Shown one piece after another: positions 1 through 64,000 of a DNA stretch of 64,000 nt (within the stretch, counting starts at the first letter, position 1; each line of letters begins with the position of its first letter). The notes beneath the pieces were generated by a model. That model saw nothing but the letters and a program-made list of their open reading frames with translations, searched no databases and was not told the DNA's origin. The position numbers and the translations under genes were made by a program. This DNA comes from a bacterium (lineage in GTDB: Bacteria; Actinomycetota; Acidimicrobiia; Spongiisociales; ZC4RG35). The DNA lies in the NCBI GenBank assembly GCA_028819345.1, contig JAPPLW010000110.1:1-64000 (forward strand), read 5' to 3'.

Positions 1-246
1 TACAACGCTGACCTGGGATCATATAGACCGCTAGGGTGTTGGGGGAGGGCACCCAAGAACCAGGGTAGAGGTCCGTCGTTTTCGCGGGATAGTGGTGGTT
101 TTCGTTGAGGGAGGCGGGAGTTTGAGGGCGGGTCCTGACATCTGGTTTCTGTCTCCTCCAGATGGGACGGACGGGGGGACCTGGGAAGCCGGGAGGGGCG
201 GAAAGCCGGTCTTCGGGAGGGTAGGTGGAGTAAAGTGGTACAAAAG
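1..246. other. Non-coding region upstream of mraZ
   Basis: No convincing gene is seen. The one open frame here (minus strand, 31-243) is proline-rich, low in complexity and looks like a by-product of purine-rich sequence. A stem-loop can be drawn at 132-168: GTCC (132-135) pairs with GGAC (165-168) and CATCTGG (139-145) with CCAGATG (158-164), with a 3-nt bulge. It has no U-tract, so it is not a clear terminator. I looked for RNase P RNA landmarks and found none. Confidence 0.4.
215..238 (+). promoter_or_regulatory. Candidate MraZ-binding repeats
   Basis: GTGG occurs at 225-228 and 235-238, exactly 10 bp apart, with a degenerate third copy (GGGA) at 215-218. MraZ proteins are known to bind short G-rich direct repeats with about one helical turn of spacing in front of their own operon. 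These repeats lie just upstream of the putative -35 box of mraZ, which suits autoregulation. Only two good copies are visible, so this is a candidate. Confidence 0.4.
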
Positions 247-277
247 TTGCTATAAATAGAGATAATTGGTATAGAAT
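247..277 (+). promoter_or_regulatory. Candidate dcw-operon promoter
   Basis: TTGCTA (247-252), a 17-bp spacer and TATAGA (270-275) form a plausible sigma70/SigA-type promoter in the most AT-rich stretch near the operon start. An overlapping TAGAAT at 272-277 is an alternative -10. Transcription would start near 283, giving a leader of about 55 nt before mraZ. Confidence 0.5.
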
Positions 278-336
278 GGAAAAACCTTCTAAGATATACC
301 CAACCGAATTGACCGGACAACTTCCCCGAGGCCCCG

Positions 337-762
337 ATGTTCCTAGGAACCACCAGACGCACAGTCGACGACAAGGGTCGGCTGGTGTTGCCCAAGCTGT
401 TCCGCGGCGAGTTGGCCCCATCCTGTGTGGTCACCAAAGGCCAGGACGGGAATCTCTTGATCTACTCCCAGGAAGGATGGAATCAGCGGGCGACGGAGGT
501 CCGGGCCAGCTACAGCCGAGAGACCTCCGCTGGCCGGAGGTTTCGCAGGTTGATGTTCTTCGGCGCTGCCAGTCAGCAGTCCATGGATGGACAGGGACGC
601 TTGACGGTTACCCCGGAACTTCGGAAGCACGCCGGAATCGAGTCTGGGGAGGAAGTGGTGGTGGTGGGAGTGGACGACGAGATAGAAGTTTGGAGCGCAT
701 CGGCCTTCCTAAGCCATGTGGAAGAAGCCGAGAGCCCATCCCCAGGCCAGGAAACGAGGTGA
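337..762 (+). CDS. mraZ: Transcriptional regulator MraZ
   Basis: MraZ is a DNA-binding protein of the AbrB/SpoVT fold that controls the division and cell wall cluster. The 141 residues form two similar halves: the first opens with a FLGTTRRTVDDKGRLVLP-type segment, the second with FFGAASQQSMDGQGRLTVTP near residue 70. This duplicated pattern is diagnostic of the family, and the length is normal. The ATG at 337 follows a GAGG motif at 329-332. It is the first gene of the dcw cluster and sits behind candidate MraZ operator repeats, so autorepression is likely but not shown. Confidence 0.95.
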   Translation: MFLGTTRRTVDDKGRLVLPKLFRGELAPSCVVTKGQDGNLLIYSQEGWNQRATEVRASYSRETSAGRRFRRLMFFGAASQQSMDGQGRLTVTPELRKHAGIESGEEVVVVGVDDEIEVWSASAFLSHVEEAESPSPGQETR

Positions 763-795
763 ACGCTTCCGATCCGGAATGACAGGTGAACCGAC

Positions 796-895
796 GACTG
801 TGGCTCATAGCCGGCTCCCTGGAGCTATAGAAGGCCCCAATCCGCCCGCTTCCATTAGGCGCCGATCTTCGGGGGGCCGGCTATGAGCCATGGTT
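796..895 (+). promoter_or_regulatory. Long RNA hairpin covering rsmH RBS and start codon
   Basis: Bases 796-824 pair with 867-895 to give an uninterrupted 29-pair helix if G-U pairs are allowed. The core is a perfect 15-bp inverted repeat (801-815 with 876-890). The 3' arm contains the G-run used as ribosome binding site (871-876) and the rsmH ATG (883-885). The wobble pairs exist only in RNA made from the plus strand, which points to function in the mRNA. An alternative pairing, GGCCCC 833-838 with GGGGCC 873-878, would also hide the ribosome binding site. Confidence 0.65.
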
Positions 896-1800
896 CCAGG
901 CACGAGCCGGTCATGGCCGACCTTGTGTGCGAACTGTTCGAGCCCATCCAGGAAGGAACGCTGGTGGATGCCACTTTTGGCGGGGGTGGCCACAGTCTGC
1001 GTTTGCGACAGGTGATCGCTCCCCACGTAAGAATCATGGGAATTGACCGGGATCCGGCAGTTGGCGAGCGAGCCGCCGTCCTGGGGTTTGATTTCGTACT
1101 GGGCAACTTTGGCGACCTCGAGAGCCTGCTGTCCGCGGCCGGGGTGGACAACCTGGTCGGCGTCCTGTTCGATTTCGGGCTCTCCTCCGATCAGCTGGAT
1201 CGTCCCGAGCGGGGCTTCTCTTACCACCGGGGCGGTCCGCTCGATATGAGAATGGACCCTCGCTCTGGTTTGACCGCGGACCAGGTGGTCAACACCTGGG
1301 ACTACCGGAGCCTCAACCGCGTCATCTCCGAGTACGGTGAGGAGCCTTCTTCGCGTCGCATCGCCCGCGCAATCGTTGCAAACCGTCCACTGGTGGACAC
1401 CCTGGTCCTGGCCGAAGTGGTGGCGGAGGCCGTCCCCGCCGCACTGCGTCGCAAGGGTCATCCGGCCCGGCGTACCTTTCAAGCCATCCGCATGGCGGTC
1501 AACGACGAACTGGAGGCGGTGAGAACCGGGCTGGAGGCGGCCCTCGGACGGTTGCAGGGGGGAGGGCGCTGCATTGCAATCTCCTATCACTCCCTGGAGG
1601 ACCGCCTGGTCAAGCAGCGTTTCGCACGGGGCGGCACGGAATGTGTTTGCCCCCCCGCCCTGCCGGTGTGCGGATGCGGGCTCACCGCGGAGTTGCGGCC
1701 CCTGGTGAAAGGGGCGGTCCAACCCGGCCCGGCCGAGGTCGGACTCAACCGCCGGGCGCGTTCTGCGCGGCTGCGGGCCGTGGAGAAACTCGCGGCATGA
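883..1800 (+). CDS. rsmH: 16S rRNA (cytosine1402-N4)-methyltransferase RsmH
   Basis: RsmH (MraW) uses SAM to methylate N4 of C1402 in the 16S rRNA decoding region. The 305-residue length is normal. The SAM-binding signature DATFGGGGHS is at residues 29-38, followed by GIDRD near 56; the C-terminal part carries the family blocks FQAIRMAVNDEL and SYHSLEDR. The start ATG at 883 matches the usual short N-terminus (MSHGSRHEPV). Its ribosome binding site and start codon are buried in a predicted long hairpin, so translation may be regulated or coupled to upstream ribosomes. The stop overlaps the next start (ATGA). Confidence 0.96.
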   Translation: MSHGSRHEPVMADLVCELFEPIQEGTLVDATFGGGGHSLRLRQVIAPHVRIMGIDRDPAVGERAAVLGFDFVLGNFGDLESLLSAAGVDNLVGVLFDFGLSSDQLDRPERGFSYHRGGPLDMRMDPRSGLTADQVVNTWDYRSLNRVISEYGEEPSSRRIARAIVANRPLVDTLVLAEVVAEAVPAALRRKGHPARRTFQAIRMAVNDELEAVRTGLEAALGRLQGGGRCIAISYHSLEDRLVKQRFARGGTECVCPPALPVCGCGLTAELRPLVKGAVQPGPAEVGLNRRARSARLRAVEKLAA

Positions 1801-2186
1801 CAACCCACCCCACCTCCCCGGCTCCCTCAACCAGCCGCAATTCGCCGCTCAGGCTCATTTCCACCGGAACAACCACCAGCACCCGGGGCCCCTCTGTCCT
1901 GATGCTGCTGGCCTTCGTGCTGTTGGTGGTCTTCACCTTCCTGGGGATGGTATGGAGCCGCACCCTGCTGGACGAGGGCGCCTTCCAACTGGCCGATCTG
2001 CAGACCAGGATTGAACAGGAGACCATAAGGAACCGGCTGCTCCGCCTGGAGGTCGCCCGATTGGAGAATCCCGACCGGATGGCTTCGCTGGCCGAGCCCC
2101 TGGGGCTCTTCTATCCCGATGAAGTGGTGCACATCCAGGTGCCGGGGATAGCGCCCAGAGAACCGGGTTTCGACCCGCCCGGTTGA
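1797..2186 (+). CDS. ftsL: Cell division protein FtsL-like
   Basis: This 129-residue bitopic membrane protein has a Ser/Thr/Pro-rich cytoplasmic N-terminus, one membrane segment at about residues 37-57 and a coiled-coil-like stretch (about 65-90, LADLQTRIEQETIRNRLLRL). That architecture and its place between rsmH and ftsI identify FtsL, which works with FtsQ and a DivIC-type partner to activate FtsW-FtsI. FtsL sequences are poorly conserved, so the call rests mainly on position and topology. The ATG overlaps the rsmH stop. Its own TGA is followed by one codon and then, in the same frame, the ftsI GTG. Confidence 0.85.
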   Translation: MTTHPTSPAPSTSRNSPLRLISTGTTTSTRGPSVLMLLAFVLLVVFTFLGMVWSRTLLDEGAFQLADLQTRIEQETIRNRLLRLEVARLENPDRMASLAEPLGLFYPDEVVHIQVPGIAPREPGFDPPG

Positions 2187-2189
2187 AAG

Positions 2190-3935
2190 GTGGAAAATGG
2201 ATCTCCTCCCGCACCCGGCCCCCGGACGGTCGCCAAGCGGCTGGCCCTGGTGGGCGGCGTGCTGGTCCTGGCCTGGCTTGCACTGGCGTTCAAGATGTAC
2301 ACCGTCCAGGTGGTGGAGGATGACGGATACGCGGCGCGCGGGTTGAGACAGCGCCTCTCCATACGAGAGGTGCTGCCCGAGCGGGGTGAAATCTTCGACC
2401 GGAACGGGGAGGCTCTGGCTCTCACCGTGCTGGGCGCCAGCCTGTTTGCGATACCTTCGGAAATCGAGGATCCGGTGTTGATCGCCCAGCAGGTGGGTGC
2501 AAGGGTGGGAGCCGACATCGACCGGTTGGTGGCCGACCTCCGATCAGGCAGGGACTTCGTGTACATCAAGCGCCAGTTGGAAGTGGACGTCGTGGAGGAG
2601 ATCCTCAACCTGGGGTATGCGGGCGTTTACAGCGAGCCCGAGTCCAAACGGATCTACCCCTCGTCGGTCGCCTCCCAGGTGCTGGGAATGGTGAATGTGG
2701 ACGGGATGGGCATCGAGGGTCTGGAGTATCGGTATGAGGAGGAACTGGGAGGGCAGCCTGGCCGGGCGGTAGTGGAACAAGATGTGAAGGGCCGCCAGAT
2801 CCCCACCGGGCAGAGCGAGATAACCGAGGCCGTCCCGGGCCTGGATCTCGTCACCACCCTGGACCTCCTCCTGCAATACAGCCTGATGGAGGCCTGCAGG
2901 GACGGCGTGGCCCGCACCGCGGCTGAGCAGTGCTGGGCTGTTGCGCTGGAGGTGAAGACGGGAGAGGTGCTGGCTTTGGGAGGCGTGCCTGCGTTCGATC
3001 CCGAGCGACGGGCCTCCGAGGACGGTTCGGGATTCTCGAATTTTGCGATCCGCGGCCTCTACGAGCCCGGTTCCATCCAAAAGACGGTCACTATCGCCGC
3101 CGCCCTGGACACGGGAACCTGGAGGGCTTCCGACCTGATCCCCGAGGTTCCCTACGAGATCGAGATCTTCCCCGATGCCTGCGAGGACCCCGAAGATGAG
3201 ATCTATGGGTGCTACCGCAATTTCACCCTCCACGACCCCACGGATATGACGGTGGCCGACATCTTCGTGCACTCTTCGAACGTGGGAACCATCATGGTGC
3301 AGGAGGAACTGTCGAGGGGAGTCCTGGCGGGATACATAGAGGAGTTCGGCCTGGGCAGTCCCACCGGCATCGACTTCTCGGGCGAAGCCAAGGGTCTCAT
3401 CAATCTCGACCCTTCCTGCAGCACCTGCCTGGCCTCCGCCGCCATCGGGTATTCGGTTGCGGTAACCCCGATCCAGATGGCGGCGGCATTCGGGGCGGTC
3501 GCAAACGACGGAGTCTGGATACAGCCGCATCTGGTGAAGGCTCTGGTGACCGAGGAGGGAACCCGGCGGCCGGCGGATATTGCCCAGCGGCGGGTGATCG
3601 ACGCCGAGACGGCCCGGATAATGCGCCTGCTGCTGGCTGACACCGTCAGCAAGGGAACCGGTCAGGCCGCCGCGGTCCCGGGGTTCGAGGTGGGAGGCAA
3701 GACCGGCACCTCCTCCAAGCTGGGCTTCGACGGCTACGAAGAGGAGTTGAACATCGCCTCCTTCGTCGGGATGGCGCCGATCGAGGACCCCGAGGTGGTG
3801 GTGATGGTGGTGATCGACGGTCCCACCCGCCCGGAGTACCGGACAGGCGGTTCAGCGGCCGCTCCGGTGTTCTCGGAGATAATGGAAGTCGCCCTGCGGC
3901 GATTGGGGGAGATACCCAGTGAGCCCAGTACCTGA
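2190..3935 (+). CDS. ftsI: Septal peptidoglycan transpeptidase FtsI (PBP3, class B PBP)
   Basis: FtsI crosslinks septal peptidoglycan together with the glycosyltransferase FtsW. Of 581 residues, the first about 35 hold a short cytoplasmic tail and one membrane anchor; a PBP dimer domain follows, then the transpeptidase with all three active-site motifs: SIQK near residue 295 (nucleophile Ser), SSN near 362 and KTG near 504. The GTG start lies three bases after the ftsL stop and in the same frame, so translational coupling is expected; AAAGG immediately before it is too close to be a standard ribosome binding site. It overlaps murE by 17 nt. Confidence 0.95.
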   Translation: MENGSPPAPGPRTVAKRLALVGGVLVLAWLALAFKMYTVQVVEDDGYAARGLRQRLSIREVLPERGEIFDRNGEALALTVLGASLFAIPSEIEDPVLIAQQVGARVGADIDRLVADLRSGRDFVYIKRQLEVDVVEEILNLGYAGVYSEPESKRIYPSSVASQVLGMVNVDGMGIEGLEYRYEEELGGQPGRAVVEQDVKGRQIPTGQSEITEAVPGLDLVTTLDLLLQYSLMEACRDGVARTAAEQCWAVALEVKTGEVLALGGVPAFDPERRASEDGSGFSNFAIRGLYEPGSIQKTVTIAAALDTGTWRASDLIPEVPYEIEIFPDACEDPEDEIYGCYRNFTLHDPTDMTVADIFVHSSNVGTIMVQEELSRGVLAGYIEEFGLGSPTGIDFSGEAKGLINLDPSCSTCLASAAIGYSVAVTPIQMAAAFGAVANDGVWIQPHLVKALVTEEGTRRPADIAQRRVIDAETARIMRLLLADTVSKGTGQAAAVPGFEVGGKTGTSSKLGFDGYEEELNIASFVGMAPIEDPEVVVMVVIDGPTRPEYRTGGSAAAPVFSEIMEVALRRLGEIPSEPST

Positions 3936-5394
3936 GATGACGGTCGGGAGACTGGCCGACCGCCTGGGCGGCTGCCTGCGCGGGAGAGCCGACACATCCG
4001 TAGGTGGAGTGAGCCACGACAGCCGCATGGTCCGCAGCGGCGATGTGTTCGTGGCGATGAAGGGAGCAAACGCCGACGGTCACGACTATGTAGGTGAGGC
4101 GCTGGCCCGCGGCGCCGCGGCGGTGATCTGTGAGAGGCCGCTCGAGAATCCCGCTCCCCAGATCGTGGTCGGCAACGGACGCGTGGCCTTGGCGCAGGCC
4201 GCCGCCGAGGTGTACGGACACCCTTCCCGGTTCCTTCACCTGGTGGGAGTCACCGGGACCAACGGGAAGACCACCGTAGTGCACATGATCGAGTCCGTGG
4301 CGCGGGCCGCCGGAGAACAGACCGGGGTGATAGGCACGCTGGGGGCCCGGATCGGAGACCAGGTGCTTCCGACTCCCCTCACCACGCCGGAGGCTTCCGA
4401 TCTGCAGCGGCAATTGGCGACGATGCGCAGCCGGGGGGTGGAGACGGCCGTGATAGAGGTGTCCTCCCATGGTCTGGCCCTGCACAGGGTGGACTGCGCC
4501 CGCTTCGCGCTGGCGGTGTTCACCAACCTGGGACACGACCATCTCGACTTCCACGGCAGCCACGAGGAGTACTTCCGGAGCAAGGAGAGGCTCTTTTCTC
4601 CGGCCCTCTCGGAGAGGGGAGTGGTCTGGATCGACGACCGGTGGGGCCGGAGGCTGGCGGCCCGGGCGGAGATCCCTATCACCACGGTGGGAACCGGACC
4701 CGAGGCGGATGTTAGGGGGCGGATGGTGAGCCAGAGTCTCTCGCAGGTGGTGATGGAGTGTCGGGTGGGGGGCGCCGCCCTGACGCTGGAGGCGCCCATC
4801 GGGGGCCGCCACAACGGTAGGAACGCTCTCCTGGCTGCGGCGGCCACCCTTGGGATGGGGTTCTCACCCTCCGAGGTGTCCACGGGGATTTCCTCTCTCC
4901 CGCCCGTTGCGGGTCGCTTCGAAATGGTTGCCGAGGATCCGGTGGCGGTGGTGGTCGACTACGCCCATACCCCCGGGGCGATCGGAGCGGCCATCGGAGC
5001 GGCGCAGGAGGCGGCTGAGGGACGGGTGATCGCGGTGATAGGGGCGGGAGGCGACCGGGACCGCACCAAGAGGATCGAGATGGCGAGGGCGGCGGCAGCC
5101 GCCGACTACGTGATGCTCACATCCGACAATCCCCGATCGGAGGATCCCGCCGCCATCCTTGCGGATCTGGCCGCCGGCCTGGAGGGCAGAGACTTCACGG
5201 TGGAGCCGGATCGGGAGGAGGCCATTCGGGGGGCTGTGGGATGGGCCCGTCCCGGGGACGTGGTCCTGATCCTCGGGAAGGGACATGAGCAGCACCAGGA
5301 AATCGGCGGAGAGCGTATTCCCTTCGACGATCGCAGGGCTGCTCGGAAGGCGCTGGGGATGGCTGACGGCGGGTTGCGGGAGGCGGCGCGATGA
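3919..5394 (+). CDS. murE: UDP-MurNAc-L-Ala-D-Glu:meso-diaminopimelate ligase MurE
   Basis: MurE adds the third amino acid of the stem peptide with ATP in the cytoplasm. The ATP loop GTNGKTT is near residue 115. The DNPR motif near residue 403 is the known specificity signature for meso-diaminopimelate rather than lysine. At 491 residues the length is normal. The GTG at 3919 is preceded by a strong GGGGGAG at 3904-3910; an in-frame ATG at 3937 is the alternative start. Unusually, mraY follows at once, with no murF between them. Confidence 0.95.
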   Translation: MSPVPEMTVGRLADRLGGCLRGRADTSVGGVSHDSRMVRSGDVFVAMKGANADGHDYVGEALARGAAAVICERPLENPAPQIVVGNGRVALAQAAAEVYGHPSRFLHLVGVTGTNGKTTVVHMIESVARAAGEQTGVIGTLGARIGDQVLPTPLTTPEASDLQRQLATMRSRGVETAVIEVSSHGLALHRVDCARFALAVFTNLGHDHLDFHGSHEEYFRSKERLFSPALSERGVVWIDDRWGRRLAARAEIPITTVGTGPEADVRGRMVSQSLSQVVMECRVGGAALTLEAPIGGRHNGRNALLAAAATLGMGFSPSEVSTGISSLPPVAGRFEMVAEDPVAVVVDYAHTPGAIGAAIGAAQEAAEGRVIAVIGAGGDRDRTKRIEMARAAAAADYVMLTSDNPRSEDPAAILADLAAGLEGRDFTVEPDREEAIRGAVGWARPGDVVLILGKGHEQHQEIGGERIPFDDRRAARKALGMADGGLREAAR

Positions 5395-6443
5395 TCAACC
5401 TGCTGGTGGCGTCGTCGGTGGGGTTCCTGCTCTCGGTGGTCCTCACCTTCTATGGGATCAAGCTGCTTCGCCGCCTGAATGTCGGGGACTTCATTCAAGA
5501 AGAGCTCGAAGGCGAGCACGGTCACAAGCGGGGAACGCCCACCATGGGAGGGGTGCTGTTCGTGGCCTCGGCCACCGTCGCCTACCTTCTCACCCACGTT
5601 CGCCCCGACTTCACCGACGGGCTGTCCGTGAAGGCGACTTCAATCGCCACCGGAGGGCTGCTGTGCCTGGTCGCCATGCTGGGAATGGCCCTCGTCGGAC
5701 TTCTGGATGACCTGGTGAAGACCCGCCGCCGCCGCTCGCTCGGCTTGGGCAAGGCGGCCAAGTTCGGCGGTCAGGTGGCCGTGGCCGCCCTGTTCGTGCT
5801 CGGCGCCCGGCAGGCGGGAGTGGTGACCGAGCTTTCCTTCGCCCGTCCCCTGGGATTCGAGTTGGGAGGGTTCCTGTTCACCGTGCTGGTGCTGATCATG
5901 CTGACCGGCACCGCCAACTGCGCCAACTTCACAGACGGGATGGACGGTCTGGCCGGAGGGTCGGCGGTGTGGATGTTCGGCGCCTATGTCATCATTGCTT
6001 TCTGGCAGGTCCGGCACCTCGACATCTACGAAGCGGTCGATCCGCTGGCCCTTGCCACGGTGGCCGCGGCGATGACCGGATCGTTGCTGGGATTCCTGTG
6101 GTGGAACGCTCCGCCCGCTCGGATCATCATGGGCGACGTGGGTTCCCACGCCATCGGGGGACTTCTGGCCGCGCTGGCGGTGCTTACCAACACCCAGCTC
6201 CTGCTGATCGTGATCGGGGGACTGTACGTCGCCGAGGGTCTGTCGGTGATCATCCAGGTGGTCAGCTTCCGGACCACCGGACGAAGAATCTTCCGCATGG
6301 CTCCCTTTCACTACCACTTCAGCCTGGCCGGATGGGATGAGCCGACCGTCGTGATCCGTTTCTGGATACTGGCCGGGATCGGGGTCTCGCTGGGCCTGTG
6401 CCTCTTCTATGCCGACTTCCTGGCGCTGGAGGGGCTGCTGTGA
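5391..6443 (+). CDS. mraY: Phospho-MurNAc-pentapeptide transferase MraY
   Basis: MraY transfers phospho-MurNAc-pentapeptide from UDP to undecaprenyl phosphate, making lipid I. The 350 residues are mostly hydrophobic, as expected for about ten membrane helices. Family blocks are visible: HGHKRGTPTMGG near residues 43-54, the Asp-rich LLDDLVK near 104-110, NFTDGMDGLAGG near 179-190, and the PFHYHFSLAGWDE segment near the C-terminus. The ATG overlaps the murE stop by ATGA and the stop overlaps murD by GTGA, so the genes form one translationally coupled unit. Confidence 0.96.
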   Translation: MINLLVASSVGFLLSVVLTFYGIKLLRRLNVGDFIQEELEGEHGHKRGTPTMGGVLFVASATVAYLLTHVRPDFTDGLSVKATSIATGGLLCLVAMLGMALVGLLDDLVKTRRRRSLGLGKAAKFGGQVAVAALFVLGARQAGVVTELSFARPLGFELGGFLFTVLVLIMLTGTANCANFTDGMDGLAGGSAVWMFGAYVIIAFWQVRHLDIYEAVDPLALATVAAAMTGSLLGFLWWNAPPARIIMGDVGSHAIGGLLAALAVLTNTQLLLIVIGGLYVAEGLSVIIQVVSFRTTGRRIFRMAPFHYHFSLAGWDEPTVVIRFWILAGIGVSLGLCLFYADFLALEGLL

Positions 6444-7732
6444 AACGCTGCCTGGTGCTCGGCGCGGGCGTCTCCGGGCGCGCCGCCGCCCGACTCGGAG
6501 GGAGGCTGGGATGGAGGGTGAGGGTCTACGACGCCCGTCCCGAGGCGATACCCCCGCTGAACGGAAGTGAGCGGTGGTCCGCGGTGACCGGCCGCTGGCG
6601 CCCGGAATGGGTCTCCGACTGCGACCTGGTGGTGGCCAGCCCGGGGTTTTCGGAGGGATCCGAGCCCATCCGGGACTCCCTGGCGGCGGGAAGGCCGGTG
6701 TGGAGCGAGGTGGAGCTGGCCTGTCGCCAGCTTCGCACCGAGATGATCGCCATCACCGGCACCAACGGAAAGACCACGGTGGCGAGGTTGACCGGAGAGA
6801 TGCTCGCCCGGTCGGGCATGGAGGTCCCGGTGGTGGGGAACATCGGGTCCCCCATCTCGGATCTGGTGGGAAGGGGGGCGGACAGGGCCGTGGTGGAGCT
6901 GTCCAGCTTCCAGTTGCGCTTCACCGAGACCCTCTCTCCCCACGTGGCGGTGATCATCAACGTCGCTCCCGACCATCTCGACTGGCACGGGACGATGGAT
7001 CGCTACCTGGCCGCCAAGGCTCGCATCCACGCCGCCCAGACCGAGGACGACGTCCTGATCTTCGACGCCGACGACCCCGGCGCCCGGCGGGCGGTTAGGG
7101 GCGCCCGGAGCCGACTTGTGGGAGTCTCGGTCTCCAGTGCGGTTGACGGTGGCGACCTGGTGATCGGTGGTCTCCGAATCCCCGTGGGGGACCTGTCGGT
7201 GCGGGACGACTCCTATCTGACCGACCTCTTGATCGCCGCCGCGGCCGCCCGGGTCTGGGGCGCCGACGACGACGCCGTTGAGGCCGCTATCCGTGGTTTC
7301 CGTCCCGGTCCCCATCGCCGCCGGGTGGTTGGAGAGCTTGACGGGGTTAGGTTCGTGGACGACTCGAAAGCCACCAATCCCCATGCCGCCCTGGCCTCGA
7401 TCCACTCCTTCGGGTCCGTGGTGCTGATCGCCGGCGGCCTAAACAAGGGACTCGACCTGTCCCCGCTGACCAGCGCTCCACCCGTGAGGGCCGTGGTCTC
7501 TATCGGGCAGGCTTCACGCCAACTGGTGGATGCAGGCCCTGCCGGCCGGGTGACCCCCGTCGACTCCCTCGAGGAGGCGGTGCGGACGGCATTCGGGCTC
7601 TCCCGTCCCGGGGACGCGGTGCTCCTCGCACCCGGCTGTGCCTCCTTCGATCAGTTCGACTCCTATCAGGACCGCGGGGAGCAGTTCTCGCTGGCCGTCT
7701 CGGACCTGGTAGGCAGTCGGGAAAGGACCTGA
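6440..7732 (+). CDS. murD: UDP-MurNAc-L-alanine:D-glutamate ligase MurD
   Basis: MurD adds D-glutamate to UDP-MurNAc-L-Ala using ATP. The N-terminus CLVLGAGVSGRAAA is the Rossmann-like domain that binds the uridine nucleotide; the central ligase ATP loop GTNGKTT is near residue 110, with the NVAPDHLDWHG block further on and the DDSKATNPHAA block in the C-terminal domain. The GTG at 6440 overlaps the mraY stop (GTGA); the frame remains open upstream to 6398 but that part lies within mraY and is not family-like. This start gives 430 residues, a normal size. Confidence 0.95.
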   Translation: MKRCLVLGAGVSGRAAARLGGRLGWRVRVYDARPEAIPPLNGSERWSAVTGRWRPEWVSDCDLVVASPGFSEGSEPIRDSLAAGRPVWSEVELACRQLRTEMIAITGTNGKTTVARLTGEMLARSGMEVPVVGNIGSPISDLVGRGADRAVVELSSFQLRFTETLSPHVAVIINVAPDHLDWHGTMDRYLAAKARIHAAQTEDDVLIFDADDPGARRAVRGARSRLVGVSVSSAVDGGDLVIGGLRIPVGDLSVRDDSYLTDLLIAAAAARVWGADDDAVEAAIRGFRPGPHRRRVVGELDGVRFVDDSKATNPHAALASIHSFGSVVLIAGGLNKGLDLSPLTSAPPVRAVVSIGQASRQLVDAGPAGRVTPVDSLEEAVRTAFGLSRPGDAVLLAPGCASFDQFDSYQDRGEQFSLAVSDLVGSRERT

Positions 7733-8904
7733 TGGCCTCCAAAGTAACCACCATCTACCGGGCCCGGACCGAGCGAATCCAGACCGAGTCCCGGTTCCGC
7801 ACCAATAACCAGATAGTCATGCTGTTCGGCGCGGTGGTCTTCACCCTGGTGGTGATCGGGCTGGGCGCCACCATCTCGGCCTCCTCAACGGTGGGTATCA
7901 ACTGGGAATACGGGCAGTACCACTTCTTTTTCCGCCAGTTGCTGGGTGTGGTGTTGGGAACCGTGGTGTTGTTGGTGACTTCCCGGGTGCCCTATCAGTT
8001 GTACCAGCGATTCGCCATGTATCTGTTCGTGGGGGCCCTGGCGCTCCTGTTCCTGGTGCTGCTGGTCGGGGTTGAAGTGGGAGGAAGCTCACGGTGGCTC
8101 CGGTTCGGGCCCCTGGGCTTCGAACCCTCCGAGTTGGCCAAGTTCGCGGTGATCGTGTTGATGGCGTCGACCATCAGCGGGGGCAAGGGGGTCTTCGATG
8201 ATCTCAAGAGCTACACATCGGTTGTCCTGTTGGTGGTGGGAAGCGTGGGGTTCCTGCTGATCCAGCAGCCTGACTTCGGGACCACCATCCTGATCGCCAT
8301 CTGCGCCTTCGTGGTGCTGTGGGTGGGAGGCGCCCCCCTCACCTACATGGCGGGATCCACGGCGGTGGCTGCCGGGCTCTCGATCCTGCTGGCGGTGATA
8401 GCCCCCTACCGCCTGGACCGCCTCAAGGGGTTCCTCGATCCATGGGGAGATGCGGCGGACACCGGGTACCAGCTCATCCAGTCGTGGGTGGCCTTGGGTA
8501 CCGGAGGTCTGTGGGGGGTGGGCCCCGGCAACAGCCGGGCCCGGTGGTTCTACCTTCCCAACGCCCACACCGACTTCATCTTCGCCATCATCGGCGAAGA
8601 GATCGGCTTGGTGGGAGGCCTGTTCGTCATCACGTTGTTCGTGGTGCTGGTTGTCCTGGGGTGGATGGTGGCTCGCCGCGCCCCCGATCACTTCGGCCAG
8701 ATGGTGGCGGCGGGGATCACCGCCTGGTTGGGGTTCCAGGGATTGATCAACGTGGGAGGGGTGTTGGGCTGGATGCCCATCACCGGCATCACCCTTCCCT
8801 TCATCTCCTACGGGTTGTCCTCCCTGATGGTCAACATGGGCGCCTTGGGCGTGCTTCTCAATGTGACCCGCCAAGGGCGAAGTCCGTTCGGGGTTCGAAA
8901 ATGA
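7732..8904 (+). CDS. ftsW: Septal peptidoglycan glycosyltransferase FtsW (SEDS family)
   Basis: FtsW polymerises lipid II at the septum and pairs with FtsI. The protein has 390 residues, about ten membrane helices and the SEDS signature GITLPFISYG near residue 352; the QQPDFGTT motif near residue 180 and the extracellular loop with WFYLPNAHTDFIFA are also family hallmarks. The first about 30 residues are polar and cytoplasmic. The start ATG shares a base with the murD stop (TGATG) and the stop overlaps murG (ATGA). Confidence 0.95.
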   Translation: MASKVTTIYRARTERIQTESRFRTNNQIVMLFGAVVFTLVVIGLGATISASSTVGINWEYGQYHFFFRQLLGVVLGTVVLLVTSRVPYQLYQRFAMYLFVGALALLFLVLLVGVEVGGSSRWLRFGPLGFEPSELAKFAVIVLMASTISGGKGVFDDLKSYTSVVLLVVGSVGFLLIQQPDFGTTILIAICAFVVLWVGGAPLTYMAGSTAVAAGLSILLAVIAPYRLDRLKGFLDPWGDAADTGYQLIQSWVALGTGGLWGVGPGNSRARWFYLPNAHTDFIFAIIGEEIGLVGGLFVITLFVVLVVLGWMVARRAPDHFGQMVAAGITAWLGFQGLINVGGVLGWMPITGITLPFISYGLSSLMVNMGALGVLLNVTRQGRSPFGVRK

Positions 8905-9980
8905 CGTTCGCCATCGCCGCGGCCGGGACCGCCGGACATGTCTACCCCGGTCTGGCCGTCGCCGAGGCCCTGGTCTCCCAGGGGGTGGAGCCCTCTGAGG
9001 TGTTGTTCATCGGGGGAGACCGCCTGGAGGCAACCGCGGTTCCCGCAGCCGGGTTCAGCCTGCTGTCGGTCCCGCTCCAGGGGCTGGCGCGACGGATCAC
9101 GCTCCGCAACCTCACCATCCCGACCAAGCTGGCGAGAGCCGTCCGTCGGGTGCGGCGGGAGTTGGCGCGCCGGGCGGTGGGGGTGGTCCTGGCAACCGGG
9201 GGCTATGTGGCGGCGCCGGCCGGTTGGGCGGCGCGATCCGAGGGGATCCCCTTCTTCCTCTCCGAGCAGAACGCCGCGGCCGGGCTCGCCAATCGGCTGA
9301 TGGAGCGATGGGCCGTCCGATCCTTTGCATCCTTTCCCGAGACCTCGGGTCTAAAAAAGGGCGACTGGGTAGGTAACCCGGTGCGGGCCGATCTCGCTCG
9401 CCTCGACCGGGCGTCGCTTCGCAAGGAGGCCTTCTGTCACTACGACCTGGCGGACGGGCTTCCGGTGGTGGGGGTTATGGGCGGCAGCCTGGGAGCGGGC
9501 GCCATCAATCGGAGCGTCTCCGAGATGCTCCGGGAATGGCAGGGCGAACCCGTCCAGGTCGTCCATCTGGCCGGTGAGATTCACACGGACGAGGTGACCC
9601 GCCGGGCGGCGTCCAGTGTTCATCGCTGGAGGGTGGTGGGATTCGAAAAGCGCATGGACCTGTTCTATTCGGCGTGCGACATGGTGGTGGCCCGGGCCGG
9701 GGGAGGGGTGGCGGAGCTCACCATCGCCGGATTGCCATCCGTGCTGGTACCCGGGGAATTCGGTTCGGCCAGCCACCAGGCCGCCAACGCCGCGGCGCTG
9801 GAAGACGTCGGGGCGGCGGTGACTCTGCCCGAGGCTCGACTTGGAGAGTTGGGATCGGTTGTCGGGGGTCTCCTGGCCGATCCGGGGCGCAGGCGCAGGA
9901 TGTCGGTGGCCGCCGCCGGGATCGCCCGCCCCCGGGCAGCGGAGAGGATCGCCGAGGAAATGAGACGCTGCCTTGTTTGA
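8901..9980 (+). CDS. murG: UDP-GlcNAc:lipid I N-acetylglucosaminyltransferase MurG
   Basis: MurG adds GlcNAc to lipid I at the inner membrane face to make lipid II. The N-terminus AAAGTAGHVYPGLAVAEAL contains the glycine-rich loop of the acceptor domain; GGSLGAGAINRSV near residues 194-206 and the ARAGGGVAELTIAGLPSVLVP block near 265-285 are donor-domain signatures. The ATG at 8901 overlaps the ftsW stop; the reading frame extends upstream inside ftsW but that part is not homologous. The 359-residue length is typical. Confidence 0.95.
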   Translation: MTFAIAAAGTAGHVYPGLAVAEALVSQGVEPSEVLFIGGDRLEATAVPAAGFSLLSVPLQGLARRITLRNLTIPTKLARAVRRVRRELARRAVGVVLATGGYVAAPAGWAARSEGIPFFLSEQNAAAGLANRLMERWAVRSFASFPETSGLKKGDWVGNPVRADLARLDRASLRKEAFCHYDLADGLPVVGVMGGSLGAGAINRSVSEMLREWQGEPVQVVHLAGEIHTDEVTRRAASSVHRWRVVGFEKRMDLFYSACDMVVARAGGGVAELTIAGLPSVLVPGEFGSASHQAANAAALEDVGAAVTLPEARLGELGSVVGGLLADPGRRRRMSVAAAGIARPRAAERIAEEMRRCLV

Positions 9981-11352
9981 TCTGGATGGTCGCAGGAGGA
10001 TCCACGTGGTAGGCGTGGGAGGAGCGGGGATGAGCGGCCTTGCGAAGCTGCTGGCCGAGTCGGGCAAGACCGTCACCGGGTCTGATATCCGCCGCTCTTC
10101 CCGGTTGGATGCTCTCTCCGACCTGGGAATCGAGGTGTGGTCGGGCCACCGTCCGGAACGGGTGGCGGAAGTCGAGTTGATGGTGATCTCCTCGGCGGTC
10201 CCCGATCAGGATCCCGAGGTGGAGGCCGCCCGTCGTGGGGGGGTGGAAGTTTGGCGGCGTCCCCGGTTGCTGGGGGCGATGACCGCGGACATACCCACCG
10301 TGGGTCCCACCGGGACCCACGGCAAGACCTCTTCGGCCGCAATGTTGGTGGAGGCCGCCCGGGCCGCCGGGGAGAGTCCCAGCTTCGCCGTGGGCGAGAA
10401 CGTCATCGGTCTGGGCACCAACGCCGGTCTGGGAGTCGACCCATGGCTGGTCCTGGAGGTCGACGAAGCCTTCCGCACCTTCGAGGAGGTGAATCTGTCC
10501 GGGCTGGTGATAACCAATGTGGAGGCCGAGCACCTGGAGCATTTCGAGACGGTGGACAACCTGGAGTCCACCTTCGTCCGGGTCGCCCGGGGGGTGGAGG
10601 GTCCGGTGCTGGCCGGCATCGACGATCCGGGCGCCCGCCGGGTGGCGGAGCGGGCCCGGTTACCGGGATTCGGGTTGTCTGCCGACGCCCGGTGGAGGAT
10701 TGTCGATGTGGTGGAGGAGGCCGCCGGAGTCTCCTTCCGGTTGGACGGCGGTGGGTCTTCCCGGAAGGTGCGGGTGCCCTTTCCGGGGATCCATATGGCC
10801 CGCAACGCGGCAGGGGTGTTGGCCCTGTGCGGGGAGTTGGGTCTCGATCTCGACCGGGCGGCGGATGGCATAGCCGGCTATCGCGGCGTGCGAAGACGCT
10901 ATGAGCATCGCGGTCTGGTGAGGGGAGTGACCGTCATCGACGACTACGCTCATCACCCCTCCGAGGTGGCCGCCACTCTGAGAGCGGCCCTCCGGTCCGG
11001 GCACCGCCGCGTATGGGCGATCTTCCAGCCGCACCTCTACTCCCGGACCGGCCAGATGTTCACCGGGCTGGGGGCGGCGCTTTCCCTGGCCGACCGGGTG
11101 GTGGTGACCGACGTCTACGGCGCTCGGGAGGAACCCCGTCCGGGGATAACCGGCGAGTTGGTGGCCGCGGCCGCCCGCCGCTCCGGAGCCACCGAGGTTG
11201 CGTATTTCCCGCACCGCTCGGAAGTGGCGAGGATGGTGGCTCCCTGGCTGGAGGAGGGAGACCTGGTGGTGGTGATGGGAGCGGGAGACATAACGGTGGT
11301 TCCCACCGAGCTCCTGGCGTTACTGGCCGGAGAGGAGATGGGTCGTGGGTGA
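9973..11352 (+). CDS. murC: UDP-MurNAc:L-alanine ligase MurC
   Basis: MurC adds the first amino acid, L-alanine, to UDP-MurNAc. The nucleotide-binding start IHVVGVGGAGMSGLAKLL is followed by the ATP loop GTHGKT (residues about 114-119), in the His form typical of MurC, and the C-terminal block DDYAHHPSEV near residue 321. At 459 residues it is full length. The only reasonable start is a TTG at 9973, overlapping the murG end by 8 nt, because the family N-terminus begins directly after it. Confidence 0.94.
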   Translation: MFDLDGRRRIHVVGVGGAGMSGLAKLLAESGKTVTGSDIRRSSRLDALSDLGIEVWSGHRPERVAEVELMVISSAVPDQDPEVEAARRGGVEVWRRPRLLGAMTADIPTVGPTGTHGKTSSAAMLVEAARAAGESPSFAVGENVIGLGTNAGLGVDPWLVLEVDEAFRTFEEVNLSGLVITNVEAEHLEHFETVDNLESTFVRVARGVEGPVLAGIDDPGARRVAERARLPGFGLSADARWRIVDVVEEAAGVSFRLDGGGSSRKVRVPFPGIHMARNAAGVLALCGELGLDLDRAADGIAGYRGVRRRYEHRGLVRGVTVIDDYAHHPSEVAATLRAALRSGHRRVWAIFQPHLYSRTGQMFTGLGAALSLADRVVVTDVYGAREEPRPGITGELVAAAARRSGATEVAYFPHRSEVARMVAPWLEEGDLVVVMGAGDITVVPTELLALLAGEEMGRG

Positions 11353-12256
11353 GTGGCGACAACTGTGCGCCGGGGGTCTGGTGCGCTCCGGGGTGCGTCT
11401 GGACGCCCTCACCACGTACAAGCTGGGAGGGGCGGCCCGATGGTTCGCCGAGGTCGGTGATTACGCCCACCTCTCCGCGTTGGCGTATGCGGGGGCCGGG
11501 GCAGGAGACGTCCTGGTGCTGGGAAAGGGCAGCAACGTGATTGTATCCGACGAGGGATATGGGGGGTTGGTGATCCGATTGGTGGGGGACTTTCTCTCCA
11601 TCCGCCACCCCGATGACCGGGTGGAAGCCGGCGGGGGAGTCGGTTTGCCCCGGTTGGCCCGCTCGGCGGTCGGGGAAGGACGGCTGGGTCTCGAGTTCAT
11701 GGTGGGCATTCCCGGCACGGTGGGAGGCGGGGTGTACCAGAACGCAGGCTGTCATGGGACGGAGATCGTGGATGTCCTGGAGGAGGTGGAGATCTTCGAT
11801 CTCCAAACGGGGGAGTTGTCCGTTGTCGCTCCCGGTTCGCTCTGCCTCCGGTACCGAAGTTCGGCGGTGAAGGCCCACCAGGTGATCACCCGATCGTGGT
11901 TCCGGTTCACACCGGGCGATCCCGCGGAGGGGTTGGAGAGGATCCGGGCCATCACCCGCTGGCGGCGCATCCACCAACCGGGAGGAACCCTCAATGCGGG
12001 AAGCGTGTTCAAGAATCCCCCCGGGGACGCTGCCGGCCGGCTGATCGACGCCCTGGGCTTGAAGGGAATGCGGATCGGGGATGTCTCGGTCTCGGAGAAG
12101 CACGCCAACTTCTTCGTGGCCGGCGCCGGCGCCACGTCCGAGGACGTGCGTCGACTGGTGGCTGAGGTGAGGATGCGGGTCCGGGCCGAGACCGGGATCG
12201 AGTTGGAGCCGGAAGTGAGGTTTGTGGGATTTCCCGCAGGGGAGGGGCCGGCGTGA
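11345..12256 (+). CDS. murB: UDP-N-acetylenolpyruvylglucosamine reductase MurB
   Basis: MurB is an FAD enzyme that reduces UDP-GlcNAc-enolpyruvate to UDP-MurNAc with NADPH. The FAD-binding part includes LGKGSNVIVSDEGYGGLVIRL near residues 59-79 and GIPGTVGGGVYQNAGCHG near 122-139; the catalytic-domain block GSVFKNP is near 220. At 303 residues it fits the shorter MurB type. The GTG start overlaps murC by 8 nt; the end overlaps ftsQ (GTGA). MurA, which supplies the substrate, is not in this window. Confidence 0.94.
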   Translation: MGEWRQLCAGGLVRSGVRLDALTTYKLGGAARWFAEVGDYAHLSALAYAGAGAGDVLVLGKGSNVIVSDEGYGGLVIRLVGDFLSIRHPDDRVEAGGGVGLPRLARSAVGEGRLGLEFMVGIPGTVGGGVYQNAGCHGTEIVDVLEEVEIFDLQTGELSVVAPGSLCLRYRSSAVKAHQVITRSWFRFTPGDPAEGLERIRAITRWRRIHQPGGTLNAGSVFKNPPGDAAGRLIDALGLKGMRIGDVSVSEKHANFFVAGAGATSEDVRRLVAEVRMRVRAETGIELEPEVRFVGFPAGEGPA

Positions 12257-13104
12257 GGGAAAGACGCCCGACCACAGCAGGCGAAGGCGAGCGGAAGGGT
12301 CGTTTCATGGAGCGCCTGTCGGCGCTGTCGCCCAAGGGAAGGAGACGGAAGGAGGAGAGGAACCAGACGGCTCTGGATCCCCGCATCGCGGAGCGAGCGC
12401 GGAGAGTCCAGGAGAAGGAGGAAAGCCAGGCGGTCAAGCGGGCAGTTTGGCTGCTGTCGGCAATGACCTTGGTGGGTGTGGGCATCTGGCTTCTCCATTC
12501 TCCCTATCTTGCGGTGCAGGAGGTGGTGGTGAGCGGTGAGGTGGTTTCCACCGGGTCTCAGAGGGTTGCGAGAGACGGGCTCATCGAAGGGGCCCCGATG
12601 TTCCTGGTTGACACCGAATCGGTTCGGGAGGTGGTGCTGTCCGATCCGTGGGTGTCCGTCGTGGAGGTGAGGAAGGAGTGGCCGAACACGGTATCGATAG
12701 CCGTGGAGGAACGGTACCCGGTCGCCTGGGTGCTGACCGGCGACGGATGGCGGGCGTTGTCGCTCGACGGTGTGGTCCTTGACGTGGACCAAGAGCAGGT
12801 CATGCCTCGCATCACCGGGCTGGCCGGCGCCACTCTGGACCTGGCCCACCCGTCGATCGGGCCGGCGCTTGAATTCGTGGAGTACCTCCGGCCCGATCTC
12901 CGTTTGGGGGCGGTCGTTGAAATCCATGGCCAGCAGGTCACCGCCGAGGTGGCGAAGCGGGTCGTCCGGCTGGGAAGGCCGGCCGAACTGGATGAGAAGG
13001 CCGACGTTCTGGTGGTGTTGGTCGACGACTACACCGATCCCGGCTCGGTCATAAACCTGTTCTCTCCCCTCCGCCCGGCCGTCTATCGCGGGACCCCTGG
13101 CTGA
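12253..13104 (+). CDS. ftsQ: Cell division protein FtsQ
   Basis: FtsQ is a bitopic scaffold of the divisome. Its first 60 residues are basic and charged, followed by one membrane helix at about 61-82 and a POTRA domain starting near 85 (LAVQEVVVSGEV, then DPWVSVVEVRKEWPNTVSIAVEERYPVA), and the FtsQ beta domain after it. At 283 residues the size is usual. The GTG overlaps the murB stop. It is the last gene before an AT-rich gap, so the first dcw transcript may end or weaken here. Confidence 0.92.
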   Translation: MRERRPTTAGEGERKGRFMERLSALSPKGRRRKEERNQTALDPRIAERARRVQEKEESQAVKRAVWLLSAMTLVGVGIWLLHSPYLAVQEVVVSGEVVSTGSQRVARDGLIEGAPMFLVDTESVREVVLSDPWVSVVEVRKEWPNTVSIAVEERYPVAWVLTGDGWRALSLDGVVLDVDQEQVMPRITGLAGATLDLAHPSIGPALEFVEYLRPDLRLGAVVEIHGQQVTAEVAKRVVRLGRPAELDEKADVLVVLVDDYTDPGSVINLFSPLRPAVYRGTPG

Positions 13105-13214
13105 GGCCTATCTAATTCTCTAGTTGAAGGTGATATTCCTAATTTGACTTTTGTCTTTTTATCCATCAACCTTCAGGTTGAACCTCAAAATCGACCTGGA
13201 AGGGGTCAAGGCTA
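13105..13214 (+). promoter_or_regulatory. AT-rich ftsZ leader and probable promoter region
   Basis: This 110-bp gap is much richer in A/T than its surroundings. A TTGACT hexamer lies at 13144-13149, but no good -10 lies 16-18 bp after it, so an exact promoter cannot be assigned. A perfect 7-bp inverted repeat, TCAACCT/AGGTTGA, lies at 13166-13181 with a 2-nt loop. A strong GGAAGGGG (13198-13205) sits 9 nt before the ftsZ ATG. Separate ftsZ promoters are common in this cluster. Confidence 0.5.
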
Positions 13215-14288
13215 ATGCAAGATATCATTTGGGAGCCCGCCAGCGCCTATGTGGCTGTATTGAAGGTGGTCGGGGTGGGAGGCGCGGGGGTCAACGCGGT
13301 CAACCGGATGATCGAAGCAGGCCTGCAGGGAGTGGAATTCGTGGTGCTCAACACAGACGCCCAGTCGTTGATGGCGTCCGACGCCATGGTCAAGCTGGAG
13401 ATCGGCGGAGAACTGACCAAGGGCCTGGGAGCGGGAGCGGATCCCGAGGTTGGCCGCAATGCGGCCGAGGCGCATCGAGACGAGATAGACGACATCTTGC
13501 GGGGGGCTGACATGGTTTTCGTGACCTGCGGCGAGGGAGGAGGCACCGGCACCGGGGCAGCGCCCGTGGTGGCTGAGGCGGCGCGGAATCTTGGCGCCTT
13601 GACCATCGGGATAGTCACCCGGCCGTTTGGATTCGAGGGTCGTGTCCGTTCGACCATCGCCGAGAAGGGAATCAGTGAATTGCGGGACCAAGTCGACACG
13701 CTGGTCGTGGTTCCAAACGATCGCCTGCTGGAAGTGGCGGATCCTTCTGCGCCGATCAATGAGACCTTCAGGCTGGCCGACGAGGTCCTGATGGACGGGG
13801 TGTCGGGTATCACCAACATGATCAACACCACCGGCCTGATCAACGTCGACTTCGCAGACGTCAAGACCGTGATGGCCGACGGCGGCTCGGCAGTGCTGGG
13901 CGTCGGGAAAGCCCGCGGCGATGACCGCGCTCTGCAGGCCGCCAAGCGGGCCATCTCCAGCCCCCTTCTCGAAATAAGCATGGAAGGGGCCTCCGGGATC
14001 CTGCTGTCGGTGGCGGGCTCTCGCGACATGACTCTTCACGAGGCCCATCTGGCCGCCGAGACGATCACCGAGTTGGCCTCCGACGACGCCAACATCATTT
14101 TCGGAGCCATCATCAACGACGCCCTGGGCGAGGAATTGCAGGTAACGGTGATCGCGGCCGGATTCGATCGGCTGCCGCGCCACACGGCGCCGAGCCAGAT
14201 AGCTGGAAGGGCTTCAAGTTTGAGCGGCAGCACTCCAGGATCGGGGATCGTGTTCGACATCCCGACTTCCGGCAACCGCAAGACGTGA
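13215..14288 (+). CDS. ftsZ: Cell division GTPase FtsZ
   Basis: FtsZ is the tubulin-like GTPase that forms the Z ring. The GTP-binding start VGVGGAGVNAVNRM is at residues 19-32, the tubulin signature GGGTGTGAAP at 108-117, and the T7-loop acidic segment INVDFADVKTV near 212. The C-terminal linker is short and ends in a segment rich in Gly and Ser (residues about 330-357), possibly the SepF-binding tail. At 357 residues it is slightly short but complete. The stop overlaps pgeF by GTGA. Confidence 0.97.
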   Translation: MQDIIWEPASAYVAVLKVVGVGGAGVNAVNRMIEAGLQGVEFVVLNTDAQSLMASDAMVKLEIGGELTKGLGAGADPEVGRNAAEAHRDEIDDILRGADMVFVTCGEGGGTGTGAAPVVAEAARNLGALTIGIVTRPFGFEGRVRSTIAEKGISELRDQVDTLVVVPNDRLLEVADPSAPINETFRLADEVLMDGVSGITNMINTTGLINVDFADVKTVMADGGSAVLGVGKARGDDRALQAAKRAISSPLLEISMEGASGILLSVAGSRDMTLHEAHLAAETITELASDDANIIFGAIINDALGEELQVTVIAAGFDRLPRHTAPSQIAGRASSLSGSTPGSGIVFDIPTSGNRKT

Positions 14289-14911
14289 TCCAACCGCTTC
14301 GGAGGCCGGGGGCCGCGTTTACCTTGGAGGCCGACGGAGATCAAAAGAACCCGACCCGGAGGGGGATCGTCTCGAAGAAGCTGGGCATCTCGTCGGATTG
14401 GGCGACCGTGCGACAGGTGCATGGTACCCGTGTGGTGGAGGTGGCGGGGCCCGGCCACCTGGAGGGAGGAGCGGATGGGCTGTTCACGAGGACGGTCGGA
14501 CTTCCTGTGGCGGTGATGGCCGCGGACTGCGCCGGAGTCGTGGTGGGCGGCGACGGCGGCGTCGGGGTCGCTCACGCCGGTTGGAGGGGGGTGGCCGCAG
14601 GCGTGGTGACTTCCCTGCTGGGAACGATGAGATCGGGGGGAGTGGAACCAACCTGGGCCGCGGTGGGCCCGTTCATCGGACCGTGTTGTTTCGAGGTGGG
14701 GTCCGATGTTTCCCATCGGTTTCCCTCCCAAAGGGCCACTTCTCGCCGGGGCAGGCTCTCGGTCGATCTGGGTGGAGCCCTCGCCGAGCAACTCGGGGGT
14801 GTGCCGACCTGGTGGTCGGAGAGGTGTACCGTCCATCAACCCGGTTGTTTCTCGCATCGCCGCGACCGCGCACTCAAGAGAATGGCGGCGATCGGTTGGT
14901 TCCCCCCGTGA
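14285..14911 (+). CDS. pgeF: Purine nucleoside phosphorylase/PgeF (YfiH, DUF152)
   Basis: YfiH/PgeF proteins are multicopper-oxidase-like-fold enzymes linked to editing of wrongly made UDP-MurNAc-L-Ser and to purine nucleoside phosphorolysis. The conserved metal-site blocks are present: VRQVHGTRVV, AADCAGVVV, GVAHAGWRGVA and GPFIGPCCFEVG. At 208 residues it is shorter than the usual about 240 because the N-terminal block with the GGVS/NL motif is missing; this is the only start that fits after ftsZ (GTG in the GTGA overlap). The position between ftsZ and yggS is common in actinobacteria. Confidence 0.88.
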   Translation: MIQPLRRPGAAFTLEADGDQKNPTRRGIVSKKLGISSDWATVRQVHGTRVVEVAGPGHLEGGADGLFTRTVGLPVAVMAADCAGVVVGGDGGVGVAHAGWRGVAAGVVTSLLGTMRSGGVEPTWAAVGPFIGPCCFEVGSDVSHRFPSQRATSRRGRLSVDLGGALAEQLGGVPTWWSERCTVHQPGCFSHRRDRALKRMAAIGWFPP

Positions 14912-15561
14912 GCTACCGGATGGTTTCCGAGCGCGTGGCTGCGGCTGCGGCGAGGGTTGGGCGAGATCCCGATGAGGTAAGCCTGATCGTGATCACCAAG
15001 GGCCGGGACATAGGACAGATCAGGCGCCTCTACGATCAGGGGATCCGGGACTTCGGCGAAAACCGGGCGCAGGAACTGGCTTCCAAAGTCGGAGAGCTTC
15101 CCGGGGATGTGCGGTGGCACTTCGTGGGCCCCCTGCAGACAAACAAAGTGAACCGGGTGCGGGAATCGACGCATCTCCTTCACTCCCTGGATCGGCCCAG
15201 GCTGGTTCGAGCATGGGTCAGGAACACCTCCCGGAGGATCCCGGCCCTGGCGCAGGTGAACATCGGTGGAGAGGCCCAAAAGCACGGGGCCGCACCGGAC
15301 GAGGTCGAGGCGCTGGTGGCGCTGGCCCTGCAGGAGGGAGTGGAGGTGCGGGGGTTGATGGCCATGGCGCCCCGGGTGGACCATCCCGAGGAGGCCCGGC
15401 CCTACTTCCGTCAACTTCGCCAGTTGTCGGAGCGATTGGCCGGGCGGTTCCAGGGCATGGAAGAACTCTCGATGGGCATGACCGAAGATTACGAGGTAGC
15501 GGTGGAGGAGGGGGCTACCATGGTGAGGGTGGGTCGGGCTATCTTTGGTGAAGGATCATGA
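14908..15561 (+). CDS. YggS-type PLP homeostasis protein
   Basis: This is the PLP-binding, single-domain TIM-barrel family (YggS/PLPBP) that buffers pyridoxal phosphate. The PLP-lysine region VSLIVITKGRDIGQIRRLYD lies near residues 24-43, followed by FGENRAQEL, WHFVGPLQTNK, QVNIGGE and the SMGMTEDYEVAVEEG phosphate-binding end. The usual VAVSK is here VITKG, keeping the lysine. The GTG at 14908 overlaps the pgeF stop. At 217 residues it is of normal size. In Gram-positive dcw clusters it regularly stands before sepF. Confidence 0.9.
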   Translation: MSYRMVSERVAAAAARVGRDPDEVSLIVITKGRDIGQIRRLYDQGIRDFGENRAQELASKVGELPGDVRWHFVGPLQTNKVNRVRESTHLLHSLDRPRLVRAWVRNTSRRIPALAQVNIGGEAQKHGAAPDEVEALVALALQEGVEVRGLMAMAPRVDHPEEARPYFRQLRQLSERLAGRFQGMEELSMGMTEDYEVAVEEGATMVRVGRAIFGEGS

Positions 15562-16064
15562 GCAAAAACTTCATGGGGAGAGTCTGGGACTTCTTGGGAT
15601 TGGTGGAGGAGGAGGACGCTTGGACGTCTGCCCCGCCATCGCCTGTTGCGGTGACTCGTCCCTCTTCCGGAAATGTCCGGCTGATTCCCAACAAGCCCAC
15701 CGATGGTCGCAGCGTCTCGGGGCCGCGACCGGAGTTGCCCAGAATCCCCAAGGAGCCCAGTGCGCCTTCCGCCGTCGACGTGGAGACCGAGACCCTGCAG
15801 GTGGATGGATTCGCCGATTGCCTACACCTGACGTCCTGGTACAAGTCGAACGTTCCGGTGATGCTTGATCTGCGGTCCCTCCCTCCGGAGGTCGCCCAGG
15901 GGGTTGTCTACTACGCCACCGGCTTGGTCAGCTTCAACCAGGGTGAGGTCTCTCAGGTGGGAGACGGCCTGGTGCTGGTCAGCCCGCCGGGAGTAACCGT
16001 CTCGGCAAGCGAGCAAGCCAGGTTGTCCAAAATCGGGATGTGGCCGTCCTCCCCCGGCACCTGA
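15558..16064 (+). CDS. sepF: Cell division protein SepF
   Basis: SepF tethers FtsZ to the membrane, replacing FtsA in many actinobacteria. The first residues MSKNFMGRVWDFLGLVEEED form the expected amphipathic membrane-binding helix; a Pro/Ser-rich linker follows, and residues about 80-160 form the SepF core (NVPVMLDLRSLPPEVAQGVVY, then FNQGEVSQVGDGLVLVSPP). At 168 residues it is normal. The ATG overlaps the yggS stop (ATGA). No ftsA is present in the window, consistent with SepF as the main FtsZ anchor. Confidence 0.93.
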   Translation: MSKNFMGRVWDFLGLVEEEDAWTSAPPSPVAVTRPSSGNVRLIPNKPTDGRSVSGPRPELPRIPKEPSAPSAVDVETETLQVDGFADCLHLTSWYKSNVPVMLDLRSLPPEVAQGVVYYATGLVSFNQGEVSQVGDGLVLVSPPGVTVSASEQARLSKIGMWPSSPGT

Positions 16065-16083
16065 CCGGAGATGGGGACATGAA

Positions 16084-16341
16084 GTGCTGAGTGGTCTCCT
16101 ATGTCAATTGCTGGACCTTGCGAGATGGGCGGTCCTGATCTGGGTGGTGCTGAGTTGGATTCCTGCCCCGACTGGCCACCCGTTGCGTGCGGTGAAAGAC
16201 CTCTTCGATCGCATGCTCAATCCGCTATTGAGGCCTTTTCGCTCCTTGATCCCCCCGGTCCGGGCGGGAACGGTGGGTGTTGATCTCTCTCCCCTGGCGC
16301 TGTTCGTGGCCATCTACATTCTTCAGCGCATCGTCTGTTAG
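16084..16341 (+). CDS. YggT family membrane protein
   Basis: This 85-residue protein has two membrane segments (about residues 4-26 and 60-83) separated by the family motif around LSWIPAPTGHPLRAVKDLFDRMLNPLLRPFRSLIP. YggT proteins stand between sepF and divIVA in many Gram-positive dcw clusters and are thought to help in envelope or osmotic functions; their biochemical role is unknown. The GTG at 16084 is chosen because the nearby ATG at 16079 meets a stop after three codons. Confidence 0.85.
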   Translation: MLSGLLCQLLDLARWAVLIWVVLSWIPAPTGHPLRAVKDLFDRMLNPLLRPFRSLIPPVRAGTVGVDLSPLALFVAIYILQRIVC

Positions 16342-16369
16342 CAGCTGCGGGCGTCGAGGCGGAAGATGG

Positions 16370-16398
16370 TTGGTATAGCGCCGCGGCGAATTTATAAT
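16370..16398 (+). promoter_or_regulatory. Promoter of divIVA
   Basis: TTGGTA (16370-16375), a 17-bp spacer and a perfect TATAAT (16393-16398) form the best sigma70-type promoter in the window. Transcription would begin near 16405 and give a leader of about 29 nt before divIVA, so this polar-growth gene can be expressed apart from the dcw operon. Confidence 0.75.
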
Positions 16399-16433
16399 CG
16401 AGTCTGCGCTTTGGTCTAGAGATCGGTTTCCAC

Positions 16434-16946
16434 ATGCCCCTCACTCCTGATGACATCCAGGAAAAGTTCTTCAGGACCGCCCTTCGCGGTTACCACCTGG
16501 AGGAAGTTGACGAGTTCCTGGATGAGGTCGCGCTCTCTCTAAAGGAATACGAGGAACTTCTCGCCGATCGAGACCGGATCATCGCCGAGATCAAAAACCA
16601 GCCGCCGGCAGGGGAGGGTGAGGCTGCCGGCGTGCTGTCGGAGGCCCGCGCCGAGGCGCGCCGCATCATCGACGAGGCCCAGGAGAGCGCTTCGCAACTT
16701 GTGTCCGCGGCCCGCCGGGAAGCGGCGGAGGCGTCCACCGGGGCCAGGCCTGCCGCCTCTTCGACGGACCTCAGCGAACTGGATCGCCGGAGGGAGCGAG
16801 CGGCCCAACTCATGCTGGCCGAGATCGAGCGTTACCGGATAGTGATGTCGGTGGTCAAGTCGACTGTGACCGGTTTGCCCGGCGCCATGGACGACCACAT
16901 GGCGGAGTTGGACGCGGCCGCCGCCCAGATCCGCGGCCTGCTCTAA
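16434..16946 (+). CDS. divIVA: DivIVA/Wag31-like polar growth protein
   Basis: DivIVA proteins bind negatively curved membrane at poles and septa and, in actinobacteria, organise tip growth. Residues 1-60 are the conserved DivIVA membrane-binding domain: PLTPDDIQEKFFRTALRGYH, then EEVDEFLDEVALSLKEYEELL, ending in a coiled coil. A second coiled-coil region is seen near 60-100 (EARAEARRIIDEAQESASQL). At 170 residues it is shorter than Wag31 (about 260), lacking a long C-terminal coil. It has its own strong promoter and converges on ileS with a 2-nt gap. Confidence 0.88.
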   Translation: MPLTPDDIQEKFFRTALRGYHLEEVDEFLDEVALSLKEYEELLADRDRIIAEIKNQPPAGEGEAAGVLSEARAEARRIIDEAQESASQLVSAARREAAEASTGARPAASSTDLSELDRRRERAAQLMLAEIERYRIVMSVVKSTVTGLPGAMDDHMAELDAAAAQIRGLL

Positions 16947-16948
16947 GA

Positions 16949-19900
16949 TCACCCAGCCCGGGTCCCCGAAGGGACCGGAAGAACCTTCATGGTGACCGAG
17001 AGAGGGTAGTCCCCCACCGCCAGGGAGGTCTCTCCGGGCCCTCTTCTCCACTCGGTCGCCAGCAGTTCCGCGGCGATCATTTTCCCGTGGGTCTCCATGG
17101 CCTTCGCAACCGCCGGATGGCGGGAATCCCAGGTCAGCGAGACACGGTCGGTGACCTGCAGGTTGCTTTCCCGCCGGTGTTGCTGGAGACGGGCCGTGAC
17201 TTCCCGGGCTATGCCTTCGGTGATCAGCTCTTCGGTCAGGTCGATATCCAGGGTCACCGTGAGATCGTGCTCGACCGCCGTGGCCGTCCCCTCGGGGGCG
17301 CTCCGCCGCACCACCACCTCTTCTCCGGTTATCTCTGTCCCCGCAACGTCGACGGTTCCACCATCCAGGAGACGTTGGATCTCCTCCCTTCCGAGGTCTT
17401 CTATGGCGCGGGCCACTTCCGGCGTGCGTGCGCCCAGTCGGGGACCCAACCGGCGGAAGTCGGCTTTGGCCGATAGCTCGACGGCAGCCTGCTCACCACT
17501 CAGCACCCTCAGGCGCCGGACGTTGACCTCGTTTCGCACCAACTCCGAAAGGGCTTCGAGGGTCTCGGTCCGGTGTTCGGCCGCCAGGTTCACCGTGAGG
17601 GCCGAGAGCGGCTGGCGCACCCGGATGTTGTGCCGTTTGCGGAGGGCATGAGCGAGTCTCACCACCGTCCGGGCCAGCGCCATCCCCTCCTCGAGTCCGT
17701 TGTCGATCAGGCCGGTTTGGGGCTCGGGAAAATCGCGGAGATGGATACTCGGGACGGAAGAGCCATCGCAGGAGACCACCAGGGTCCGGTAGATCTTCTC
17801 GGTGATGAACGGCAGCACCGGCGCCAACACCTCCGAGAAGGTGACCAGGACCTCGTATAGGGTGGCGAAGGCGGCCAGCTTGTCGGAGTCGTCCTCTCCA
17901 CGGCTTCTCCAGAAGCGCCGCCGGGAGCGGCGGACGTACCAGTTGGTGAGGTGGTCGATGAACCCGAGGGTGGGAGGGACCACCGCGTAGAGATAGTAGC
18001 CGTCCATCTGGGTGCGCACCTCGGTGATCAGGCTTTGCAGCACCGAGAGGATCCACCGGTCCAGGGCAGGGCGTTCCGGCGGCGGGGGAGCGGCGGAGAT
18101 GTCGGACAGACGGATCCCGTCCGCCTCGGCGTAGGTGGTGAAGAAGGAAAAGGTGTTCCACAGCGGCAGCAGCACGGTGCGCACCACCTCTTTCACGCCC
18201 TTGTCGGAGAAACGGAGCGGCTCGGCGCGCAGGACCGGGGAGTTGATCAGGTAGGCGCGCAAGGCGTCGGCGCCGAACTGGTCCAGCACCTCGATCGGCT
18301 CGGGATAGTTCTTGAGGCGTTTTGACATCTTTCGTCCGTCGGCGGCGAGGATCATCCCGTTGACCACGCAGTTGGAGAAGGCGGGCTGATCGAACAGGGC
18401 GGCTGCCAGGATGTGAAGGGTGTAGAACCATCCCCGGGTCTGGTCCAGTCCCTCGGCTATGAAGTGGGCCGGGAAGTTGTTCTCGAATCGCTCCCGGTTC
18501 TCGAAGGGGTAATGCTGCTGCCCGTAGGGCATGGATCCCGATTCGAACCAGCAGTCCAACACCTCGGGAACCCGGCGCATGACGCCCTGACAGCCGGCTT
18601 CGGCGCAGGGGAAGGTGATCAGATCGATTATGTGCTTGTGAAGGTCGGAGGGGCGTTGGCCCGAGCACTGCTCCAACTCGTCGAGAGAGCCGATGCAGCG
18701 CTGCGCTCCGCACCCCGCACATTCCCAGACCGGAATGCATGATCCCCAGTAGCGGTTCCTGCTGATGGCCCAGTCACGGGCCTCGCCCAGCCAGTTTCCG
18801 AACCGTCGTTCGCCCACGTAACCCGGTACCCAGTGGATGCGTTCGTTCAGTTCCACCAGCCTTTCCCGAAGCCCCGACACTTCCACGAACCAGGTGGGGA
18901 TGGCCTTGTAGATGAGGGGAGTGTCGGTGCGGTAGCAGAAGGGGTAGGAGTGTCGGACACGCTCTTTTCTCACCAGCTTGCCCGTTTCCTCCAGCAGGCG
19001 GACCAGGGTCCGGTCGGCGTCCTTCACGTTTTCTCCGGCCACTTCCGGCACCGCGTCGGTGAATCGACCCTCGGCGTCGATCGGATCCACCAGCAAATTG
19101 AGCCGGTTGGCCGCGAAGGTCTCGAAGTCGGCCTCTCCGTAGGCAGGCGCCATGTGCACCAGTCCCGTTCCCTCTTCGGCGGTGACGTCCTCCGAGGACA
19201 CCACCGCGAAGCCTCCCTGGGATGAAAGCCGCTCGAAATAGGGAAAGGGAGGCTCGTAACGGCTCCCGACCAACTCGGCGCCCCGACCTTCCGCCGCCGG
19301 CTCGGGGGGATCGTCCCACAACGACGCGACCAACTCCTCCGCAACCCAGTAACGCTCTCCGTCCTGAGGAATGGCGACGTATCGCATGTCGGGACCGACC
19401 GCCACCGCCAGGTTGCCGGGGAGTGTCCAGGGCGTGGTGGTCCAGATCAGGAGGTGGTCTCCGGACTCGACCGGCCCTGCTCCCTTGGTGACTGCAAGCT
19501 TCACAGTTATGGAGGGATCGTCCACCTCCTGGTAACCGCCGAGGTTCAACTCGAAGTTGGAGAGGGGCGTGGCGCACGCCCATGAGTAGGGGAGCACCTT
19601 GAAGTCCCGGTAGACCAGTCCCCTGTCCCACAGTTGCTTGAACACCCACCACACGCTTTCCATGAAGCCGGGATCCATGGTCTTGTAGTCGTTGCGGAAG
19701 TCCACCCACCTTCCGATCCGGTTGGTCACTTCCTCCCATTCTTCGGTGGTCTGCTCCACCATCTCCCGGCAGGCCTCGTTGAAACGATCGACTCCCAGTT
19801 CCGCTATCTCACGGGGTCCGCTGATCCCGAGTTGCTTTTGCACCTCCATCTCGATCGGCAGGCCGTGGGTGTCCCACCCGAAACGGCGCTCGATGCGATA

Positions 19901-20140
19901 TCCCCGCATCGTCCAGTACCTCGGGACGATGTCCTTGATCACCCCCGCCAGGATGTGTCCGTAGTGGGGACGTCCGGTGGTGAAGGGCGGTCCGTCATAG
20001 AAGGTGTACTCACGGTCCGAGGGCCTGCGCCGGATGGACTCGGCGAAGGCGTCGGTCTCCCCCCAGATGAGCGCTATCTCCGCGTCGAGGTCCGGGAAAT
20101 GGACCTGGGGCGGGATGCGGGCGAAGTCGGTGGGGGGCAT
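16949..20140 (-). CDS. ileS: Isoleucyl-tRNA synthetase IleS
   Basis: IleS charges tRNA-Ile. The class I motifs are HYGH (HIGH box) at residues 59-62 and KMSKR (KMSKS box) near 603-607; the editing domain lies between them and the anticodon-binding domain follows the second. At 1063 residues and with the WFVEVSGLRERLVELN and YFERLSSQGGF segments it resembles the eukaryote-like type 2 IleS common in actinobacteria, a type known to be less sensitive to mupirocin (not tested here). The ATG at 20140 starts 47 nt from the divergent DUF167 gene. No T-box leader was found upstream. Confidence 0.96.
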   Translation of the reverse strand: MPPTDFARIPPQVHFPDLDAEIALIWGETDAFAESIRRRPSDREYTFYDGPPFTTGRPHYGHILAGVIKDIVPRYWTMRGYRIERRFGWDTHGLPIEMEVQKQLGISGPREIAELGVDRFNEACREMVEQTTEEWEEVTNRIGRWVDFRNDYKTMDPGFMESVWWVFKQLWDRGLVYRDFKVLPYSWACATPLSNFELNLGGYQEVDDPSITVKLAVTKGAGPVESGDHLLIWTTTPWTLPGNLAVAVGPDMRYVAIPQDGERYWVAEELVASLWDDPPEPAAEGRGAELVGSRYEPPFPYFERLSSQGGFAVVSSEDVTAEEGTGLVHMAPAYGEADFETFAANRLNLLVDPIDAEGRFTDAVPEVAGENVKDADRTLVRLLEETGKLVRKERVRHSYPFCYRTDTPLIYKAIPTWFVEVSGLRERLVELNERIHWVPGYVGERRFGNWLGEARDWAISRNRYWGSCIPVWECAGCGAQRCIGSLDELEQCSGQRPSDLHKHIIDLITFPCAEAGCQGVMRRVPEVLDCWFESGSMPYGQQHYPFENRERFENNFPAHFIAEGLDQTRGWFYTLHILAAALFDQPAFSNCVVNGMILAADGRKMSKRLKNYPEPIEVLDQFGADALRAYLINSPVLRAEPLRFSDKGVKEVVRTVLLPLWNTFSFFTTYAEADGIRLSDISAAPPPPERPALDRWILSVLQSLITEVRTQMDGYYLYAVVPPTLGFIDHLTNWYVRRSRRRFWRSRGEDDSDKLAAFATLYEVLVTFSEVLAPVLPFITEKIYRTLVVSCDGSSVPSIHLRDFPEPQTGLIDNGLEEGMALARTVVRLAHALRKRHNIRVRQPLSALTVNLAAEHRTETLEALSELVRNEVNVRRLRVLSGEQAAVELSAKADFRRLGPRLGARTPEVARAIEDLGREEIQRLLDGGTVDVAGTEITGEEVVVRRSAPEGTATAVEHDLTVTLDIDLTEELITEGIAREVTARLQQHRRESNLQVTDRVSLTWDSRHPAVAKAMETHGKMIAAELLATEWRRGPGETSLAVGDYPLSVTMKVLPVPSGTRAG

Positions 20141-20174
20141 GCTCTCTCAGGATGGGGGCGGCAAGGGTGAATGC

Positions 20175-20180
20175 TACATT
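20175..20180 (+). promoter_or_regulatory. TANNNT -10 box before DUF167 gene
   Basis: TACATT lies 6 nt before the GTG at 20187, a distance that would put the transcription start at or next to the start codon (leaderless mRNA). No -35 element is evident. It supports choosing GTG 20187 over the upstream in-frame ATG at 20139. Confidence 0.35.
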
Positions 20181-20186
20181 TGCCGG

Positions 20187-20459
20187 GTGGGCTCGGCGCC
20201 GTTTCCGGACAGTTGGACATCGGCGGTCCGCGTGGTGGAGGGGAGGTACCGGCTAAGGGTTTGGGTGTCGGCGGGATCGTCCCGCAATCGGGTGGACGGC
20301 ATTCACGGGGAGGCATTGAAGGTGCGGGTCACACCTCCCCCGGAAGGGGGGAAGGCCAACCGTGCCGTGGAGGAATTGTTGTCCACCGAGGTGGGTGGGA
20401 GAGCGCGGGTGGTTTCCGGGCGAAAATCGCGGCATAAAGAGGTTGAAATCACTCTCTGA
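20187..20459 (+). CDS. DUF167 (YggU) family protein
   Basis: This 90-residue protein matches the YggU/DUF167 fold: RLRVWVSAGSSRNRVDGIHG, LKVRVTPPPEGGKANRAVEE and ARVVSGRKSRHKEVEITL are the family blocks, and they run to the natural C-terminus. Its function is unknown; members are small basic proteins often found near division and translation genes. The GTG start is favoured by a TANNNT box 6 nt upstream; an in-frame ATG at 20139 would add 16 residues and overlap the ileS start on the other strand. Confidence 0.8.
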   Translation: MGSAPFPDSWTSAVRVVEGRYRLRVWVSAGSSRNRVDGIHGEALKVRVTPPPEGGKANRAVEELLSTEVGGRARVVSGRKSRHKEVEITL

Positions 20460-20470
20460 TGCGATAACCT
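20443..20470 (+). promoter_or_regulatory. Candidate promoter of the DksA/TraR-like gene
   Basis: TTGAAA (20443-20448), a 16-bp spacer and TAACCT (20465-20470) overlap the end of the DUF167 gene. Transcription would start near 20477, leaving a short leader with a strong GAGGAGG (20491-20497) before the ATG at 20506. Confidence 0.5.
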
Positions 20471-20505
20471 CTAATCCGGTAAAAAGGGTCGAGGAGGACT
20501 TTTCC

Positions 20506-20877
20506 ATGGCCAGAGTGCTGCACGACAGGACCATCTCTCAACTTCGCGCCCGGCTTGAGGAGGAGCGGAGCCGGATCCTGGGGTTGATCGGGGTCTACGG
20601 CCAGGCCATGGAAGAAGCCAGGATGGCAGAGGGGGCCGGGGAACGGAGTTCCGATCCGGCCAGCGCCGAGGCGGGCGCGGCCGCCACGGACTATGAGACG
20701 CAGATGTCGCTTGAGCGCAACGCCTCCCTACTCTTGGAGAAGGTGAACGACGCCCTTTCCAAGATGGACCAGGACAGCTACGGCGACTGCGACATGTGCG
20801 GCAAGCCCATTCCGGTGGCCCGCCTCCGCTACCTCCCTTACATAGACAGTTGCATAGAGTGCGCCGCCCGAGGTTGA
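20506..20877 (+). CDS. DksA/TraR-type C4 zinc finger protein
   Basis: The 123 residues form a coiled-coil N-terminal part (residues about 8-75, charged and heptad-like) and a C-terminal zinc finger with CDMC near 97-100 and CIEC near 117-120. DksA-family proteins act through the RNA polymerase secondary channel; whether this actinobacterial type binds polymerase (like RbpA or DksA) is not evident from sequence. The ATG at 20506 follows an excellent GAGGAGG. The stop overlaps the lspA TTG (TTGA), suggesting an operon with lspA and the pseudouridine synthase. Confidence 0.85.
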   Translation: MARVLHDRTISQLRARLEEERSRILGLIGVYGQAMEEARMAEGAGERSSDPASAEAGAAATDYETQMSLERNASLLLEKVNDALSKMDQDSYGDCDMCGKPIPVARLRYLPYIDSCIECAARG

Positions 20878-21347
20878 TCTCCACCTTCGGGTTGGCGGTG
20901 GGGACGGCCGCGGTGGTGGTGGCGGCTGATCAGATCACCAAACGGTGGGCTTCCGACAGCTTTGCCGAGGAGCGACTGGAGGTGGTGCCCGATCTCCTCT
21001 GGTTCACCTATGTGGAGAATCCGGGCTCTGCCTTCTCGATGTTCCAGGACGCCGGGGTGTGGTTGGGCCTGGCCGCGGCCGGCGCGGTGGGGGTGGTTGG
21101 ATGGGCGCTGCGTACCCCGCGACCCGGTCTGGAGGTGATCGGGTTGGGTCTGGTGATGGGAGGAGCGGTGGGCAATCTTGTGGACCGGGCGACAAGGGGA
21201 GAGGGACTGTTGGACGGGAAGGTGGTGGACTGGATCCAGATCCCGAATTTCCCGGTGTTCAACCTGGCCGACACAGCCTTGACCGTCGGGGTGGGCCTGG
21301 TGCTGCTGTCGGCTCTCCGCCAGAGCATTGCCGCCTCCGGTTCCTGA
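20874..21347 (+). CDS. lspA: Prolipoprotein signal peptidase LspA
   Basis: LspA cleaves signal peptides from diacylated prolipoproteins in the membrane by an aspartic-protease mechanism. The 157 residues include four membrane helices and the family blocks DQITKRW, VENPGSAFSMF, GNLVDR, VVDWI and FNLADTALTVG; the Asp residues of VVDWI and NLAD are the expected catalytic pair. The TTG start overlaps the upstream stop as TTGA and matches the normal N-terminus. A lipoprotein substrate encoded here is the beta-propeller protein at 44887. Confidence 0.93.
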   Translation: MISTFGLAVGTAAVVVAADQITKRWASDSFAEERLEVVPDLLWFTYVENPGSAFSMFQDAGVWLGLAAAGAVGVVGWALRTPRPGLEVIGLGLVMGGAVGNLVDRATRGEGLLDGKVVDWIQIPNFPVFNLADTALTVGVGLVLLSALRQSIAASGS

Positions 21348-22302
21348 CCGCGTAGAGGCGGCGTTCGAGAGACCGCAAGCCCATGGACTCCGGGAGTGGA
21401 CCGTCCCCGAAGGGCTTGATGGCGAACGCGCGGACCGGGTGGTCTCCTCGCTCCTGGAGGTGAGCCGCTCGGTGTCCCGGCGGCTGATCGAAGCAGGTCG
21501 GGTCATTGGTCCCCACGGGCGACGGGTGAAGCCGGCCGAGCGAGTGGATGCCGGGAGTCTGTTGTGGATCGGCGATCCCCCCGACCGAAGGATCCGCCCG
21601 GAGCCGGTGGACTTCGAGGTGGTCTACGAGGATGAGCACCTGGCGGTGGTGGTGAAACCGGACGGAGTCATCACCCATCCCGGAAACGCGGCGCCCTCCC
21701 AGACCGGGACCCTGGCCGCGGGGCTGTTGCACCGGTATCCCCAGATCGAGGGGGTGGGACTCCCGGGCAGGTGGGGCATCGTCCACCGTCTCGACCGGGC
21801 CACCTCCGGACTGATGGTGACCGCCCTCTCGGAGTTGGCATACCGGGAGTTGGGCGACGCCCTGCGCCGGCGGGAGGTCAAACGCCGCTACCTGGCCCTG
21901 GTGCACGGGGAGATGGAAGCCGCCACGGGGGCGGTCGAGGCCCCGCTGGGTCCAGATCCCCGCCGGCGGGGCAAGCGGGCGGTGGTGGCGGGAGGCAAAT
22001 ACGCCCTCACCCGGTACCGAACGGCGGGAAGCCGGGACGACCCTCCTCTATCGCTCCTCGAGGTCGAGTTGGAGACGGGGCGCACCCACCAGATCAGGGT
22101 GCATCTGGCTTCGATCGGCCGCCCGGTGGTGGGCGACCGCCTCTACGGCGCCCGGCCCGATCCGCTGGGAGCGGGTCGCATGTGGCTTCACGCCTTCCAG
22201 TTGGAGTTCCGGCACCCGGCCGACCCGTCCCTGCAGATGCAGCACCATTCTCCCCTTCCCCCCGACCTCGGTCGGAGGATCGTAGGCTTAACCGGCGGCT
22301 AG
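21328..22302 (+). CDS. RluD/RluA-family 23S rRNA pseudouridine synthase
   Basis: The enzyme converts uridines in 23S rRNA to pseudouridine. Residues about 30-90 form an S4 RNA-binding domain (ADRVVSSLLEVSRSVSRRLIEAG), followed by the RluA catalytic domain with HRLDRATSGL near residue 153, whose Asp is the nucleophile, and the ETGRTHQIRVHLASIGRPVVGD block near 250. At 324 residues it resembles RluD. The start is a TTG overlapping lspA by 20 nt; no better start is visible. The lspA-rluD pairing is widespread in bacteria. Confidence 0.93.
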   Translation: MPPPVPDRVEAAFERPQAHGLREWTVPEGLDGERADRVVSSLLEVSRSVSRRLIEAGRVIGPHGRRVKPAERVDAGSLLWIGDPPDRRIRPEPVDFEVVYEDEHLAVVVKPDGVITHPGNAAPSQTGTLAAGLLHRYPQIEGVGLPGRWGIVHRLDRATSGLMVTALSELAYRELGDALRRREVKRRYLALVHGEMEAATGAVEAPLGPDPRRRGKRAVVAGGKYALTRYRTAGSRDDPPLSLLEVELETGRTHQIRVHLASIGRPVVGDRLYGARPDPLGAGRMWLHAFQLEFRHPADPSLQMQHHSPLPPDLGRRIVGLTGG

Positions 22303-22305
22303 GGC

Positions 22306-22311
22306 TACTCT
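22306..22311 (+). promoter_or_regulatory. TANNNT -10 box before rhomboid gene
   Basis: TACTCT ends 10 nt before the TTG start at 22322, the spacing expected for a leaderless transcript. No ribosome binding site lies before that TTG. Confidence 0.4.
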
Positions 22312-22321
22312 CGGTGTTCTC

Positions 22322-23155
22322 TTGACATCCGACCATCCGGCTCAGGTCTCCTGTTACAGGCACCCCGGGCGCGTCACCCGCCTGGCATGCAGCAGTTGTG
22401 AACGGCCCATCTGCGTGGACTGCTCGCACGACGCCTCGGTGGGACAGAAGTGCCCGGGCTGCATCGGCCAGGGCCAGCGCAACATCAGGAGGGCGTCCGC
22501 CAAGGTGGGCCTCCCGCCGGTCACCGCCGCGCTGCTGATCGTCACCTGCTCGGTCTTTGTCCTCACATGGCTGTTTCCGGGACTCGAGAGGGAGTTGGTG
22601 ATCGAGTTGGCCATGTGGAATCTGGGAGTCTCTGCCGGAGAGTGGTGGAGGATGGTGACCGCCGTGGTCCTGCACGGGTCGGTGTTCCACATCTTGTTCA
22701 ACATGTGGGCGCTGTACGTGTTCGGTCCCCAGCTGGAAAGAGAATCGGGCGCCCTGCCGTTCCTGGCCATGTATCTCTCCTCGGCTGCGGTCGGAAGCCT
22801 GCTCGTCTACTGGTTCTCCGACCCCTTCACGGTCTCGATCGGCGCTTCGGGCGCCATCTTCGGCGTGTTCGGGGTTTGGCTGGCAGGCGCCTACCGGTTG
22901 CGACACACCCCCTACGGCAGACGGCTCCTGTCCCAGTTGGGATTGCTGCTGGCCATCAATTTCGCGCTGCCTCTCCTGGTTCCCAACATCGCCTGGCAGG
23001 CGCATCTGGGGGGAATGGCGGGCGGGGCGGTGATCGGGGTGGTGTGGTCGGCCCAGCGGCGGCGTTCCCAGGCCGGCCTGGGACTGGCGGCCTCGGCTCT
23101 GCTGGTGGGGGTGCTGGCGGTGGGGGCGGCCCTTTCTCTGGGTGGGGCTATCTGA
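22322..23155 (+). CDS. Rhomboid family intramembrane serine protease with zinc-finger N-terminus
   Basis: Residues 1-50 form a B-box-like metal-binding motif with repeated CxxC and CxxH spacing (CYRHPG, CSSCERPICVDC, CPGCIG). Six to seven membrane helices follow. Rhomboid hallmarks are WWRMVTAVVLHGSVFHILFNMWAL near residue 108, the catalytic-Ser motif GASGAIFG near 176 and the His of AWQAHLGGMAGG near 226. Rhomboids cut membrane proteins within the bilayer; the substrate is unknown. The TTG start is supported by a TANNNT box 10 nt upstream. Domain combination and length (277) are typical of actinobacteria. Confidence 0.9.
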   Translation: MTSDHPAQVSCYRHPGRVTRLACSSCERPICVDCSHDASVGQKCPGCIGQGQRNIRRASAKVGLPPVTAALLIVTCSVFVLTWLFPGLERELVIELAMWNLGVSAGEWWRMVTAVVLHGSVFHILFNMWALYVFGPQLERESGALPFLAMYLSSAAVGSLLVYWFSDPFTVSIGASGAIFGVFGVWLAGAYRLRHTPYGRRLLSQLGLLLAINFALPLLVPNIAWQAHLGGMAGGAVIGVVWSAQRRRSQAGLGLAASALLVGVLAVGAALSLGGAI

Positions 23156-23159
23156 GCGA

Positions 23160-26100
23160 ATGAGCGCCAACGCGGGCTTCGCCCATCTTCACCTCCACAC
23201 CGAGTACTCGATGCTGGACGGCGCCTCGCGGGTGGCCGAGATCATGGAGGCGGTGGCGTCGGATCGCCAACCGGCGGTGGCGATGACCGACCACGGGGTC
23301 CTCTACGGGGCGGTGGAGTTCTACCAGGCCGCACGGGAGTCGGGTATCAAGCCGATCCTGGGCATGGAGGCCTACGTGAGCCCGGGCTCGCGCTTCGATC
23401 GACCTACCGGGCAGGAGAACATCCGTCACCACCTGACGCTTCTGGCTTACAACGACACCGGATATCAGAACCTGATCAAGATCAGCAGCCGGGCCTTCCT
23501 CGACGGATACTGGTACAAGCCGCGGGCCGACCGAGACCTGCTGGCCGACCACGCAGAGGGCATCATCGCCGCCTCGGGGTGCCTCAGCGGAGAGATCGCC
23601 TCCCACCTGGTTCCGGGCCTCGTCACCGAGGAGGGGGCCGCCCGCGGCGTCTTCGATCCGGACGCCGCCGCCCGGGCGGCCGCCGAGTACCAGGACATCT
23701 TCGGGCGGGAGAACTTCTTCATCGAGATCATGGACCACGGCCTAGCTCACCAGCGCCTGCTCCTGCCCGAACTCGCCAAGCTCTCCGAGCGGGTGGGAGC
23801 GCCCCTTCTGGCCACCAACGACTCCCACTACACCCGCCCGGATGAATCGGAGACCCACGACGTGCTGCTATGCGTCAACACCGGCGCCAACTTCTCCGAC
23901 GACAACCGGCTGCGTTTCGACTCCCAGGAGTTCTACATCAAGTCGGCGCGCGACATGCGGGAGCGCTTTCCGTCAGACCTGTATCCGGGCGCCTGTGACA
24001 ACACCCTGTTGGTGGCGGAACGAGCCGACATCAGCATGAAGACCGGTGGGCTCCTCCTGCCGGACTTCCCCGCGCCCTCCGGCCACACCCACACCTCCTA
24101 CCTGGAGGAACTGGTGTGGGAGGGCGCCCGGAGACGCTACCGGGGCGAGGTCCCCTCGGAGGTCTCCGATCGGATCCGGTACGAGTTGGGAGTGATCGGC
24201 GAGATGGGCTTTGAGACCTACTTCCTGATTATCTGGGACCTGATCCGGGAGGCGCGCCAACGCAACATCCGGACCGGACCGGGCCGGGGATCGGCGGCGG
24301 GGTCGATGGTCTCCTACTGCCTGGAGATCACCCACATCGATCCCCTGGAGTACGGGCTGATCTTCGAGCGGTTCCTCAATCCCGGCCGGGCCGCCATGCC
24401 CGACATCGACATCGACTTCGACGAGCGTTTCCGGGGCGAGATCATCGACTACGTGCGTTCCCGGTACGGCTCGGACCATGTGGCGCAGATCGTCACCTTC
24501 GCCACCATCAAGGGCAAGCAGGCCATACGGGACGCCGCCCGGGTGTACGGCTACGAGTACCGGATAGGTGACCAGTTGTCGAAGCTCATGCCGGCGGCCA
24601 TCCTCGGTAAGGAAGCCTCCCTGAACCAGTGCCTCAACCCGCCTCCGCCCGAGAGCGACGGCATAGTCAGGGACTGGTACGCCAACGCGGCCGGCCTGCG
24701 GGAGGCTTACGACTTCGATGCGGACGCCCGCAAGGTGATCGACGCCGCACGGGGGCTGGAGGGCCTGCGCCGCCAGGACTCCATCCACGCGGCCGGGGTG
24801 GTGATCTCCCCGCTCCCGATGACGGAGTTGGTCCCCGTTCAGCGGAAGGGTGAGGGAGCGGAGGTGGTCACCCAGTACGAGATGGGGGCGGTGGAGCAAC
24901 TGGGACTCCTGAAGATGGACTTTCTCGGACTCCGCAATCTCTCCACCATCGAGCGGACCCTGGACATGGTGGAGGAGGCCACCGGATCCCGCCCCGACAT
25001 CGACGGGGCTCCGCTGGATGACCAGAAGACCTTCGCGCTCCTGCGGGCCGCCGACACGATCGGGGTGTTCCAACTGGAGGGCGAGCCGATGAGAGCCCTG
25101 ATCCAGCGGCTCCGACCGGATCGCTTCGATGACGTCGTGGCGCTGGTGGCGCTGTACCGGCCTGGTCCCATGGGGGCCAACATGCACAACCTCTACGCGG
25201 ACCGCAAGACCGGGAGGGCGCCGGTGGCGCCGCTCCACCCCGCCCTGAAGGAGTTGCTGGATCCCACCTACCAGATCCTGGTCTACCAGGAGCAGGTGAT
25301 GGAGGTCTCACGAGCCATGGCCGGCTACACCATGGAGGAAGCCGACAATCTCCGCAAAGCCATGGGCAAGAAGATCAAGGCGGTGATGGACGCCGAGGAG
25401 GAGAAGTTCGTGGAGGGCTGCGTCGCCCAGGGGCACGACCGCGCCACCGGGAGGGACCTTTTCGAGCTGATCAGCCACTTCGCGGGTTACGGATTCAACA
25501 AGTCCCACTCGGCCTGCTACGGACTGGTGGCCTACCAGACCGCCTATCTCAAGGCGCACTACCCGGCCGAGTACATGGCGGCGCTTCTCACCTCCTCGAA
25601 GAACAACCGGGACCGCACCGCGATGTACCTGAAGGAGTGCCGCCGGATGGGCCTCCAGGTAAAGGTGCCCGACGTCAACGAGTCGGGGATGGACTACGAG
25701 GTTCGCTCGGGAGGCATCCGGGTGGGGCTGTCGGCGATCCGCAACCTGGGGGAGTCGGTGGCCCAGAAGATCATCGAGGCCCGCCGGGAGAAGGGGGCCT
25801 TCGAGAGTTTCGTGGACTTCTGCGAGAAGGTGTCGGTGGAGGCGCTGCGGCGGAACACGCTGGAGTCGCTGGTCAAGGGGGGAGGGTTCGACGGCGTGGG
25901 CCACACCCGGCGAGGACTCATCGAGGTCTTACCTCTGATCGTCGACTCGGTGGTGGACCGCCGCCGCCAGGAAGAGGCCGGCCAGTTCTCCCTGTTCGGG
26001 GGCGGAGGGCTGCCGGACCTGACCTTGCCGGACATCCCCGACCACCAGTGGGACAAGCAGGTGCGCCTCTCCTTCGAGAAGGAGATGCTGGGGTTGTATC

Positions 26101-26669
26101 TCTCCGATCATCCTCTGGCGGAGAAGGCCGCGGCCGTCCAGGCGGCCGCCGACGCCGTCACGTCGGAGTTGAAGAGCCTCCCCGACAAGTCCAAGGTCAA
26201 GATCGCCGGGTTGATCGTCTCGGCTTCGAACCGGTGGACGCGCAAGGGCGACCGGATGATGGTCCTGACCGTGGAGGACCTGGACGGCGAGGTGGAAGTG
26301 GTGGTCTTCCCAAAGGCGGCGGAGCGTTACCAGGAGCTGTTGGTCGCCGATCAGATGGTGGTGGTGTCGGGAAGGGTGGACCGGCGCGAGGACGTGGTGC
26401 AACTCATAGCCAGCCGGATCGAGTCGCTCCAACCGCCCCCTCCCTCGCTGAACATCAGCCTCAGCAAAGGCCTCATCGGCGAACGCGAGATCGCCCGGAG
26501 GCTGGGCGAGGTGCTGCGCCGCCATCCCGGAAAGCGACAGGTGGTGTTCCACATCAAGGAGGACGGCACCCACATCTTCACCTCCGGTCCCAAGGTAAGC
26601 GGGGAAGCGGGATTGGTAGCCGAACTCGAGGAGCTACTGGGCGCCGACACAGTGGTGGTGGCTGCGTAA
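23160..26669 (+). CDS. dnaE: DNA polymerase III alpha subunit DnaE
   Basis: This is the replicative polymerase. Residues about 8-280 are the PHP domain (HLHLHTEYSMLDGAS and MTDHGVLYGAVEFY near the start). The catalytic palm contains PDIDIDFDERFRGEI near 412, and finger motifs follow; the C-terminal part has helix-hairpin-helix and OB-fold regions (KVKIAGLIVSASNRWTRKG near 1015). At 1169 residues the length is typical of DnaE1. The ATG at 23160 is preferred over the GTG at 23142 since the family begins close to the PHP motif; GGGTGGGG at 23140-23147 may be the ribosome binding site. Confidence 0.96.
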   Translation: MSANAGFAHLHLHTEYSMLDGASRVAEIMEAVASDRQPAVAMTDHGVLYGAVEFYQAARESGIKPILGMEAYVSPGSRFDRPTGQENIRHHLTLLAYNDTGYQNLIKISSRAFLDGYWYKPRADRDLLADHAEGIIAASGCLSGEIASHLVPGLVTEEGAARGVFDPDAAARAAAEYQDIFGRENFFIEIMDHGLAHQRLLLPELAKLSERVGAPLLATNDSHYTRPDESETHDVLLCVNTGANFSDDNRLRFDSQEFYIKSARDMRERFPSDLYPGACDNTLLVAERADISMKTGGLLLPDFPAPSGHTHTSYLEELVWEGARRRYRGEVPSEVSDRIRYELGVIGEMGFETYFLIIWDLIREARQRNIRTGPGRGSAAGSMVSYCLEITHIDPLEYGLIFERFLNPGRAAMPDIDIDFDERFRGEIIDYVRSRYGSDHVAQIVTFATIKGKQAIRDAARVYGYEYRIGDQLSKLMPAAILGKEASLNQCLNPPPPESDGIVRDWYANAAGLREAYDFDADARKVIDAARGLEGLRRQDSIHAAGVVISPLPMTELVPVQRKGEGAEVVTQYEMGAVEQLGLLKMDFLGLRNLSTIERTLDMVEEATGSRPDIDGAPLDDQKTFALLRAADTIGVFQLEGEPMRALIQRLRPDRFDDVVALVALYRPGPMGANMHNLYADRKTGRAPVAPLHPALKELLDPTYQILVYQEQVMEVSRAMAGYTMEEADNLRKAMGKKIKAVMDAEEEKFVEGCVAQGHDRATGRDLFELISHFAGYGFNKSHSACYGLVAYQTAYLKAHYPAEYMAALLTSSKNNRDRTAMYLKECRRMGLQVKVPDVNESGMDYEVRSGGIRVGLSAIRNLGESVAQKIIEARREKGAFESFVDFCEKVSVEALRRNTLESLVKGGGFDGVGHTRRGLIEVLPLIVDSVVDRRRQEEAGQFSLFGGGGLPDLTLPDIPDHQWDKQVRLSFEKEMLGLYLSDHPLAEKAAAVQAAADAVTSELKSLPDKSKVKIAGLIVSASNRWTRKGDRMMVLTVEDLDGEVEVVVFPKAAERYQELLVADQMVVVSGRVDRREDVVQLIASRIESLQPPPPSLNISLSKGLIGEREIARRLGEVLRRHPGKRQVVFHIKEDGTHIFTSGPKVSGEAGLVAELEELLGADTVVVAA

Positions 26670-26770
26670 CCACTCGGATCGGCTTCGATATTCACAAGAC
26701 TGGTTAGACAGCGAAAGGGGGGTCGGCCACGGCGTGGCAGCTACAGGAGGCGAAGGGAGGCGAATGCCCG

Positions 26771-27757
26771 CTAGTTCACTTCCCCGCTCGGTTCATGCTG
26801 GACGATCACCTTCCGGTGCGGATAAGGTATGTCGATCCCGGCGGCGTCTAGGGCTTCCTTGATCCGCAGGCGCAGCTCGCGTTCGGTCCGCCACTGCAGG
26901 GAGGGCTTGGTCTTGGCGCGCACCCGGATGAAGATGCCGGACTCGCCCAACTCCTGAACGCCTTTGACCTCGGGGGGCTCGGACAACTCGTCCCCGCCCC
27001 ATTCGGGGTCGTTCCACATGTCGTCGCCGGCCTGCCGGATCACGTTTATCGCCTCTCGCAGGTCACAGTCGTAGGAGACCTCTATGTCCACTTGCGCCCG
27101 CGCCCACAACTGGGAGTAGTTTCCGACGAACTCGATGTTCCCGTTGGGAACGGTCCAGACAACACCCTGGCGGGTGCGGATCGATGTCGACCTGAGGGAT
27201 ATTCTCTCCACGGTCCCTCGCCCTCTTCCGAAATCTATGTCGTCCCCGACGCTGTAGATGTCCTCGATCATCGTGAAGACGCCACTCAGGAAGTCCCTGA
27301 CCACGGCTTGGGAGCCAAAGCCGATGGCGATGCCGAGGATGCCCGCGCCTGCTATGAGCGGACCCAGGTCGATGTTGAGTTGGCCCAGGGCCAGCAATGT
27401 CGTAAACGTCCATATTGTGAACAGGGCCACGCTGCGAAGCACCCCGGCCAGGGTCTCGGCTCTGGCCTTGGCCCGTAGCTTCTCCGCTTCTATCGAGACG
27501 GTGGGGTCACGTCCGACATCCCTGAGATCCGGCCGTGCGAGCCGTGAGGTGAAACGTCCAATAGCCCGCTTGACGGCATGAGAAGCCACCCACCCGGCCA
27601 GCAGGATAAGTAGCACGGCCAACCCGGGGCCCATCAGCCACGTGGCCACATCCGCCAGGAACCGGTTACCGGTCCATTCGAAGACCTTTACACAAACGAT
27701 GTTCGTCTGATCACCGCACGCCGACACGGTGGTGCTCCCTTGAGCTATGAGGAACAT
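26771..27757 (-). CDS. MscS family mechanosensitive channel
   Basis: The protein has one or two upstream hydrophobic segments and the typical third helix and pore region (LIAGAGILGIAIGFGSQAVVRDFLSG), followed by the MscS beta domain (DIYSVGDDIDFGRGRGTVERISLRSTSIRT, PNGNI) and a C-terminal domain with AGIDIPYPHRKV. It would open under membrane tension and release osmolytes. The ATG at 27757 (328 residues) is chosen because the 28 extra residues from the upstream start at 27841 look unlike coding sequence and overlap the divergent region; this remains uncertain. It converges on dnaE. Confidence 0.88.
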   Translation of the reverse strand: MFLIAQGSTTVSACGDQTNIVCVKVFEWTGNRFLADVATWLMGPGLAVLLILLAGWVASHAVKRAIGRFTSRLARPDLRDVGRDPTVSIEAEKLRAKARAETLAGVLRSVALFTIWTFTTLLALGQLNIDLGPLIAGAGILGIAIGFGSQAVVRDFLSGVFTMIEDIYSVGDDIDFGRGRGTVERISLRSTSIRTRQGVVWTVPNGNIEFVGNYSQLWARAQVDIEVSYDCDLREAINVIRQAGDDMWNDPEWGGDELSEPPEVKGVQELGESGIFIRVRAKTKPSLQWRTERELRLRIKEALDAAGIDIPYPHRKVIVQHEPSGEVN

Positions 27758-27856
27758 GGCATGGCTACCTGCGTTCGGCTCGACAAAAACGTGGGTCAGG
27801 AGTCTACCGACGGCCGTACATCCGGAGGCTGGGTCAGCCAAGGTCGTTGACGGAGT

Positions 27857-27862
27857 TATTCT
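27857..27862 (+). promoter_or_regulatory. TANNNT -10 box before small conserved gene
   Basis: TATTCT ends 10 nt before an in-frame GTG at 27873, fitting the leaderless pattern seen at other genes in this window and helping choose that start. Confidence 0.35.
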
Positions 27863-27872
27863 TGACGCGACA

Positions 27873-28094
27873 GTGGCCGGCCAACTTGATGTGGATGCGA
27901 TGATCGCCCGTTATCGCGGCAGGGCGGAGGCGGTCCGGAACCGCTCGCTCCCTCCGGTGGCGGGCGAGGAGCGGCGGCGCTTCATCCAGCAGGCGGAGGA
28001 GGACTACATGGACTACTCGCTGGTGGGAGCCGCCAAGTGGTCGGTGGAGGAGGGCCACCTGGTTCTGCGCATCCCCCTCGGCGGGGGAGGCTAG
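27873..28094 (+). CDS. Small conserved hypothetical protein
   Basis: A 73-residue acidic protein with an LDVDAMIARYRGRAEAVRNR-like start, the segment PPVAGEERRRFIQQAEEDYMDYSLVG in the middle and a short beta-rich end (WSVEEGHLVLRIPLG). I do not recognise a named family, though the mixed helical then strand pattern looks like real protein. The frame is open further upstream to 27747, but that part lies opposite the mscS start and looks non-coding. Its stop faces the thyX-like stop with a 2-nt gap. Function unknown. Confidence 0.55.
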   Translation: MAGQLDVDAMIARYRGRAEAVRNRSLPPVAGEERRRFIQQAEEDYMDYSLVGAAKWSVEEGHLVLRIPLGGGG

Positions 28095-28096
28095 CC

Positions 28097-29722
28097 CTAG
28101 GCGGGTTTCTGCAGCTTCCCGCTGCGTTGGGCGGCCCGGCGTTCCGACTCCAGTCTTTCCAGGTCCACTCCCTGGGTGTTCAGGAAGGTGAAGGCGTCTG
28201 CGATGCGAGTGTGTCCGGCCACTTCGGCGATCTGGCGGTGCATCTCTATGCACACCCGCCGGTAATTGGGATGCCCGGCCGGTTGGGTGCGCAGTTCGAT
28301 CAGGTGCAGCGCCTGGCGGGCGTTCATCTCCATCATGAACCTGATGTGGTAGGCGAACGGCACCGAGTACTGGGCGACCTGGCGGCCCAGGGAGGTCCGC
28401 ACCCGCTCGTAGAACTCTCCGGCCTCTTCCAGGGTCCGGTCCCAAAGGCCTGTAAGGCCGGCGTCGGCCAACTCCTCGGGTCGCTCGTGGCCGAGCCGGG
28501 TGGTGAGGGGCTGCCACTCGATGGTCATCATGCGGTGGCGCTGGATGTCCCGGAACGCCCCGAAGTCGCACACCACGTCGAAGCGGTAGTAGCTTCGCTC
28601 CAGGGCCCTCCCCGGCTTGTGGCGGCGGTTGCGGCGGTCTCCCACCATCGACGCGAGCAACTCGGTGATCTGCTCCGATGACATCCGGTCAACGGTGTCC
28701 CGCAGTTGGGCGTCGGGGAGTTCGGAGACGCTGTACAGGGCCGCGGCGGCCAGTTTCCGCTCGGCGTCGGGATCCCAGTCGGTGAGGGTCACCTCGGTTG
28801 CCGGGACCGGGCTGACACCCAGGCGTTCGGCCATCTCCTCCAGCCGGGAGCCAGTCTCCGAGAGATAATTGCTCCACAGCACTCCCCGGTTCGGAAGGTC
28901 CACCCGGGTGAGGAAGGAGGGGATCACCTTGCGAAGTTCGGTCAGCATCATGGCGCCGTAGTCCCGCACCTCCCGGAGGGGGTGGGCCTGCATGCGGATC
29001 AGGGCCATCTCGTATGCCTGGCCGGTTGCGTAGATCCCCACGTTGGAGAGGGTTGAGGCGGGGAGCAGGCCCCTGATCGAGTCGAAGGCCTTGGCCCGGA
29101 TGGCGGCCCGGTGTATCCAGGCCGGGTCCCCTTCCCGGCGGGGGTGGCGCTCGGTGAAGTAGTCGACCATCACCGGGCGCATCTCCCGGTAGGTCTCGAA
29201 CAGGCGGTTCATCATGGCCAGGTAGTCGTCGCGGAGGGGCGACCCCTCGATCTCGGGGGGAACGAAGAACCGGTACCGGCCGCCGAGGGTCTGATCGTAG
29301 GCGATGTAGCGGGTGGACTGTTCGAGGTAGGCGGCCAGACGTCCCCACTCCAGCACCTTGGTCAGGAGGTTCGAGGCCTGCTCGCAGGCCAGATGGACTC
29401 CTCCCAACTGTGCTACCGAGTCGTCTCCGTACTCGTAGAACACTCGTTTGTAGAGGTCCTCGGCGCGCTTGAGCTTGATGAGGGGGTCCTCTTGGCTCAT
29501 CTCGGCGGCGATGGCCTCGATCCCGGTCTCGGGATCGGTTACGAACTCATCCAGAAAGAGCCGGCGGAGGGACTTGTGGGTCCTGCTGTACCGGGCGAAC
29601 AGGGCGCCCTTCACGACCTCGGGGAGATTGATCAGGGCGAACACCGGCCCGTCGAGGTCGGTGAAGAAACGGCTCAGGATCCCGCGCTCGGACTCGGTGA
29701 AGGACTCGCGGTGATACGCCAT
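28097..29722 (-). CDS. Double-domain FAD-dependent thymidylate synthase (ThyX)-like protein
   Basis: At 541 residues this is about twice a classical ThyX. The N-terminal half has EWGRLAAYLEQSTRYIAYD (near residues 125-143), resembling the STRY end of the ThyX motif, and the C-terminal half has FGAFRDIQRHRMMTIEWQPL (near 385-404), resembling its RHR beginning. Neither half contains the full RHRxxSxNExSxRY motif. Long ThyX-like proteins of this layout occur in several actinobacteria; whether they make dTMP is unclear from sequence. The ATG is preceded by a TATCAT box 10 nt upstream and no ribosome binding site. Confidence 0.75.
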   Translation of the reverse strand: MAYHRESFTESERGILSRFFTDLDGPVFALINLPEVVKGALFARYSRTHKSLRRLFLDEFVTDPETGIEAIAAEMSQEDPLIKLKRAEDLYKRVFYEYGDDSVAQLGGVHLACEQASNLLTKVLEWGRLAAYLEQSTRYIAYDQTLGGRYRFFVPPEIEGSPLRDDYLAMMNRLFETYREMRPVMVDYFTERHPRREGDPAWIHRAAIRAKAFDSIRGLLPASTLSNVGIYATGQAYEMALIRMQAHPLREVRDYGAMMLTELRKVIPSFLTRVDLPNRGVLWSNYLSETGSRLEEMAERLGVSPVPATEVTLTDWDPDAERKLAAAALYSVSELPDAQLRDTVDRMSSEQITELLASMVGDRRNRRHKPGRALERSYYRFDVVCDFGAFRDIQRHRMMTIEWQPLTTRLGHERPEELADAGLTGLWDRTLEEAGEFYERVRTSLGRQVAQYSVPFAYHIRFMMEMNARQALHLIELRTQPAGHPNYRRVCIEMHRQIAEVAGHTRIADAFTFLNTQGVDLERLESERRAAQRSGKLQKPA

Positions 29723-29732
29723 GGAGCTAATA

Positions 29733-29738
29733 ATGATA
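29733..29738 (-). promoter_or_regulatory. TANNNT -10 box before the ThyX-like gene
   Basis: On the minus strand TATCAT ends 10 nt before the ATG at 29722. It fits a leaderless transcript and lies 19 bp from the similar plus-strand box of the divergent gene. Confidence 0.4.
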
Positions 29739-29757
29739 TGGGAGGCCCGTCACGCGG

Positions 29758-29763
29758 TACCGT
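29758..29763 (+). promoter_or_regulatory. TANNNT -10 box before small membrane protein gene
   Basis: TACCGT ends 9 nt before the ATG at 29773; no ribosome binding site is visible, as in the other leaderless candidates. Confidence 0.35.
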
Positions 29764-29772
29764 AACACCGAA

Positions 29773-30051
29773 ATGGGGTCGGTTGTGTTTCGCGTGGTGA
29801 TCGGAGCGCTGGTGGTGTTCGCCATCGTCCTGGCGCTGATCCCCCTGCTGGCCGCCCTGGACCTGGCCCGGGGAGGGAGCGGGTTCGGGATCTGTCCGGA
29901 CGGGGTGTGGCTGTGCTCCGATCCGTACCTGCCGGTGGTCCGCCTGACCGGCCTGGTGGGACTGGGCATCGGGGCGGTGGCGGTGGGGATCCGGGTCGCC
30001 CGCCGCGGGCTCCGGTGGGCCGAACGCCAGGAGGTTCCTCCTCCCGGGTAG
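29773..30051 (+). CDS. Small two-helix membrane protein
   Basis: A 92-residue hypothetical with a hydrophobic N-terminal helix (residues about 5-28), a short loop with two cysteines (GICPDGVWLCSDP) and a second helix (about 53-72) ending in a basic, polar tail. The paired Cys in the predicted external loop could form a disulfide. No family was recognised. It is divergent from the thyX-like gene and faces the thioesterase gene. Confidence 0.55.
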   Translation: MGSVVFRVVIGALVVFAIVLALIPLLAALDLARGGSGFGICPDGVWLCSDPYLPVVRLTGLVGLGIGAVAVGIRVARRGLRWAERQEVPPPG

Positions 30052-30088
30052 CGGAGGTCCCGGGCCGTCTGCAGGCGTAACTCGAAAG

Positions 30089-30568
30089 TCATCCGCCTCG
30101 TAGCCGGATGCCCATCTCCTCCAGGCTCTCGGTGGCGATGAACAGTCCTTCAGACGAAGCGCACACCGCCTCTCCCGACAACAACTCGGCCGCGATGACC
30201 AGGCGCTTGCCACGGCGTTCGGTCACCCGGCCTCGCACCCACAGTTCGGCATCGTCCACCCCGGCGGGACGGTGGAACCGGACCTCGATCCGGCCGGTGA
30301 CCACCATCGTGTGATGGGACAGGATCGCCGCCCACACCGAGACCTCGTCGAGCGTGGTGGTGACCACCCCGCCGTGGAGGGTCCCGTAGGTGCCCCTCAA
30401 CTCTTCGCGGGGACGGAAGTCGGCAATGGCGTAGCCGTCACCGGTGCGAAAGCCTTCCATCCGGAGCCCGTGAGGGTTGTGGGCGCCGCAGGCGAAGCAC
30501 CCCTCCCCGTAGTAGTCTCGCACATCGGTGATCAGGTCCCGGACGGCCTGGCTGCTGAGGTCCTTCAT
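30089..30568 (-). CDS. PaaI-type hotdog thioesterase
   Basis: The 159-residue protein shows the PaaI/4HBT hotdog pattern: GCFACGAHNPHGLRM near the start, LRGTYGTLHGGVVTTTLDEVSVWAA near residues 60-84 with the HGG motif and the acidic residue on the central helix, and VTGRIEVRFHRPAGV. It probably hydrolyses an acyl-CoA; the substrate is not predictable. It stands alone on the minus strand, with about 77 nt to the nth start. Confidence 0.82.
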   Translation of the reverse strand: MKDLSSQAVRDLITDVRDYYGEGCFACGAHNPHGLRMEGFRTGDGYAIADFRPREELRGTYGTLHGGVVTTTLDEVSVWAAILSHHTMVVTGRIEVRFHRPAGVDDAELWVRGRVTERRGKRLVIAAELLSGEAVCASSEGLFIATESLEEMGIRLRGG

Positions 30569-30630
30569 GGTCCGGGGTTGTCGACCGCGGCTTCGGGGTT
30601 CGATGCCCGGGAAGGGGCGTCGGGCTCAAC

Positions 30631-30636
30631 TAGCAT
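30631..30636 (+). promoter_or_regulatory. TANNNT -10 box before nth
   Basis: TAGCAT ends 9 nt before the GTG at 30646 (an out-of-frame GTG lies at 30641). Spacing fits a leaderless mRNA. Confidence 0.4.
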
Positions 30637-30645
30637 CGGTGTGGA

Positions 30646-31323
30646 GTGGCATCCAAGTTCCTATCGGACGGTAGCGCGCCCACCCCCGCCCAGCGGGGAA
30701 AGGCGCGGGCGGTGCTCAATCGTCTGATCCGCCGCTATCCCGCCGCACGGACGGCGCTCGACTATGCCAACCCCTGGGAGTTGCTGGTCTCCACCGTGCT
30801 CTCGGCCCAGACCACCGACGAGAACGTCAACCGGGTGACGCCCGCGCTGTTCCGGCGGTGGCCCACCGCCGAGGACCTGGCCGGAGCCTCCCTCGAGGAG
30901 GTGGAGAGCGTGGTCTTCTCCACCGGGTTCTACCGCCAGAAAGCCCGCTCGATCGTGGAGCTTTCCCGGGATCTGACGGAGAGGTACGAGGGAGTGGTTC
31001 CTGCGGATCTGGAGGAGTTGATCACCTTGCGGGGCGTGGGGAGGAAGACCGCCAGCGTGGTGCTGGCCGAGGCGTTCGGCGTTCCCGCCATCGCGGTCGA
31101 CACCCATGTCCGGCGGGTGACCGGGAGGATCGGCCTCACCATCCAGACCGACCCGGAGAAGATCGAGGTCGATCTCAAGTCCCTCTATCCGACCAAGGCA
31201 TGGGACGGCGTCTCCATGAGGTTCATACAGTTCGGACGGGACATCTGCGATGCGCGGGCGCCGCGGTGCGGAGAGTGCGAGATGCTGTTCGACGGCTTGT
31301 GTGACTGGCCGGACCGTTCCTGA
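30646..31323 (+). CDS. nth: Endonuclease III (DNA glycosylase/AP lyase)
   Basis: Nth removes oxidised pyrimidines in base excision repair. The helix-hairpin-helix with catalytic Lys (LRGVGRKTASVVLAEAFG near residues 126-143) and the catalytic Asp in VDTHVRRV are present. Four cysteines near the C-terminus would bind the 4Fe-4S cluster, but the last gap is seven residues (CxxxxxxCxxCxxxxxxxC) instead of the usual five. The 225-residue length is normal. The GTG start is supported by the TANNNT box upstream. Confidence 0.93.
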   Translation: MASKFLSDGSAPTPAQRGKARAVLNRLIRRYPAARTALDYANPWELLVSTVLSAQTTDENVNRVTPALFRRWPTAEDLAGASLEEVESVVFSTGFYRQKARSIVELSRDLTERYEGVVPADLEELITLRGVGRKTASVVLAEAFGVPAIAVDTHVRRVTGRIGLTIQTDPEKIEVDLKSLYPTKAWDGVSMRFIQFGRDICDARAPRCGECEMLFDGLCDWPDRS

Positions 31324-31362
31324 ACGGGTCCTGCCCGCTCCCGTGAGAGGAATGCTTCGCCC

Positions 31363-32685
31363 GTGATCCGAGGTCCGAGAGGATGGGACCGGCGCATCCT
31401 GGCCCTGGCAGTTCCCGCCCTGGCGGCCCTGGTCGCCGATCCGCTGCTCTCGCTGGTGGACACCGCGTTCGTGGGGCGCCTGGGGAGGGTGGAGTTGGCC
31501 GCGCTGGGGGTGGACACGGCCCTCTTCGGCATGGCGTTCGCGGTGTGCAACTTCCTGGCCTTCGTGACCACTCCCATGGTGTCCCAGAGCCTGGGGCGGG
31601 GGGACAGGGCCGGAGCGACCCGGGTGGTCAACCAGGCGATCGTGACCGCCATCGGCCTGGGCTTGGTCGGGGTCGTGGTGTTCTGGACGGCGTCAGGCGT
31701 CCTGGTGGGCATGATGCAAGCGTCGGCGGAGGTCACCGCCCCGGCGGTCGAGTATCTCCGCATCCGGGCCTTGGCCTTCCCGGCGGCCTTGTTGAACCTG
31801 GCATCCCATGGGATCTACCGCGGATACCAGGACACCCGCACCCCGATGTGGGTCTCGGTGGGAGTCAACGCCTTCAACGCGGCGCTGGACCCGGTTTTGA
31901 TCTTCGGTCTGGGGTGGGGCCTTGCCGGTGCGGGGTGGGCGACTGTTACCGCCCAATGGCTGGGAGCCGGCTGCTTCTTCCTGCTTCTCTCCCGGCGTGC
32001 ATCGGTCGAAGGATGGACGATCCGGGGGACGAGATGGGCCGACCTGCTCCGCTTCTGGGGGATGGGGGCGGTCCTGGCGCTCCGGACCCTGTTCCTGGTG
32101 ATGACCCTCACGCTGAGCGTGGCGGCCGCGGCCCGGGTGGGGACGGTGGAGGTGGCCGCCCACCAGATCATGGTCGGCGTGTGGGCCCTCTGCTCGTTCA
32201 CGCTCGACTCGATGGCGATCGCCGGCCAGGCACTGGTGGGGGAGCAGGCCGGACGCGGGGACGTTTCCAGCGCGCACCAGGTCACCTGGCGCCTGCTGGG
32301 CTGGGGATTGGTGATGGGAGTGGTGATCGCCGCACTGCTGCTGGCGTCGGCAGCCTGGCTGGGCGGGGTGTTCACCGACGACCGGGCGGTGGCAGGTGCG
32401 GTGAGGGGAGTGGTGCCCCTGGCCGCCCTGATGCAGCCCCTGGGCGCCCTGGTGTTCGTGGCCGACGGGATATTCATGGCGGTCCTGGCTGTGCGCCTCC
32501 TGGCCGCCTCCACGGGCGCGGGCCTGGCGGCGGCGGCCGCGGTGTTGTGGGTCTCCGACGCGGCGGGAGGAGGACTGCCGGGTGTGTGGTGGGCGATCCT
32601 CGCCATGATCGTGGCTCGCTCCTGTGTGTTCGCCTGGGGAGGGCGGCAGGGATTGGGGAGGTGGATAAGGGGCGGGAAGCGGTAA
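31363..32685 (+). CDS. MATE family efflux transporter
   Basis: The 440-residue protein has about twelve membrane helices in two similar halves, with the MATE start LALAVPALAALVADPLLSLVDTAFVGRLG and the motif NLASHGIYRGYQDTRTP near residues 145-161. It most resembles the DinF branch. MATE proteins export cationic compounds by sodium or proton antiport; the substrate is unknown. The GTG at 31363 follows a GAGAGGAA ribosome binding site. Confidence 0.9.
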   Translation: MIRGPRGWDRRILALAVPALAALVADPLLSLVDTAFVGRLGRVELAALGVDTALFGMAFAVCNFLAFVTTPMVSQSLGRGDRAGATRVVNQAIVTAIGLGLVGVVVFWTASGVLVGMMQASAEVTAPAVEYLRIRALAFPAALLNLASHGIYRGYQDTRTPMWVSVGVNAFNAALDPVLIFGLGWGLAGAGWATVTAQWLGAGCFFLLLSRRASVEGWTIRGTRWADLLRFWGMGAVLALRTLFLVMTLTLSVAAAARVGTVEVAAHQIMVGVWALCSFTLDSMAIAGQALVGEQAGRGDVSSAHQVTWRLLGWGLVMGVVIAALLLASAAWLGGVFTDDRAVAGAVRGVVPLAALMQPLGALVFVADGIFMAVLAVRLLAASTGAGLAAAAAVLWVSDAAGGGLPGVWWAILAMIVARSCVFAWGGRQGLGRWIRGGKR

Positions 32686-32775
32686 CTCGTTCACCCATCC
32701 CGGACAAGCGGCAGCAGTGACGACGAGGCGGGAGGCTGGCGCAGGGTCGGGTTCAGCCTCCGACGGCCGGATCGG

Positions 32776-33372
32776 TCACGGTCTGGCCACGTCGAGGCGC
32801 CCGAGGAAGAACTGGACCATCGGGCCGATCAGCACCGCGAAGGCCACCGTACCCAGCCCTATGGTTCCGCCGAGCAGCCAACCGACCAGCAGCACCGTGC
32901 CCTCGATGAGAAACCGTGCGAGCCGGATCGAGAGGCCGCGCTTGGCCAGGCCGGTCATGAGGCCGTCCCGCGGGCCCGGTCCGAGCCGCCTTCCGATGTA
33001 GATGCCCGATCCGAGCGCCACGATCACGAGCCCACCCAGCATGAGGGCCAGGCGCGCCACGAACGACGCCGGGGGTTCAATCAGGAGCAGCGTGCCGTCG
33101 ATTACCAATCCGACGACCATGATGTTGAGGACGGTGCCGAGCCCGGGCCGCTGCCGAAGGGGGATCCAAGCCAGCAAGACGACGAACCCGGTGAGAATCC
33201 CGGCCACCCCGATGGTGAGCGGGGTGTGGATCGATATCCCCTGGTGAAGGGCCTCCCAGGGAGACAGGCCGAGGTCGGCCTCCACCATGAGGCCCATGCC
33301 GAATCCGAACAACACCAGACCGAAGAGCACCGCCGGCAGCCGGCGCACCGTCGTGCGGGCCCGATCGCTCAA
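32776..33372 (-). CDS. YczE/YitT-like integral membrane protein
   Basis: The 198-residue protein has about five membrane helices and the conserved pieces GFGMGLMVEADLGLSPWEALHQGIS near the start, IYIGRRLGPGPRDGLMTGLAKRG in the middle and LLGGTIGLGTVAFAVLIGP near the end, typical of the YczE family. Its function is unknown. The TTG start overlaps the stop of the upstream methyltransferase (TTGA), so the two are translated together. The frame stays open upstream through the methyltransferase gene but that part is only a shadow. Confidence 0.8.
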   Translation of the reverse strand: MSDRARTTVRRLPAVLFGLVLFGFGMGLMVEADLGLSPWEALHQGISIHTPLTIGVAGILTGFVVLLAWIPLRQRPGLGTVLNIMVVGLVIDGTLLLIEPPASFVARLALMLGGLVIVALGSGIYIGRRLGPGPRDGLMTGLAKRGLSIRLARFLIEGTVLLVGWLLGGTIGLGTVAFAVLIGPMVQFFLGRLDVARP

Positions 33373-33935
33373 ACCGGCGCCGTCGCCTTGAACAGGAACC
33401 GCTTCTCGGACTCCGTGACGAGCACCCCATCGAACCCGGCGCCGGCGAGCCGGGCTTCGAGACCGGCCGGATCGACCGGGTTGTAGGTGTCCCACAGATG
33501 GAACATCCGCAAGCGCGGGCTGGTCTTCGAGTCGGATCCGGCCAGCACTCCGCCCGGCGCCAGAACGCGCCGGCATTCGGCCAGGATGTCGTCCTGCTCG
33601 GCGGCCGTCGGAACGTGATGGAGCATCGTGCAGCACACCACGACGTCGAACGACTGGTCGGCGAGCGGCAGGTCGGAGGCCGAACCGGTGTGGACGGTGA
33701 CGCTGGAGCCGAACCGGCCGCGGAGTCGTTCGGCGGCCCTCGGGTCGATCTCCACCGTGGTCAGACCCGCCACTCCACACTCGAGTAGCGCGGCGGTGAC
33801 CAGCCCGGGGCCCGGTCCGATCTCCAACACCCGGCCCTGCAGGTCGACGCCGTCGAGGACATCGGGCAGCACGTGATCGACCATCAATCGTTTCCACCGC
33901 GCCGACTTGCAGTACCAATCGTGGATGCGGTTCAC
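33369..33935 (-). CDS. Class I SAM-dependent methyltransferase
   Basis: The 188 residues show the class I methyltransferase core: motif I VLEIGPGPGLVT near residues 36-47, VEIDPRAAERL after it, and the LPLADQSFDVVVCCTMLHHV block near 88-107. The best match is to UbiE/methyltransf_11-like enzymes; the substrate is unknown. The GTG start is the first in frame. It forms a two-gene unit with the YczE-like gene and is separated by about 245 bp from ccdA on the other strand. Confidence 0.85.
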   Translation of the reverse strand: MNRIHDWYCKSARWKRLMVDHVLPDVLDGVDLQGRVLEIGPGPGLVTAALLECGVAGLTTVEIDPRAAERLRGRFGSSVTVHTGSASDLPLADQSFDVVVCCTMLHHVPTAAEQDDILAECRRVLAPGGVLAGSDSKTSPRLRMFHLWDTYNPVDPAGLEARLAGAGFDGVLVTESEKRFLFKATAPV

Positions 33936-34180
33936 GTCGATGCCGGTCGATCAGACCGCTCCAAGAGATAGACCACCCGGTTGCTGACCGCCACCTAGGT
34001 TACTGCAACGGTCGGTGCCGGCCCTTGCAAGGAGGGACAACCCCCACACAGGCAGGCCGACACTCCGACCAAGCCTCTTCCAACGCGCCTTATGGCCACG
34101 GCGTAAGAAGTCATCAACGGTAAAATCGGTGTTGAAGGCAATGAATTTGCCAGCGGCACCCTACGCTCGGAAGGCGCTCA

Positions 34181-34954
34181 ATGAATTTCTTGGACATGGC
34201 TCTGGCCCTGCAACTGGCGGTGGCGTTCGGAGGGGGCCTCCTGGCCTTCATCTCTCCCTGCGTGCTGCCGCTCCTCCCGGGTTATCTGGCGATGGTGTCG
34301 GGATATTCGGTAGCCGACCTGCAGAAAGGGGTGGCGTCCACCGCCAAGGTGCTCCGGGCTTCCCTCTTGTTCGTGGTGGGCTTCACCCTTATCTTCGTGG
34401 CCCAGGGGGCGGGCGCCACTTCCGTCTCCCGTTTTCTCCTGCAGAACCAGGTGGTGGTCACCCGGATCGCCGGAGCGGTGATCGCCCTGTTCGGAGTTGC
34501 CATGGTAGGGATGTCCTTCTCCGGCTGGGGGATCTTCGGCTGGTTCTCCCGGGAGAGGCGGTTCCACGTGGTGTCCAACCGGTTCGGAGTCCTGTCTCCG
34601 GTGGTGTTGGGCGCCGCCTTCGGGTTCGGCTGGTCTCCCTGTATCGGCCCGATCCTGGGAGGGGTGCTGGCGATCGCCGCCTCCCAGGACACGATCCTGG
34701 CTGGGATGCTCCTCCTGTTCGTCTTCTCCCTGGGCATCGGGGTTCCCTTCGTACTGTCGGGTATCGGGCTCTCCAAAGCCTTCGGCGCCTTTGCGGTGGT
34801 TCGAAAGATCAGCCGCCCGCTCATCGTGGTTGCCGGGGTTCTCATGACCGCCTTCGGGGTTCTGATGATGTTCAACGGGCTCAGCTGGCTGTCGAGAGTG
34901 ATATCCAACCTCTTCGCGGCGCTCCCCCTGCTCAGTAATCTGACAGAGATCTAA
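34181..34954 (+). CDS. ccdA: CcdA/DsbD-like thiol-disulfide membrane transporter
   Basis: CcdA carries electrons across the membrane to keep periplasmic or outside thiols reduced for cytochrome c maturation. The 257 residues contain six or more helices and the two conserved Cys motifs, FISPCVLPLLPGY near residues 24-36 and FGWSPCIGPILGG near 149-161. The ATG at 34181 has GGAAGGCG 7-12 nt upstream. The 10-bp sequence around the start (CAATGAATTT) also occurs exactly 40 bp upstream. No other cytochrome biogenesis gene follows here; trpE comes next. Confidence 0.9.
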   Translation: MNFLDMALALQLAVAFGGGLLAFISPCVLPLLPGYLAMVSGYSVADLQKGVASTAKVLRASLLFVVGFTLIFVAQGAGATSVSRFLLQNQVVVTRIAGAVIALFGVAMVGMSFSGWGIFGWFSRERRFHVVSNRFGVLSPVVLGAAFGFGWSPCIGPILGGVLAIAASQDTILAGMLLLFVFSLGIGVPFVLSGIGLSKAFGAFAVVRKISRPLIVVAGVLMTAFGVLMMFNGLSWLSRVISNLFAALPLLSNLTEI

Positions 34955-35000
34955 CAAAAAGCCAGAGTCTCCCCCAAGTTTCAGATCAGCCACCCTCGGT

Positions 35001-36479
35001 ATGAACAACCTCACGGTCACCCCTTCCCTCGATGAATACCTGGACCTGGCCGCCCGCTGCCGGGTGGTGCCCGTGGCGGTCGACCTGGTCGGCGACCGGG
35101 AGACCCCGCTCACGGTGTTCCAGAAGCTGGCCGCAGACCAACCGGGGTTCCTCCTGGAGTCGGTGGAGGGTGGAGAGCGCTGGGCGCGCTGGTCGTTCGT
35201 GGGATGGGACCCGGCCTTCATCCTCACCGCCCGGGACGGGAAGTGTGAGATAACCGGAGCCGATATAGAGTTGCCGGACGGAGACCCCCTGGAGGTGCTG
35301 GAGGAGTTGCACCGCCAGTTCGCCCTGCCCGAGATGCCCGGGTTCCCGCCGCTGTATTCGGGGATGGTGGGATACCTCGGATATGACTGCGTCCGCTACG
35401 TGGAGCACCTTCCCGACCGGCCTCCCGACGACCGGGGTCTCCCAGAGATGCTGTGGCACTTCCTGGGCGGGCTGGCGGCGATCGACCGATTCTCACAGAC
35501 CATCACCCTGATGAGGAACATCTATGTAGGCGAGGATCCGGCCAACGACTATCGGGAAGCTGTCGACCTGCTGACCCGGGATGCGGCCCGTCTTGCGGCG
35601 CCGCACCGGTACGAGCTTCAACCGGCGGTTGCCGAGTTACCGCCGACCCCGCCGTTCGTCTCCACGTTCACCCGTCCCGAGTACGAGGCGGCCGTGGTGA
35701 AGGCCCGGGACTACGTGTGGGCCGGCGACGTCTTCCAGGTGCTTCCCAGCCAGCGGCTCACCGTGCTTTTCTCGGGGGACAGCTTCGACATCTACCGGGC
35801 GCTGCGGCTCATCAACCCCTCGCCCTACCTGTTCTATGTGCGGTCCCCGGAGGTGGAGATAGTGGGGTCGTCGCCGGAGTTGATGACCAGGGTTCGGGAC
35901 GGGAAAGTCCACTCGCGTCCCATTGCCGGCACCCGTCCCCGGGGCGCCACCCCCGCCGAGGACGAGGCTCTCGCCGAGGAACTCCTGGCCGATCCCAAGG
36001 AGCGGGCCGAGCATGTCATGCTGGTGGATCTGGCCCGGAACGACGTGGGACGGGTGTGCGAGTTCGGCACCGTGCAGGTGGACGAGTTGATGGTGATAGA
36101 GCGCTACAGCCACGTGATGCACATCGTGTCGGCCGTTTCGGGGACCCTTCGGGACGATGTGGGTCCCGTGGATGCGCTGAGGGCTACCTTTCCCCACGGG
36201 ACGGTATCGGGAGCGCCCAAGGTGCGGGCCATGGAGATCATCGACGAACTGGAACCGGTGGCTCGAGGACCGTACGCGGGGGCGGTCGGGTATATCGACT
36301 TCTCCGGCACGATGGATACCGCCATCTGCCTGCGAACCGTGATCGTGGCCGACGGTTCGGCCTGGGTGCAGGCCGGCGGGGGAGTGGTGGCCGACAGCCA
36401 GCCGGGGTTCGAGTACGAAGAGACCATGAACAAGGCGGCGGCCCCGCTGGCTGCCATCGCCTTGGCCGCCCGTGGCTGA
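35001..36479 (+). CDS. trpE: Anthranilate synthase component I TrpE
   Basis: TrpE makes anthranilate from chorismate in the first step of tryptophan synthesis, with the glutamine amidotransferase TrpG. The C-terminal chorismate-binding domain shows PSPYLFYVRSPEVEIVGSSPE, RPIAGTRPRGATPAEDEALA, ERAEHVMLVDLARNDVGRV and PHGTVSGAPKVRAMEI blocks in order. The 492 residues are full length. No trpG is found in the window, so it must lie elsewhere. No leader peptide or attenuator was seen in the 46-bp gap after ccdA. Confidence 0.95.
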   Translation: MNNLTVTPSLDEYLDLAARCRVVPVAVDLVGDRETPLTVFQKLAADQPGFLLESVEGGERWARWSFVGWDPAFILTARDGKCEITGADIELPDGDPLEVLEELHRQFALPEMPGFPPLYSGMVGYLGYDCVRYVEHLPDRPPDDRGLPEMLWHFLGGLAAIDRFSQTITLMRNIYVGEDPANDYREAVDLLTRDAARLAAPHRYELQPAVAELPPTPPFVSTFTRPEYEAAVVKARDYVWAGDVFQVLPSQRLTVLFSGDSFDIYRALRLINPSPYLFYVRSPEVEIVGSSPELMTRVRDGKVHSRPIAGTRPRGATPAEDEALAEELLADPKERAEHVMLVDLARNDVGRVCEFGTVQVDELMVIERYSHVMHIVSAVSGTLRDDVGPVDALRATFPHGTVSGAPKVRAMEIIDELEPVARGPYAGAVGYIDFSGTMDTAICLRTVIVADGSAWVQAGGGVVADSQPGFEYEETMNKAAAPLAAIALAARG

Positions 36480-37437
36480 TCCGGGACACGGGAGTCCGGT
36501 GTCCGCCGGGTCCGGCGTGCCCGACAGCTTCGGGAACGTGACGGCTGAGTACCTGGCCCTCCGCAGGGAGTGCGGACTGGTGCCGGGGCGGTGGGAGGTT
36601 GTGTGGGTGGAGGGACCGGATGCGGTCGCGTTCCTGCAGGGCCTGGTCTCCGCCGATGTGGAGGGATTGTCGGAGCGGGGGGTGTGCCGCTCCTTCCTCC
36701 TGACTCCCCGGGGCATGGTCCGCTTCTCATTGTGGGTCTTGAAGGTAGGCGACAAGCTGGGTCTGGTCTGCGGCCGGGACGAGGGTCCGGACCTCTCCGA
36801 GACCCTCGAGTACTACCGGATCCGTGTCAAGGCGACGGTCCGCCTCGATCCCCGGCCGGTCTCCGCCCTGGTGGGGCCTACCGCTCCCTGGACGACGACC
36901 CTGGAGCAGGGCAGGTGGGAGTCAATCGACAAGGACTTCCGGGCGTCGGCGCCCCTGGCCGGCACGCCGAGGGTGTTCTTCACCGGGGAGGCGCCCGGGG
37001 GGATCGGGCCGGTGGGAGAGCTTGCCTGGCGGGCGGTGCGGGTGGAGAGCGGCGAACCGGAGGTGGGCCTGGACCTGGACGACCGGACCATCCCCCAGGA
37101 GACTGGGGAGTTGGCGGACGCGGCGATCTCCTTCGACAAGGGGTGCTACCTCGGTCAGGAGTTGGCCGCCCGGATCGACAGTCGAGGACGGGTGAACCGC
37201 ACCCTGCGGGGCCTGGAGGTGAGGACCAATCTCCTCCCTCCCGAGGGAGCCGAGGTGCGGGATGGTGAACGGAAGGTGGGAAGGATCACTTCCGTGGCTG
37301 AGTCTTTGGAGTTGATGGCGCCGGTGGGACTCTCCCTGATAAGGCGGGGCACCGACCCGGGAGACGAGGTCCGGATCCGCTGGCAGGGCGGGGAAGCGCC
37401 CGCCAGGGTACGGGTCCTCCCGTTGGTGGACGCCTAG
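36472..37437 (+). CDS. YgfZ/GcvT-like folate-binding protein
   Basis: YgfZ-type proteins bind tetrahydrofolate and help iron-sulfur enzymes such as MiaB. The signature KGCYLGQE lies near residue 223, just after the acidic IPQETGELADAAISFD stretch; the GcvT-like fold is seen from GRWEVVWVEGPDAVAFLQGLVSADV onwards. At 321 residues it is normal. The GTG start overlaps trpE by 8 nt; a variable N-terminal tail of about 20 residues precedes the conserved part. Its presence after trpE looks like position rather than pathway. Confidence 0.87.
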   Translation: MADPGHGSPVSAGSGVPDSFGNVTAEYLALRRECGLVPGRWEVVWVEGPDAVAFLQGLVSADVEGLSERGVCRSFLLTPRGMVRFSLWVLKVGDKLGLVCGRDEGPDLSETLEYYRIRVKATVRLDPRPVSALVGPTAPWTTTLEQGRWESIDKDFRASAPLAGTPRVFFTGEAPGGIGPVGELAWRAVRVESGEPEVGLDLDDRTIPQETGELADAAISFDKGCYLGQELAARIDSRGRVNRTLRGLEVRTNLLPPEGAEVRDGERKVGRITSVAESLELMAPVGLSLIRRGTDPGDEVRIRWQGGEAPARVRVLPLVDA

Positions 37438-37477
37438 GGGTTGGTCGCCCTCGATTTCAGGCTTCGGTCAGAACTTC

Positions 37478-37483
37478 TACTAT
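37478..37483 (+). promoter_or_regulatory. TANNNT -10 box before E1 alpha gene
   Basis: TACTAT ends 7 nt before the ATG at 37491 and itself overlaps an earlier in-frame ATG (37482). This favours 37491 as the true start of a leaderless message. Confidence 0.35.
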
Positions 37484-37490
37484 GAACGGG

Positions 37491-38483
37491 ATGATCGATC
37501 AAGCCTTGGGCCTGGAACAGAAGATCGACCTCTACAGGTCGATGTATCTGATCCGCAGGTTCGAGGAGCGGGCCGCCCACCTGCGCCAGCAGGGTTTCAT
37601 CCCCGGGTTCCTGCATCCCTACGTGGGCCAGGAGGGGGTGGCGGTGGGAGTGTGCGCCGCTCTCGAGGAGGGGGACGTGATCACCAGTACTCATCGCGGC
37701 CATGGCCACATGCTGGCCAGGGGCGCCGACCCTGCCAGGATGTACGCCGAGCTGTATGCCCGCCAGGACGGGTACAACCGCGCCAAGGGGGGGTCCTTGC
37801 ACCTGATCGACGTCGAACTGGGGTTCCTGGGCGCCAATGGCATCGTCGGCGGGGGGATTCCCCTCGCCACCGGCGCCGCGCTCCAGAAGAAGAGGGAGGG
37901 CAGGGGGCGGGTGGCGGTTTCGTTCTTCGGGGACGGCGCCACCAACGAGGGGAGCTTCCACGAGTCGTTGAACCTGGCTTCCCTGTGGTCGCTGCCGGTG
38001 GTGTACGTATGCGAGAACAACTTCTACGGGGAGTTCACTCCCCAGCACAAGCACCAGCCAATCACCGAGATAGCCCGGCGGGCCGACTCCTACGCCATGG
38101 AGGGAGTGGTGGTGGAGGGAAACCACGTCCTCGAGATGCGGGAGGCCACCCTGGCAGCGGTCGAACGGGCCCGGGCCGGGGAGGGTCCCACGTTGATCGA
38201 GGCGAGGACCTATCGCCACCGGGGTCACTACGAAGGGGACATGGCCCGCTACCGTCCTCCCGGAGAGCTTGAGGAGTGGTTGGCCCGCGATCCGCTCCGG
38301 CTGTTCGAGGAGCATCTGCGGGCAGGGGGCGTGAACGACAGGTTGGTGGAGGAGGTGCAAGCCGGAGTCGAGGAGACACTGGACGATGCCGCCCGTTTCG
38401 CCGAGGCCAGTCCCCACCCGCTTCCCGCCGAGGCCCTGGAGGACGTGTACATGGAGACCCACGACGGGAGGGCGCTCCGATGA
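37491..38483 (+). CDS. Thiamine-diphosphate dehydrogenase E1 alpha subunit (AcoA/PdhA type)
   Basis: The alpha subunit of a 2-oxoacid or acetoin dehydrogenase E1 binds ThDP with the beta subunit. The ThDP motif begins GDGATNEGSFHESLNLA and ends in NN near residue 175; STHRGHGHMLARG and RYRPPGE are further family blocks. The sequence most resembles the acetoin dehydrogenase/PdhA group, but substrate cannot be assigned. At 330 residues it is complete. The start is set at the second ATG because the first lies in a probable -10 box. It overlaps the beta subunit gene by ATGA. Confidence 0.88.
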   Translation: MIDQALGLEQKIDLYRSMYLIRRFEERAAHLRQQGFIPGFLHPYVGQEGVAVGVCAALEEGDVITSTHRGHGHMLARGADPARMYAELYARQDGYNRAKGGSLHLIDVELGFLGANGIVGGGIPLATGAALQKKREGRGRVAVSFFGDGATNEGSFHESLNLASLWSLPVVYVCENNFYGEFTPQHKHQPITEIARRADSYAMEGVVVEGNHVLEMREATLAAVERARAGEGPTLIEARTYRHRGHYEGDMARYRPPGELEEWLARDPLRLFEEHLRAGGVNDRLVEEVQAGVEETLDDAARFAEASPHPLPAEALEDVYMETHDGRALR

Positions 38484-39481
38484 GAAATCTCCCCTACCGG
38501 GACGCCATCCGCGAGGCGCTGATCGAGGAGATGGAGAGGGACCCCGACGTGATCCTCATCGGAGAGGACATAGGAGAGGCGGGCGGGGCCTTCGGGGTCA
38601 CCAGGCGACTCCAGAGACAGTTCGGGCCCGAGCGGGTCTACGACACCCCCATCTCCGAGGAGGCCATCGTCGGCGCCGCGGTGGGCGCCGCCCTGGTGGG
38701 GGCGCGTCCGGTGGTGGAGGTGATGTTCGGGGACTTCGTGACACTGGCCATGGACATGCTGGTCAACCAGGCGGCCAAGACGTGCTACATGACCGGGGGG
38801 AGGATCGGGGCGCCGGTGACTGTCAGGATGGTGACCGGCACTGCGGGGGCCACCGCCGGACAGCACTCCCAGAGCCTCGAGGCCTGGTTTGTCCACACCC
38901 CGGGCGTCAAAGTGGTGGCGCCCTCGAACGCCGGGGACGCCAAAGCCCTCATGAAGGCTGCCATCAGGGACCCCGATCCGGTGATGGTCTTCGAGCACAA
39001 GTTGCTCTATGGGCGCCGCGACCCGGTCCCCGACCAGGTCGATCCGTTGCCGCTGGGTGTGGGAAGGGTGGTCCGGGAGGGAGACGACGTCACGGTGGTC
39101 TCCTATCTTCACACGCTCTATGCGGCGGTGGAGGCAGCGGAGAGTCTCGAAGCCGAGGGCATCTCCGTAGAGGTGCTGGATCCTCGTTCGCTGGTTCCGT
39201 TCGACCGAGGGCTGCTCGCTTCCTCCCTCCGGAAGACCGGGCGGCTGGTCGTGGCGCATGAAGCGCCGGGCCGGGGAGGGATGGGAGCGGAGATCGCCGC
39301 GGTGGCCGCAGGGGAGATGTGGGACTGCCTCCGGGCCCCGGTGGTCCGGGTGTGCGGTAGGAACACACCCATGCCCTACGCGCCGGAGATGGAAGGGTTT
39401 GTCATCCCCGACGCCGGGCGGATCGCCGACGGCATCCGGGCCACATTGAGGCAACCGGCCGCCCGGCGGCCGTGGTCCTGA
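38480..39481 (+). CDS. Thiamine-diphosphate dehydrogenase E1 beta subunit (AcoB/PdhB type)
   Basis: The 333-residue transketolase-like beta subunit shows MERDPDVILIGEDIGEAGGAFGVTRRL near residues 18-44, YDTPISEEAIVGAAVGAAL and the PSNAGDAKALMKAAIRDPDPVMVFEH segment, and a C-terminal transketolase domain with VVAHEAPGRGGMGAEI. With the alpha subunit it forms the E1 that decarboxylates a 2-oxo acid or cleaves acetoin and loads a lipoyl group. The ATG overlaps the E1 alpha stop; the frame extends upstream but only as a shadow of E1 alpha. Confidence 0.9.
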   Translation: MRNLPYRDAIREALIEEMERDPDVILIGEDIGEAGGAFGVTRRLQRQFGPERVYDTPISEEAIVGAAVGAALVGARPVVEVMFGDFVTLAMDMLVNQAAKTCYMTGGRIGAPVTVRMVTGTAGATAGQHSQSLEAWFVHTPGVKVVAPSNAGDAKALMKAAIRDPDPVMVFEHKLLYGRRDPVPDQVDPLPLGVGRVVREGDDVTVVSYLHTLYAAVEAAESLEAEGISVEVLDPRSLVPFDRGLLASSLRKTGRLVVAHEAPGRGGMGAEIAAVAAGEMWDCLRAPVVRVCGRNTPMPYAPEMEGFVIPDAGRIADGIRATLRQPAARRPWS

Positions 39482-39521
39482 CCATAAGCGGTCGCAGACT
39501 CACAGAGAAGGGAGAACACAA

Positions 39522-39755
39522 ATGGCCAAGAACATCCTGATGCCCAAGTGGGGCCTGACCATGGAAGAGGGGACCGTGGTGGTATGGGAGATAGAGGTGG
39601 GAGACGAGGTCGAGGTTGGGGATGTCATCGCAGTGGTGGAGACCGAGAAGGTGGAGGTGGACCTGGAGTCGCCGGAGGCGGGGACGGTCGTGCAGATACT
39701 CGTGCCGGAGGGAGAGACGGTCGAGGTCGGCGCGGCGCTGGTGATAGTGGAGTGA
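39522..39755 (+). CDS. Stand-alone lipoyl/biotinyl carrier domain
   Basis: This 77-residue protein is just one lipoyl domain: ILMPKWGLTMEEGTVVVWEI at the N-terminus and the lipoylation site ETEKVEVDLESPEAG with Lys43. It ends at VIVE, with no peripheral-subunit-binding or acyltransferase domain. It stands directly after the E1 alpha and beta genes, so it is the likely lipoyl partner of that E1. AAGGGAGAA upstream is a good ribosome binding site. No E2 or E3 gene is nearby. Confidence 0.88.
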   Translation: MAKNILMPKWGLTMEEGTVVVWEIEVGDEVEVGDVIAVVETEKVEVDLESPEAGTVVQILVPEGETVEVGAALVIVE

Positions 39756-39774
39756 TCCCGGGAAGGAGGCAGCC

Positions 39775-40551
39775 ATGATGGCAGGAACCGGGATGACGGA
39801 CCTGTCCGGACAGGTGGCGATCGTCACCGGGGGCGCACGGGCGATAGGGCGGGAGATCGCCGAGAAGCTGGCCTCCCGGGGGGCGACCGTGGAGATCTTC
39901 GACCTGGCGGCGGCCGCACAGACGGTGGAAGCCATCCGGGCCGAGGGTGGCCGCGCCGAGTTTCAACTCCTGGACGTCACCGATGAGGAGGGGGTGAAGA
40001 GCGCGGTCCGGCAGGTGGTCGACCGAAACGGCCGGGTGGACATACTGATCAACAACGCGGGACTCTTCGCCGGGATTGCGCGCCGACCATTCTGGGAGAT
40101 CGACCTGGCCGAATGGCGCCGGGTGATGGAAGTCAACGTGGACTCGATCTTCCTTCTCTGCCGGGAGGTCCTGGAGCCGATGAAGGCCTCGGGCGGGGGA
40201 CGGGTTGTGAACCTCTCGTCAAACGTGATCACCTTCGGCATGGCCGACCTGATGCACTACGTTGCTTCCAAGGGGGCGGTGTCGGTGATGACCCGCAGTC
40301 TTGCCAGGGAGATGGGCCCCTTCGGCATCGCCGTCAACGCGGTCGGACCCGGCCTGGTCACCACCGAGGTCACCACCGCCGAGATTTCCGAAACGTACCT
40401 GCGGCTGGTGGCCGAGGGCCAGATGCTCACCCAGCCGATATTTCCTGCCGACATCGCCGACGCCGTGGCCTTTCTGGCGTCGCCCGCCGGGAGGATGATC
40501 ACCGGACAGACCTTGTTCGTGAACGGGGGCGCCACCGCCGGAGGAGTGTGA
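39775..40551 (+). CDS. Short-chain dehydrogenase/reductase (SDR)
   Basis: A classical SDR: the NAD(P)-binding VTGGARAIGREIAE near residues 18-31, NNAG near 91, a catalytic Ser near 147 and YVASK near 161 (Tyr and Lys), and the C-terminal GRMITGQTLFVNGG block. Position 39 after the second strand carries Asp (IFDLA), which usually means NAD preference. The substrate is unknown. The ATG at 39775 has GGGAAGGAGG upstream. The stop overlaps the next gene (TGATG), so it belongs to the E1/lipoyl operon. Confidence 0.9.
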   Translation: MMAGTGMTDLSGQVAIVTGGARAIGREIAEKLASRGATVEIFDLAAAAQTVEAIRAEGGRAEFQLLDVTDEEGVKSAVRQVVDRNGRVDILINNAGLFAGIARRPFWEIDLAEWRRVMEVNVDSIFLLCREVLEPMKASGGGRVVNLSSNVITFGMADLMHYVASKGAVSVMTRSLAREMGPFGIAVNAVGPGLVTTEVTTAEISETYLRLVAEGQMLTQPIFPADIADAVAFLASPAGRMITGQTLFVNGGATAGGV

Positions 40552-41336
40552 TGAGGTACTCGATCAGTCTCCAGTTCATGTGGACTGATCTCCCGTTCGC
40601 GGACCGGGTGCGGAAGGCGGCGTCACACGGTTTCGACCAGATCGACCTCTGGGACTGGAGAGACTTGGACATAGACCGGCTCGCCGAGACCTGTCGGACC
40701 GAGGGTGTGGCCCTGGGAAGCTTCTTCGGGCACCGCCAGGCCGGATTGGCCGACCCCTCCCAACGGGACCGGGTGCTTGAGGAACTCGCCGCCTCGGTGA
40801 AGGCGGCCCGGCGGGTCGGAGCCACCCAGTTGCACACCTTCAGCGACGGCATCGGACCGGGCGGGGTGATCCAAAAGCCTCCGCCCCTTCGTTGGGAGGC
40901 CCGCTACCAGTCCTGTGTGGAGGGACTGGAGGAGGCGGTAAAACTGGTGGAGGGAACCGGGATCACCCTGGTGGTGGAGGCGATCAACAACATCTACGTT
41001 CCCGGATATTTCTGGGATGAGGTCGGGATCACCCTGGCGATCTGTCGGGCCGTCGATCATCCCCAGTTGCGGCTGGCGTTCGACTGCTTCCACCAGCAGC
41101 TCGCCGGCGGGCGGTTGACCGACCACCTGAGGGAGGCGCTTGCATGGATGGCCCGCTTCGATGTGGCCGATGTCCCCGGGCGGGGACAGCCGGGTACCGG
41201 CGAGATCAACTTTACGCACCTGCGCAGAGTGCTGGAGTCCGAGGGATACGACGGTGTGGTCTCATTCGAGGTGGATCCGGTGGGCGGGGACAGCGACGCG
41301 GCGGTCCGGGCGTGTCGCCGGGTATTCGGTTTCTAG
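40551..41336 (+). CDS. Sugar phosphate isomerase/epimerase-like TIM barrel protein
   Basis: The 261-residue protein fits the xylose isomerase-like TIM barrel (AP endonuclease 2) superfamily, near hydroxypyruvate isomerases: an N-terminal SISLQFMWTDLPFADRVRKAAS, a metal-site Glu in LVVEAINN near residue 143, the LAFDCFHQQLAGG segment and the final GYDGVVSFEVDP with a Glu. It may interconvert a keto and an aldehyde form of a small sugar or hydroxy acid. The ATG overlaps the SDR stop, which suggests the two act in one pathway. Confidence 0.78.
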   Translation: MRYSISLQFMWTDLPFADRVRKAASHGFDQIDLWDWRDLDIDRLAETCRTEGVALGSFFGHRQAGLADPSQRDRVLEELAASVKAARRVGATQLHTFSDGIGPGGVIQKPPPLRWEARYQSCVEGLEEAVKLVEGTGITLVVEAINNIYVPGYFWDEVGITLAICRAVDHPQLRLAFDCFHQQLAGGRLTDHLREALAWMARFDVADVPGRGQPGTGEINFTHLRRVLESEGYDGVVSFEVDPVGGDSDAAVRACRRVFGF

Positions 41337-41374
41337 CGCTGCCAACCCCGGCCGCCCGGCAGGGCGGGGATTCG

Positions 41375-41380
41375 TAGTAT
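41375..41380 (+). promoter_or_regulatory. TANNNT -10 box before trpC
   Basis: TAGTAT ends 8 nt before the trpC ATG at 41389. It would begin a trpCFBA transcript separate from the upstream E1 module, with little or no leader. Confidence 0.4.
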
Positions 41381-41388
41381 TGGCGCCC

Positions 41389-42144
41389 ATGCTGGACGGG
41401 ATCCTTTCATCCACCCGCCGCCGGATCTCCCGGCTGGGAGAGCGATCGCGGGCCGATTCCGCCCGCCGGCCGGTCCGGGCCTTCGAAGACGCCCTGGCCG
41501 GCGCCGGGCTGGCGGTGATCGGAGAGGTGAAGAGGAAGTCTCCCTCCCGTGGCGTGTTGGCCGAAGAGCTCGACCCGGTGCGCCAGGCCAAGATCTACGA
41601 GCAGGCCGGAGCGGCGGCGGTCTCGGTGTTGACCGAGCCGGAGCACTTCTCCGGCTCCAATCAAGACCTGAGCGCCGTTTCCGAGGCGGTGGGGATCCCG
41701 GTGATCCGAAAGGACTTCATCCTCGATACCGCCCAGGTGTGGGAGTCGCGTCGCATCGGCGCCGACGCCCTGCTGCTGATCGTTGGGATCCTGGCAGATG
41801 AGCAGTTGAAGGACCTCCTGGAGGAGACCTCCCGGGCCGGGATGGCGGCGCTGGTGGAGGTGCACAATCCGGCGGAGGCGGAGCGGGCGATCGGGGCCGG
41901 CGCCCGGGTGGTGGGAGTCAACAACCGTGACCTGCGGGACTTCACCGTCGACCTGGGAACCGCCCGGCGGGTGGCGCCGTATCTGGCACGGGCTTCGGTG
42001 AAGGTGGCGGAGAGCGGCATTCACACCCCCGCCCAGGCTGCGATGATGGCCGAGGCGGGTTACGACGCCATCCTGGTGGGAGAGGCGTTGGTGCGCGCTC
42101 GACGGCCCGGGGAGTTGGTGTCGCGGATGAGGGGTGCGGTCTGA
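41389..42144 (+). CDS. trpC: Indole-3-glycerol phosphate synthase TrpC
   Basis: TrpC closes the indole ring from CdRP. The 251-residue TIM barrel shows VIGEVKRKSPSRG near residues 44-56 (catalytic Lys), AAAVSVLTEPEHFSGSNQDL, IPVIRKDFILD near 103-113, and VGVNNRDLRDF near 176. All are family signatures. The ATG at 41389 is the only good start; the frame upstream lies within the preceding gene. trpF follows by an overlap at 42144. The anthranilate phosphoribosyltransferase gene trpD is not in the window. Confidence 0.94.
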   Translation: MLDGILSSTRRRISRLGERSRADSARRPVRAFEDALAGAGLAVIGEVKRKSPSRGVLAEELDPVRQAKIYEQAGAAAVSVLTEPEHFSGSNQDLSAVSEAVGIPVIRKDFILDTAQVWESRRIGADALLLIVGILADEQLKDLLEETSRAGMAALVEVHNPAEAERAIGAGARVVGVNNRDLRDFTVDLGTARRVAPYLARASVKVAESGIHTPAQAAMMAEAGYDAILVGEALVRARRPGELVSRMRGAV

Positions 42145-42749
42145 TGGTGTGGGTGAAGGTGTGCGGGATCTCGAAGATGGCGGACCTCGAGGCGGCGGTG
42201 GAGGCGGGCGCCGACGCGGTCGGGCTGGTGCTTGCCTCCGGCACGCCCCGTTGCATCACGGTCGAACGGGCTAGGACCCTGGCCGGGCATTCTCCGATTC
42301 CCGGGATCGTGGTGACGGTGGATGAGAGCCCCGGCGACCTGATGGCGTTGGCCGAGCGAATCGGTGCGGGGGGCGTGCAGCCTCACGGGGACCATCAGGC
42401 CGAAGCGGCCGCGGCGGGGGTTCGGAACGGGCTGATGGTGCTCAGGCCTGTGACGGTGGGCACAGTAGGGGTGTCGGTGGACCACGTCCCCGGCTCCCAG
42501 ATTCCCATCCTCGACACCGCCGACGCCCGCCGGCACGGCGGCACGGGCCGGACCTTCGACCACGACGCCCTGCCGCCCCTCCAGCGGAGGTGGGTCCTGG
42601 CCGGGGGAATGGGTCCCCACAACGTTGCGGAGGCGATTCAAAAGCTGCAACCATGGGGCGTGGACGCCTCCTCCCATCTAGAGTCGGAGTTGGGAGTGAA
42701 GGATCCCGCTCGTATACAGGCGTTCGTGAGAGAGGCCAAAGGACAATGA
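42144..42749 (+). CDS. trpF: Phosphoribosylanthranilate isomerase TrpF
   Basis: TrpF isomerises PRA to CdRP. KVCGI at residues 5-9 holds the catalytic Cys, and the C-terminal block [16 protein letters not shown] with [10 protein letters not shown] matches the phosphate site. The usual QLHG is here QPHG. At 201 residues it is normal. It overlaps trpC by one base and trpB by ATGA. Actinobacteria often use PriA for this step, so a true TrpF is mildly notable. Confidence 0.9.
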
Positions 42750-43915
42750 GAGCCAGACTGCACCGTCCCGACCCGAGGGGTCGCTTCGGGGAGTACGGGG
42801 GGCGGTTCGCGCCCGAGACCCTGATGACCGCGCTGGAGGAGTTGGAGGTGGAGTTCGCCTCCGCTTGGGCCGATCCGCTGTTCGTCGGCGAGTATCACCG
42901 GCTGCTGGAACTGTACGTGGGACGTCCCACCCCCCTGTATCCGGCTCATCGGCTAAGCGAACGGCTGGGAGTCGAGGTGTGGCTCAAGCGGGAGGACCTG
43001 GCGCACACCGGCGCTCACAAGATCAACAACGCCCTCGGGCAGGGACTCCTGGCTCATCGCATGGGGAAGCCGCGCATCATCGCCGAGACCGGGGCGGGAC
43101 AGCACGGGGTGGCCACCGCCACCGCCGCGGCGGTGCTGGGTCTGGAATGCCAGGTGTACATGGGGGAGGTGGACATCCGCCGCCAGGCGCCCAACGTCTC
43201 CCGGATGCAGATCCTCGGCGCCGATGTGATCGGGGTTGCGTCGGGTGCGGGGACGCTCAAGGACGCGGTGAGCGAGGCCATGCGGGACTGGGCTCGAACC
43301 GTGGAGGAGACCCAGTACGTGATCGGGTCGGTGGTCGGACCACATCCCTTCCCGTGGATGGTCAGGGAACTGCAGAAAGTGATCGGCGACGAGGTGCTGC
43401 GCCAGTCCGAGCAACTGCCCGATGTGGCGGTGGCCTGCGTGGGGGGCGGCTCCAATGCGATCGGCATGTTCTGGCCGCTGGCGGGGACCGGAGTGGAGTT
43501 GGTGGGAGTGGAGGCCGGAGGAGAGGGGATCGGAACGGGGCGCCACGGGGCGTCCATCGGAGCGGGAAGCCCGGGGATCCTGCACGGCGCCCGCACCTAC
43601 ATGCTCCAGGACGATGATGGCCAGGTGCTGGAGGCCCACTCCATATCGGCGGGTCTCGACTATCCGGGGGTGGGGCCTGAGCATTCCTACTTCCAGGAGG
43701 TGGGCCTCGCCCGCTACGTCTCGGTCACCGACCGCGAAGCGCTGGACGGCGTGAGGCTCCTGGCCCTCACCGAGGGGATCATCCCTGCCCTGGAGAGCGC
43801 CCATGCGGTGGCCTGGGTGGCAAGGGAGGCGTCGTCTCTCCGTCACAAGACGGTGTTGATCAATCTCTCGGGCCGGGGCGACAAGGACATGGAGATGTTG
43901 GTGGAACGGCTGTGA
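42746..43915 (+). CDS. trpB: Tryptophan synthase beta subunit TrpB
   Basis: TrpB condenses indole with serine by PLP chemistry. The PLP-binding Lys lies in [15 protein letters not shown] near residues 80-94; [14 protein letters not shown] marks the N-terminus, [17 protein letters not shown] follows, and the glycine loop [13 protein letters not shown] binds the phosphate. The sequence is of the standard TrpB1 type with 389 residues. The ATG overlaps the trpF stop and the TGA overlaps the trpA GTG. Confidence 0.96.
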
Positions 43916-44754
43916 GCAACTACGAGCGCGCAGCGGCGGCGCGGATGCGCTCGGGTGCGGAGAGGATCGCGGACCTCTTTTCCGTCGCCCGTGAGGAAGA
44001 CCGGGCGGTCTTCCTGCCGTTCCTCACTGCCGGGCTTCCCAATCCGGCTTCCTCCACACAGTTGTTCGCAGCAATGGCGGAGGCCGGCGCCGACGGCTTC
44101 GAGGTGGGGATACCGTACTCGGATCCGCTCATGGACGGGCCGGTCATCTGCCGGGGGAGCGAGCAGGCCATCTTGGAGGGGGCTACCTTGGACCGCAGCC
44201 TCTCCATTCTCGGGGAGGTGGCGGAGACCACCGGCCTTCCCTCGCTGGCGATGACCTACGCCAATCCGGTGTTCCGGCGGGGCGCCGACCGGTTCTGCGA
44301 CCGCCTGGCGGAGGCCGGGGCGGCCGGGTTGATCGTAGCCGACCTTCCCTTCGACGAGGCGGGCCCCTTGGGCGACGCCGCCCGCCGTCACGGCCTGGGA
44401 TTGGTGCTCTTCCTGGCGCTCACCTCCGGTTACAACCGGATCAGGGCGGTGGCCGAGGCTGAGCCGTCCTTCATATATGCGGTCGCCAACCTGGGCGTCA
44501 CGGGGGAGCGGAGCGAGTGGAGCAGCCGCGTGGAGAGACTCGTGGAGGGAATCCGCGAAGTGACTGATGTCCCCGTGGTGCTGGGAGTTGGCATCTCCAC
44601 CCCCGAACAGGCCGCGATAGCCGCCGGGCTGGCCGACGGCTTCATAGTGGGAACCGCCCTGGTCCGGCGGGTACTGGAGTCCGCCGACGAGGAGGATGCG
44701 GCCCGGTCCCTGGCGGGCCTGGTGGGGGAGATGGCTTCCGCCGCCCGTCGATAG
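43912..44754 (+). CDS. trpA: Tryptophan synthase alpha subunit TrpA
   Basis: TrpA splits indole-3-glycerol phosphate and channels indole to TrpB. Catalytic Glu lies in [21 protein letters not shown] (near residues 60-80), and the Asp in [12 protein letters not shown] is near 143; [13 protein letters not shown] forms the phosphate site. At 280 residues, with an N-terminal extension of about 25 residues before [10 protein letters not shown], it is complete. The GTG overlaps trpB by 4 nt. It is the last gene of trpCFBA. Confidence 0.95.
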
Positions 44755-44886
44755 GCCGATCAGAGGGAAACATCGCCCCCCGGGAGGCGTCTTGGTAGGG
44801 GAGGGAGGAAGGACAGGTAATAAGGATTTGTCCATGCCTAGTGTGAGAATTGCAAGGGGGAGAAAAAAGATTTGAAAGGGGAGACC

Positions 44887-46953
44887 ATGAAACGTTTGCT
44901 GACCGCAGCATTGGCGGTCTTGCTGGTGGCTTCGGCCTGTGGTATTGACGACGAGGGTCAGACCACGACAACCGCCCCTGCTACCACTGCCGCTACAACC
45001 GACACAACCCGCGCAGAAGAGCCGACATCCACCACTCGGGGCGATACCGCCACCACGGCAGGCAGCGGGGGTCCCGTCCTGGTCACTGTCGGGCTGCGCA
45101 CCTTCGCGAGTTGCGATGCAATCCTCGGTTACTACATCGAGAACGCCCTTGAGTTGGTGGGACCCTACGGGCTGAACGGAGGGCCTTCTATTTATAGGTC
45201 CGACGACATGGTAGCCGAGGAAGCAATGGCAGCCGCCGAGGCCGACGCGGCGGCCGCAACCACAAGTTCACCGTCTGCGCCCTCCTTCACCGGCACCAAC
45301 GTGCAGGTGGCCGGGGTGGACGAGGCCGACATGGTCAAGACCGACGGCTTCTACATCTACTCGCTGATGGATGACCGGCGCCGTCTCCGGATCGTCGAAG
45401 TGAAGGACGGAGCGATGAACCTCCAGTCCACTCTCGACGTCGGCTTCGAGCCCCGCGAGATGCTGCTCTATGAGGACATGCTCCTGCTGGTGGCTTCCGA
45501 GTACCGGGTGGGCGCCGTCACCCGGATCGCCCAGGTCGACATCTCGGACAGGGGATCGCCCGAGGTGATTGCGGACCTGAGCATGGACGGCGTTTACAAC
45601 GGGTCGCGGCTCTCGGACGGTGTCGCCAGGGTGGTGATCACCTCCACCCCGGTGGGGATCGAGTGGGAGCATCCCCGCGGGAGCGGGCTGCGGGCCGAGC
45701 AGGAGGCGATCGAGGCCAACCGGGAGTTGGTGAGGAATTCCACTCTCGGCAATTGGCTGCCGGCCTACGTGCAGGCGGACCTCGACGGTGGAGATCCGGA
45801 GTGGGGGCAACTGGTCGATTGCTCCAACGTCCTGGCGCCGGGCGTGTTCTCTGGGTTGAACACCCTCTCCATAGTCATGTTCGACCTCTCCGAGGGCATC
45901 GGCGACTGGACCACCGCCAGCGTGGTGGCCGAGGGTGACACGATCTATGCCACCCCCGAAAGCGTCTACGTGGCTACCTCGCGGTGGGTCAACTGGGGAG
46001 CCCTTTCCGAAGACGACGTGCGATCGGAGTCTCGCGGATACACGACGCTGATCCACAAATTCGACACCTCCACCTCCGGCAGGCCCGTCTATGAGGCCAG
46101 CGGGGAAGTGGAGGGGTTCCTCCTGAACCAGTTCTCGATGGACGAATACGACGGAGACCTGCGAGTGGCCGCCACATCCGGACCGTCCTGGTGGTGGACC
46201 GAGGACTCGGAGAGTCACGTGACGGTGCTCCGACCAGAGGGCGATCTGCTGGAGGAGATCGGATCGGTCTGGGGACTGGGGGAGGGAGAGCGCATCTTCT
46301 CGGTGAGGTTCATGGGACCCGACGCCTACGTGGTGACCTTCCGCCAGGTCGACCCGCTCTACGCATTGGATCTCTCCGACCCCGCCAACCCCGAGGTGCT
46401 GGGCGAGCTCAAGATCCCGGGCTTCTCCTCGTACCTTCATCCGGTGGGCGACGACCTGCTGCTGGGCGTGGGCCAGGACGCCTCCCTGGAGGGATGGGTG
46501 GAGGGTCTGCAGGTCTCCCTGTTCGACGTCTCCGATCCAACCGATCCCATCCGGGTCGCTCAACTCCTTCTCCCCGAGGACCACGATTCGGACATGTACA
46601 GCTGGTCCCCGGTGCAGAACGACCACCGAGCCTTCCTCTACTTCGAGGACCTGGCCTACATCCCCTACCACGCTTATTGGTGGGAAGACGACGAGAGCAA
46701 TTACGTGTTGGACGCGGGGGTGGCGGCGGTCGAGGTGAGGTCCGGCGATCTGGGCCTGGAAGCGCTGTTGCGTCCCCTCGAGGACGGGCCGGTCCGAGAG
46801 GACGAGAGATCGTGGAACCGGGTTTGGAGAGCCGTCCCCGACCGGGTGATCGTCATTGACGGCTGGCTCTACTCCGTCAGCCCATTCGGGATCGGCGTTC
46901 ACGACACCGACACCTGGGAGCGGGGCGTCTTCCTCGAGTACCCCGAGCGCTAG
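44887..46953 (+). CDS. Secreted beta-propeller lipoprotein
   Basis: The 688-residue protein starts with a lipoprotein signal peptide (MKRLLTAALAVLLVASAC; lipobox ASAC with Cys18), then a Thr/Ala-rich linker to about residue 65. The remainder fits the secreted beta-propeller family (Beta_propel): VDEADMVKTDGFYIYSL near residues 143-159, then repeated strands with YVVTFRQVDPLYALDLSDPANPEVLGEL and YLHPVGDDLLLGVG. Such proteins lie outside the cytoplasmic membrane and their function is unknown. The ATG at 44887 follows AAAGGGGAG; LspA in this window would cleave it. Confidence 0.88.
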   Translation: MKRLLTAALAVLLVASACGIDDEGQTTTTAPATTAATTDTTRAEEPTSTTRGDTATTAGSGGPVLVTVGLRTFASCDAILGYYIENALELVGPYGLNGGPSIYRSDDMVAEEAMAAAEADAAAATTSSPSAPSFTGTNVQVAGVDEADMVKTDGFYIYSLMDDRRRLRIVEVKDGAMNLQSTLDVGFEPREMLLYEDMLLLVASEYRVGAVTRIAQVDISDRGSPEVIADLSMDGVYNGSRLSDGVARVVITSTPVGIEWEHPRGSGLRAEQEAIEANRELVRNSTLGNWLPAYVQADLDGGDPEWGQLVDCSNVLAPGVFSGLNTLSIVMFDLSEGIGDWTTASVVAEGDTIYATPESVYVATSRWVNWGALSEDDVRSESRGYTTLIHKFDTSTSGRPVYEASGEVEGFLLNQFSMDEYDGDLRVAATSGPSWWWTEDSESHVTVLRPEGDLLEEIGSVWGLGEGERIFSVRFMGPDAYVVTFRQVDPLYALDLSDPANPEVLGELKIPGFSSYLHPVGDDLLLGVGQDASLEGWVEGLQVSLFDVSDPTDPIRVAQLLLPEDHDSDMYSWSPVQNDHRAFLYFEDLAYIPYHAYWWEDDESNYVLDAGVAAVEVRSGDLGLEALLRPLEDGPVREDERSWNRVWRAVPDRVIVIDGWLYSVSPFGIGVHDTDTWERGVFLEYPER

Positions 46954-47393
46954 GTTCCTGTCGGACGACAAGGTGTCCAAGTCGAACCCCTGGTGACCGG
47001 GGAAACCGCCGCCCCGGCGGAGAGCCGTTTTCGCGACAACGGAGACTGTTTCGCGAAAAACGGCTGGCGTCTCCTGGTCCGTTGGGCCCATCCCCCTCCA
47101 CCACCGTTCCGTTGGTTGGGACACGCTCCGCCAGGACCCTTTGAGGGGCCTTAGCGTAGATTTTGATCCCTGTTCGGTCCGAGCGGCGCCCGGTTCGAAC
47201 CGATAAGTGTTTGGTACCAGCCATTGTGCGACGGGGGTGGGGCGATAATCCACCTTCGGCCTGCGGTTAATTTGCCAGGGTTGGGGGTTTCTTCACACAA
47301 CGGGCGTCGTGGTGGGTAGCGGCGGATGATTCCGGCCGCCGGATGTAATCTCGGTGGAGTCCAAGTGACGACCGGAAGAAGCGGAGGCCCCTG
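46954..47393. other. 440-bp intergenic region with two strong inverted repeats
   Basis: No gene was found. CCGCC/GGCGG (47006-47020) is followed by a larger repeat, AGCCGTTTTCGCGA (47023-47036) and TCGCGAAAAACGGCT (47051-47065), which pair over 14 bp with one extra base. Neither is followed by a U-run. A perfect 12-bp palindrome lies at 47191-47202. The region is otherwise irregular; TAATCT at 47346-47351 could be a weak -10 for the crotonase gene. Confidence 0.5.
47023..47065 (+). terminator. Candidate hairpin terminator or operator after lipoprotein gene
   Basis: A 14-bp stem with one bulged T and a 14-nt loop lies 70 nt after the lipoprotein stop. It would be a strong RNA hairpin, but there is no T-tract after it, so intrinsic termination is doubtful. 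TTTCGCGAAA in the 3' arm is itself palindromic and could be a protein-binding site in DNA. Confidence 0.35.
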
Positions 47394-48164
47394 ATGTCAA
47401 TAGTCGAATATTCGGTGGAGGGTGCGGTGGCGGTGGTGCGTCTCAACCGTCCTCCTGTCAACGCGCTCTCCACCGAGTTGGGCGCCGCGCTGAACGAGGC
47501 CTTCGGGAGGGCGGAGGATCCGGCTGTCCGGGCGTTGATCCTCACGGGCCAGCCTCATTTCGCGGCCGGGGCGGACATCAAAGGGTTTCAGGCCGCCCAC
47601 GAGTCCGGGGCGATCACCGACGACCTGGCCTCCGAACTGGTGGACGCCATATGGCGGTTGGAGGCCCTGGCCAAGCCGACCATTGCCGCCATATTCGGGT
47701 ACGCCCTGGGAGGTGGCCTGGAGTTGTCGATGGGGTGTGACTTTCGCTACATGGCCGAAGACGCCCAGGTGGGTCAGCCCGAGGTGAAGCTCGGGATCAT
47801 GCCCGGGGCGGGAGGAACGCAGCGGCTGGTGAGGATCGTCGGTTTCCAGAAGGCCAAGGAGATGGTCTATTCCGGCAGGTTCGTCTCGGCGGCCGAGGCG
47901 CTGGAGCTGGGGCTGGCGGACAAGGTGTTCCCCGCCGGTGAGCTGTTGGACCGGTCGATGGAGGATGCCCAACGCTGGGCGAGAGGCCCCACCGTGGCGC
48001 TGGGAACATCCAAGCGGGCCCTCATCGGGGGGCTGGGGCTCCCTCTGCGGGAGGCGATGGAGGTCGAGCGCCGGGCCTTCCTGGACTGTTTTTGGAGCGA
48101 CGACGCCCGAGAGGGGGTGGCGGCGTTTATCGAGAAGCGCAAGGCGACCTTCGAGGGAAGCTGA
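47394..48164 (+). CDS. Enoyl-CoA hydratase/isomerase (crotonase) family protein
   Basis: The 256-residue crotonase-fold enzyme shows the oxyanion-hole segments HFAAGADIKGF near residues 58-68 and GYALGGGLELSMGCDFRY near 102-119; the two catalytic Glu positions of true hydratases are occupied (GGGLEL and QPEVKLGIMPGAGGTQRL). It probably hydrates 2-enoyl-CoA in fatty acid or related acyl-CoA breakdown. AAGCGGAGG 9 nt upstream of the ATG is a good ribosome binding site. It is a single gene converging with the SRPBCC gene. Confidence 0.9.
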   Translation: MSIVEYSVEGAVAVVRLNRPPVNALSTELGAALNEAFGRAEDPAVRALILTGQPHFAAGADIKGFQAAHESGAITDDLASELVDAIWRLEALAKPTIAAIFGYALGGGLELSMGCDFRYMAEDAQVGQPEVKLGIMPGAGGTQRLVRIVGFQKAKEMVYSGRFVSAAEALELGLADKVFPAGELLDRSMEDAQRWARGPTVALGTSKRALIGGLGLPLREAMEVERRAFLDCFWSDDAREGVAAFIEKRKATFEGS

Positions 48165-48169
48165 CGACC

Positions 48170-48610
48170 CTACCCGCCCTCCCAGTCGTCTTCAACCCGC
48201 TTCTGGAAGCGGATCAGATTAGCTCTGAAGATCCGGCGAAGTACCGGTCGGAGCGACCGTTCGGCCAAGACCCCGCCCAGGTACCAGGGGAATCTGAGAT
48301 GCTCGGTCCAGGTGAGCCGGCACCGCGGTGGGTGGTCCGACAGCTCGAAACTCCCCCAGCCGCTTACCGGACCCACGTGCCGCACCCCCATGCGTCTGCC
48401 TTCGATCCACTCGTCGATCTCCATCAGATCGGTGATGCGAAAGATCCCCACACGGGTGGGCACCTGCATCCGCACACCTACGCCGCGGCGTTGCTCGGTC
48501 AAAAAGGAGATGGAAGCCGCATCGCTCATCCACTCCGAGTGAGAGGAGAGGTCTGAGAGGCGCGCCCAGACGAAATCGGGAGGCGCTTTGATTTCCACTG
48601 TCACTGCCAC
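48170..48610 (-). CDS. SRPBCC (START-like) family protein
   Basis: A 146-residue protein of the polyketide cyclase/SRPBCC fold: VTVEIKAPPDFVWARLSDLSSHSEW at the N-terminus is the usual first strand and helices, and the middle SGWGSFELSDHPPRCRLTWTEHL fits the strand part. Such proteins bind hydrophobic ligands in a deep cavity; the ligand is unknown. The GTG at 48610 or 48604 is the likely start. The frame is open far upstream (to 49699), but that part lies opposite the nuclease gene and is not real. Confidence 0.72.
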   Translation of the reverse strand: MAVTVEIKAPPDFVWARLSDLSSHSEWMSDAASISFLTEQRRGVGVRMQVPTRVGIFRITDLMEIDEWIEGRRMGVRHVGPVSGWGSFELSDHPPRCRLTWTEHLRFPWYLGGVLAERSLRPVLRRIFRANLIRFQKRVEDDWEGG

Positions 48611-48736
48611 CGATCCCAACAGACAGCCAATCCTAAGACGCGCCCTTGGCCGGCGGTTGAATGTTTCCGGCGCCGGAGGTGTCGAATCCGGCTTCCACCT
48701 GGGATTTCGGCAAGTTCCGGTGATAGGGATAAGCTG

Positions 48737-50167
48737 ATGGTCTCCATGATGCCCTCCCGCCCCGCCTTTCCTCTGGTAACGGCCTTCGAGAGGATCAGGG
48801 AGCGGGCGGCCACCTACCGGCACTGGTGGTTCAAGGTCCTGGTGTGGTTCCTGTTCGGAGCCATGACCATGGCCTTCTTTCCCGGCTTTGTGGCCGTCTG
48901 GTTCTGGCGGCTCTCCCACCAGCCCCCTCCAGGGCGCGGACGGCGGGTCTCGATGCTGTTGCTGGCAGCGTTGGCCGGGTTGTTTCAGCTGCTGTGGACG
49001 AATTTGTTGATAATCGATCCCCTGGCCGGGCTCGGGGAGGCGCGGGACCAACCTTTGGGCAGAACCACGGCCGATGCGGGGTCCTCCCCGGCTGGTTCCG
49101 CAACCAGCATCGAAGCCGAACCGGCCAGCACGGCCAATGCACCTCAAGTTGAAGTCGAGATAGAGGATGCGACCGCCGCCGCTCTCACCACCACCTCCCT
49201 GGCTTCGGTCCCGGACACGATCAACGCCGAGGCCGAAGGCGACCCCACCACCGGTGCACAGCTTGAGACCACCACCTCCACCGCCCCTCCCGCACCGGCG
49301 CCCGCCACCACCGCCGCCTCCGACGCCACAGCCCCCGTGCCTCAGACCACCGCGGCGCCGGTGACCACGACCACCGCTTCTGTCCCGCCCGCCACGCCCG
49401 CGGGAAGGGCGTTGGCAACCCTGGCAGTGGCTGAGGAGGGCGACGGGGGAGTGGCGTATGATCGCGACCTGTACGGGTCGTGGACCCGGGTGAGGTCGGG
49501 ATGCAACACCCGCTGTGCGGTGCTGGAGAAGGAGAAGCGGGCCGACGGAACTTGGCTCTCCTGGTACGACGGGGTGGTGACCTCGGACGCCTCCCGACTG
49601 GACATCGATCACATGGTTCCCTTGGCGGAGGCGCACTCGTCGGGGGCCTGGCAGTGGAACTCCTCCCGGAGGACGGCCTATGCCAACGATCTGCTCCATC
49701 CCCAGGCCCTGGCGGCGGTCAGCGCTTCCTCCAATCGCTCCAAGGGGTCCCGCGATCCATCCGAATGGAGGCCTTCCGACGCATCCGCCTGGTGCAGGTA
49801 CGCCACCGACTGGGTGACGGTCAAGGCGGCCTGGGGGCTAACCGCGGACCGGGCCGAGGTCGGAGCGTTAAGGGAGATGCTGGGCACATGCGACTCCAGT
49901 GTGACGATCACCACCCTCCCGGCCCGCCAAACGACCACAACCACCGTCACCGTCGCCACTTCGACCACCGCCGTCCCCACCGCCGATGCATCCTGTCCGT
50001 ACACGTCGGCGGCGGGTGATCCGTGCTCGGAGGTGCCCGAACTGGCCAATCGGAGCAACGATGTCAACTGCGGCGACATCCCCAGTCGCTTCAAGCCACT
50101 GACCGTGGTAGGCCGGGACCATGACAGACTGGATGGGAACAACGACGGTCAGGCGTGCACCAGTTGA
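48737..50167 (+). CDS. Membrane-anchored DUF1524 nuclease with Excalibur domain
   Basis: The 476 residues run: two membrane segments (about 31-58 and 72-94), a long Thr/Ala/Pro-rich linker (about 100-225), a DUF1524/HNH-type nuclease domain (about 235-385), a second Thr-rich linker and a C-terminal Excalibur calcium-binding domain. The nuclease core shows DIDHMVPLAEAHSSG with catalytic His near 291 and ASSNRSKGSRDPSEW; the Excalibur end shows DHDRLDGNNDGQAC with paired Cys. The layout suggests an outward-facing, Ca-dependent nuclease. The DNA substrate and role (nutrition, uptake or attack) are unknown. Confidence 0.85.
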   Translation: MVSMMPSRPAFPLVTAFERIRERAATYRHWWFKVLVWFLFGAMTMAFFPGFVAVWFWRLSHQPPPGRGRRVSMLLLAALAGLFQLLWTNLLIIDPLAGLGEARDQPLGRTTADAGSSPAGSATSIEAEPASTANAPQVEVEIEDATAAALTTTSLASVPDTINAEAEGDPTTGAQLETTTSTAPPAPAPATTAASDATAPVPQTTAAPVTTTTASVPPATPAGRALATLAVAEEGDGGVAYDRDLYGSWTRVRSGCNTRCAVLEKEKRADGTWLSWYDGVVTSDASRLDIDHMVPLAEAHSSGAWQWNSSRRTAYANDLLHPQALAAVSASSNRSKGSRDPSEWRPSDASAWCRYATDWVTVKAAWGLTADRAEVGALREMLGTCDSSVTITTLPARQTTTTTVTVATSTTAVPTADASCPYTSAAGDPCSEVPELANRSNDVNCGDIPSRFKPLTVVGRDHDRLDGNNDGQACTS

Positions 50168-50172
50168 TTCTC

Positions 50173-50202
50173 TTGAGGATTGGGATGGTGTGCTGTTATG
50201 CT
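50173..50202 (+). promoter_or_regulatory. Candidate promoter for tRNA-Gln/tRNA-Glu
   Basis: TTGAGG (50173-50178), an 18-bp spacer and TATGCT (50197-50202) lie just before tRNA-Gln; transcription would start near 50209, five bases before the mature 5' end. Confidence 0.5.
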
Positions 50203-50213
50203 CAGGGGCGCCC

Positions 50214-50285
50214 TCGGGGGTGGTGTAATAGGTAACACGACAGGTTCTGGCCCTGTTATTGAGGGTTCGAGTCCTTCCCCCCGAG
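50214..50285 (+). tRNA. tRNA-Gln (anticodon CTG)
   Basis: A complete cloverleaf: acceptor TCGGGGG pairs with CCCCCGA, D stem GTGT/ACAC, anticodon stem ACAGG/CCTGT with loop TTCTGGC (anticodon CTG, reads CAG), T arm GAGGG-TTCGAGT-CCTTC, discriminator G. The 3' CCA is not encoded; CCG follows. Confidence 0.93.
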
Positions 50286-50312
50286 CCGGGCTGGCTATCA
50301 TTCCGGCCTGTT

Positions 50313-50385
50313 GGCCCCGTCGTCTAGTGGCCTAGGACGCCGGCCTCTCAAGCCGGTAACGCCGGTTCGAATCCGGTCGGGGCTG
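50313..50385 (+). tRNA. tRNA-Glu (anticodon CTC)
   Basis: Acceptor GGCCCCG pairs with CGGGGCT, anticodon stem CCGGC/GCCGG with loop CTCTCAA (anticodon CTC, reads GAG), T arm GCCGG-TTCGAAT-CCGGT, discriminator G. CCA is not encoded. It lies 27 nt after tRNA-Gln and is probably on the same transcript. Confidence 0.94.
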
Positions 50386-50458
50386 CCGCCACCTGACCAA
50401 TGGCCCGCGGTACGGGAGGGGCGCGCCCGTAGGCGTTGCCGGCGAGGCGCCCTCGAAT

Positions 50459-50473
50459 CGCCGCCATGCGGCG
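50459..50473 (+). terminator. Candidate hairpin after tRNA genes
   Basis: CGCCGC and GCGGCG form a perfect 6-bp stem with a 3-nt loop, followed by TCTTCG rather than a clear T-run. It may end the tRNA transcript before the HTH gene promoter. Confidence 0.3.
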
Positions 50474-50515
50474 TCTTCGCGAAAGAAACCGCATCCAAAA
50501 GACAGTCGATTATCC

Positions 50516-50544
50516 TTGACGGATATAGACTTTTCTCATGTAAC
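50516..50544 (+). promoter_or_regulatory. Promoter of the HTH gene
   Basis: TTGACG (50516-50521), a 17-bp spacer and TGTAAC (50539-50544). Transcription would start near 50551, leaving just room for the AAAGAGG ribosome binding site before the GTG at 50564. Confidence 0.6.
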
Positions 50545-50563
50545 TGGAAAAGAGGTTCATATC

Positions 50564-50788
50564 GTGGAGAATTCCAATTCCGAAGGTGCGGCTTACCCGC
50601 CCGTGATCGACACAGCCCAGGTGGCCGAACTGCTGCGCATGAATGTGCAGATGGTCCGCAAGTACGTCCGGGAGGGTCGCCTTCCCGCCTACCAGTTGCC
50701 CGGGTCGCGGGTCTACCGCTTCATCTACTCCGAGGTGATCGAGTACATCAGGTCCCATCCGGTCCACCCCGGAGCAGCCCAAGAGTAG
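50564..50788 (+). CDS. Excisionase/MerR-type helix-turn-helix protein
   Basis: The 74-residue protein is a single winged helix (HTH_17 type): VIDTAQVAELLRMNVQMVRKYVREGRLPAY, then GSRVYRFIYSEVIEYI. Such proteins act as excisionases or as small transcription factors such as BldC in actinobacteria. The GTG at 50564 has a good AAAGAGG and fits the promoter upstream; the frame is open to a TTG at 50516 but that is the -35 box. Its place between tRNA genes and the Tad operon allows a role in regulating either, but this is inference. Confidence 0.8.
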   Translation: MENSNSEGAAYPPVIDTAQVAELLRMNVQMVRKYVREGRLPAYQLPGSRVYRFIYSEVIEYIRSHPVHPGAAQE

Positions 50789-50818
50789 TGACGTCCCGGT
50801 AGCCGGCCGCTGCCTGCG

Positions 50819-51397
50819 TCAATCCGGAGAGAGCGCTCTCGTCACGACCGATACCTCCTCGAAGGGCACGTAGGAGTCGAACCCGGCCGCGTCGACCAGC
50901 CACACATGATCGGCGGCCACCGCCCTGATCCTGCCCGACAGGGAGACTCCCAGAGATGGGGCGTGAACCTCCACCTCCTCCTGGGTTAGTTCCATCTGGA
51001 TCAGCCTGGCCCTCCAGGTGGAGGGCATCCCCCCGGCCTGGGCGCCACCGGAGTGGCGCTTGGTGACCCGGAGGGCGACCATACCCAGACGGGCGTCGGC
51101 GCACAGGTGTCTGGTGTTGATGGTGACGTAATCCGTCCCTCCAGCCGTGACCTGTCCGGAGAGCCGGAGGCTGCCGGCCTGCACCGTCAGCCGATCTCCT
51201 CGGTGGAGCAGCATCCCTGCCACGTCCCGCAACGTGCGGCGGCGGAGACGCTCCTGGTGGGTCTCGAACTCGGTGGCTTCGAGCTCGGCCCTCCACTCCT
51301 GCCCCACGCCCTGGCGCAGGTGACGGGCGAGGTCGGAAAGGGCGTCCGGGCTCGAATCCGGGTCAGGGCCGGACGAACCGGTGGAAAAAAACCTCAT
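50819..51397 (-). CDS. Conserved hypothetical with repeated beta-barrel-like segment
   Basis: This 192-residue protein is divergent from the Tad operon. After a Ser/Asp-rich start it has a charged helical part (residues about 25-65, with QEWRAELEATEFETHQERLRRR-like spacing) and two similar strand-rich segments: LTVQAGSLRLSGQVTAGGTDYVTI near 78 and VEVHAPSLGVSLSGRIRAVAADHVWLV near 146. I recognise the general layout from actinobacterial hypothetical proteins but no function. The ATG at 51397 follows GGGAGGAG on the minus strand; the longer form to 51517 would overlap the cpaB start region. Confidence 0.65.
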   Translation of the reverse strand: MRFFSTGSSGPDPDSSPDALSDLARHLRQGVGQEWRAELEATEFETHQERLRRRTLRDVAGMLLHRGDRLTVQAGSLRLSGQVTAGGTDYVTINTRHLCADARLGMVALRVTKRHSGGAQAGGMPSTWRARLIQMELTQEEVEVHAPSLGVSLSGRIRAVAADHVWLVDAAGFDSYVPFEEVSVVTRALSPD

Positions 51398-51510
51398 ATT
51401 GGGAAAACACTCCTCCCTTAGTAGCTGTAGGTCCCCTCTCCGTCCTTTATAGTCGGTCGTCGAATTTACTTCTTCGCAGCGCCGATCGGGGTGGTCGGCT
51501 CGGGGGGGAT

Positions 51511-52320
51511 ATGACATCTTTTACATCTTCCGGCAAAGCCGACGCCACGCCTGGCGGCGCCCACCGGCGTCGCCGATGGTTCGCGGCGGTCTCGGGGGCC
51601 CACTTGCTGATCGTGGCAGCCGGAGTGTTGGCCCTGGTGACCAACCTGGTGCTCCTGCGCAGGGGAGAAGAGCCCCTGGCCCGGGTGGCGGTGAGCGCGG
51701 TAGAACTGGCGCCGGGACGTTCCCTGCAGTCGGGGGACATACAACTGACCCCGCTCGACGTGGCGGAGTCGGTGGCTTCGCACTTGGTTTCGGAGGACGA
51801 ACTGGCTGAATACCAGGGATGGGTGATCACCAGAAGGACCGCCATGGGATCCCTCCTGACCAAGGAGAGCCTCCGGTCGCCGCTCGGCGCCGCGGGGTTT
51901 CGGGCGATGAGCCTTCCGGTCGATGCCCACCATGCCGTCGGGGGAGACCTGATCCCAGGAGACCTGGTGGATGTGATCAGGGTGGACGAGGAGCAGGCGT
52001 CCTTCGTTGCAACCGCCCTGGAGGTGCTGGGGGTCTCCACCCAGTCGGAAGGGGCCCTGGGTCTGTCCGGGGGCGGTTTCCACCTGATTCTGGGTGTGGA
52101 TGACAGGACCGCTCTTGCCCTGGCCCTGGCGCTTGCCCATGCCGAGGTGGAGGTGTTGCGCTCCACCGGGTCCGTGCCGGTCGAGGTTCGCGTCCTGAAG
52201 GATGCCTCGGCCGCTTTGGAGACTTACCAGACCAGTCCAGGCCGTTCCTCGGGTGATTCTCCGCAGCCAACCCCGGGATCGGAGGGGTCCCTCCCGACGG
52301 GGGAGGGGCCGTCGCAATGA
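51511..52320 (+). CDS. Tad pilus assembly protein CpaB/RcpC-like (SAF domain)
   Basis: The 269 residues show a cytoplasmic basic N-terminus, one membrane helix (about 28-48) and an external SAF domain starting RVAVSAVELAPGRSLQSGDIQLTPLDVAES, followed by the RcpC part (PVDAHHAVGGDLIPGDLVDVI). In the Tad system of diderms this protein works with the secretin; in this secretin-less lineage its role is probably a wall-facing assembly factor. It is the first gene of the pilus operon and overlaps cpaE by ATGA. Confidence 0.85.
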   Translation: MTSFTSSGKADATPGGAHRRRRWFAAVSGAHLLIVAAGVLALVTNLVLLRRGEEPLARVAVSAVELAPGRSLQSGDIQLTPLDVAESVASHLVSEDELAEYQGWVITRRTAMGSLLTKESLRSPLGAAGFRAMSLPVDAHHAVGGDLIPGDLVDVIRVDEEQASFVATALEVLGVSTQSEGALGLSGGGFHLILGVDDRTALALALALAHAEVEVLRSTGSVPVEVRVLKDASAALETYQTSPGRSSGDSPQPTPGSEGSLPTGEGPSQ

Positions 52321-53501
52321 GAGACATCGAGTTGGCCCTGGCGGTGTCTACCCGGGGATGGTCCGACCGACTGCACCGTTTCCTGGTGGACCACGGAGGA
52401 GCGAGGGTCCGCTTGTACGTGATGCAACCCCAAGACGCCTTCTCGGAACGGTTTGACGTCCTCCTGATCGACGACATCTGCTCGTTCCTCTCTCCTCATC
52501 TGGTCGACAAGCTGAACCGGTCGGGCCGCCGGGTGGTGGGCGTCTACGACCCTGCGGAGTTCCCCGACGGAAAGGACCGGCTGCTGGCATGCGAGGTCAC
52601 CGAGGTGATCGAGGCGGACGCCGACCCCGAGGAATTCCTGGCGCTGGTCGATCGGATGGAGATCGCGCCGCAGGTGAGAGAAGATCCCACTCCTGACGAC
52701 GCCACCGGCGGAGCGGTCTCTATCAGTCCTGGAGGGAGACCTCAGCTGATTGCGGTGGGATCCCCGCCCGGAGGATGCGGCGCCACCGAGGTGGCCATCG
52801 CACTGGCTCGACGGCTGGCGGAGCGGCGTGACTCGGTAGCCCTGCTGGACATCGACCAGCGGGCGCCGTCGATGGCACAGCGCCTCGGTTTGGGCCTCTA
52901 TCCGAACCTGCTGACCGCCATCGACGCGGTACACCATCACAGCGAGAGCCTGGATGCCTGCTGGCACACCCTCAGGGGTAGCACCCTCCGCGTGCTGCCC
53001 GGCGTGCCGACGTTTGCTGACCGGGCGGAGCTTCGCCGGGGCGAGGTGACCGAACTCTTGCTGGAGACCGCTCGGATGTCCGACGTCACGGTGGCCAATT
53101 TCGGGTCTTGGGAGAACGGCCAGGGAGACCCCCTGATCTGGGAGACGGCCGGAGGGGTCTCCGACGCGGTGATGGCAATCGCCACGGTTCTGGTGGGGGT
53201 GGCGCTTCCCAATCCGGTGGGAATAACCCGGATGATCGAGTGGATCGGCCAGCTTCGGGCGAAGGAGCCCGGCATGGAGGCTTTCGTGGTTATCAATCGC
53301 ACACCGGCTTCCCTTTCGCAGAGGAGAGCCCTGTTCGACGAACTGTCCAAGGCGGTCGGTCAAGTCCGGATCGGGTTTCTTCCCGAGGACACGCGGGTGG
53401 CCGAGGCGGCCTGGAATGGTGCGCTGGTGGAGAGAGGTAAGTTCCGTCGGGGATGTGACCGCCTGGCGGACCAGGTCCTGGGAGCGATCAACCTTGCCTG
53501 A
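52317..53501 (+). CDS. TadZ/CpaE-like pilus localisation ATPase
   Basis: The 394-residue protein has an N-terminal receiver-like domain (FDVLLIDDICSFLSPHLVDKL near residues 43-62) and a ParA/MinD-like domain with the deviant Walker A GSPPGGCGATE near 145-155, in which the usual Lys is Ala, as is common in TadZ/CpaE proteins. It would place the pilus machine in the cell. The ATG overlaps cpaB and the stop overlaps cpaF by 8 nt. Confidence 0.85.
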   Translation: MRDIELALAVSTRGWSDRLHRFLVDHGGARVRLYVMQPQDAFSERFDVLLIDDICSFLSPHLVDKLNRSGRRVVGVYDPAEFPDGKDRLLACEVTEVIEADADPEEFLALVDRMEIAPQVREDPTPDDATGGAVSISPGGRPQLIAVGSPPGGCGATEVAIALARRLAERRDSVALLDIDQRAPSMAQRLGLGLYPNLLTAIDAVHHHSESLDACWHTLRGSTLRVLPGVPTFADRAELRRGEVTELLLETARMSDVTVANFGSWENGQGDPLIWETAGGVSDAVMAIATVLVGVALPNPVGITRMIEWIGQLRAKEPGMEAFVVINRTPASLSQRRALFDELSKAVGQVRIGFLPEDTRVAEAAWNGALVERGKFRRGCDRLADQVLGAINLA

Positions 53502-54780
53502 GGGAGGGGCCACCGGGTACGCCTATGCGGAGATCCGCCGCAGTTCACTGGATCTCATCGAGGAACGGAACCTCGATCCGGAAACGGACCGGCATGGCGC
53601 CCACCGGCTGGTGGAACAAGCCGTCAAGGAATACTCCCGCCGTACCCAGGTGGGGTTGGGCCGCGCCCTCCGCGATCCCTCGGACATGGCAGAGCGGGTG
53701 CTCCGTTCCATCGCCGACTACGGTCCCCTGACCGATTTGCTGTCCCGCTCCGACGTGGAGGAGGTCTTCATCGAGGGACCCAGGGTTACCTTCATCGATG
53801 GGACGGGACGTCTGCAGGGCCTGAAGGAACCCACCACAGTGGAGGAGAACCGGCAGGTGGTGGATAGGCTGCTGGCCGGTAGCGACCGTCGGCTGGATGT
53901 CTCCCAACCGATCGTTCAGGCCCGGGTGATGGATGACTCGGCTCGCCTGACGGCCGTAATCCCGCCCATCTCGGACCAACTCTCCGCCACCCTCCGACGG
54001 TACGCGCTCCGGAGGCAAAGCCTCGATTCGCTGGTGGAACTGGGGTCGATGCCCCCGGCGGCTGCCCGGCTGTTGGCCGCCGCGATGCTGACAGAGTGCG
54101 GGGTGGTCGTCTCCGGCCCGCCGGGAGCGGGAAAGACCTCTCTCCTCAGCGCCCTGCTGGACGCCTGCCCGCCCACCCGCTGCATCCGCTGCTGCGAGGA
54201 GGTGCGGGAGTTGCACATTCCTCTGGTCCACGGGTCGTTCTACGAGGCGCGTCCGCCCGGCCTGGATGGAAAGGGAGAGATCAGCCTGCGGGTGCTGGTG
54301 AAGGCGGTGCTGGCCATGCGCCCCGACCTGATCGTGGTGGGGGAGGTCAGGGGGGCAGAAGCCTTCGAGTTGACCCGGGCCGCCAACGCCGGATGCGGGT
54401 TTGCCTGCACGGTCCATGCCAACTCCGCCGCCGACGCCCTCGACGCGCTGGTGAGCGCCGCGCTGATGGCCGGGGAGAATGTCAGTGAACGGGTGGTGCA
54501 GCGGGTGTTCGCCTCGGCCATCGACCTGGTCGTGCATCTGGACCGGGAGGCGTTGGGCGAGGGCCGGGGAGGACCCATGCGGCAGGTGCGGGAGATCGTC
54601 TCGGTGACGCCCGGTCGTCAGGAGTCCTTCTCCATCCATGCCCTGTTCCGCCGCCCGCGCCTGGGCGAGTCCATGGTGTGGGTGGGAGGGTCTCCTCCCG
54701 ATTCCCTGGTTTCGCGCATCGAACGCGCCACGGGCTCGGCGTTGGGGGCGGTCCTGGACGGAGAGGGGTGGCCGAGGTGA
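53494..54780 (+). CDS. Tad pilus assembly/secretion ATPase TadA/CpaF
   Basis: CpaF/TadA is the VirB11-like hexameric ATPase that drives pilin polymerisation. Walker A GPPGAGKTS is near residues 207-215, the Asp box LAMRPDLIVVGEVRG near 275 and the His box AGCGFACTVHANSAADAL near 299. The protein has 428 residues from the TTG at 53494, which has GGGAG 9 nt upstream and overlaps the cpaE end. The longer frame upstream is cpaE shadow. Stop and tadB start overlap as GTGA. Confidence 0.9.
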   Translation: MPEGGATGYAYAEIRRSSLDLIEERNLDPETDRHGAHRLVEQAVKEYSRRTQVGLGRALRDPSDMAERVLRSIADYGPLTDLLSRSDVEEVFIEGPRVTFIDGTGRLQGLKEPTTVEENRQVVDRLLAGSDRRLDVSQPIVQARVMDDSARLTAVIPPISDQLSATLRRYALRRQSLDSLVELGSMPPAAARLLAAAMLTECGVVVSGPPGAGKTSLLSALLDACPPTRCIRCCEEVRELHIPLVHGSFYEARPPGLDGKGEISLRVLVKAVLAMRPDLIVVGEVRGAEAFELTRAANAGCGFACTVHANSAADALDALVSAALMAGENVSERVVQRVFASAIDLVVHLDREALGEGRGGPMRQVREIVSVTPGRQESFSIHALFRRPRLGESMVWVGGSPPDSLVSRIERATGSALGAVLDGEGWPR

Positions 54781-55664
54781 AGTGGACCGCCGCCCTGGCC
54801 AGCGGGGTGTTCACCTCCCTGGTGCTGGCGATGGTGATGGGCATCCGGCCCCGCCTGCGGATGACAAGGTCGCGCCAGAGGAGCGCCGCCCGGGAGTTGT
54901 GGCTCGCTCAAGCCGGTTTGAACATCACCCCGCTTCAGTTCACGCTGGCCTCGGCGGGTGTGGGCGTCCTGGCGCTGGTGGTCCTGCTCGGCGTGTCGGG
55001 GGTGTGGGTCGTGGCCCTGCCTCCCTCTGTAGTCATCTCCCTCCTGCCCCGCTTCTACTTCTCGCGGGTCCGGACGCGACGGCTGTCGGAAGTCAGGAGA
55101 GCCTGGCCGGACGGGATCAGGGATGTGGTGGGAGGAGTCTCGTCAGGCATGTCGGTCCAGCGGGCGGTGGAGAGCCTGGCCGCGTCCGGTCCGGCGCCCC
55201 TGCGGGAGGCTTTCAGCCGTTTTCCGATGCTGGCCCGGACAATAGGGGTGGTCCCCGCTCTGGAATCGATCAAGGAAGACCTGGCCGACCCGACCAGTGA
55301 CCGGGTGATAGAAGTGCTGATGATCGCCCATGAGCGGGGCGGGGTCCTCGTTCCGGACATCCTCCGCGACCTGGCCGACACCACCTCGATGGACCTGGCG
55401 GCCACCGAGGAGGAGCAGACCGAGGCCCTCGAGCAGCGCATCAACGCCCGGGTGGTGTTCATGCTTCCCTGGCTGGTTCTGGTGGCCCTGACCTTTCGCC
55501 CGGGACCCTTTCGAACCTTCTACTCCTCCCCGGCGGGCATCCTGGTGGTGGCGATCGGCGCCGGTCTTTCGCTGTTCGGAATCGCCCTGATCTCCCGGCT
55601 TTCCCGTCCTCAGGAGGAACCGCGGGTGCTGGCCCCCTCCGCTGAGGAGGGCGTTCCATGGTAG
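54777..55664 (+). CDS. Tad platform protein TadB (T2SS F domain)
   Basis: This inner-membrane platform protein has 295 residues with a first helix near 2-20, a helix pair near 60-95, a T2SS F domain (WPDGIRDVVGGVSSGMSVQRAVESLA near 113-138, then IEVLMIAHERGGVLVPDILRDLA) and C-terminal helices. The GTG at 54777 is preceded by GGAGAGGGG; an in-frame GTG at 54768 is less likely. It overlaps the ends of cpaF and tadC. Confidence 0.88.
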   Translation: MKWTAALASGVFTSLVLAMVMGIRPRLRMTRSRQRSAARELWLAQAGLNITPLQFTLASAGVGVLALVVLLGVSGVWVVALPPSVVISLLPRFYFSRVRTRRLSEVRRAWPDGIRDVVGGVSSGMSVQRAVESLAASGPAPLREAFSRFPMLARTIGVVPALESIKEDLADPTSDRVIEVLMIAHERGGVLVPDILRDLADTTSMDLAATEEEQTEALEQRINARVVFMLPWLVLVALTFRPGPFRTFYSSPAGILVVAIGAGLSLFGIALISRLSRPQEEPRVLAPSAEEGVPW

Positions 55665-56608
55665 ACCAGCCCGCCCATCTGGTGGCGGCTCTGTTCACCT
55701 CATTCACCCTGATGGGAGCGATGCTCAGGTTCTTCCCCCTCCCCAAACGTCTGAGCGCCCGGGTGCGTCCCTATGCCGGGACGGGCGGCTTGCCCTGGGT
55801 GGCTTCCGATCCCGGTGCGCCGTTCGGACGGACGGCGGGATCCGCCCCGGTCCGCCTGTTCGGTCCGATGGTTCTCGCTGCGGCCCACGGTGTGGGGAGG
55901 ATCGCCGACCGGATGGGAGAGGGGCAGTTGATCCTCCGCCTGCGGCAGGCCCGTTTCTACGCCGGCCTGGAAGACCGGGACCGCGTGGCGTCCTATCGGC
56001 TGGCGGTGCTGGGGACAGCGGCCACGGTGGCCGGCATGGGGGCAGGGGTCATGTTGGCGCTTCGCCAGTCCACCCTGATGGTGCTGGCCGCCGCGGTGAG
56101 CGGGGGGTTCGTGGGGTCCTTCAGAGTCCGGGGCCGGCTGGATCGGGCGGTGGAGCAGCGTCGTTCGATGATGAAGATCGAGATCCCCACCATCAACCAA
56201 CTGCTCGCGATCCGGGTCCGTTCGGGAAGCGGGGTCATGCACGCCGTGGGGGAAATGACCGCCCGGGGCAGGGGTGAGGTGATCGGGGAGTTGGGAACCG
56301 CCCTTCGCATGCACCGCTCGGGCATGAGCGCCGCCCAGGCTTTCAGACGGATAGCGGAGATCACCCCCGAGTCATATTGCGCCCGAACATACAAACTGCT
56401 GGCCTCATCCGATGAGATGGGCGTGGACTTGGCGGCGGGCCTTCGGGTCCTGGCGGACGACGCCCGCCGGGCTCGTCGGGAGGATCTGCGACGATCCGCC
56501 GTCAAGAGACGCTCGGCCATGCTGGTTCCCACCATCGCCATCCTGGCGCCGGTGATGCTGCTGTTCGTGGCCGCCCCCCTCCCGCAACTGGTTCTCGGTT
56601 GGACATGA
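55658..56608 (+). CDS. Tad platform protein TadC (T2SS F domain)
   Basis: The second platform protein has 316 residues, helices near 5-25, 105-145 and 290-310, and a T2SS F core (EIPTINQLLAIRVRSGSGVMHAVGEM near 175-200 and ARTYKLLASSDEMGVDLAAGLRVLADDARR near 245-275). The ATG overlaps tadB by 7 nt. TadB and TadC probably form a heteromeric platform below the CpaF hexamer. Confidence 0.87.
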   Translation: MVDQPAHLVAALFTSFTLMGAMLRFFPLPKRLSARVRPYAGTGGLPWVASDPGAPFGRTAGSAPVRLFGPMVLAAAHGVGRIADRMGEGQLILRLRQARFYAGLEDRDRVASYRLAVLGTAATVAGMGAGVMLALRQSTLMVLAAAVSGGFVGSFRVRGRLDRAVEQRRSMMKIEIPTINQLLAIRVRSGSGVMHAVGEMTARGRGEVIGELGTALRMHRSGMSAAQAFRRIAEITPESYCARTYKLLASSDEMGVDLAAGLRVLADDARRARREDLRRSAVKRRSAMLVPTIAILAPVMLLFVAAPLPQLVLGWT

Positions 56609-56635
56609 AACGCACGACAGGAAAGGAGCAACAGA

Positions 56636-56839
56636 ATGATGATGACGGCAATTGTGATGATCGGGGAGACACTCCGGAGGATGAGACGCGAGGAACGCGG
56701 CCTCAGCACCGCCGAGTTGCTGGGAAACGCGGCCCTGGCGATAGTGGCCCTGTTGGCCATCTGGGCCCTGCTGCAGACGCTGGGCACCGACATCGTGGGC
56801 TGGATTCGCGGGCAACTCTCCACCAATTTGAAGAAGTGA
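56636..56839 (+). CDS. Flp/Fap type IVb major pilin candidate
   Basis: This 67-residue prepilin has a basic leader and the class III cleavage motif G22-LSTAE with Glu at +5, followed by the hydrophobic helix LLGNAALAIVALLAIWALLQTLG. The size, motif and location after tadC match Flp pilins. GGAAAGGAG 9 nt upstream of the ATG gives the strongest ribosome binding site of the operon, as expected for the major subunit. The processing peptidase (TadV/CpaA) is not encoded in this window. Confidence 0.88.
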   Translation: MMMTAIVMIGETLRRMRREERGLSTAELLGNAALAIVALLAIWALLQTLGTDIVGWIRGQLSTNLKK

Positions 56840-56871
56840 CCGGAACGATCTCCTTGGAAGGGAGGTCCCCC

Positions 56872-57273
56872 ATGATGATGGTCGGCTCGGGGCCGGGCCG
56901 GGATCCGGGTCCCGGGGACGGGTTCACGACCGCGGGCTTCGTGGTGGCGGTGGGTTTCTCGATGCTGTTCTTCGTGCTGCTGGCCAACCTGATGGCGGTC
57001 CAGTACGGGCGGGGAGTGGTGCGGGTGGCCCTGGATGAAGGGGCCCGGCACGGCGCCCGCTACGGCGTGGCGGGCCCCGCCTGCGAGCTACGGATCCGGG
57101 AGGTGCTGGACGGCCTCCTGGGAGGGGAGATGGGCTCGGGGGTGTTCTATCGGTGCGAGGGGGGCTCGAATAGGATCAGCGCCAGCGCCCAGGTGGTGTT
57201 TCCCGCGTGGGTCCCCGGCATTCCGGAGTTCCGCTTCCAGATGGCGGCCACCGCGGCCGCCGAGCGGAAGTGA
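56872..57273 (+). CDS. TadE-like pilus pseudopilin
   Basis: The 133-residue protein has a short N-terminal region, one membrane helix (GFVVAVGFSMLFFVLLANLMAVQYG, residues about 22-46) and an outside domain with two Cys. It fits TadE-type minor pseudopilins, although the expected Glu after the cleavage Gly is not obvious. The ATG at 56872 (with in-frame ATGs at 56875 and 56878) follows GGAAGGGAGG. It overlaps the next TadE gene by GTGA. Confidence 0.7.
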   Translation: MMMVGSGPGRDPGPGDGFTTAGFVVAVGFSMLFFVLLANLMAVQYGRGVVRVALDEGARHGARYGVAGPACELRIREVLDGLLGGEMGSGVFYRCEGGSNRISASAQVVFPAWVPGIPEFRFQMAATAAAERK

Positions 57274-57719
57274 ATGACCGGCGGCTCCAAAAGGGCTCGG
57301 CGCCCATCGAGTTGGTGTTGGCGATCGGGTTGATCCTGATACCCATGGCCCTGCTTTCGCTTTCCTTCGGTCCGTACCTCGAGCGCATGGTCCTGGTGAG
57401 GGTGGCGGCGGCGGCCGCCGCCAGGGAGTTGGTGCTCTCGGACGGCTCCGAGGAGGGAGTAGTGGCGCTGGTTGCCGAAATCGCCCGCAACCACGGAGTG
57501 CAGGTGAGCGACGTGGGGGTCGGATTCTGTGGGGGAGTGGTCCGCCCGGTCACCGAGCGCCCCGGGCCGGGCTGCGGACCGCCGGCGAAGGGCGGGGAGC
57601 TCACCGTGACTGTCCACGTGGGGGTCCCGGCCCTCGTCACACCCTACGGTGAGGTGGGAGAACTGACGGCCCGTGCTTCCCATACCGAGATGGTCGGCCT
57701 CTACCGCTCCACCCGATGA
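57270..57719 (+). CDS. TadE family pseudopilin
   Basis: The 149-residue protein begins with the clear TadE signature KGSAPIELVLAIGLILIPMALLSL, with Glu at the position expected after processing. The rest is an exported domain with two Cys (residues near 88 and 102). The GTG overlaps the previous stop. It would be a minor pilus or pilus-base component. Confidence 0.8.
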   Translation: MNDRRLQKGSAPIELVLAIGLILIPMALLSLSFGPYLERMVLVRVAAAAAARELVLSDGSEEGVVALVAEIARNHGVQVSDVGVGFCGGVVRPVTERPGPGCGPPAKGGELTVTVHVGVPALVTPYGEVGELTARASHTEMVGLYRSTR

Positions 57720-58147
57720 CAGGGCATCCGGGACAGAGGGGGTCGATCACCCTGTGGGTGTTGGGCCTTGGGATGTGCCTTCTGGTTGTGGGAGGGATGG
57801 GGCTTGACATGTGGTCGGTGGTGGCGATCCGCGCCCGGTTGGTGGAGGCGGCGGAGGCGATCGCAACCGGAGCGGCGTCGGGGATCTCGGAAACACATTG
57901 GCGGGACACGGGAGAGATCCGGCTGGATCCCGTCAGGGCGAGCCGGTTGGGGAGAGACCTGGCCGCCCGCCATCCCGTGGTCGGCCTCCTGGAAGGACCT
58001 CCCGAGATCGTGGTGGACCCCGAGTTCCGCTCAGTGACGGTGCAGGTGTCGGGCTCGGTGCCGCTGACCCTGCTGGCGCTGGCAGTGAAGTCGGGTCGTG
58101 TCGAGATAACCGCTTCCGCCACCTCACGGCCTCACGTGGGCGGCTGA
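57716..58147 (+). CDS. TadG-like/pilus minor protein
   Basis: The 143-residue protein starts GQRGSITLWVLGLGMCLLVVGGMGLDMW, a helix typical of TadG N-terminal (Rv3660-like) helicase/secretion-neighbourhood proteins, with the following RARLVEAAEAIATGAASGI matching the family. Full TadG proteins are longer and carry a von Willebrand A domain, absent here. The ATG overlaps the TadE stop (ATGA). It ends the pilus operon. Confidence 0.72.
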   Translation: MTGHPGQRGSITLWVLGLGMCLLVVGGMGLDMWSVVAIRARLVEAAEAIATGAASGISETHWRDTGEIRLDPVRASRLGRDLAARHPVVGLLEGPPEIVVDPEFRSVTVQVSGSVPLTLLALAVKSGRVEITASATSRPHVGG

Positions 58148-58172
58148 GGACTGGGTGTGAGAGTGACCACTC

Positions 58173-58946
58173 CTAGAGGATGTAGAGGCCCACCACGGCC
58201 AGGGCGGCGGTGTAGGCCGCGAACGGCGCCAGGCCGATCCGGCGCATCACCGACAGCAGGCCGACTATCGAGAGGTACCCCACCACCGCCGCCACCCCCA
58301 GGCCCACCAGGTCGGGTCCCAGGGACTCGGGGGCCAAGTCCATCCGGGTCACCGACCGCACCCCTGCGGCCGCTATGGCTGGGACCGCCAGAAGGAAGGA
58401 GTACCGGGTTGCCTCCTCGGGGGAGAGGCCCCGCGCCATACCGGCGGTGATCGTCACGGCCGACCGGGAGACGCCCGGCATGATCGCCAGAACCTGGGCC
58501 GCCCCCACCCAGAATCCGTCCCGGAACCCCGCATTCTCGAGCCGCCCGGTCCGCCCTCCGAGCCTCTGTCCCACCAGCAGCACGACGGTGGTGAACCCGA
58601 GCACCACCGAGACGGCGGTCGGGCTGTCCTGGGCGCTCTCCACCACGTCCTCAACCAGAAGCCCCAGGGCGGCGGGCGCGGTTCCCACAATGAGCAGCCC
58701 CCACAGGCGCCGGGCCCGGGCGGAGCCCCTGAACCTCAACAGCACGCCTACGTCTCTCCGGTAGAAGAAGACCACCGCCGCCAGGGTTCCGAGATGCAGG
58801 AATGCGCTCTGCGCCAACGAAGGCGTGGAGACCGACAGCCCCATCTCCGACAGCAGAGCCGGTACCAACACCAGGTGACCGCTGGAGGAGACGGGAAGGA
58901 ACTCGGTGAGTCCCTGGATGATCCCCCAAGTGACCGCGTTGATCAT
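58173..58946 (-). CDS. uppP: Undecaprenyl-diphosphate phosphatase UppP (BacA)
   Basis: UppP recycles undecaprenyl pyrophosphate released by wall polymer synthesis. The signature LTEFLPVSSSGHLVLV is near residues 14-29 and PGVSRSAVTITAGMARGLS near 158-176, both essential to the family. The 257 residues contain eight or so membrane helices. The ATG at 58946 lies 10 nt after the SAF gene stop, with no clear ribosome binding site, so translational coupling is likely. Confidence 0.94.
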   Translation of the reverse strand: MINAVTWGIIQGLTEFLPVSSSGHLVLVPALLSEMGLSVSTPSLAQSAFLHLGTLAAVVFFYRRDVGVLLRFRGSARARRLWGLLIVGTAPAALGLLVEDVVESAQDSPTAVSVVLGFTTVVLLVGQRLGGRTGRLENAGFRDGFWVGAAQVLAIMPGVSRSAVTITAGMARGLSPEEATRYSFLLAVPAIAAAGVRSVTRMDLAPESLGPDLVGLGVAAVVGYLSIVGLLSVMRRIGLAPFAAYTAALAVVGLYIL

Positions 58947-58956
58947 GGAGGAGACG

Positions 58957-59514
58957 CTAGCGGCCCGGCGCCACCGCAACCGTCAGGGTTCCGTAGGCCG
59001 AAGCGGCCGAGACCCGGGCCAGTTGTTCCCCGGGTACGGCGATCAGAGCCCTTCGCCCGGGATCCCGACCCTCGGCCATCGGGTGGATCACCAGTCCCGG
59101 GATCGGCTCGGCGGCCGGCGCCAGCCCGTCGTCCCCCGCCACCAGGAGCACCTGGCTGCCGGGCAGGAGTCCCGGCGGCGTCTCCACCTCCACGGCCCAC
59201 CAGCCATCAGGAACCGCGGTGTCCGTGCCGGCCAGGACCGCTGATGTCAGGGGGTCACCCCTCGACAGGGGCACGGCCAGGATGCCGTGGATGGCCGCCG
59301 CCGGGAGAAGCCCCTCGGGAATCTCCCGGTACTCGAACAGGTCGTCGGAAAGCTCGGCGCCCGCCGGAATGTCCATCCTGGCAAAGGGGTGCAGGGTCAC
59401 CGGGGAGGGCATGATCTGGATGAACCAGGACACCGCCACAATCGCTGCTGCGCCCGCCCACTTGAGGTACGGGCGGGGCGCAAACCAGATCATCCCACAA
59501 GATGGCGTAGCCAT
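58957..59514 (-). CDS. SAF domain-containing membrane protein
   Basis: The 185-residue protein has a membrane helix near 18-36 and a SAF domain (FARMDIPAGAELSDDLFEYREIPEGLL, then AVPLSRGDPLTSAVL). It resembles the RcpC/CpaB N-terminal region and the SAF proteins that stand next to fmdB in actinobacteria. The function is unknown; wall or pilus association is a guess. Its first about 109 codons lie in the 432-bp duplicated unit and are repeated upstream. Confidence 0.78.
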   Translation of the reverse strand: MATPSCGMIWFAPRPYLKWAGAAAIVAVSWFIQIMPSPVTLHPFARMDIPAGAELSDDLFEYREIPEGLLPAAAIHGILAVPLSRGDPLTSAVLAGTDTAVPDGWWAVEVETPPGLLPGSQVLLVAGDDGLAPAAEPIPGLVIHPMAEGRDPGRRALIAVPGEQLARVSAASAYGTLTVAVAPGR

Positions 59515-60051
59515 GCCCTACCGGACCGAGGCGGAGTCACAGGACTTGTCGCGAGTCAGGGATTTGTTTCCCACTCTCCTGCGGACGGCCGGGAGGAGGT
59601 TATTCGGAGGAGGAACTCTCTCCACGGCCCACCAGCCATCAGGAACCGCGGTGTCCGTGCCGGCCAGGACCGCTGATGTCAGGGGGTCACCCCTCGACAG
59701 GGGCACGGCCAGGATGCCGTGGATGGCCGCCGCCGGGAGAAGCCCCTCGGGAATCTCCCGGTACTCGAACAGGTCGTCGGAAAGCTCGGCGCCCGCCGGA
59801 ATGTCCATCCTGGCAAAGGGGTGCAGGGTCACCGGGGAGGGCATGATCTGGATGAACCAGGACACCGCCACAATCGCTGCTGCGCCCGCCCACTTGAGGT
59901 ACGGGCGGGGCGCAAACCAGATCATCCCACAAGATGGCGTAGCCATGCCCTACCGGACCGAGGCGGAGTCACAGGACTTGTCGCGAGTCAGGGATTTGTT
60001 TCCCACTCTCCTGCGGACGGCCGGGAGGAGGTTATTCGGAGGAGGAACTCT
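59188..60051. repeat. Perfect 432-bp tandem duplication
   Basis: Copy 1 is 59188-59619 and copy 2 is 59620-60051; identity appears complete by direct reading, and the match extends one base further at the junction (C at 59620/60052). The unit holds, on the minus strand, the last few codons of fmdB, the fmdB-SAF spacer and the first 109 codons of the SAF gene. Duplication endpoints share only one to three bases, suggesting illegitimate recombination or replication slippage, unless it is an assembly error. Confidence 0.93.
59518..59946 (-). pseudogene. Truncated SAF-domain gene copy
   Basis: Made by the tandem duplication, this copy has the intact start and the first 109 residues of the SAF gene, then runs across the junction into 33 residues of unrelated reading from the fmdB 3' end and spacer, ending 3 nt before the start of the full copy. 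It keeps the membrane helix and most of the SAF fold, so a stable membrane-bound fragment could be made, but it lacks the C-terminal domain. Confidence 0.85.
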
Positions 60052-60355
60052 CGCTCTTCGAAGCGCTGACCGAGGACTTGCCGGTCCCCGATTTGGAGTC
60101 GGAGGAGTCGTCGCCCCTCTTCTGGCTCTTCTGTTCCCCGGAGGTCTTTCCGTTGGTCCCGGCCGAGGCGGGGTTGGGCTTTCGGGAGTCGGTCACGTAG
60201 AACCCGGACCCCTTGAAGACCACTCCTCGGGCGTGAAACACCTTCCGCAGCGGACCCCCGCATGATTCGTGCCGGGTCAGAGGAGCGTCGCTGAAGGACT
60301 GCCATACCTCCAGGCTGTCACCGCACTGGCGACAAAGGTACTCATAGGTGGGCAT
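60032..60355 (-). CDS. FmdB family zinc ribbon protein
   Basis: The 107-residue protein begins MPTYEYLCRQCGDSLEV with the FmdB zinc ribbon; the metal ligands appear to be C8, C11, and HESC in place of the usual CxxC, so a CCHC site. LRKVFHARGVVFKGSGFYVTD completes the domain; the tail from about residue 65 is Ser/Lys-rich and disordered. FmdB-like proteins are putative regulators of unknown target. It is divergent from plsY and upstream of the SAF gene, and its last codons are part of the duplicated unit. Confidence 0.85.
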   Translation of the reverse strand: MPTYEYLCRQCGDSLEVWQSFSDAPLTRHESCGGPLRKVFHARGVVFKGSGFYVTDSRKPNPASAGTNGKTSGEQKSQKRGDDSSDSKSGTGKSSVSASKSESSSSE

Positions 60356-60426
60356 GGCGTGACGATCCGGTTCGGTTTACGCGGTGGGAATCCACAACCA
60401 GGATACCTCCCCACGGCACCGGGGCA

Positions 60427-60432
60427 TAAACT
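60427..60432 (+). promoter_or_regulatory. TANNNT -10 box before plsY
   Basis: TAAACT ends 10 nt before the plsY ATG at 60443, with no ribosome binding site between them; consistent with a leaderless transcript. Confidence 0.4.
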
Positions 60433-60442
60433 GGTTTGCAAT

Positions 60443-61045
60443 ATGGAGTTACCCGTCTGGGCGGCCGTCGCCCTCGCCTACCTGATAGGTTCGATCGATT
60501 TCGCCATCTTCGTGGCGCGCCTCCACGGCGTGGACATCCGCTCGGAGGGGAGCGGCAACCCCGGAACGGCCAACGTATTCCGGGTGGTGGGGATAGTTCC
60601 GGGGATCCTGGTGCTGGTTGGCGACCTGCTGAAGGGGTTGGTTGCCGCCTACCTCGGCTGGTTGGCGGCGGGATCGGTTGATCCGGTCGGATCTTGGGTT
60701 GTGATGCTGGCCGGGACCGCTGCGGTGATCGGACACTGTTACCCGGTGTTTCACAGGTTTCGGGGAGGGAAGGGGATGGCGACGCTGTTCGGAGCGATGC
60801 TCTTCATCCTGCCCCTCGTGACGGTGGTGGCGGCGGTGGTGTGGGGGCTGGTGGCCAGGGTGGCGAAATTCCCCGCCGCCGGGTCCTGCTCGGTGGCGAT
60901 TGCTTACCTGCCGATCGGATACTGGCAGGGTATGGACCTTCCGTCACTGTTGTGGCTGCTGCTGGCGGTGGTGCTGATCCTTTACCGCCACAGGTCGAAT
61001 CTAGTCACCTGGAGGGAGAGAAGGTCCGGGTCGGACACGGCGTGA
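60443..61045 (+). CDS. plsY: Acyl-phosphate:glycerol-3-phosphate acyltransferase PlsY
   Basis: PlsY makes lysophosphatidate, the first step of phospholipid synthesis, in the membrane. The three family motifs are present: GSGNPGTANVFR near residues 36-47, GHCYPVFHRFRGGKGMAT near 95-112 and a C-terminal helix-rich part ending RHRSNL. Its 200 residues form five helices. The start lies at the beginning of the PlsY homology. The stop overlaps moeA by GTGA. Confidence 0.9.
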   Translation: MELPVWAAVALAYLIGSIDFAIFVARLHGVDIRSEGSGNPGTANVFRVVGIVPGILVLVGDLLKGLVAAYLGWLAAGSVDPVGSWVVMLAGTAAVIGHCYPVFHRFRGGKGMATLFGAMLFILPLVTVVAAVVWGLVARVAKFPAAGSCSVAIAYLPIGYWQGMDLPSLLWLLLAVVLILYRHRSNLVTWRERRSGSDTA

Positions 61046-62295
61046 CCACCGAGGAGATGAAACCGTTGGCCGCCGCCCGGCGGGAGGTTCTGTCGGCGAT
61101 GCGGCTACTGCCCGTCGTCGAAGTCCCTCTCGACGAGGCCCAGGGGTTGGCCCTGGCTTCCGACGTGATCGCTCCTCATGCGGTCCCCTCGTTTGCCAAC
61201 TCCGCCATGGACGGCTATGCCGTGAGGGTGGCGGATGTGGCGGACCCCCCGGTGGAGTTGCACATCTCCGAGGACGTGCCGGCCGGTCATGTCGCGTCGG
61301 GTTCGGTCCGGCCGGGGAGCGTCATCAAAATCATGACCGGCGCCCCGATTCCCGAAGGGGCGGAGGCGGTGGTGAAGGTGGAGGACACCGAGCCGGTTCC
61401 GGGAGGCAGGGTGAGGATCATGGCCTCGGTGGCGATGAGCACCGCGGTGAGACCTGCGGGAGGGGACCTGGCGGAGGGTCAACTGGTCATGCCGGCCGGA
61501 GTGCGACTGGGCCCCGTCCACCTCGGGGTCCTCGCCACTATCGGCGTCTCGGCGCCCCAGGTGAGAAGAAGGGCAAGGGTGGCGGTGCTTTCCACCGGAG
61601 ACGAGCTTTTCCCCGCCGACTCACAGAGCCTTCCCCCGGGTGGAATACGCGACTCCAACCGGCCTCTCCTGAAAGGCCTTCTGTCCGATGTGGGCGTCGA
61701 GATCGTCGACATGGGGATCATTCCCGACCAGGAGGATCGACTGCGCGCCGCTTTGAAGGAGGCGTCGGCCGGCGCCGATGTGACCGTCACCTCCGGCGGG
61801 GTCTCCATGGGTGAGTACGATCTGGTGAAACAGGTGCTGTCGAGCCTGGGCGATGTCGAGTTGTGGAAGGTTGCGATGCAGCCCGCCAAGCCGTTCGCAT
61901 TCGGGCACATCCACGGCACCCCGTTGTTCGGCTTGCCCGGCAACCCGGTCTCGGCGCTGGTGGCGTTCGAACAATTCGTCCGCCCGTCCCTATTGAAGAT
62001 GATGGGGGCGCGGGCGCTGTTTCGGCCGCGGGTGCCGGCCGTGGCCGGACACCCTCTCCGCACCAACCCGGCGAAGACCGTGTTCGTCCGGGTGGTGGTG
62101 GGTCTGCAGGACGGGCGGATGGTGGCCCGCTCATCGGGTGGTCAGGGGTCGAATGTGTTGTCCGCCGCGGCGGTGGCCAATGGCATGGCCGTGGTTCCCA
62201 GAGGCGTGGCCTCCGTGGGCGAAGGGGAGCCGGTGGCGGTCGAGATGTTGCGGTCTCCGGAGTCCCGGACCGAGGAGGAGGCGCCGGATGAGTGA
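61042..62295 (+). CDS. moeA: Molybdopterin molybdotransferase MoeA
   Basis: MoeA inserts molybdate into adenylylated molybdopterin. FANSAMDGYAVRVADV near residues 51-66, KIMTGAPIPEGAEAVVKVED near 95-114, the domain III VLSTGDELFP near 183-192 and SGGVSMGEYDLV near 252-263, and LPGNPVSALV near 299 are all in place. At 417 residues it is full length. The GTG overlaps the plsY stop; moaC follows with an 8-nt overlap, forming a small molybdenum cofactor unit. Confidence 0.93.
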   Translation: MTTEEMKPLAAARREVLSAMRLLPVVEVPLDEAQGLALASDVIAPHAVPSFANSAMDGYAVRVADVADPPVELHISEDVPAGHVASGSVRPGSVIKIMTGAPIPEGAEAVVKVEDTEPVPGGRVRIMASVAMSTAVRPAGGDLAEGQLVMPAGVRLGPVHLGVLATIGVSAPQVRRRARVAVLSTGDELFPADSQSLPPGGIRDSNRPLLKGLLSDVGVEIVDMGIIPDQEDRLRAALKEASAGADVTVTSGGVSMGEYDLVKQVLSSLGDVELWKVAMQPAKPFAFGHIHGTPLFGLPGNPVSALVAFEQFVRPSLLKMMGARALFRPRVPAVAGHPLRTNPAKTVFVRVVVGLQDGRMVARSSGGQGSNVLSAAAVANGMAVVPRGVASVGEGEPVAVEMLRSPESRTEEEAPDE

Positions 62296-62764
62296 AGAAC
62301 TTGCCTTCTCGCACCTGGACGAGCGGGGAGAGGTGCGGATGGTGGAAGTAGGGGAGAAACCCGAGACGATGCGGCGGGCGGTTGCGGAGGCTCACGTTCG
62401 GTTGGATCCCGAAGTGCGGCGCTCGCTCCTGGAAGGGTCGCTTCCCAAGGGAGATGCCTTGGCGGCGGTGAGGCTGGCGGGGATCATGGCTGCCAAGCGC
62501 ACTTCCGAACTCATCCCGCTTTGCCACCCGCTCCCTCTCTCGGGGATCGAGATGAGGGTGGCTCCGACTTCCGAAGGGGTTTCCATAACCGCCGCGGTGC
62601 GGACCACCGCCCGGACGGGAGTGGAGATGGAATCGATGGTGGCCGCTTCCGTGGCGTCTCTGGCCCTCTATGACATGGTCAAGGGGCTGGACAGGGGAGC
62701 GGTGATCGGCCCGATCCGCTTGCTGGAGAAGACCGGCGGCAAGTCGGGCGACTGGAGAGTGTAG
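62288..62764 (+). CDS. moaC: Cyclic pyranopterin monophosphate synthase MoaC
   Basis: MoaC makes cPMP from the MoaA product. The 158 residues show the family blocks FSHLDERGEVRMVEVGEKPETMRRA at the start, KRTSELIPLCHPLPLSGIEM near 76-95, and TGVEMESMVAASVASLALYDMVKG near 115-138 with catalytic Lys and Asp (DMVKGLDRG). The ATG at 62288 overlaps moeA by 8 nt. MoaA is not in the window. Confidence 0.95.
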   Translation: MSEELAFSHLDERGEVRMVEVGEKPETMRRAVAEAHVRLDPEVRRSLLEGSLPKGDALAAVRLAGIMAAKRTSELIPLCHPLPLSGIEMRVAPTSEGVSITAAVRTTARTGVEMESMVAASVASLALYDMVKGLDRGAVIGPIRLLEKTGGKSGDWRV

Positions 62765-62866
62765 AGGCGTAGGAAGGACGGGCCCGCGGGGGCCTTGGCG
62801 CCACGGAGGCGCCGATCTGTCCGTCACGCCACCGGGGCGGCAACCCCTCCGTTCCTGCGAGGTTGG

Positions 62867-62872
62867 TATACT
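62867..62872 (+). promoter_or_regulatory. TANNNT -10 box before small membrane protein gene
   Basis: TATACT, near consensus and preceded by TTGG, ends 10 nt before the ATG at 62883. It is the clearest of the leaderless-promoter candidates. Confidence 0.5.
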
Positions 62873-62882
62873 CGTCTCGGTT

Positions 62883-63350
62883 ATGGCCGCTTTGATGATC
62901 GCCCTGTTCGTCATTCTTGTGGCTTGGGGATGGTATCTCGTACCCAAGAAGACCGGCGCTCACAAGTCCTCGCGGCTGAGCTTTGGCCGCCAGCAATCCA
63001 AGAGTGGCCGGGCCCCGGAAGTAACGGTCATCCCGGTGGCGCGAGCCGTCGGCAACCCCGGTTACGGCGAGCATGTCCCCGGCGCTCCCGGGCCGCCTTC
63101 GGCGGCATCGGCACGGCGTAGCAGGATTAGAGGAGTCCTCGTGGCAATGGCGGTTATCTCTGCGGCGGTTGCCCTGTACACCCGCTCGCTCAATTGGTTG
63201 CTCACCCACATAGGCATGGACGCCCTGCTGCTTATCTACTACGGACTGTCCCTCCAGGTGCAGAGCAGGGTCGCCTCGCTGTCCCGTTCCCCGGGCGTCG
63301 GTAGCGCGGGGCGGTCCGATCCGATCCTGAGGCGAGTGGTAGGGGGCTGA
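62883..63350 (+). CDS. Hypothetical small membrane protein
   Basis: A 155-residue protein with a signal-like first helix (residues about 2-18, ALMIALFVILVAWGWYL), a long polar region rich in Pro, Gly and Ser, and a pair of hydrophobic segments near 85-98 and 106-120. I recognise no family; similar small proteins precede tRNA-Ala genes in some actinobacteria, but this is weak recall. The ATG follows a TANNNT box. Confidence 0.6.
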   Translation: MAALMIALFVILVAWGWYLVPKKTGAHKSSRLSFGRQQSKSGRAPEVTVIPVARAVGNPGYGEHVPGAPGPPSAASARRSRIRGVLVAMAVISAAVALYTRSLNWLLTHIGMDALLLIYYGLSLQVQSRVASLSRSPGVGSAGRSDPILRRVVGG

Positions 63351-63397
63351 ACCCTCCCGGGAGCAGCGAGGGGGACTGGTAAACTGCCTTGCGGCGC

Positions 63398-63474
63398 GGG
63401 GGTGTAGCTCAGCTCGGCAGAGCGCTTCGTTCGCAACGAAGAGGCCACGGGTTCAAATCCCGTCACCTCCACCA
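63398..63474 (+). tRNA. tRNA-Ala (anticodon CGC)
   Basis: Acceptor GGGGGTG pairs with CACCTCC and includes the G3-U70 wobble that defines alanine tRNAs; anticodon stem CTTCG/CGAAG with loop TTCGCAA (anticodon CGC, reads GCG); T arm ACGGG-TTCAAAT-CCCGT; discriminator A, and an encoded CCA end (63472-63474). A TAAACT box at 63380-63385 may be its -10. It is the probable integration site of the element that follows. Confidence 0.95.
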
Positions 63475-63710
63475 GCTACGGGTTTCGCTTTTTCTCCGTT
63501 CGTAACGGTTCCACCGGTTTCTTGAGGTTTCATATGGGCCTGGTATCCCTGGTAGATGGCCCTAAACGCAGTGTTCAGGGTGAGGTGTCAAGCTGTCCGT
63601 CCAAGGTTCTTGACTTTCCTCTAAGTTTCTGGTAGTTTCATCGCATTGTGGGACAGTCTGTGGGACAGAATAGTGCAATTCCCTAAAAACGTCGTGCTCA
63701 AGAAAGGCAT
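63475..63710 (+). other. Element edge between tRNA-Ala and integrase (attachment-arm region)
   Basis: No gene; composition turns AT-richer right after the tRNA. CCGTT/AACGG (63496-63508) forms a hairpin, CCTGGTA occurs twice with a 9-bp period in the stretch around 63540-63560, and TGTGGGACAG occurs at 63647-63656 and 63659-63668. Such short repeats in front of a tRNA-linked integrase gene are where arm-type integrase or excisionase sites would lie. The attachment core itself is expected inside the 3' half of tRNA-Ala. Confidence 0.5.
63610..63638 (+). promoter_or_regulatory. Candidate integrase promoter
   Basis: TTGACT (63610-63615), a 17-bp spacer and TAGTTT (63633-63638). Transcription near 63645 would begin right at the paired TGTGGGACAG repeats, which could be an operator in the integrase leader. 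Confidence 0.6.
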
Positions 63711-64000
63711 ATGATGGCGAAACTAACCGCCCAGCGAGTCCGCTCGCTGAAGGAACCCGGGAAATACGGCGATCAAAACGGTCTAATGTTGCGGGTCACA
63801 CCAACCGGGTCAAAGCAGTGGATCTGGCGAGGGACCATTCGGGGTAGGCGCCGCGACCTCGGCCTCGGCGGATTCCCATACGTCACCCTAAGGGAAGCCC
63901 GAACCAAAGCGTTCGAGTATCGAAGGATCGCCCGGCAAGGCGGGGATCCCACCGCGGGTCGGTCCACTGTGCCGACATTCCGAGAGGCCACCGAGAGGGT
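63711..64000 (+). CDS. P4-type tyrosine recombinase/integrase, N-terminal part (runs off window)
   Basis: The open frame starts MMAKLTAQRVRSLKEPGKYG, then has DQNGLMLRVTPTGSKQWIW and GRRRDLGLGGFPYVTLREAR, the arm-DNA-binding domain (DUF4102) of P4-type phage integrases. There is no stop before position 64000, and the catalytic Arg, His and Tyr lie beyond the window. AAGAAAGG precedes the ATGs at 63711 and 63714. Its location 237 bp after tRNA-Ala marks an integrated prophage or genomic island whose other genes are not visible. Confidence 0.85.
   Translation, partial: MMAKLTAQRVRSLKEPGKYGDQNGLMLRVTPTGSKQWIWRGTIRGRRRDLGLGGFPYVTLREARTKAFEYRRIARQGGDPTAGRSTVPTFREATER

Follow-up and report, generated by a model that had tools for sequence, protein, structure and literature searches.

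The window, i.e., the whole stretch of DNA analysed here, comprises positions 1–64,000 of the forward strand of contig JAPPLW010000110.1 (assembly GCA_028819345.1), from a bacterium placed by GTDB in Acidimicrobiia; Spongiisociales; ZC4RG35. Its division and cell-wall cluster opens with mraZ, which is followed by rsmH (mraW). Few bacterial genes are as strongly conserved as the latter, which is nearly always found in this cluster. Based on its PF01795 match, the rsmH product is a 16S rRNA decoding-region methylase, and its specificity for C1402 is taken from the literature (PMC5053481). ATG 883 is the correct rsmH start, as shown by an in-frame TAG upstream of it at 856–858 and by the position of the conserved RsmH domain, which starts at 898. 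About 100 bp 5′ of mraZ, GTGGA at 225 and GTGGT at 235 (window 225–240, 10 bp spacing) resemble MraZ-binding repeats, which suggests that mraZ may be autoregulated in this genome, as in other bacteria. The features considered below are the following.

337–762, + strand: mraZ, an ORF with its stop codon at 760–762, 33 nt 5′ of the helix; mraZ also lies upstream of the element in relatives
796–824, + strand: 5′ arm of the basal helix, from the 29-pair fold and covariation in 44 relatives and 27 distant ones
830–852, + strand: apical hairpin, GAAG 830–833 paired with CUUC 849–852 around the loop 834–848, conserved across the class
842–847, + strand: CCGCCC loop core, equal to 16S rRNA 1399–1404; C845 corresponds to C1402, which RsmH targets
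867–895, + strand: 3′ arm of the basal helix, from fold and covariation, containing the G-run, the start codon and rsmH codons 2–4
871–876, + strand: GGGGGG, the probable Shine–Dalgarno sequence, fully paired (P(unpaired) ≤0.01)
883–1800, + strand: rsmH (mraW), an ORF with a PF01795 match at 898–1788 (E 4e-89); ATG 883–885 is paired with 806–808 (CAT)

The hairpin between mraZ and rsmH

RNA folding of positions 780–910 pairs 796–824 with 867–895 in 29 uninterrupted pairs, six of which are G–U. At the centre of this helix, 801–815 (TGGCTCATAGCCGGC) is the exact reverse complement of 876–890, i.e., a 15-bp inverted repeat. The minimum free energy (MFE) of 780–910 is −67.3 kcal/mol, compared with a mean of −49.0 kcal/mol for shuffled sequences (z = −4.8), and none of 200 shuffles was as stable. 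An earlier, sequence-only reading of this DNA had described the 29-pair helix with its central repeat and its G–U wobbles, and had placed the G-run and ATG 883 in the 3′ arm; sequence and folding bear out all of these points. While right about the helix, this reading missed the apical loop at 825–866, which turned out to be the most conserved part of the element.

The G-run 871–876 and ATG 883–885 both lie inside the 3′ arm, with P(unpaired) values of 0.00–0.01. Making 868–899 single-stranded is calculated to cost ~34 kcal/mol, and because of this cost a simple RNA thermometer appears unlikely. Occlusion of the start codon by the helix is very probable in the window's order. The start codon is buried across most of this order and in one small-genome family (f61), not in the whole class, and the rsmH start is often found 3′ of the helix, outside it, in members of the Acidimicrobiales type. 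Since burial of the start codon is not class-wide, the apical loop, rather than occlusion, is the constant part of the element.

Conservation and distribution

Searched at the DNA level, relatives far beyond the genus proved to carry the same mraZ–rsmH interval. Covariation was counted in two alignments, A1 with 44 diverse loci and A3 with 27 more distant sequences that carry an extra hairpin, whereas an automatic alignment (A2) mixed both strands and was left out of the counts. The members of A1 share the basal helix, the middle stem and the apical hairpin. Counted on this named structure, A1 has 89.6% paired cells and double changes in 19 of the 37 pairs; its 128 double-changed cells compare with a shuffled mean of 50, a number as high was reached in none of 500 shuffles, and every slid register scored far lower. 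RNAalifold applied to A1 returned the same core structure. Even the start codon covaries, from CAU–AUG to CAC–GUG, where rsmH starts with GUG (L066). Double changes occur in 25 of the 36 predicted pairs of A3 as well. The compensatory changes in relatives, which the sequence-only reading had proposed to look for, are therefore present in both alignments.

Oppositions of G–U outnumber those of A–C, with 74 vs. 26 in A3 and 82 vs. 61 in A1, and this excess favours sense-strand RNA as the folding molecule. Taken as a structured cis-regulatory RNA, the element shows a conserved fold, compensatory changes and a position adjoining one gene, and positions 796–895 are almost certainly part of a conserved structured leader RNA in the mraZ–rsmH mRNA. 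The A3 sequences, which are of the Acidimicrobiales type (e.g., L072, L092, L139), additionally contain a second hairpin, whose purine-rich loop (GGGGAGAAAUCCC or GGGGAGACAUCCC) is conserved; the resulting three-way junction is absent from the window's order.

The distribution was searched with a covariance model built from A1, which rewards loop sequence to some extent. This model matched 163 of 247 Acidimicrobiia genomes and 70 of the 71 sampled genomes of the window's order. No credible element was found outside the class Acidimicrobiia in a phylum-wide sample of 296 genomes, where the one match (L232, G137:C2:18419-18500) was rejected as a palindrome that matches in the helix only and has no rsmH beside it. 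This locus of an actinomycete genome is an almost perfect palindrome, with arms of ~50 bp and a short loop. Scanning 84,980 species for exact occurrences of the loop pattern yielded 95 stretches, and 77 of the 80 pattern loci that were fetched adjoin mraZ and/or rsmH. The other three are from Mesorhizobium (L070, L095, L135), in which GGCCCC-CTCTCCGCCCGC sits in an apparent repeated intergenic palindrome; these are unrelated to rsmH.

According to their titles, the pattern loci come from Acidimicrobiia, Acidimicrobiales and Microthrix-type organisms, and also from MAGs labelled only Actinomycetota or otherwise. Some MAG records titled Bifidobacterium breve or Acidobacteria (L087, L108, L132; L075, L099, L131) carry the Acidimicrobiia-type mraZ–rsmH element together with genes of this type, suggesting that their titles are probably wrong. 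Within the Acidimicrobiia, the element was not seen in six members of family f10, in most of which mraZ and rsmH are close or overlapping.

The apical loop, 16S rRNA and the mraW motif

The loop at 825–866 contains the most conserved sequence of the element. Its CCGCCC core is present in 44/44 sequences of A1 and 27/27 of A3 (71/71), while the helix sequences vary widely, and the core is also found in divergent covariance-model loci which were not picked by the loop pattern, although the model gives some weight to loop sequence. In family f61, with genomes of ~1 Mb and 35% G+C, the loop reads CCCUUACUCCGCCCA amid A+T-rich DNA. Family f6 has GGAUUG/CAGUCC in place of GGAAG/CUUCC as its closing stem and retains the loop CCCUACUCCGCCCG. 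The loop is predicted to be mainly single-stranded, with a mean unpaired probability of 0.46–0.99 along ACUCCGCCCG and with weak internal GGC–GCC pairs possible; the window's own MFE fold favours a slightly different pairing at 830–852. A pseudoknot between the loop and downstream G-rich sequence was rejected as a general feature, because only 44 of 120 members have a GGGYGG partner within 300 nt.

The base which RsmH methylates at N4 is C1402 of 16S rRNA (E. coli numbering) (PMC5053481). In a comparison with full-length 16S rRNA sequences from five relatives, the 9-mer ACUCCGCCC of the loop matches ACACCGCCC, a site covering C1402, at eight of nine positions, and this site is the best match among the ~1,540 positions of 16S rRNA. 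A match of this quality covering C1402 would arise by chance with a probability of 0.004 in random sequence and of 0.03 in shuffled versions of the loop. The longer, 14-nt loop is not distinctive (shuffle p 0.29), longer versions add nothing, and the window's own loop, AAUCCGCCC, resembles 16S rRNA less upstream of the hexamer. The resemblance of the loop to the C1402 region is suggestive of rRNA mimicry, a mimicry which consists of one strand of 6–10 nt, noticed after the fact, in a C-rich sequence. No convincing 16S-like loop was found in the rsmH leaders of 54 genomes of other Actinomycetota.

A structured RNA upstream of mraW in Actinomycetales, the mraW motif (RF01746), was reported by Weinberg et al. 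2010 (PMC2864571), and its transcription has been reported in C. glutamicum (PMC3890552). This motif is a precedent for structured RNA in this position, which qualifies the remark of the sequence-only reading that it knew of no such regulation described for rsmH, even though the present element is not a member of RF01746. The RF01746 model matches 10 of 198 genomes of the phylum, with the motif located in this interval in some Actinomycetales, finds nothing in the Acidimicrobiia genomes sampled, and gives no match in the window or its relatives, either at E values up to 10 or at the gathering score (50 bits).

Both RNAs are long imperfect hairpins with one conserved apical loop, and both are found in Actinomycetota between mraZ and mraW (rsmH). 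However, the apical loop is ACUUCCCC in the RF01746 carriers fetched (Actinomycetales), whereas that of the Acidimicrobiia element is ACUCCGCCC with its CCGCCC core. In addition, the rsmH start is outside the hairpin in the RF01746 examples read, whereas the element of the window buries it. Because of the other loop, the start outside the hairpin and the failure of the model at every threshold applied, the element was not filed under RF01746, and both RNAs may serve the same end. R1, a model from the relatives, gave weak scores on mraW loci; these were dismissed as evidence of homology, because an unrelated palindrome in the same set scored better. No Rfam family matches the element at gathering or permissive thresholds, apart from sub-threshold chance matches, and no published description was found in a literature search that reached few subscription papers. 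The element is a class-wide structured RNA absent from Rfam.

Possible mechanisms of rsmH control

The mechanism that we tentatively favour, without granting it an even chance, is a translational switch based on autorepression, with RsmH binding to an rRNA mimic carried by the rsmH mRNA. The leader would thus hold back the translation of rsmH. The closed helix hides the ribosome binding site and the start codon in the window's order and in f61, as fold and covariation show, and CCGCCC in its ACUCCGCCC context would imitate 16S rRNA 1396–1405 around C1402, for which the loop comparison gives moderate support. RsmH that is free of new 30S subunits would bind the loop, perhaps methylate it, and stabilise the closed helix, by which its own synthesis would be repressed. 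With many unmethylated 30S subunits present, RsmH would be drawn off and the start codon would more often be open.

Binding by RsmH had been a guess in the sequence-only reading, and what now points to it comes from the apical loop; we infer it as a real, if somewhat doubtful, possibility. A short loop may be too little for RsmH, given that the E. coli enzyme methylates 30S subunits and not protein-free 16S rRNA (PMC5053481) and that METTL15, its human relative, shows little sequence specificity in RNA binding and accepts both helix-44 fragments and poly(A) (PMC10828496). It is likewise possible, on balance a little short of probable, that the leader displays a bait of the C1402 region across the class, possibly methylated at C845, and that, at the head of the dcw operon, RsmH output thereby follows the availability of unmodified 30S subunits. 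If true, this mechanism would directly link 30S maturation to dcw operon expression, would give one of the few examples of target-mimic autoregulation in a housekeeping rRNA-modifying enzyme, and would guide the interpretation of the mraW motif, an orphan RNA of Corynebacterium and Mycobacterium.

A precedent is offered by sgm and kgmB, which encode antibiotic-resistance enzymes unrelated to RsmH. For sgm, a CCGCCC hexanucleotide common to the leader and 16S rRNA has reportedly been proposed as the binding site, and we know of no large covarying hairpin kept across a whole class that has been described for either gene. An rRNA target sequence is likewise found in the present leader, in which CCGCCC equals 16S 1399–1404. 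No clear sgm relative, sought as a control, was found in 396 genomes. Both sgm and kgmB encode 16S methylases that act at or near G1405, in the same helix 44 stretch as C1402 of RsmH, and both are negatively autoregulated at translation according to PMC2791848 (citing Kojic 1996 and Vajic 2004). The same logic, in which a protein binds the leader and lowers its own synthesis, is known from the autogenous leaders of ribosomal proteins such as S15 and L20 (PMC8470358, PMC6097659). In contrast, the candidate binder here is an rRNA-modifying enzyme, and the leader resembles its substrate site.

Rather unlikely, in our estimation, is a translational switch whose loop has a binding partner different from RsmH, e.g., another 30S maturation factor, a small molecule or a second RNA, with the match to 16S rRNA being a coincidence of C-rich sequence. 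An invariant loop on covarying stems also marks other leaders that bind proteins or ligands, the match to 16S rRNA is short with a chance level of only 0.4–3%, and the mraW motif of Actinomycetales has a different loop, ACUUCCCC, at the same place. However, the sole directly downstream gene encodes the enzyme whose target is the loop core, and no ligand or partner RNA is indicated, the core-pairing GGGYGG within 300 nt being limited to the 44 of 120 members given above.

Ribosomes finishing mraZ might instead open the helix, so that RsmH would be made in proportion to MraZ and the loop would serve folding only. The helix does lie directly between the two genes, it starts ≤15 nt from the mraZ stop in 38 of 116 members, and this stop almost abuts it in the small-genome family. 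However, the distance from stop to helix varies between −16 and 271 nt around a median of 26 and is not conserved, the window's 33 nt exceeds the expected reach of a terminating ribosome, and the invariant loop would be left unexplained. Such translational coupling is thus improbable, and opening by these ribosomes, as suggested in the sequence-only reading, is not a conserved feature.

Slightly less probable again is a sensor of ribosome state that works without RsmH binding, in which ribosomes carrying m4Cm1402 would best translate buried start codons and thereby exert positive feedback on rsmH. In a 2026 preprint (PMC13317604), translation of mRNAs with a stem over the start codon or early codons (cmpA and isp of B. 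subtilis) was dependent on MraW. The window's helix likewise spans both the start codon and early codons, and the tie to C1402 methylation is shared. However, the stems of these Bacillus genes, which are genes other than mraW, are shorter and weaker and lack a conserved rRNA-like loop. A strengthened stem blocked translation even in the wild type (PMC13317604), and the window's helix is far stronger. Feedback of this type leaves the invariant loop unexplained, and distant members retain the element with the start codon outside.

A DNA-level palindrome or a transcription attenuator, i.e., an operator or an intrinsic terminator, is very improbable: while the arms are near-palindromic and the minus strand folds too, a T-rich tail follows the helix in 0/120 members (mean 1.1 T per 10 nt, none with ≥6), a search of the window found no terminator-like or promoter site, and the compensatory changes along the whole helix and the excess of G–U over A–C favour sense RNA over a DNA palindrome.

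For RsmH autoregulation itself, another output is needed in many Acidimicrobiales-type members, because their rsmH start lies beyond the helix and occlusion is not the mechanism everywhere. There, the leader might act by blocking a standby site, through RNA stability, or through a leader ORF. Where the helix starts ≤15 nt from the mraZ stop, coupling to mraZ translation may contribute.

Individual loci depart from the window's arrangement in further ways. In L080 and L144, the helix AUG is replaced by AUA with the GUAU/AUAC pairing kept, and the only in-frame start found in L080 is ~90 nt further downstream. In family f6 (L229, L230, L231, L252), the helix AUG is out of frame with rsmH. In L229, which was read closely, this AUG opens a leader ORF of 10 codons whose UGA overlaps a GUG start (GUGA), and the switch of family f6 may act via a leader peptide and coupling.
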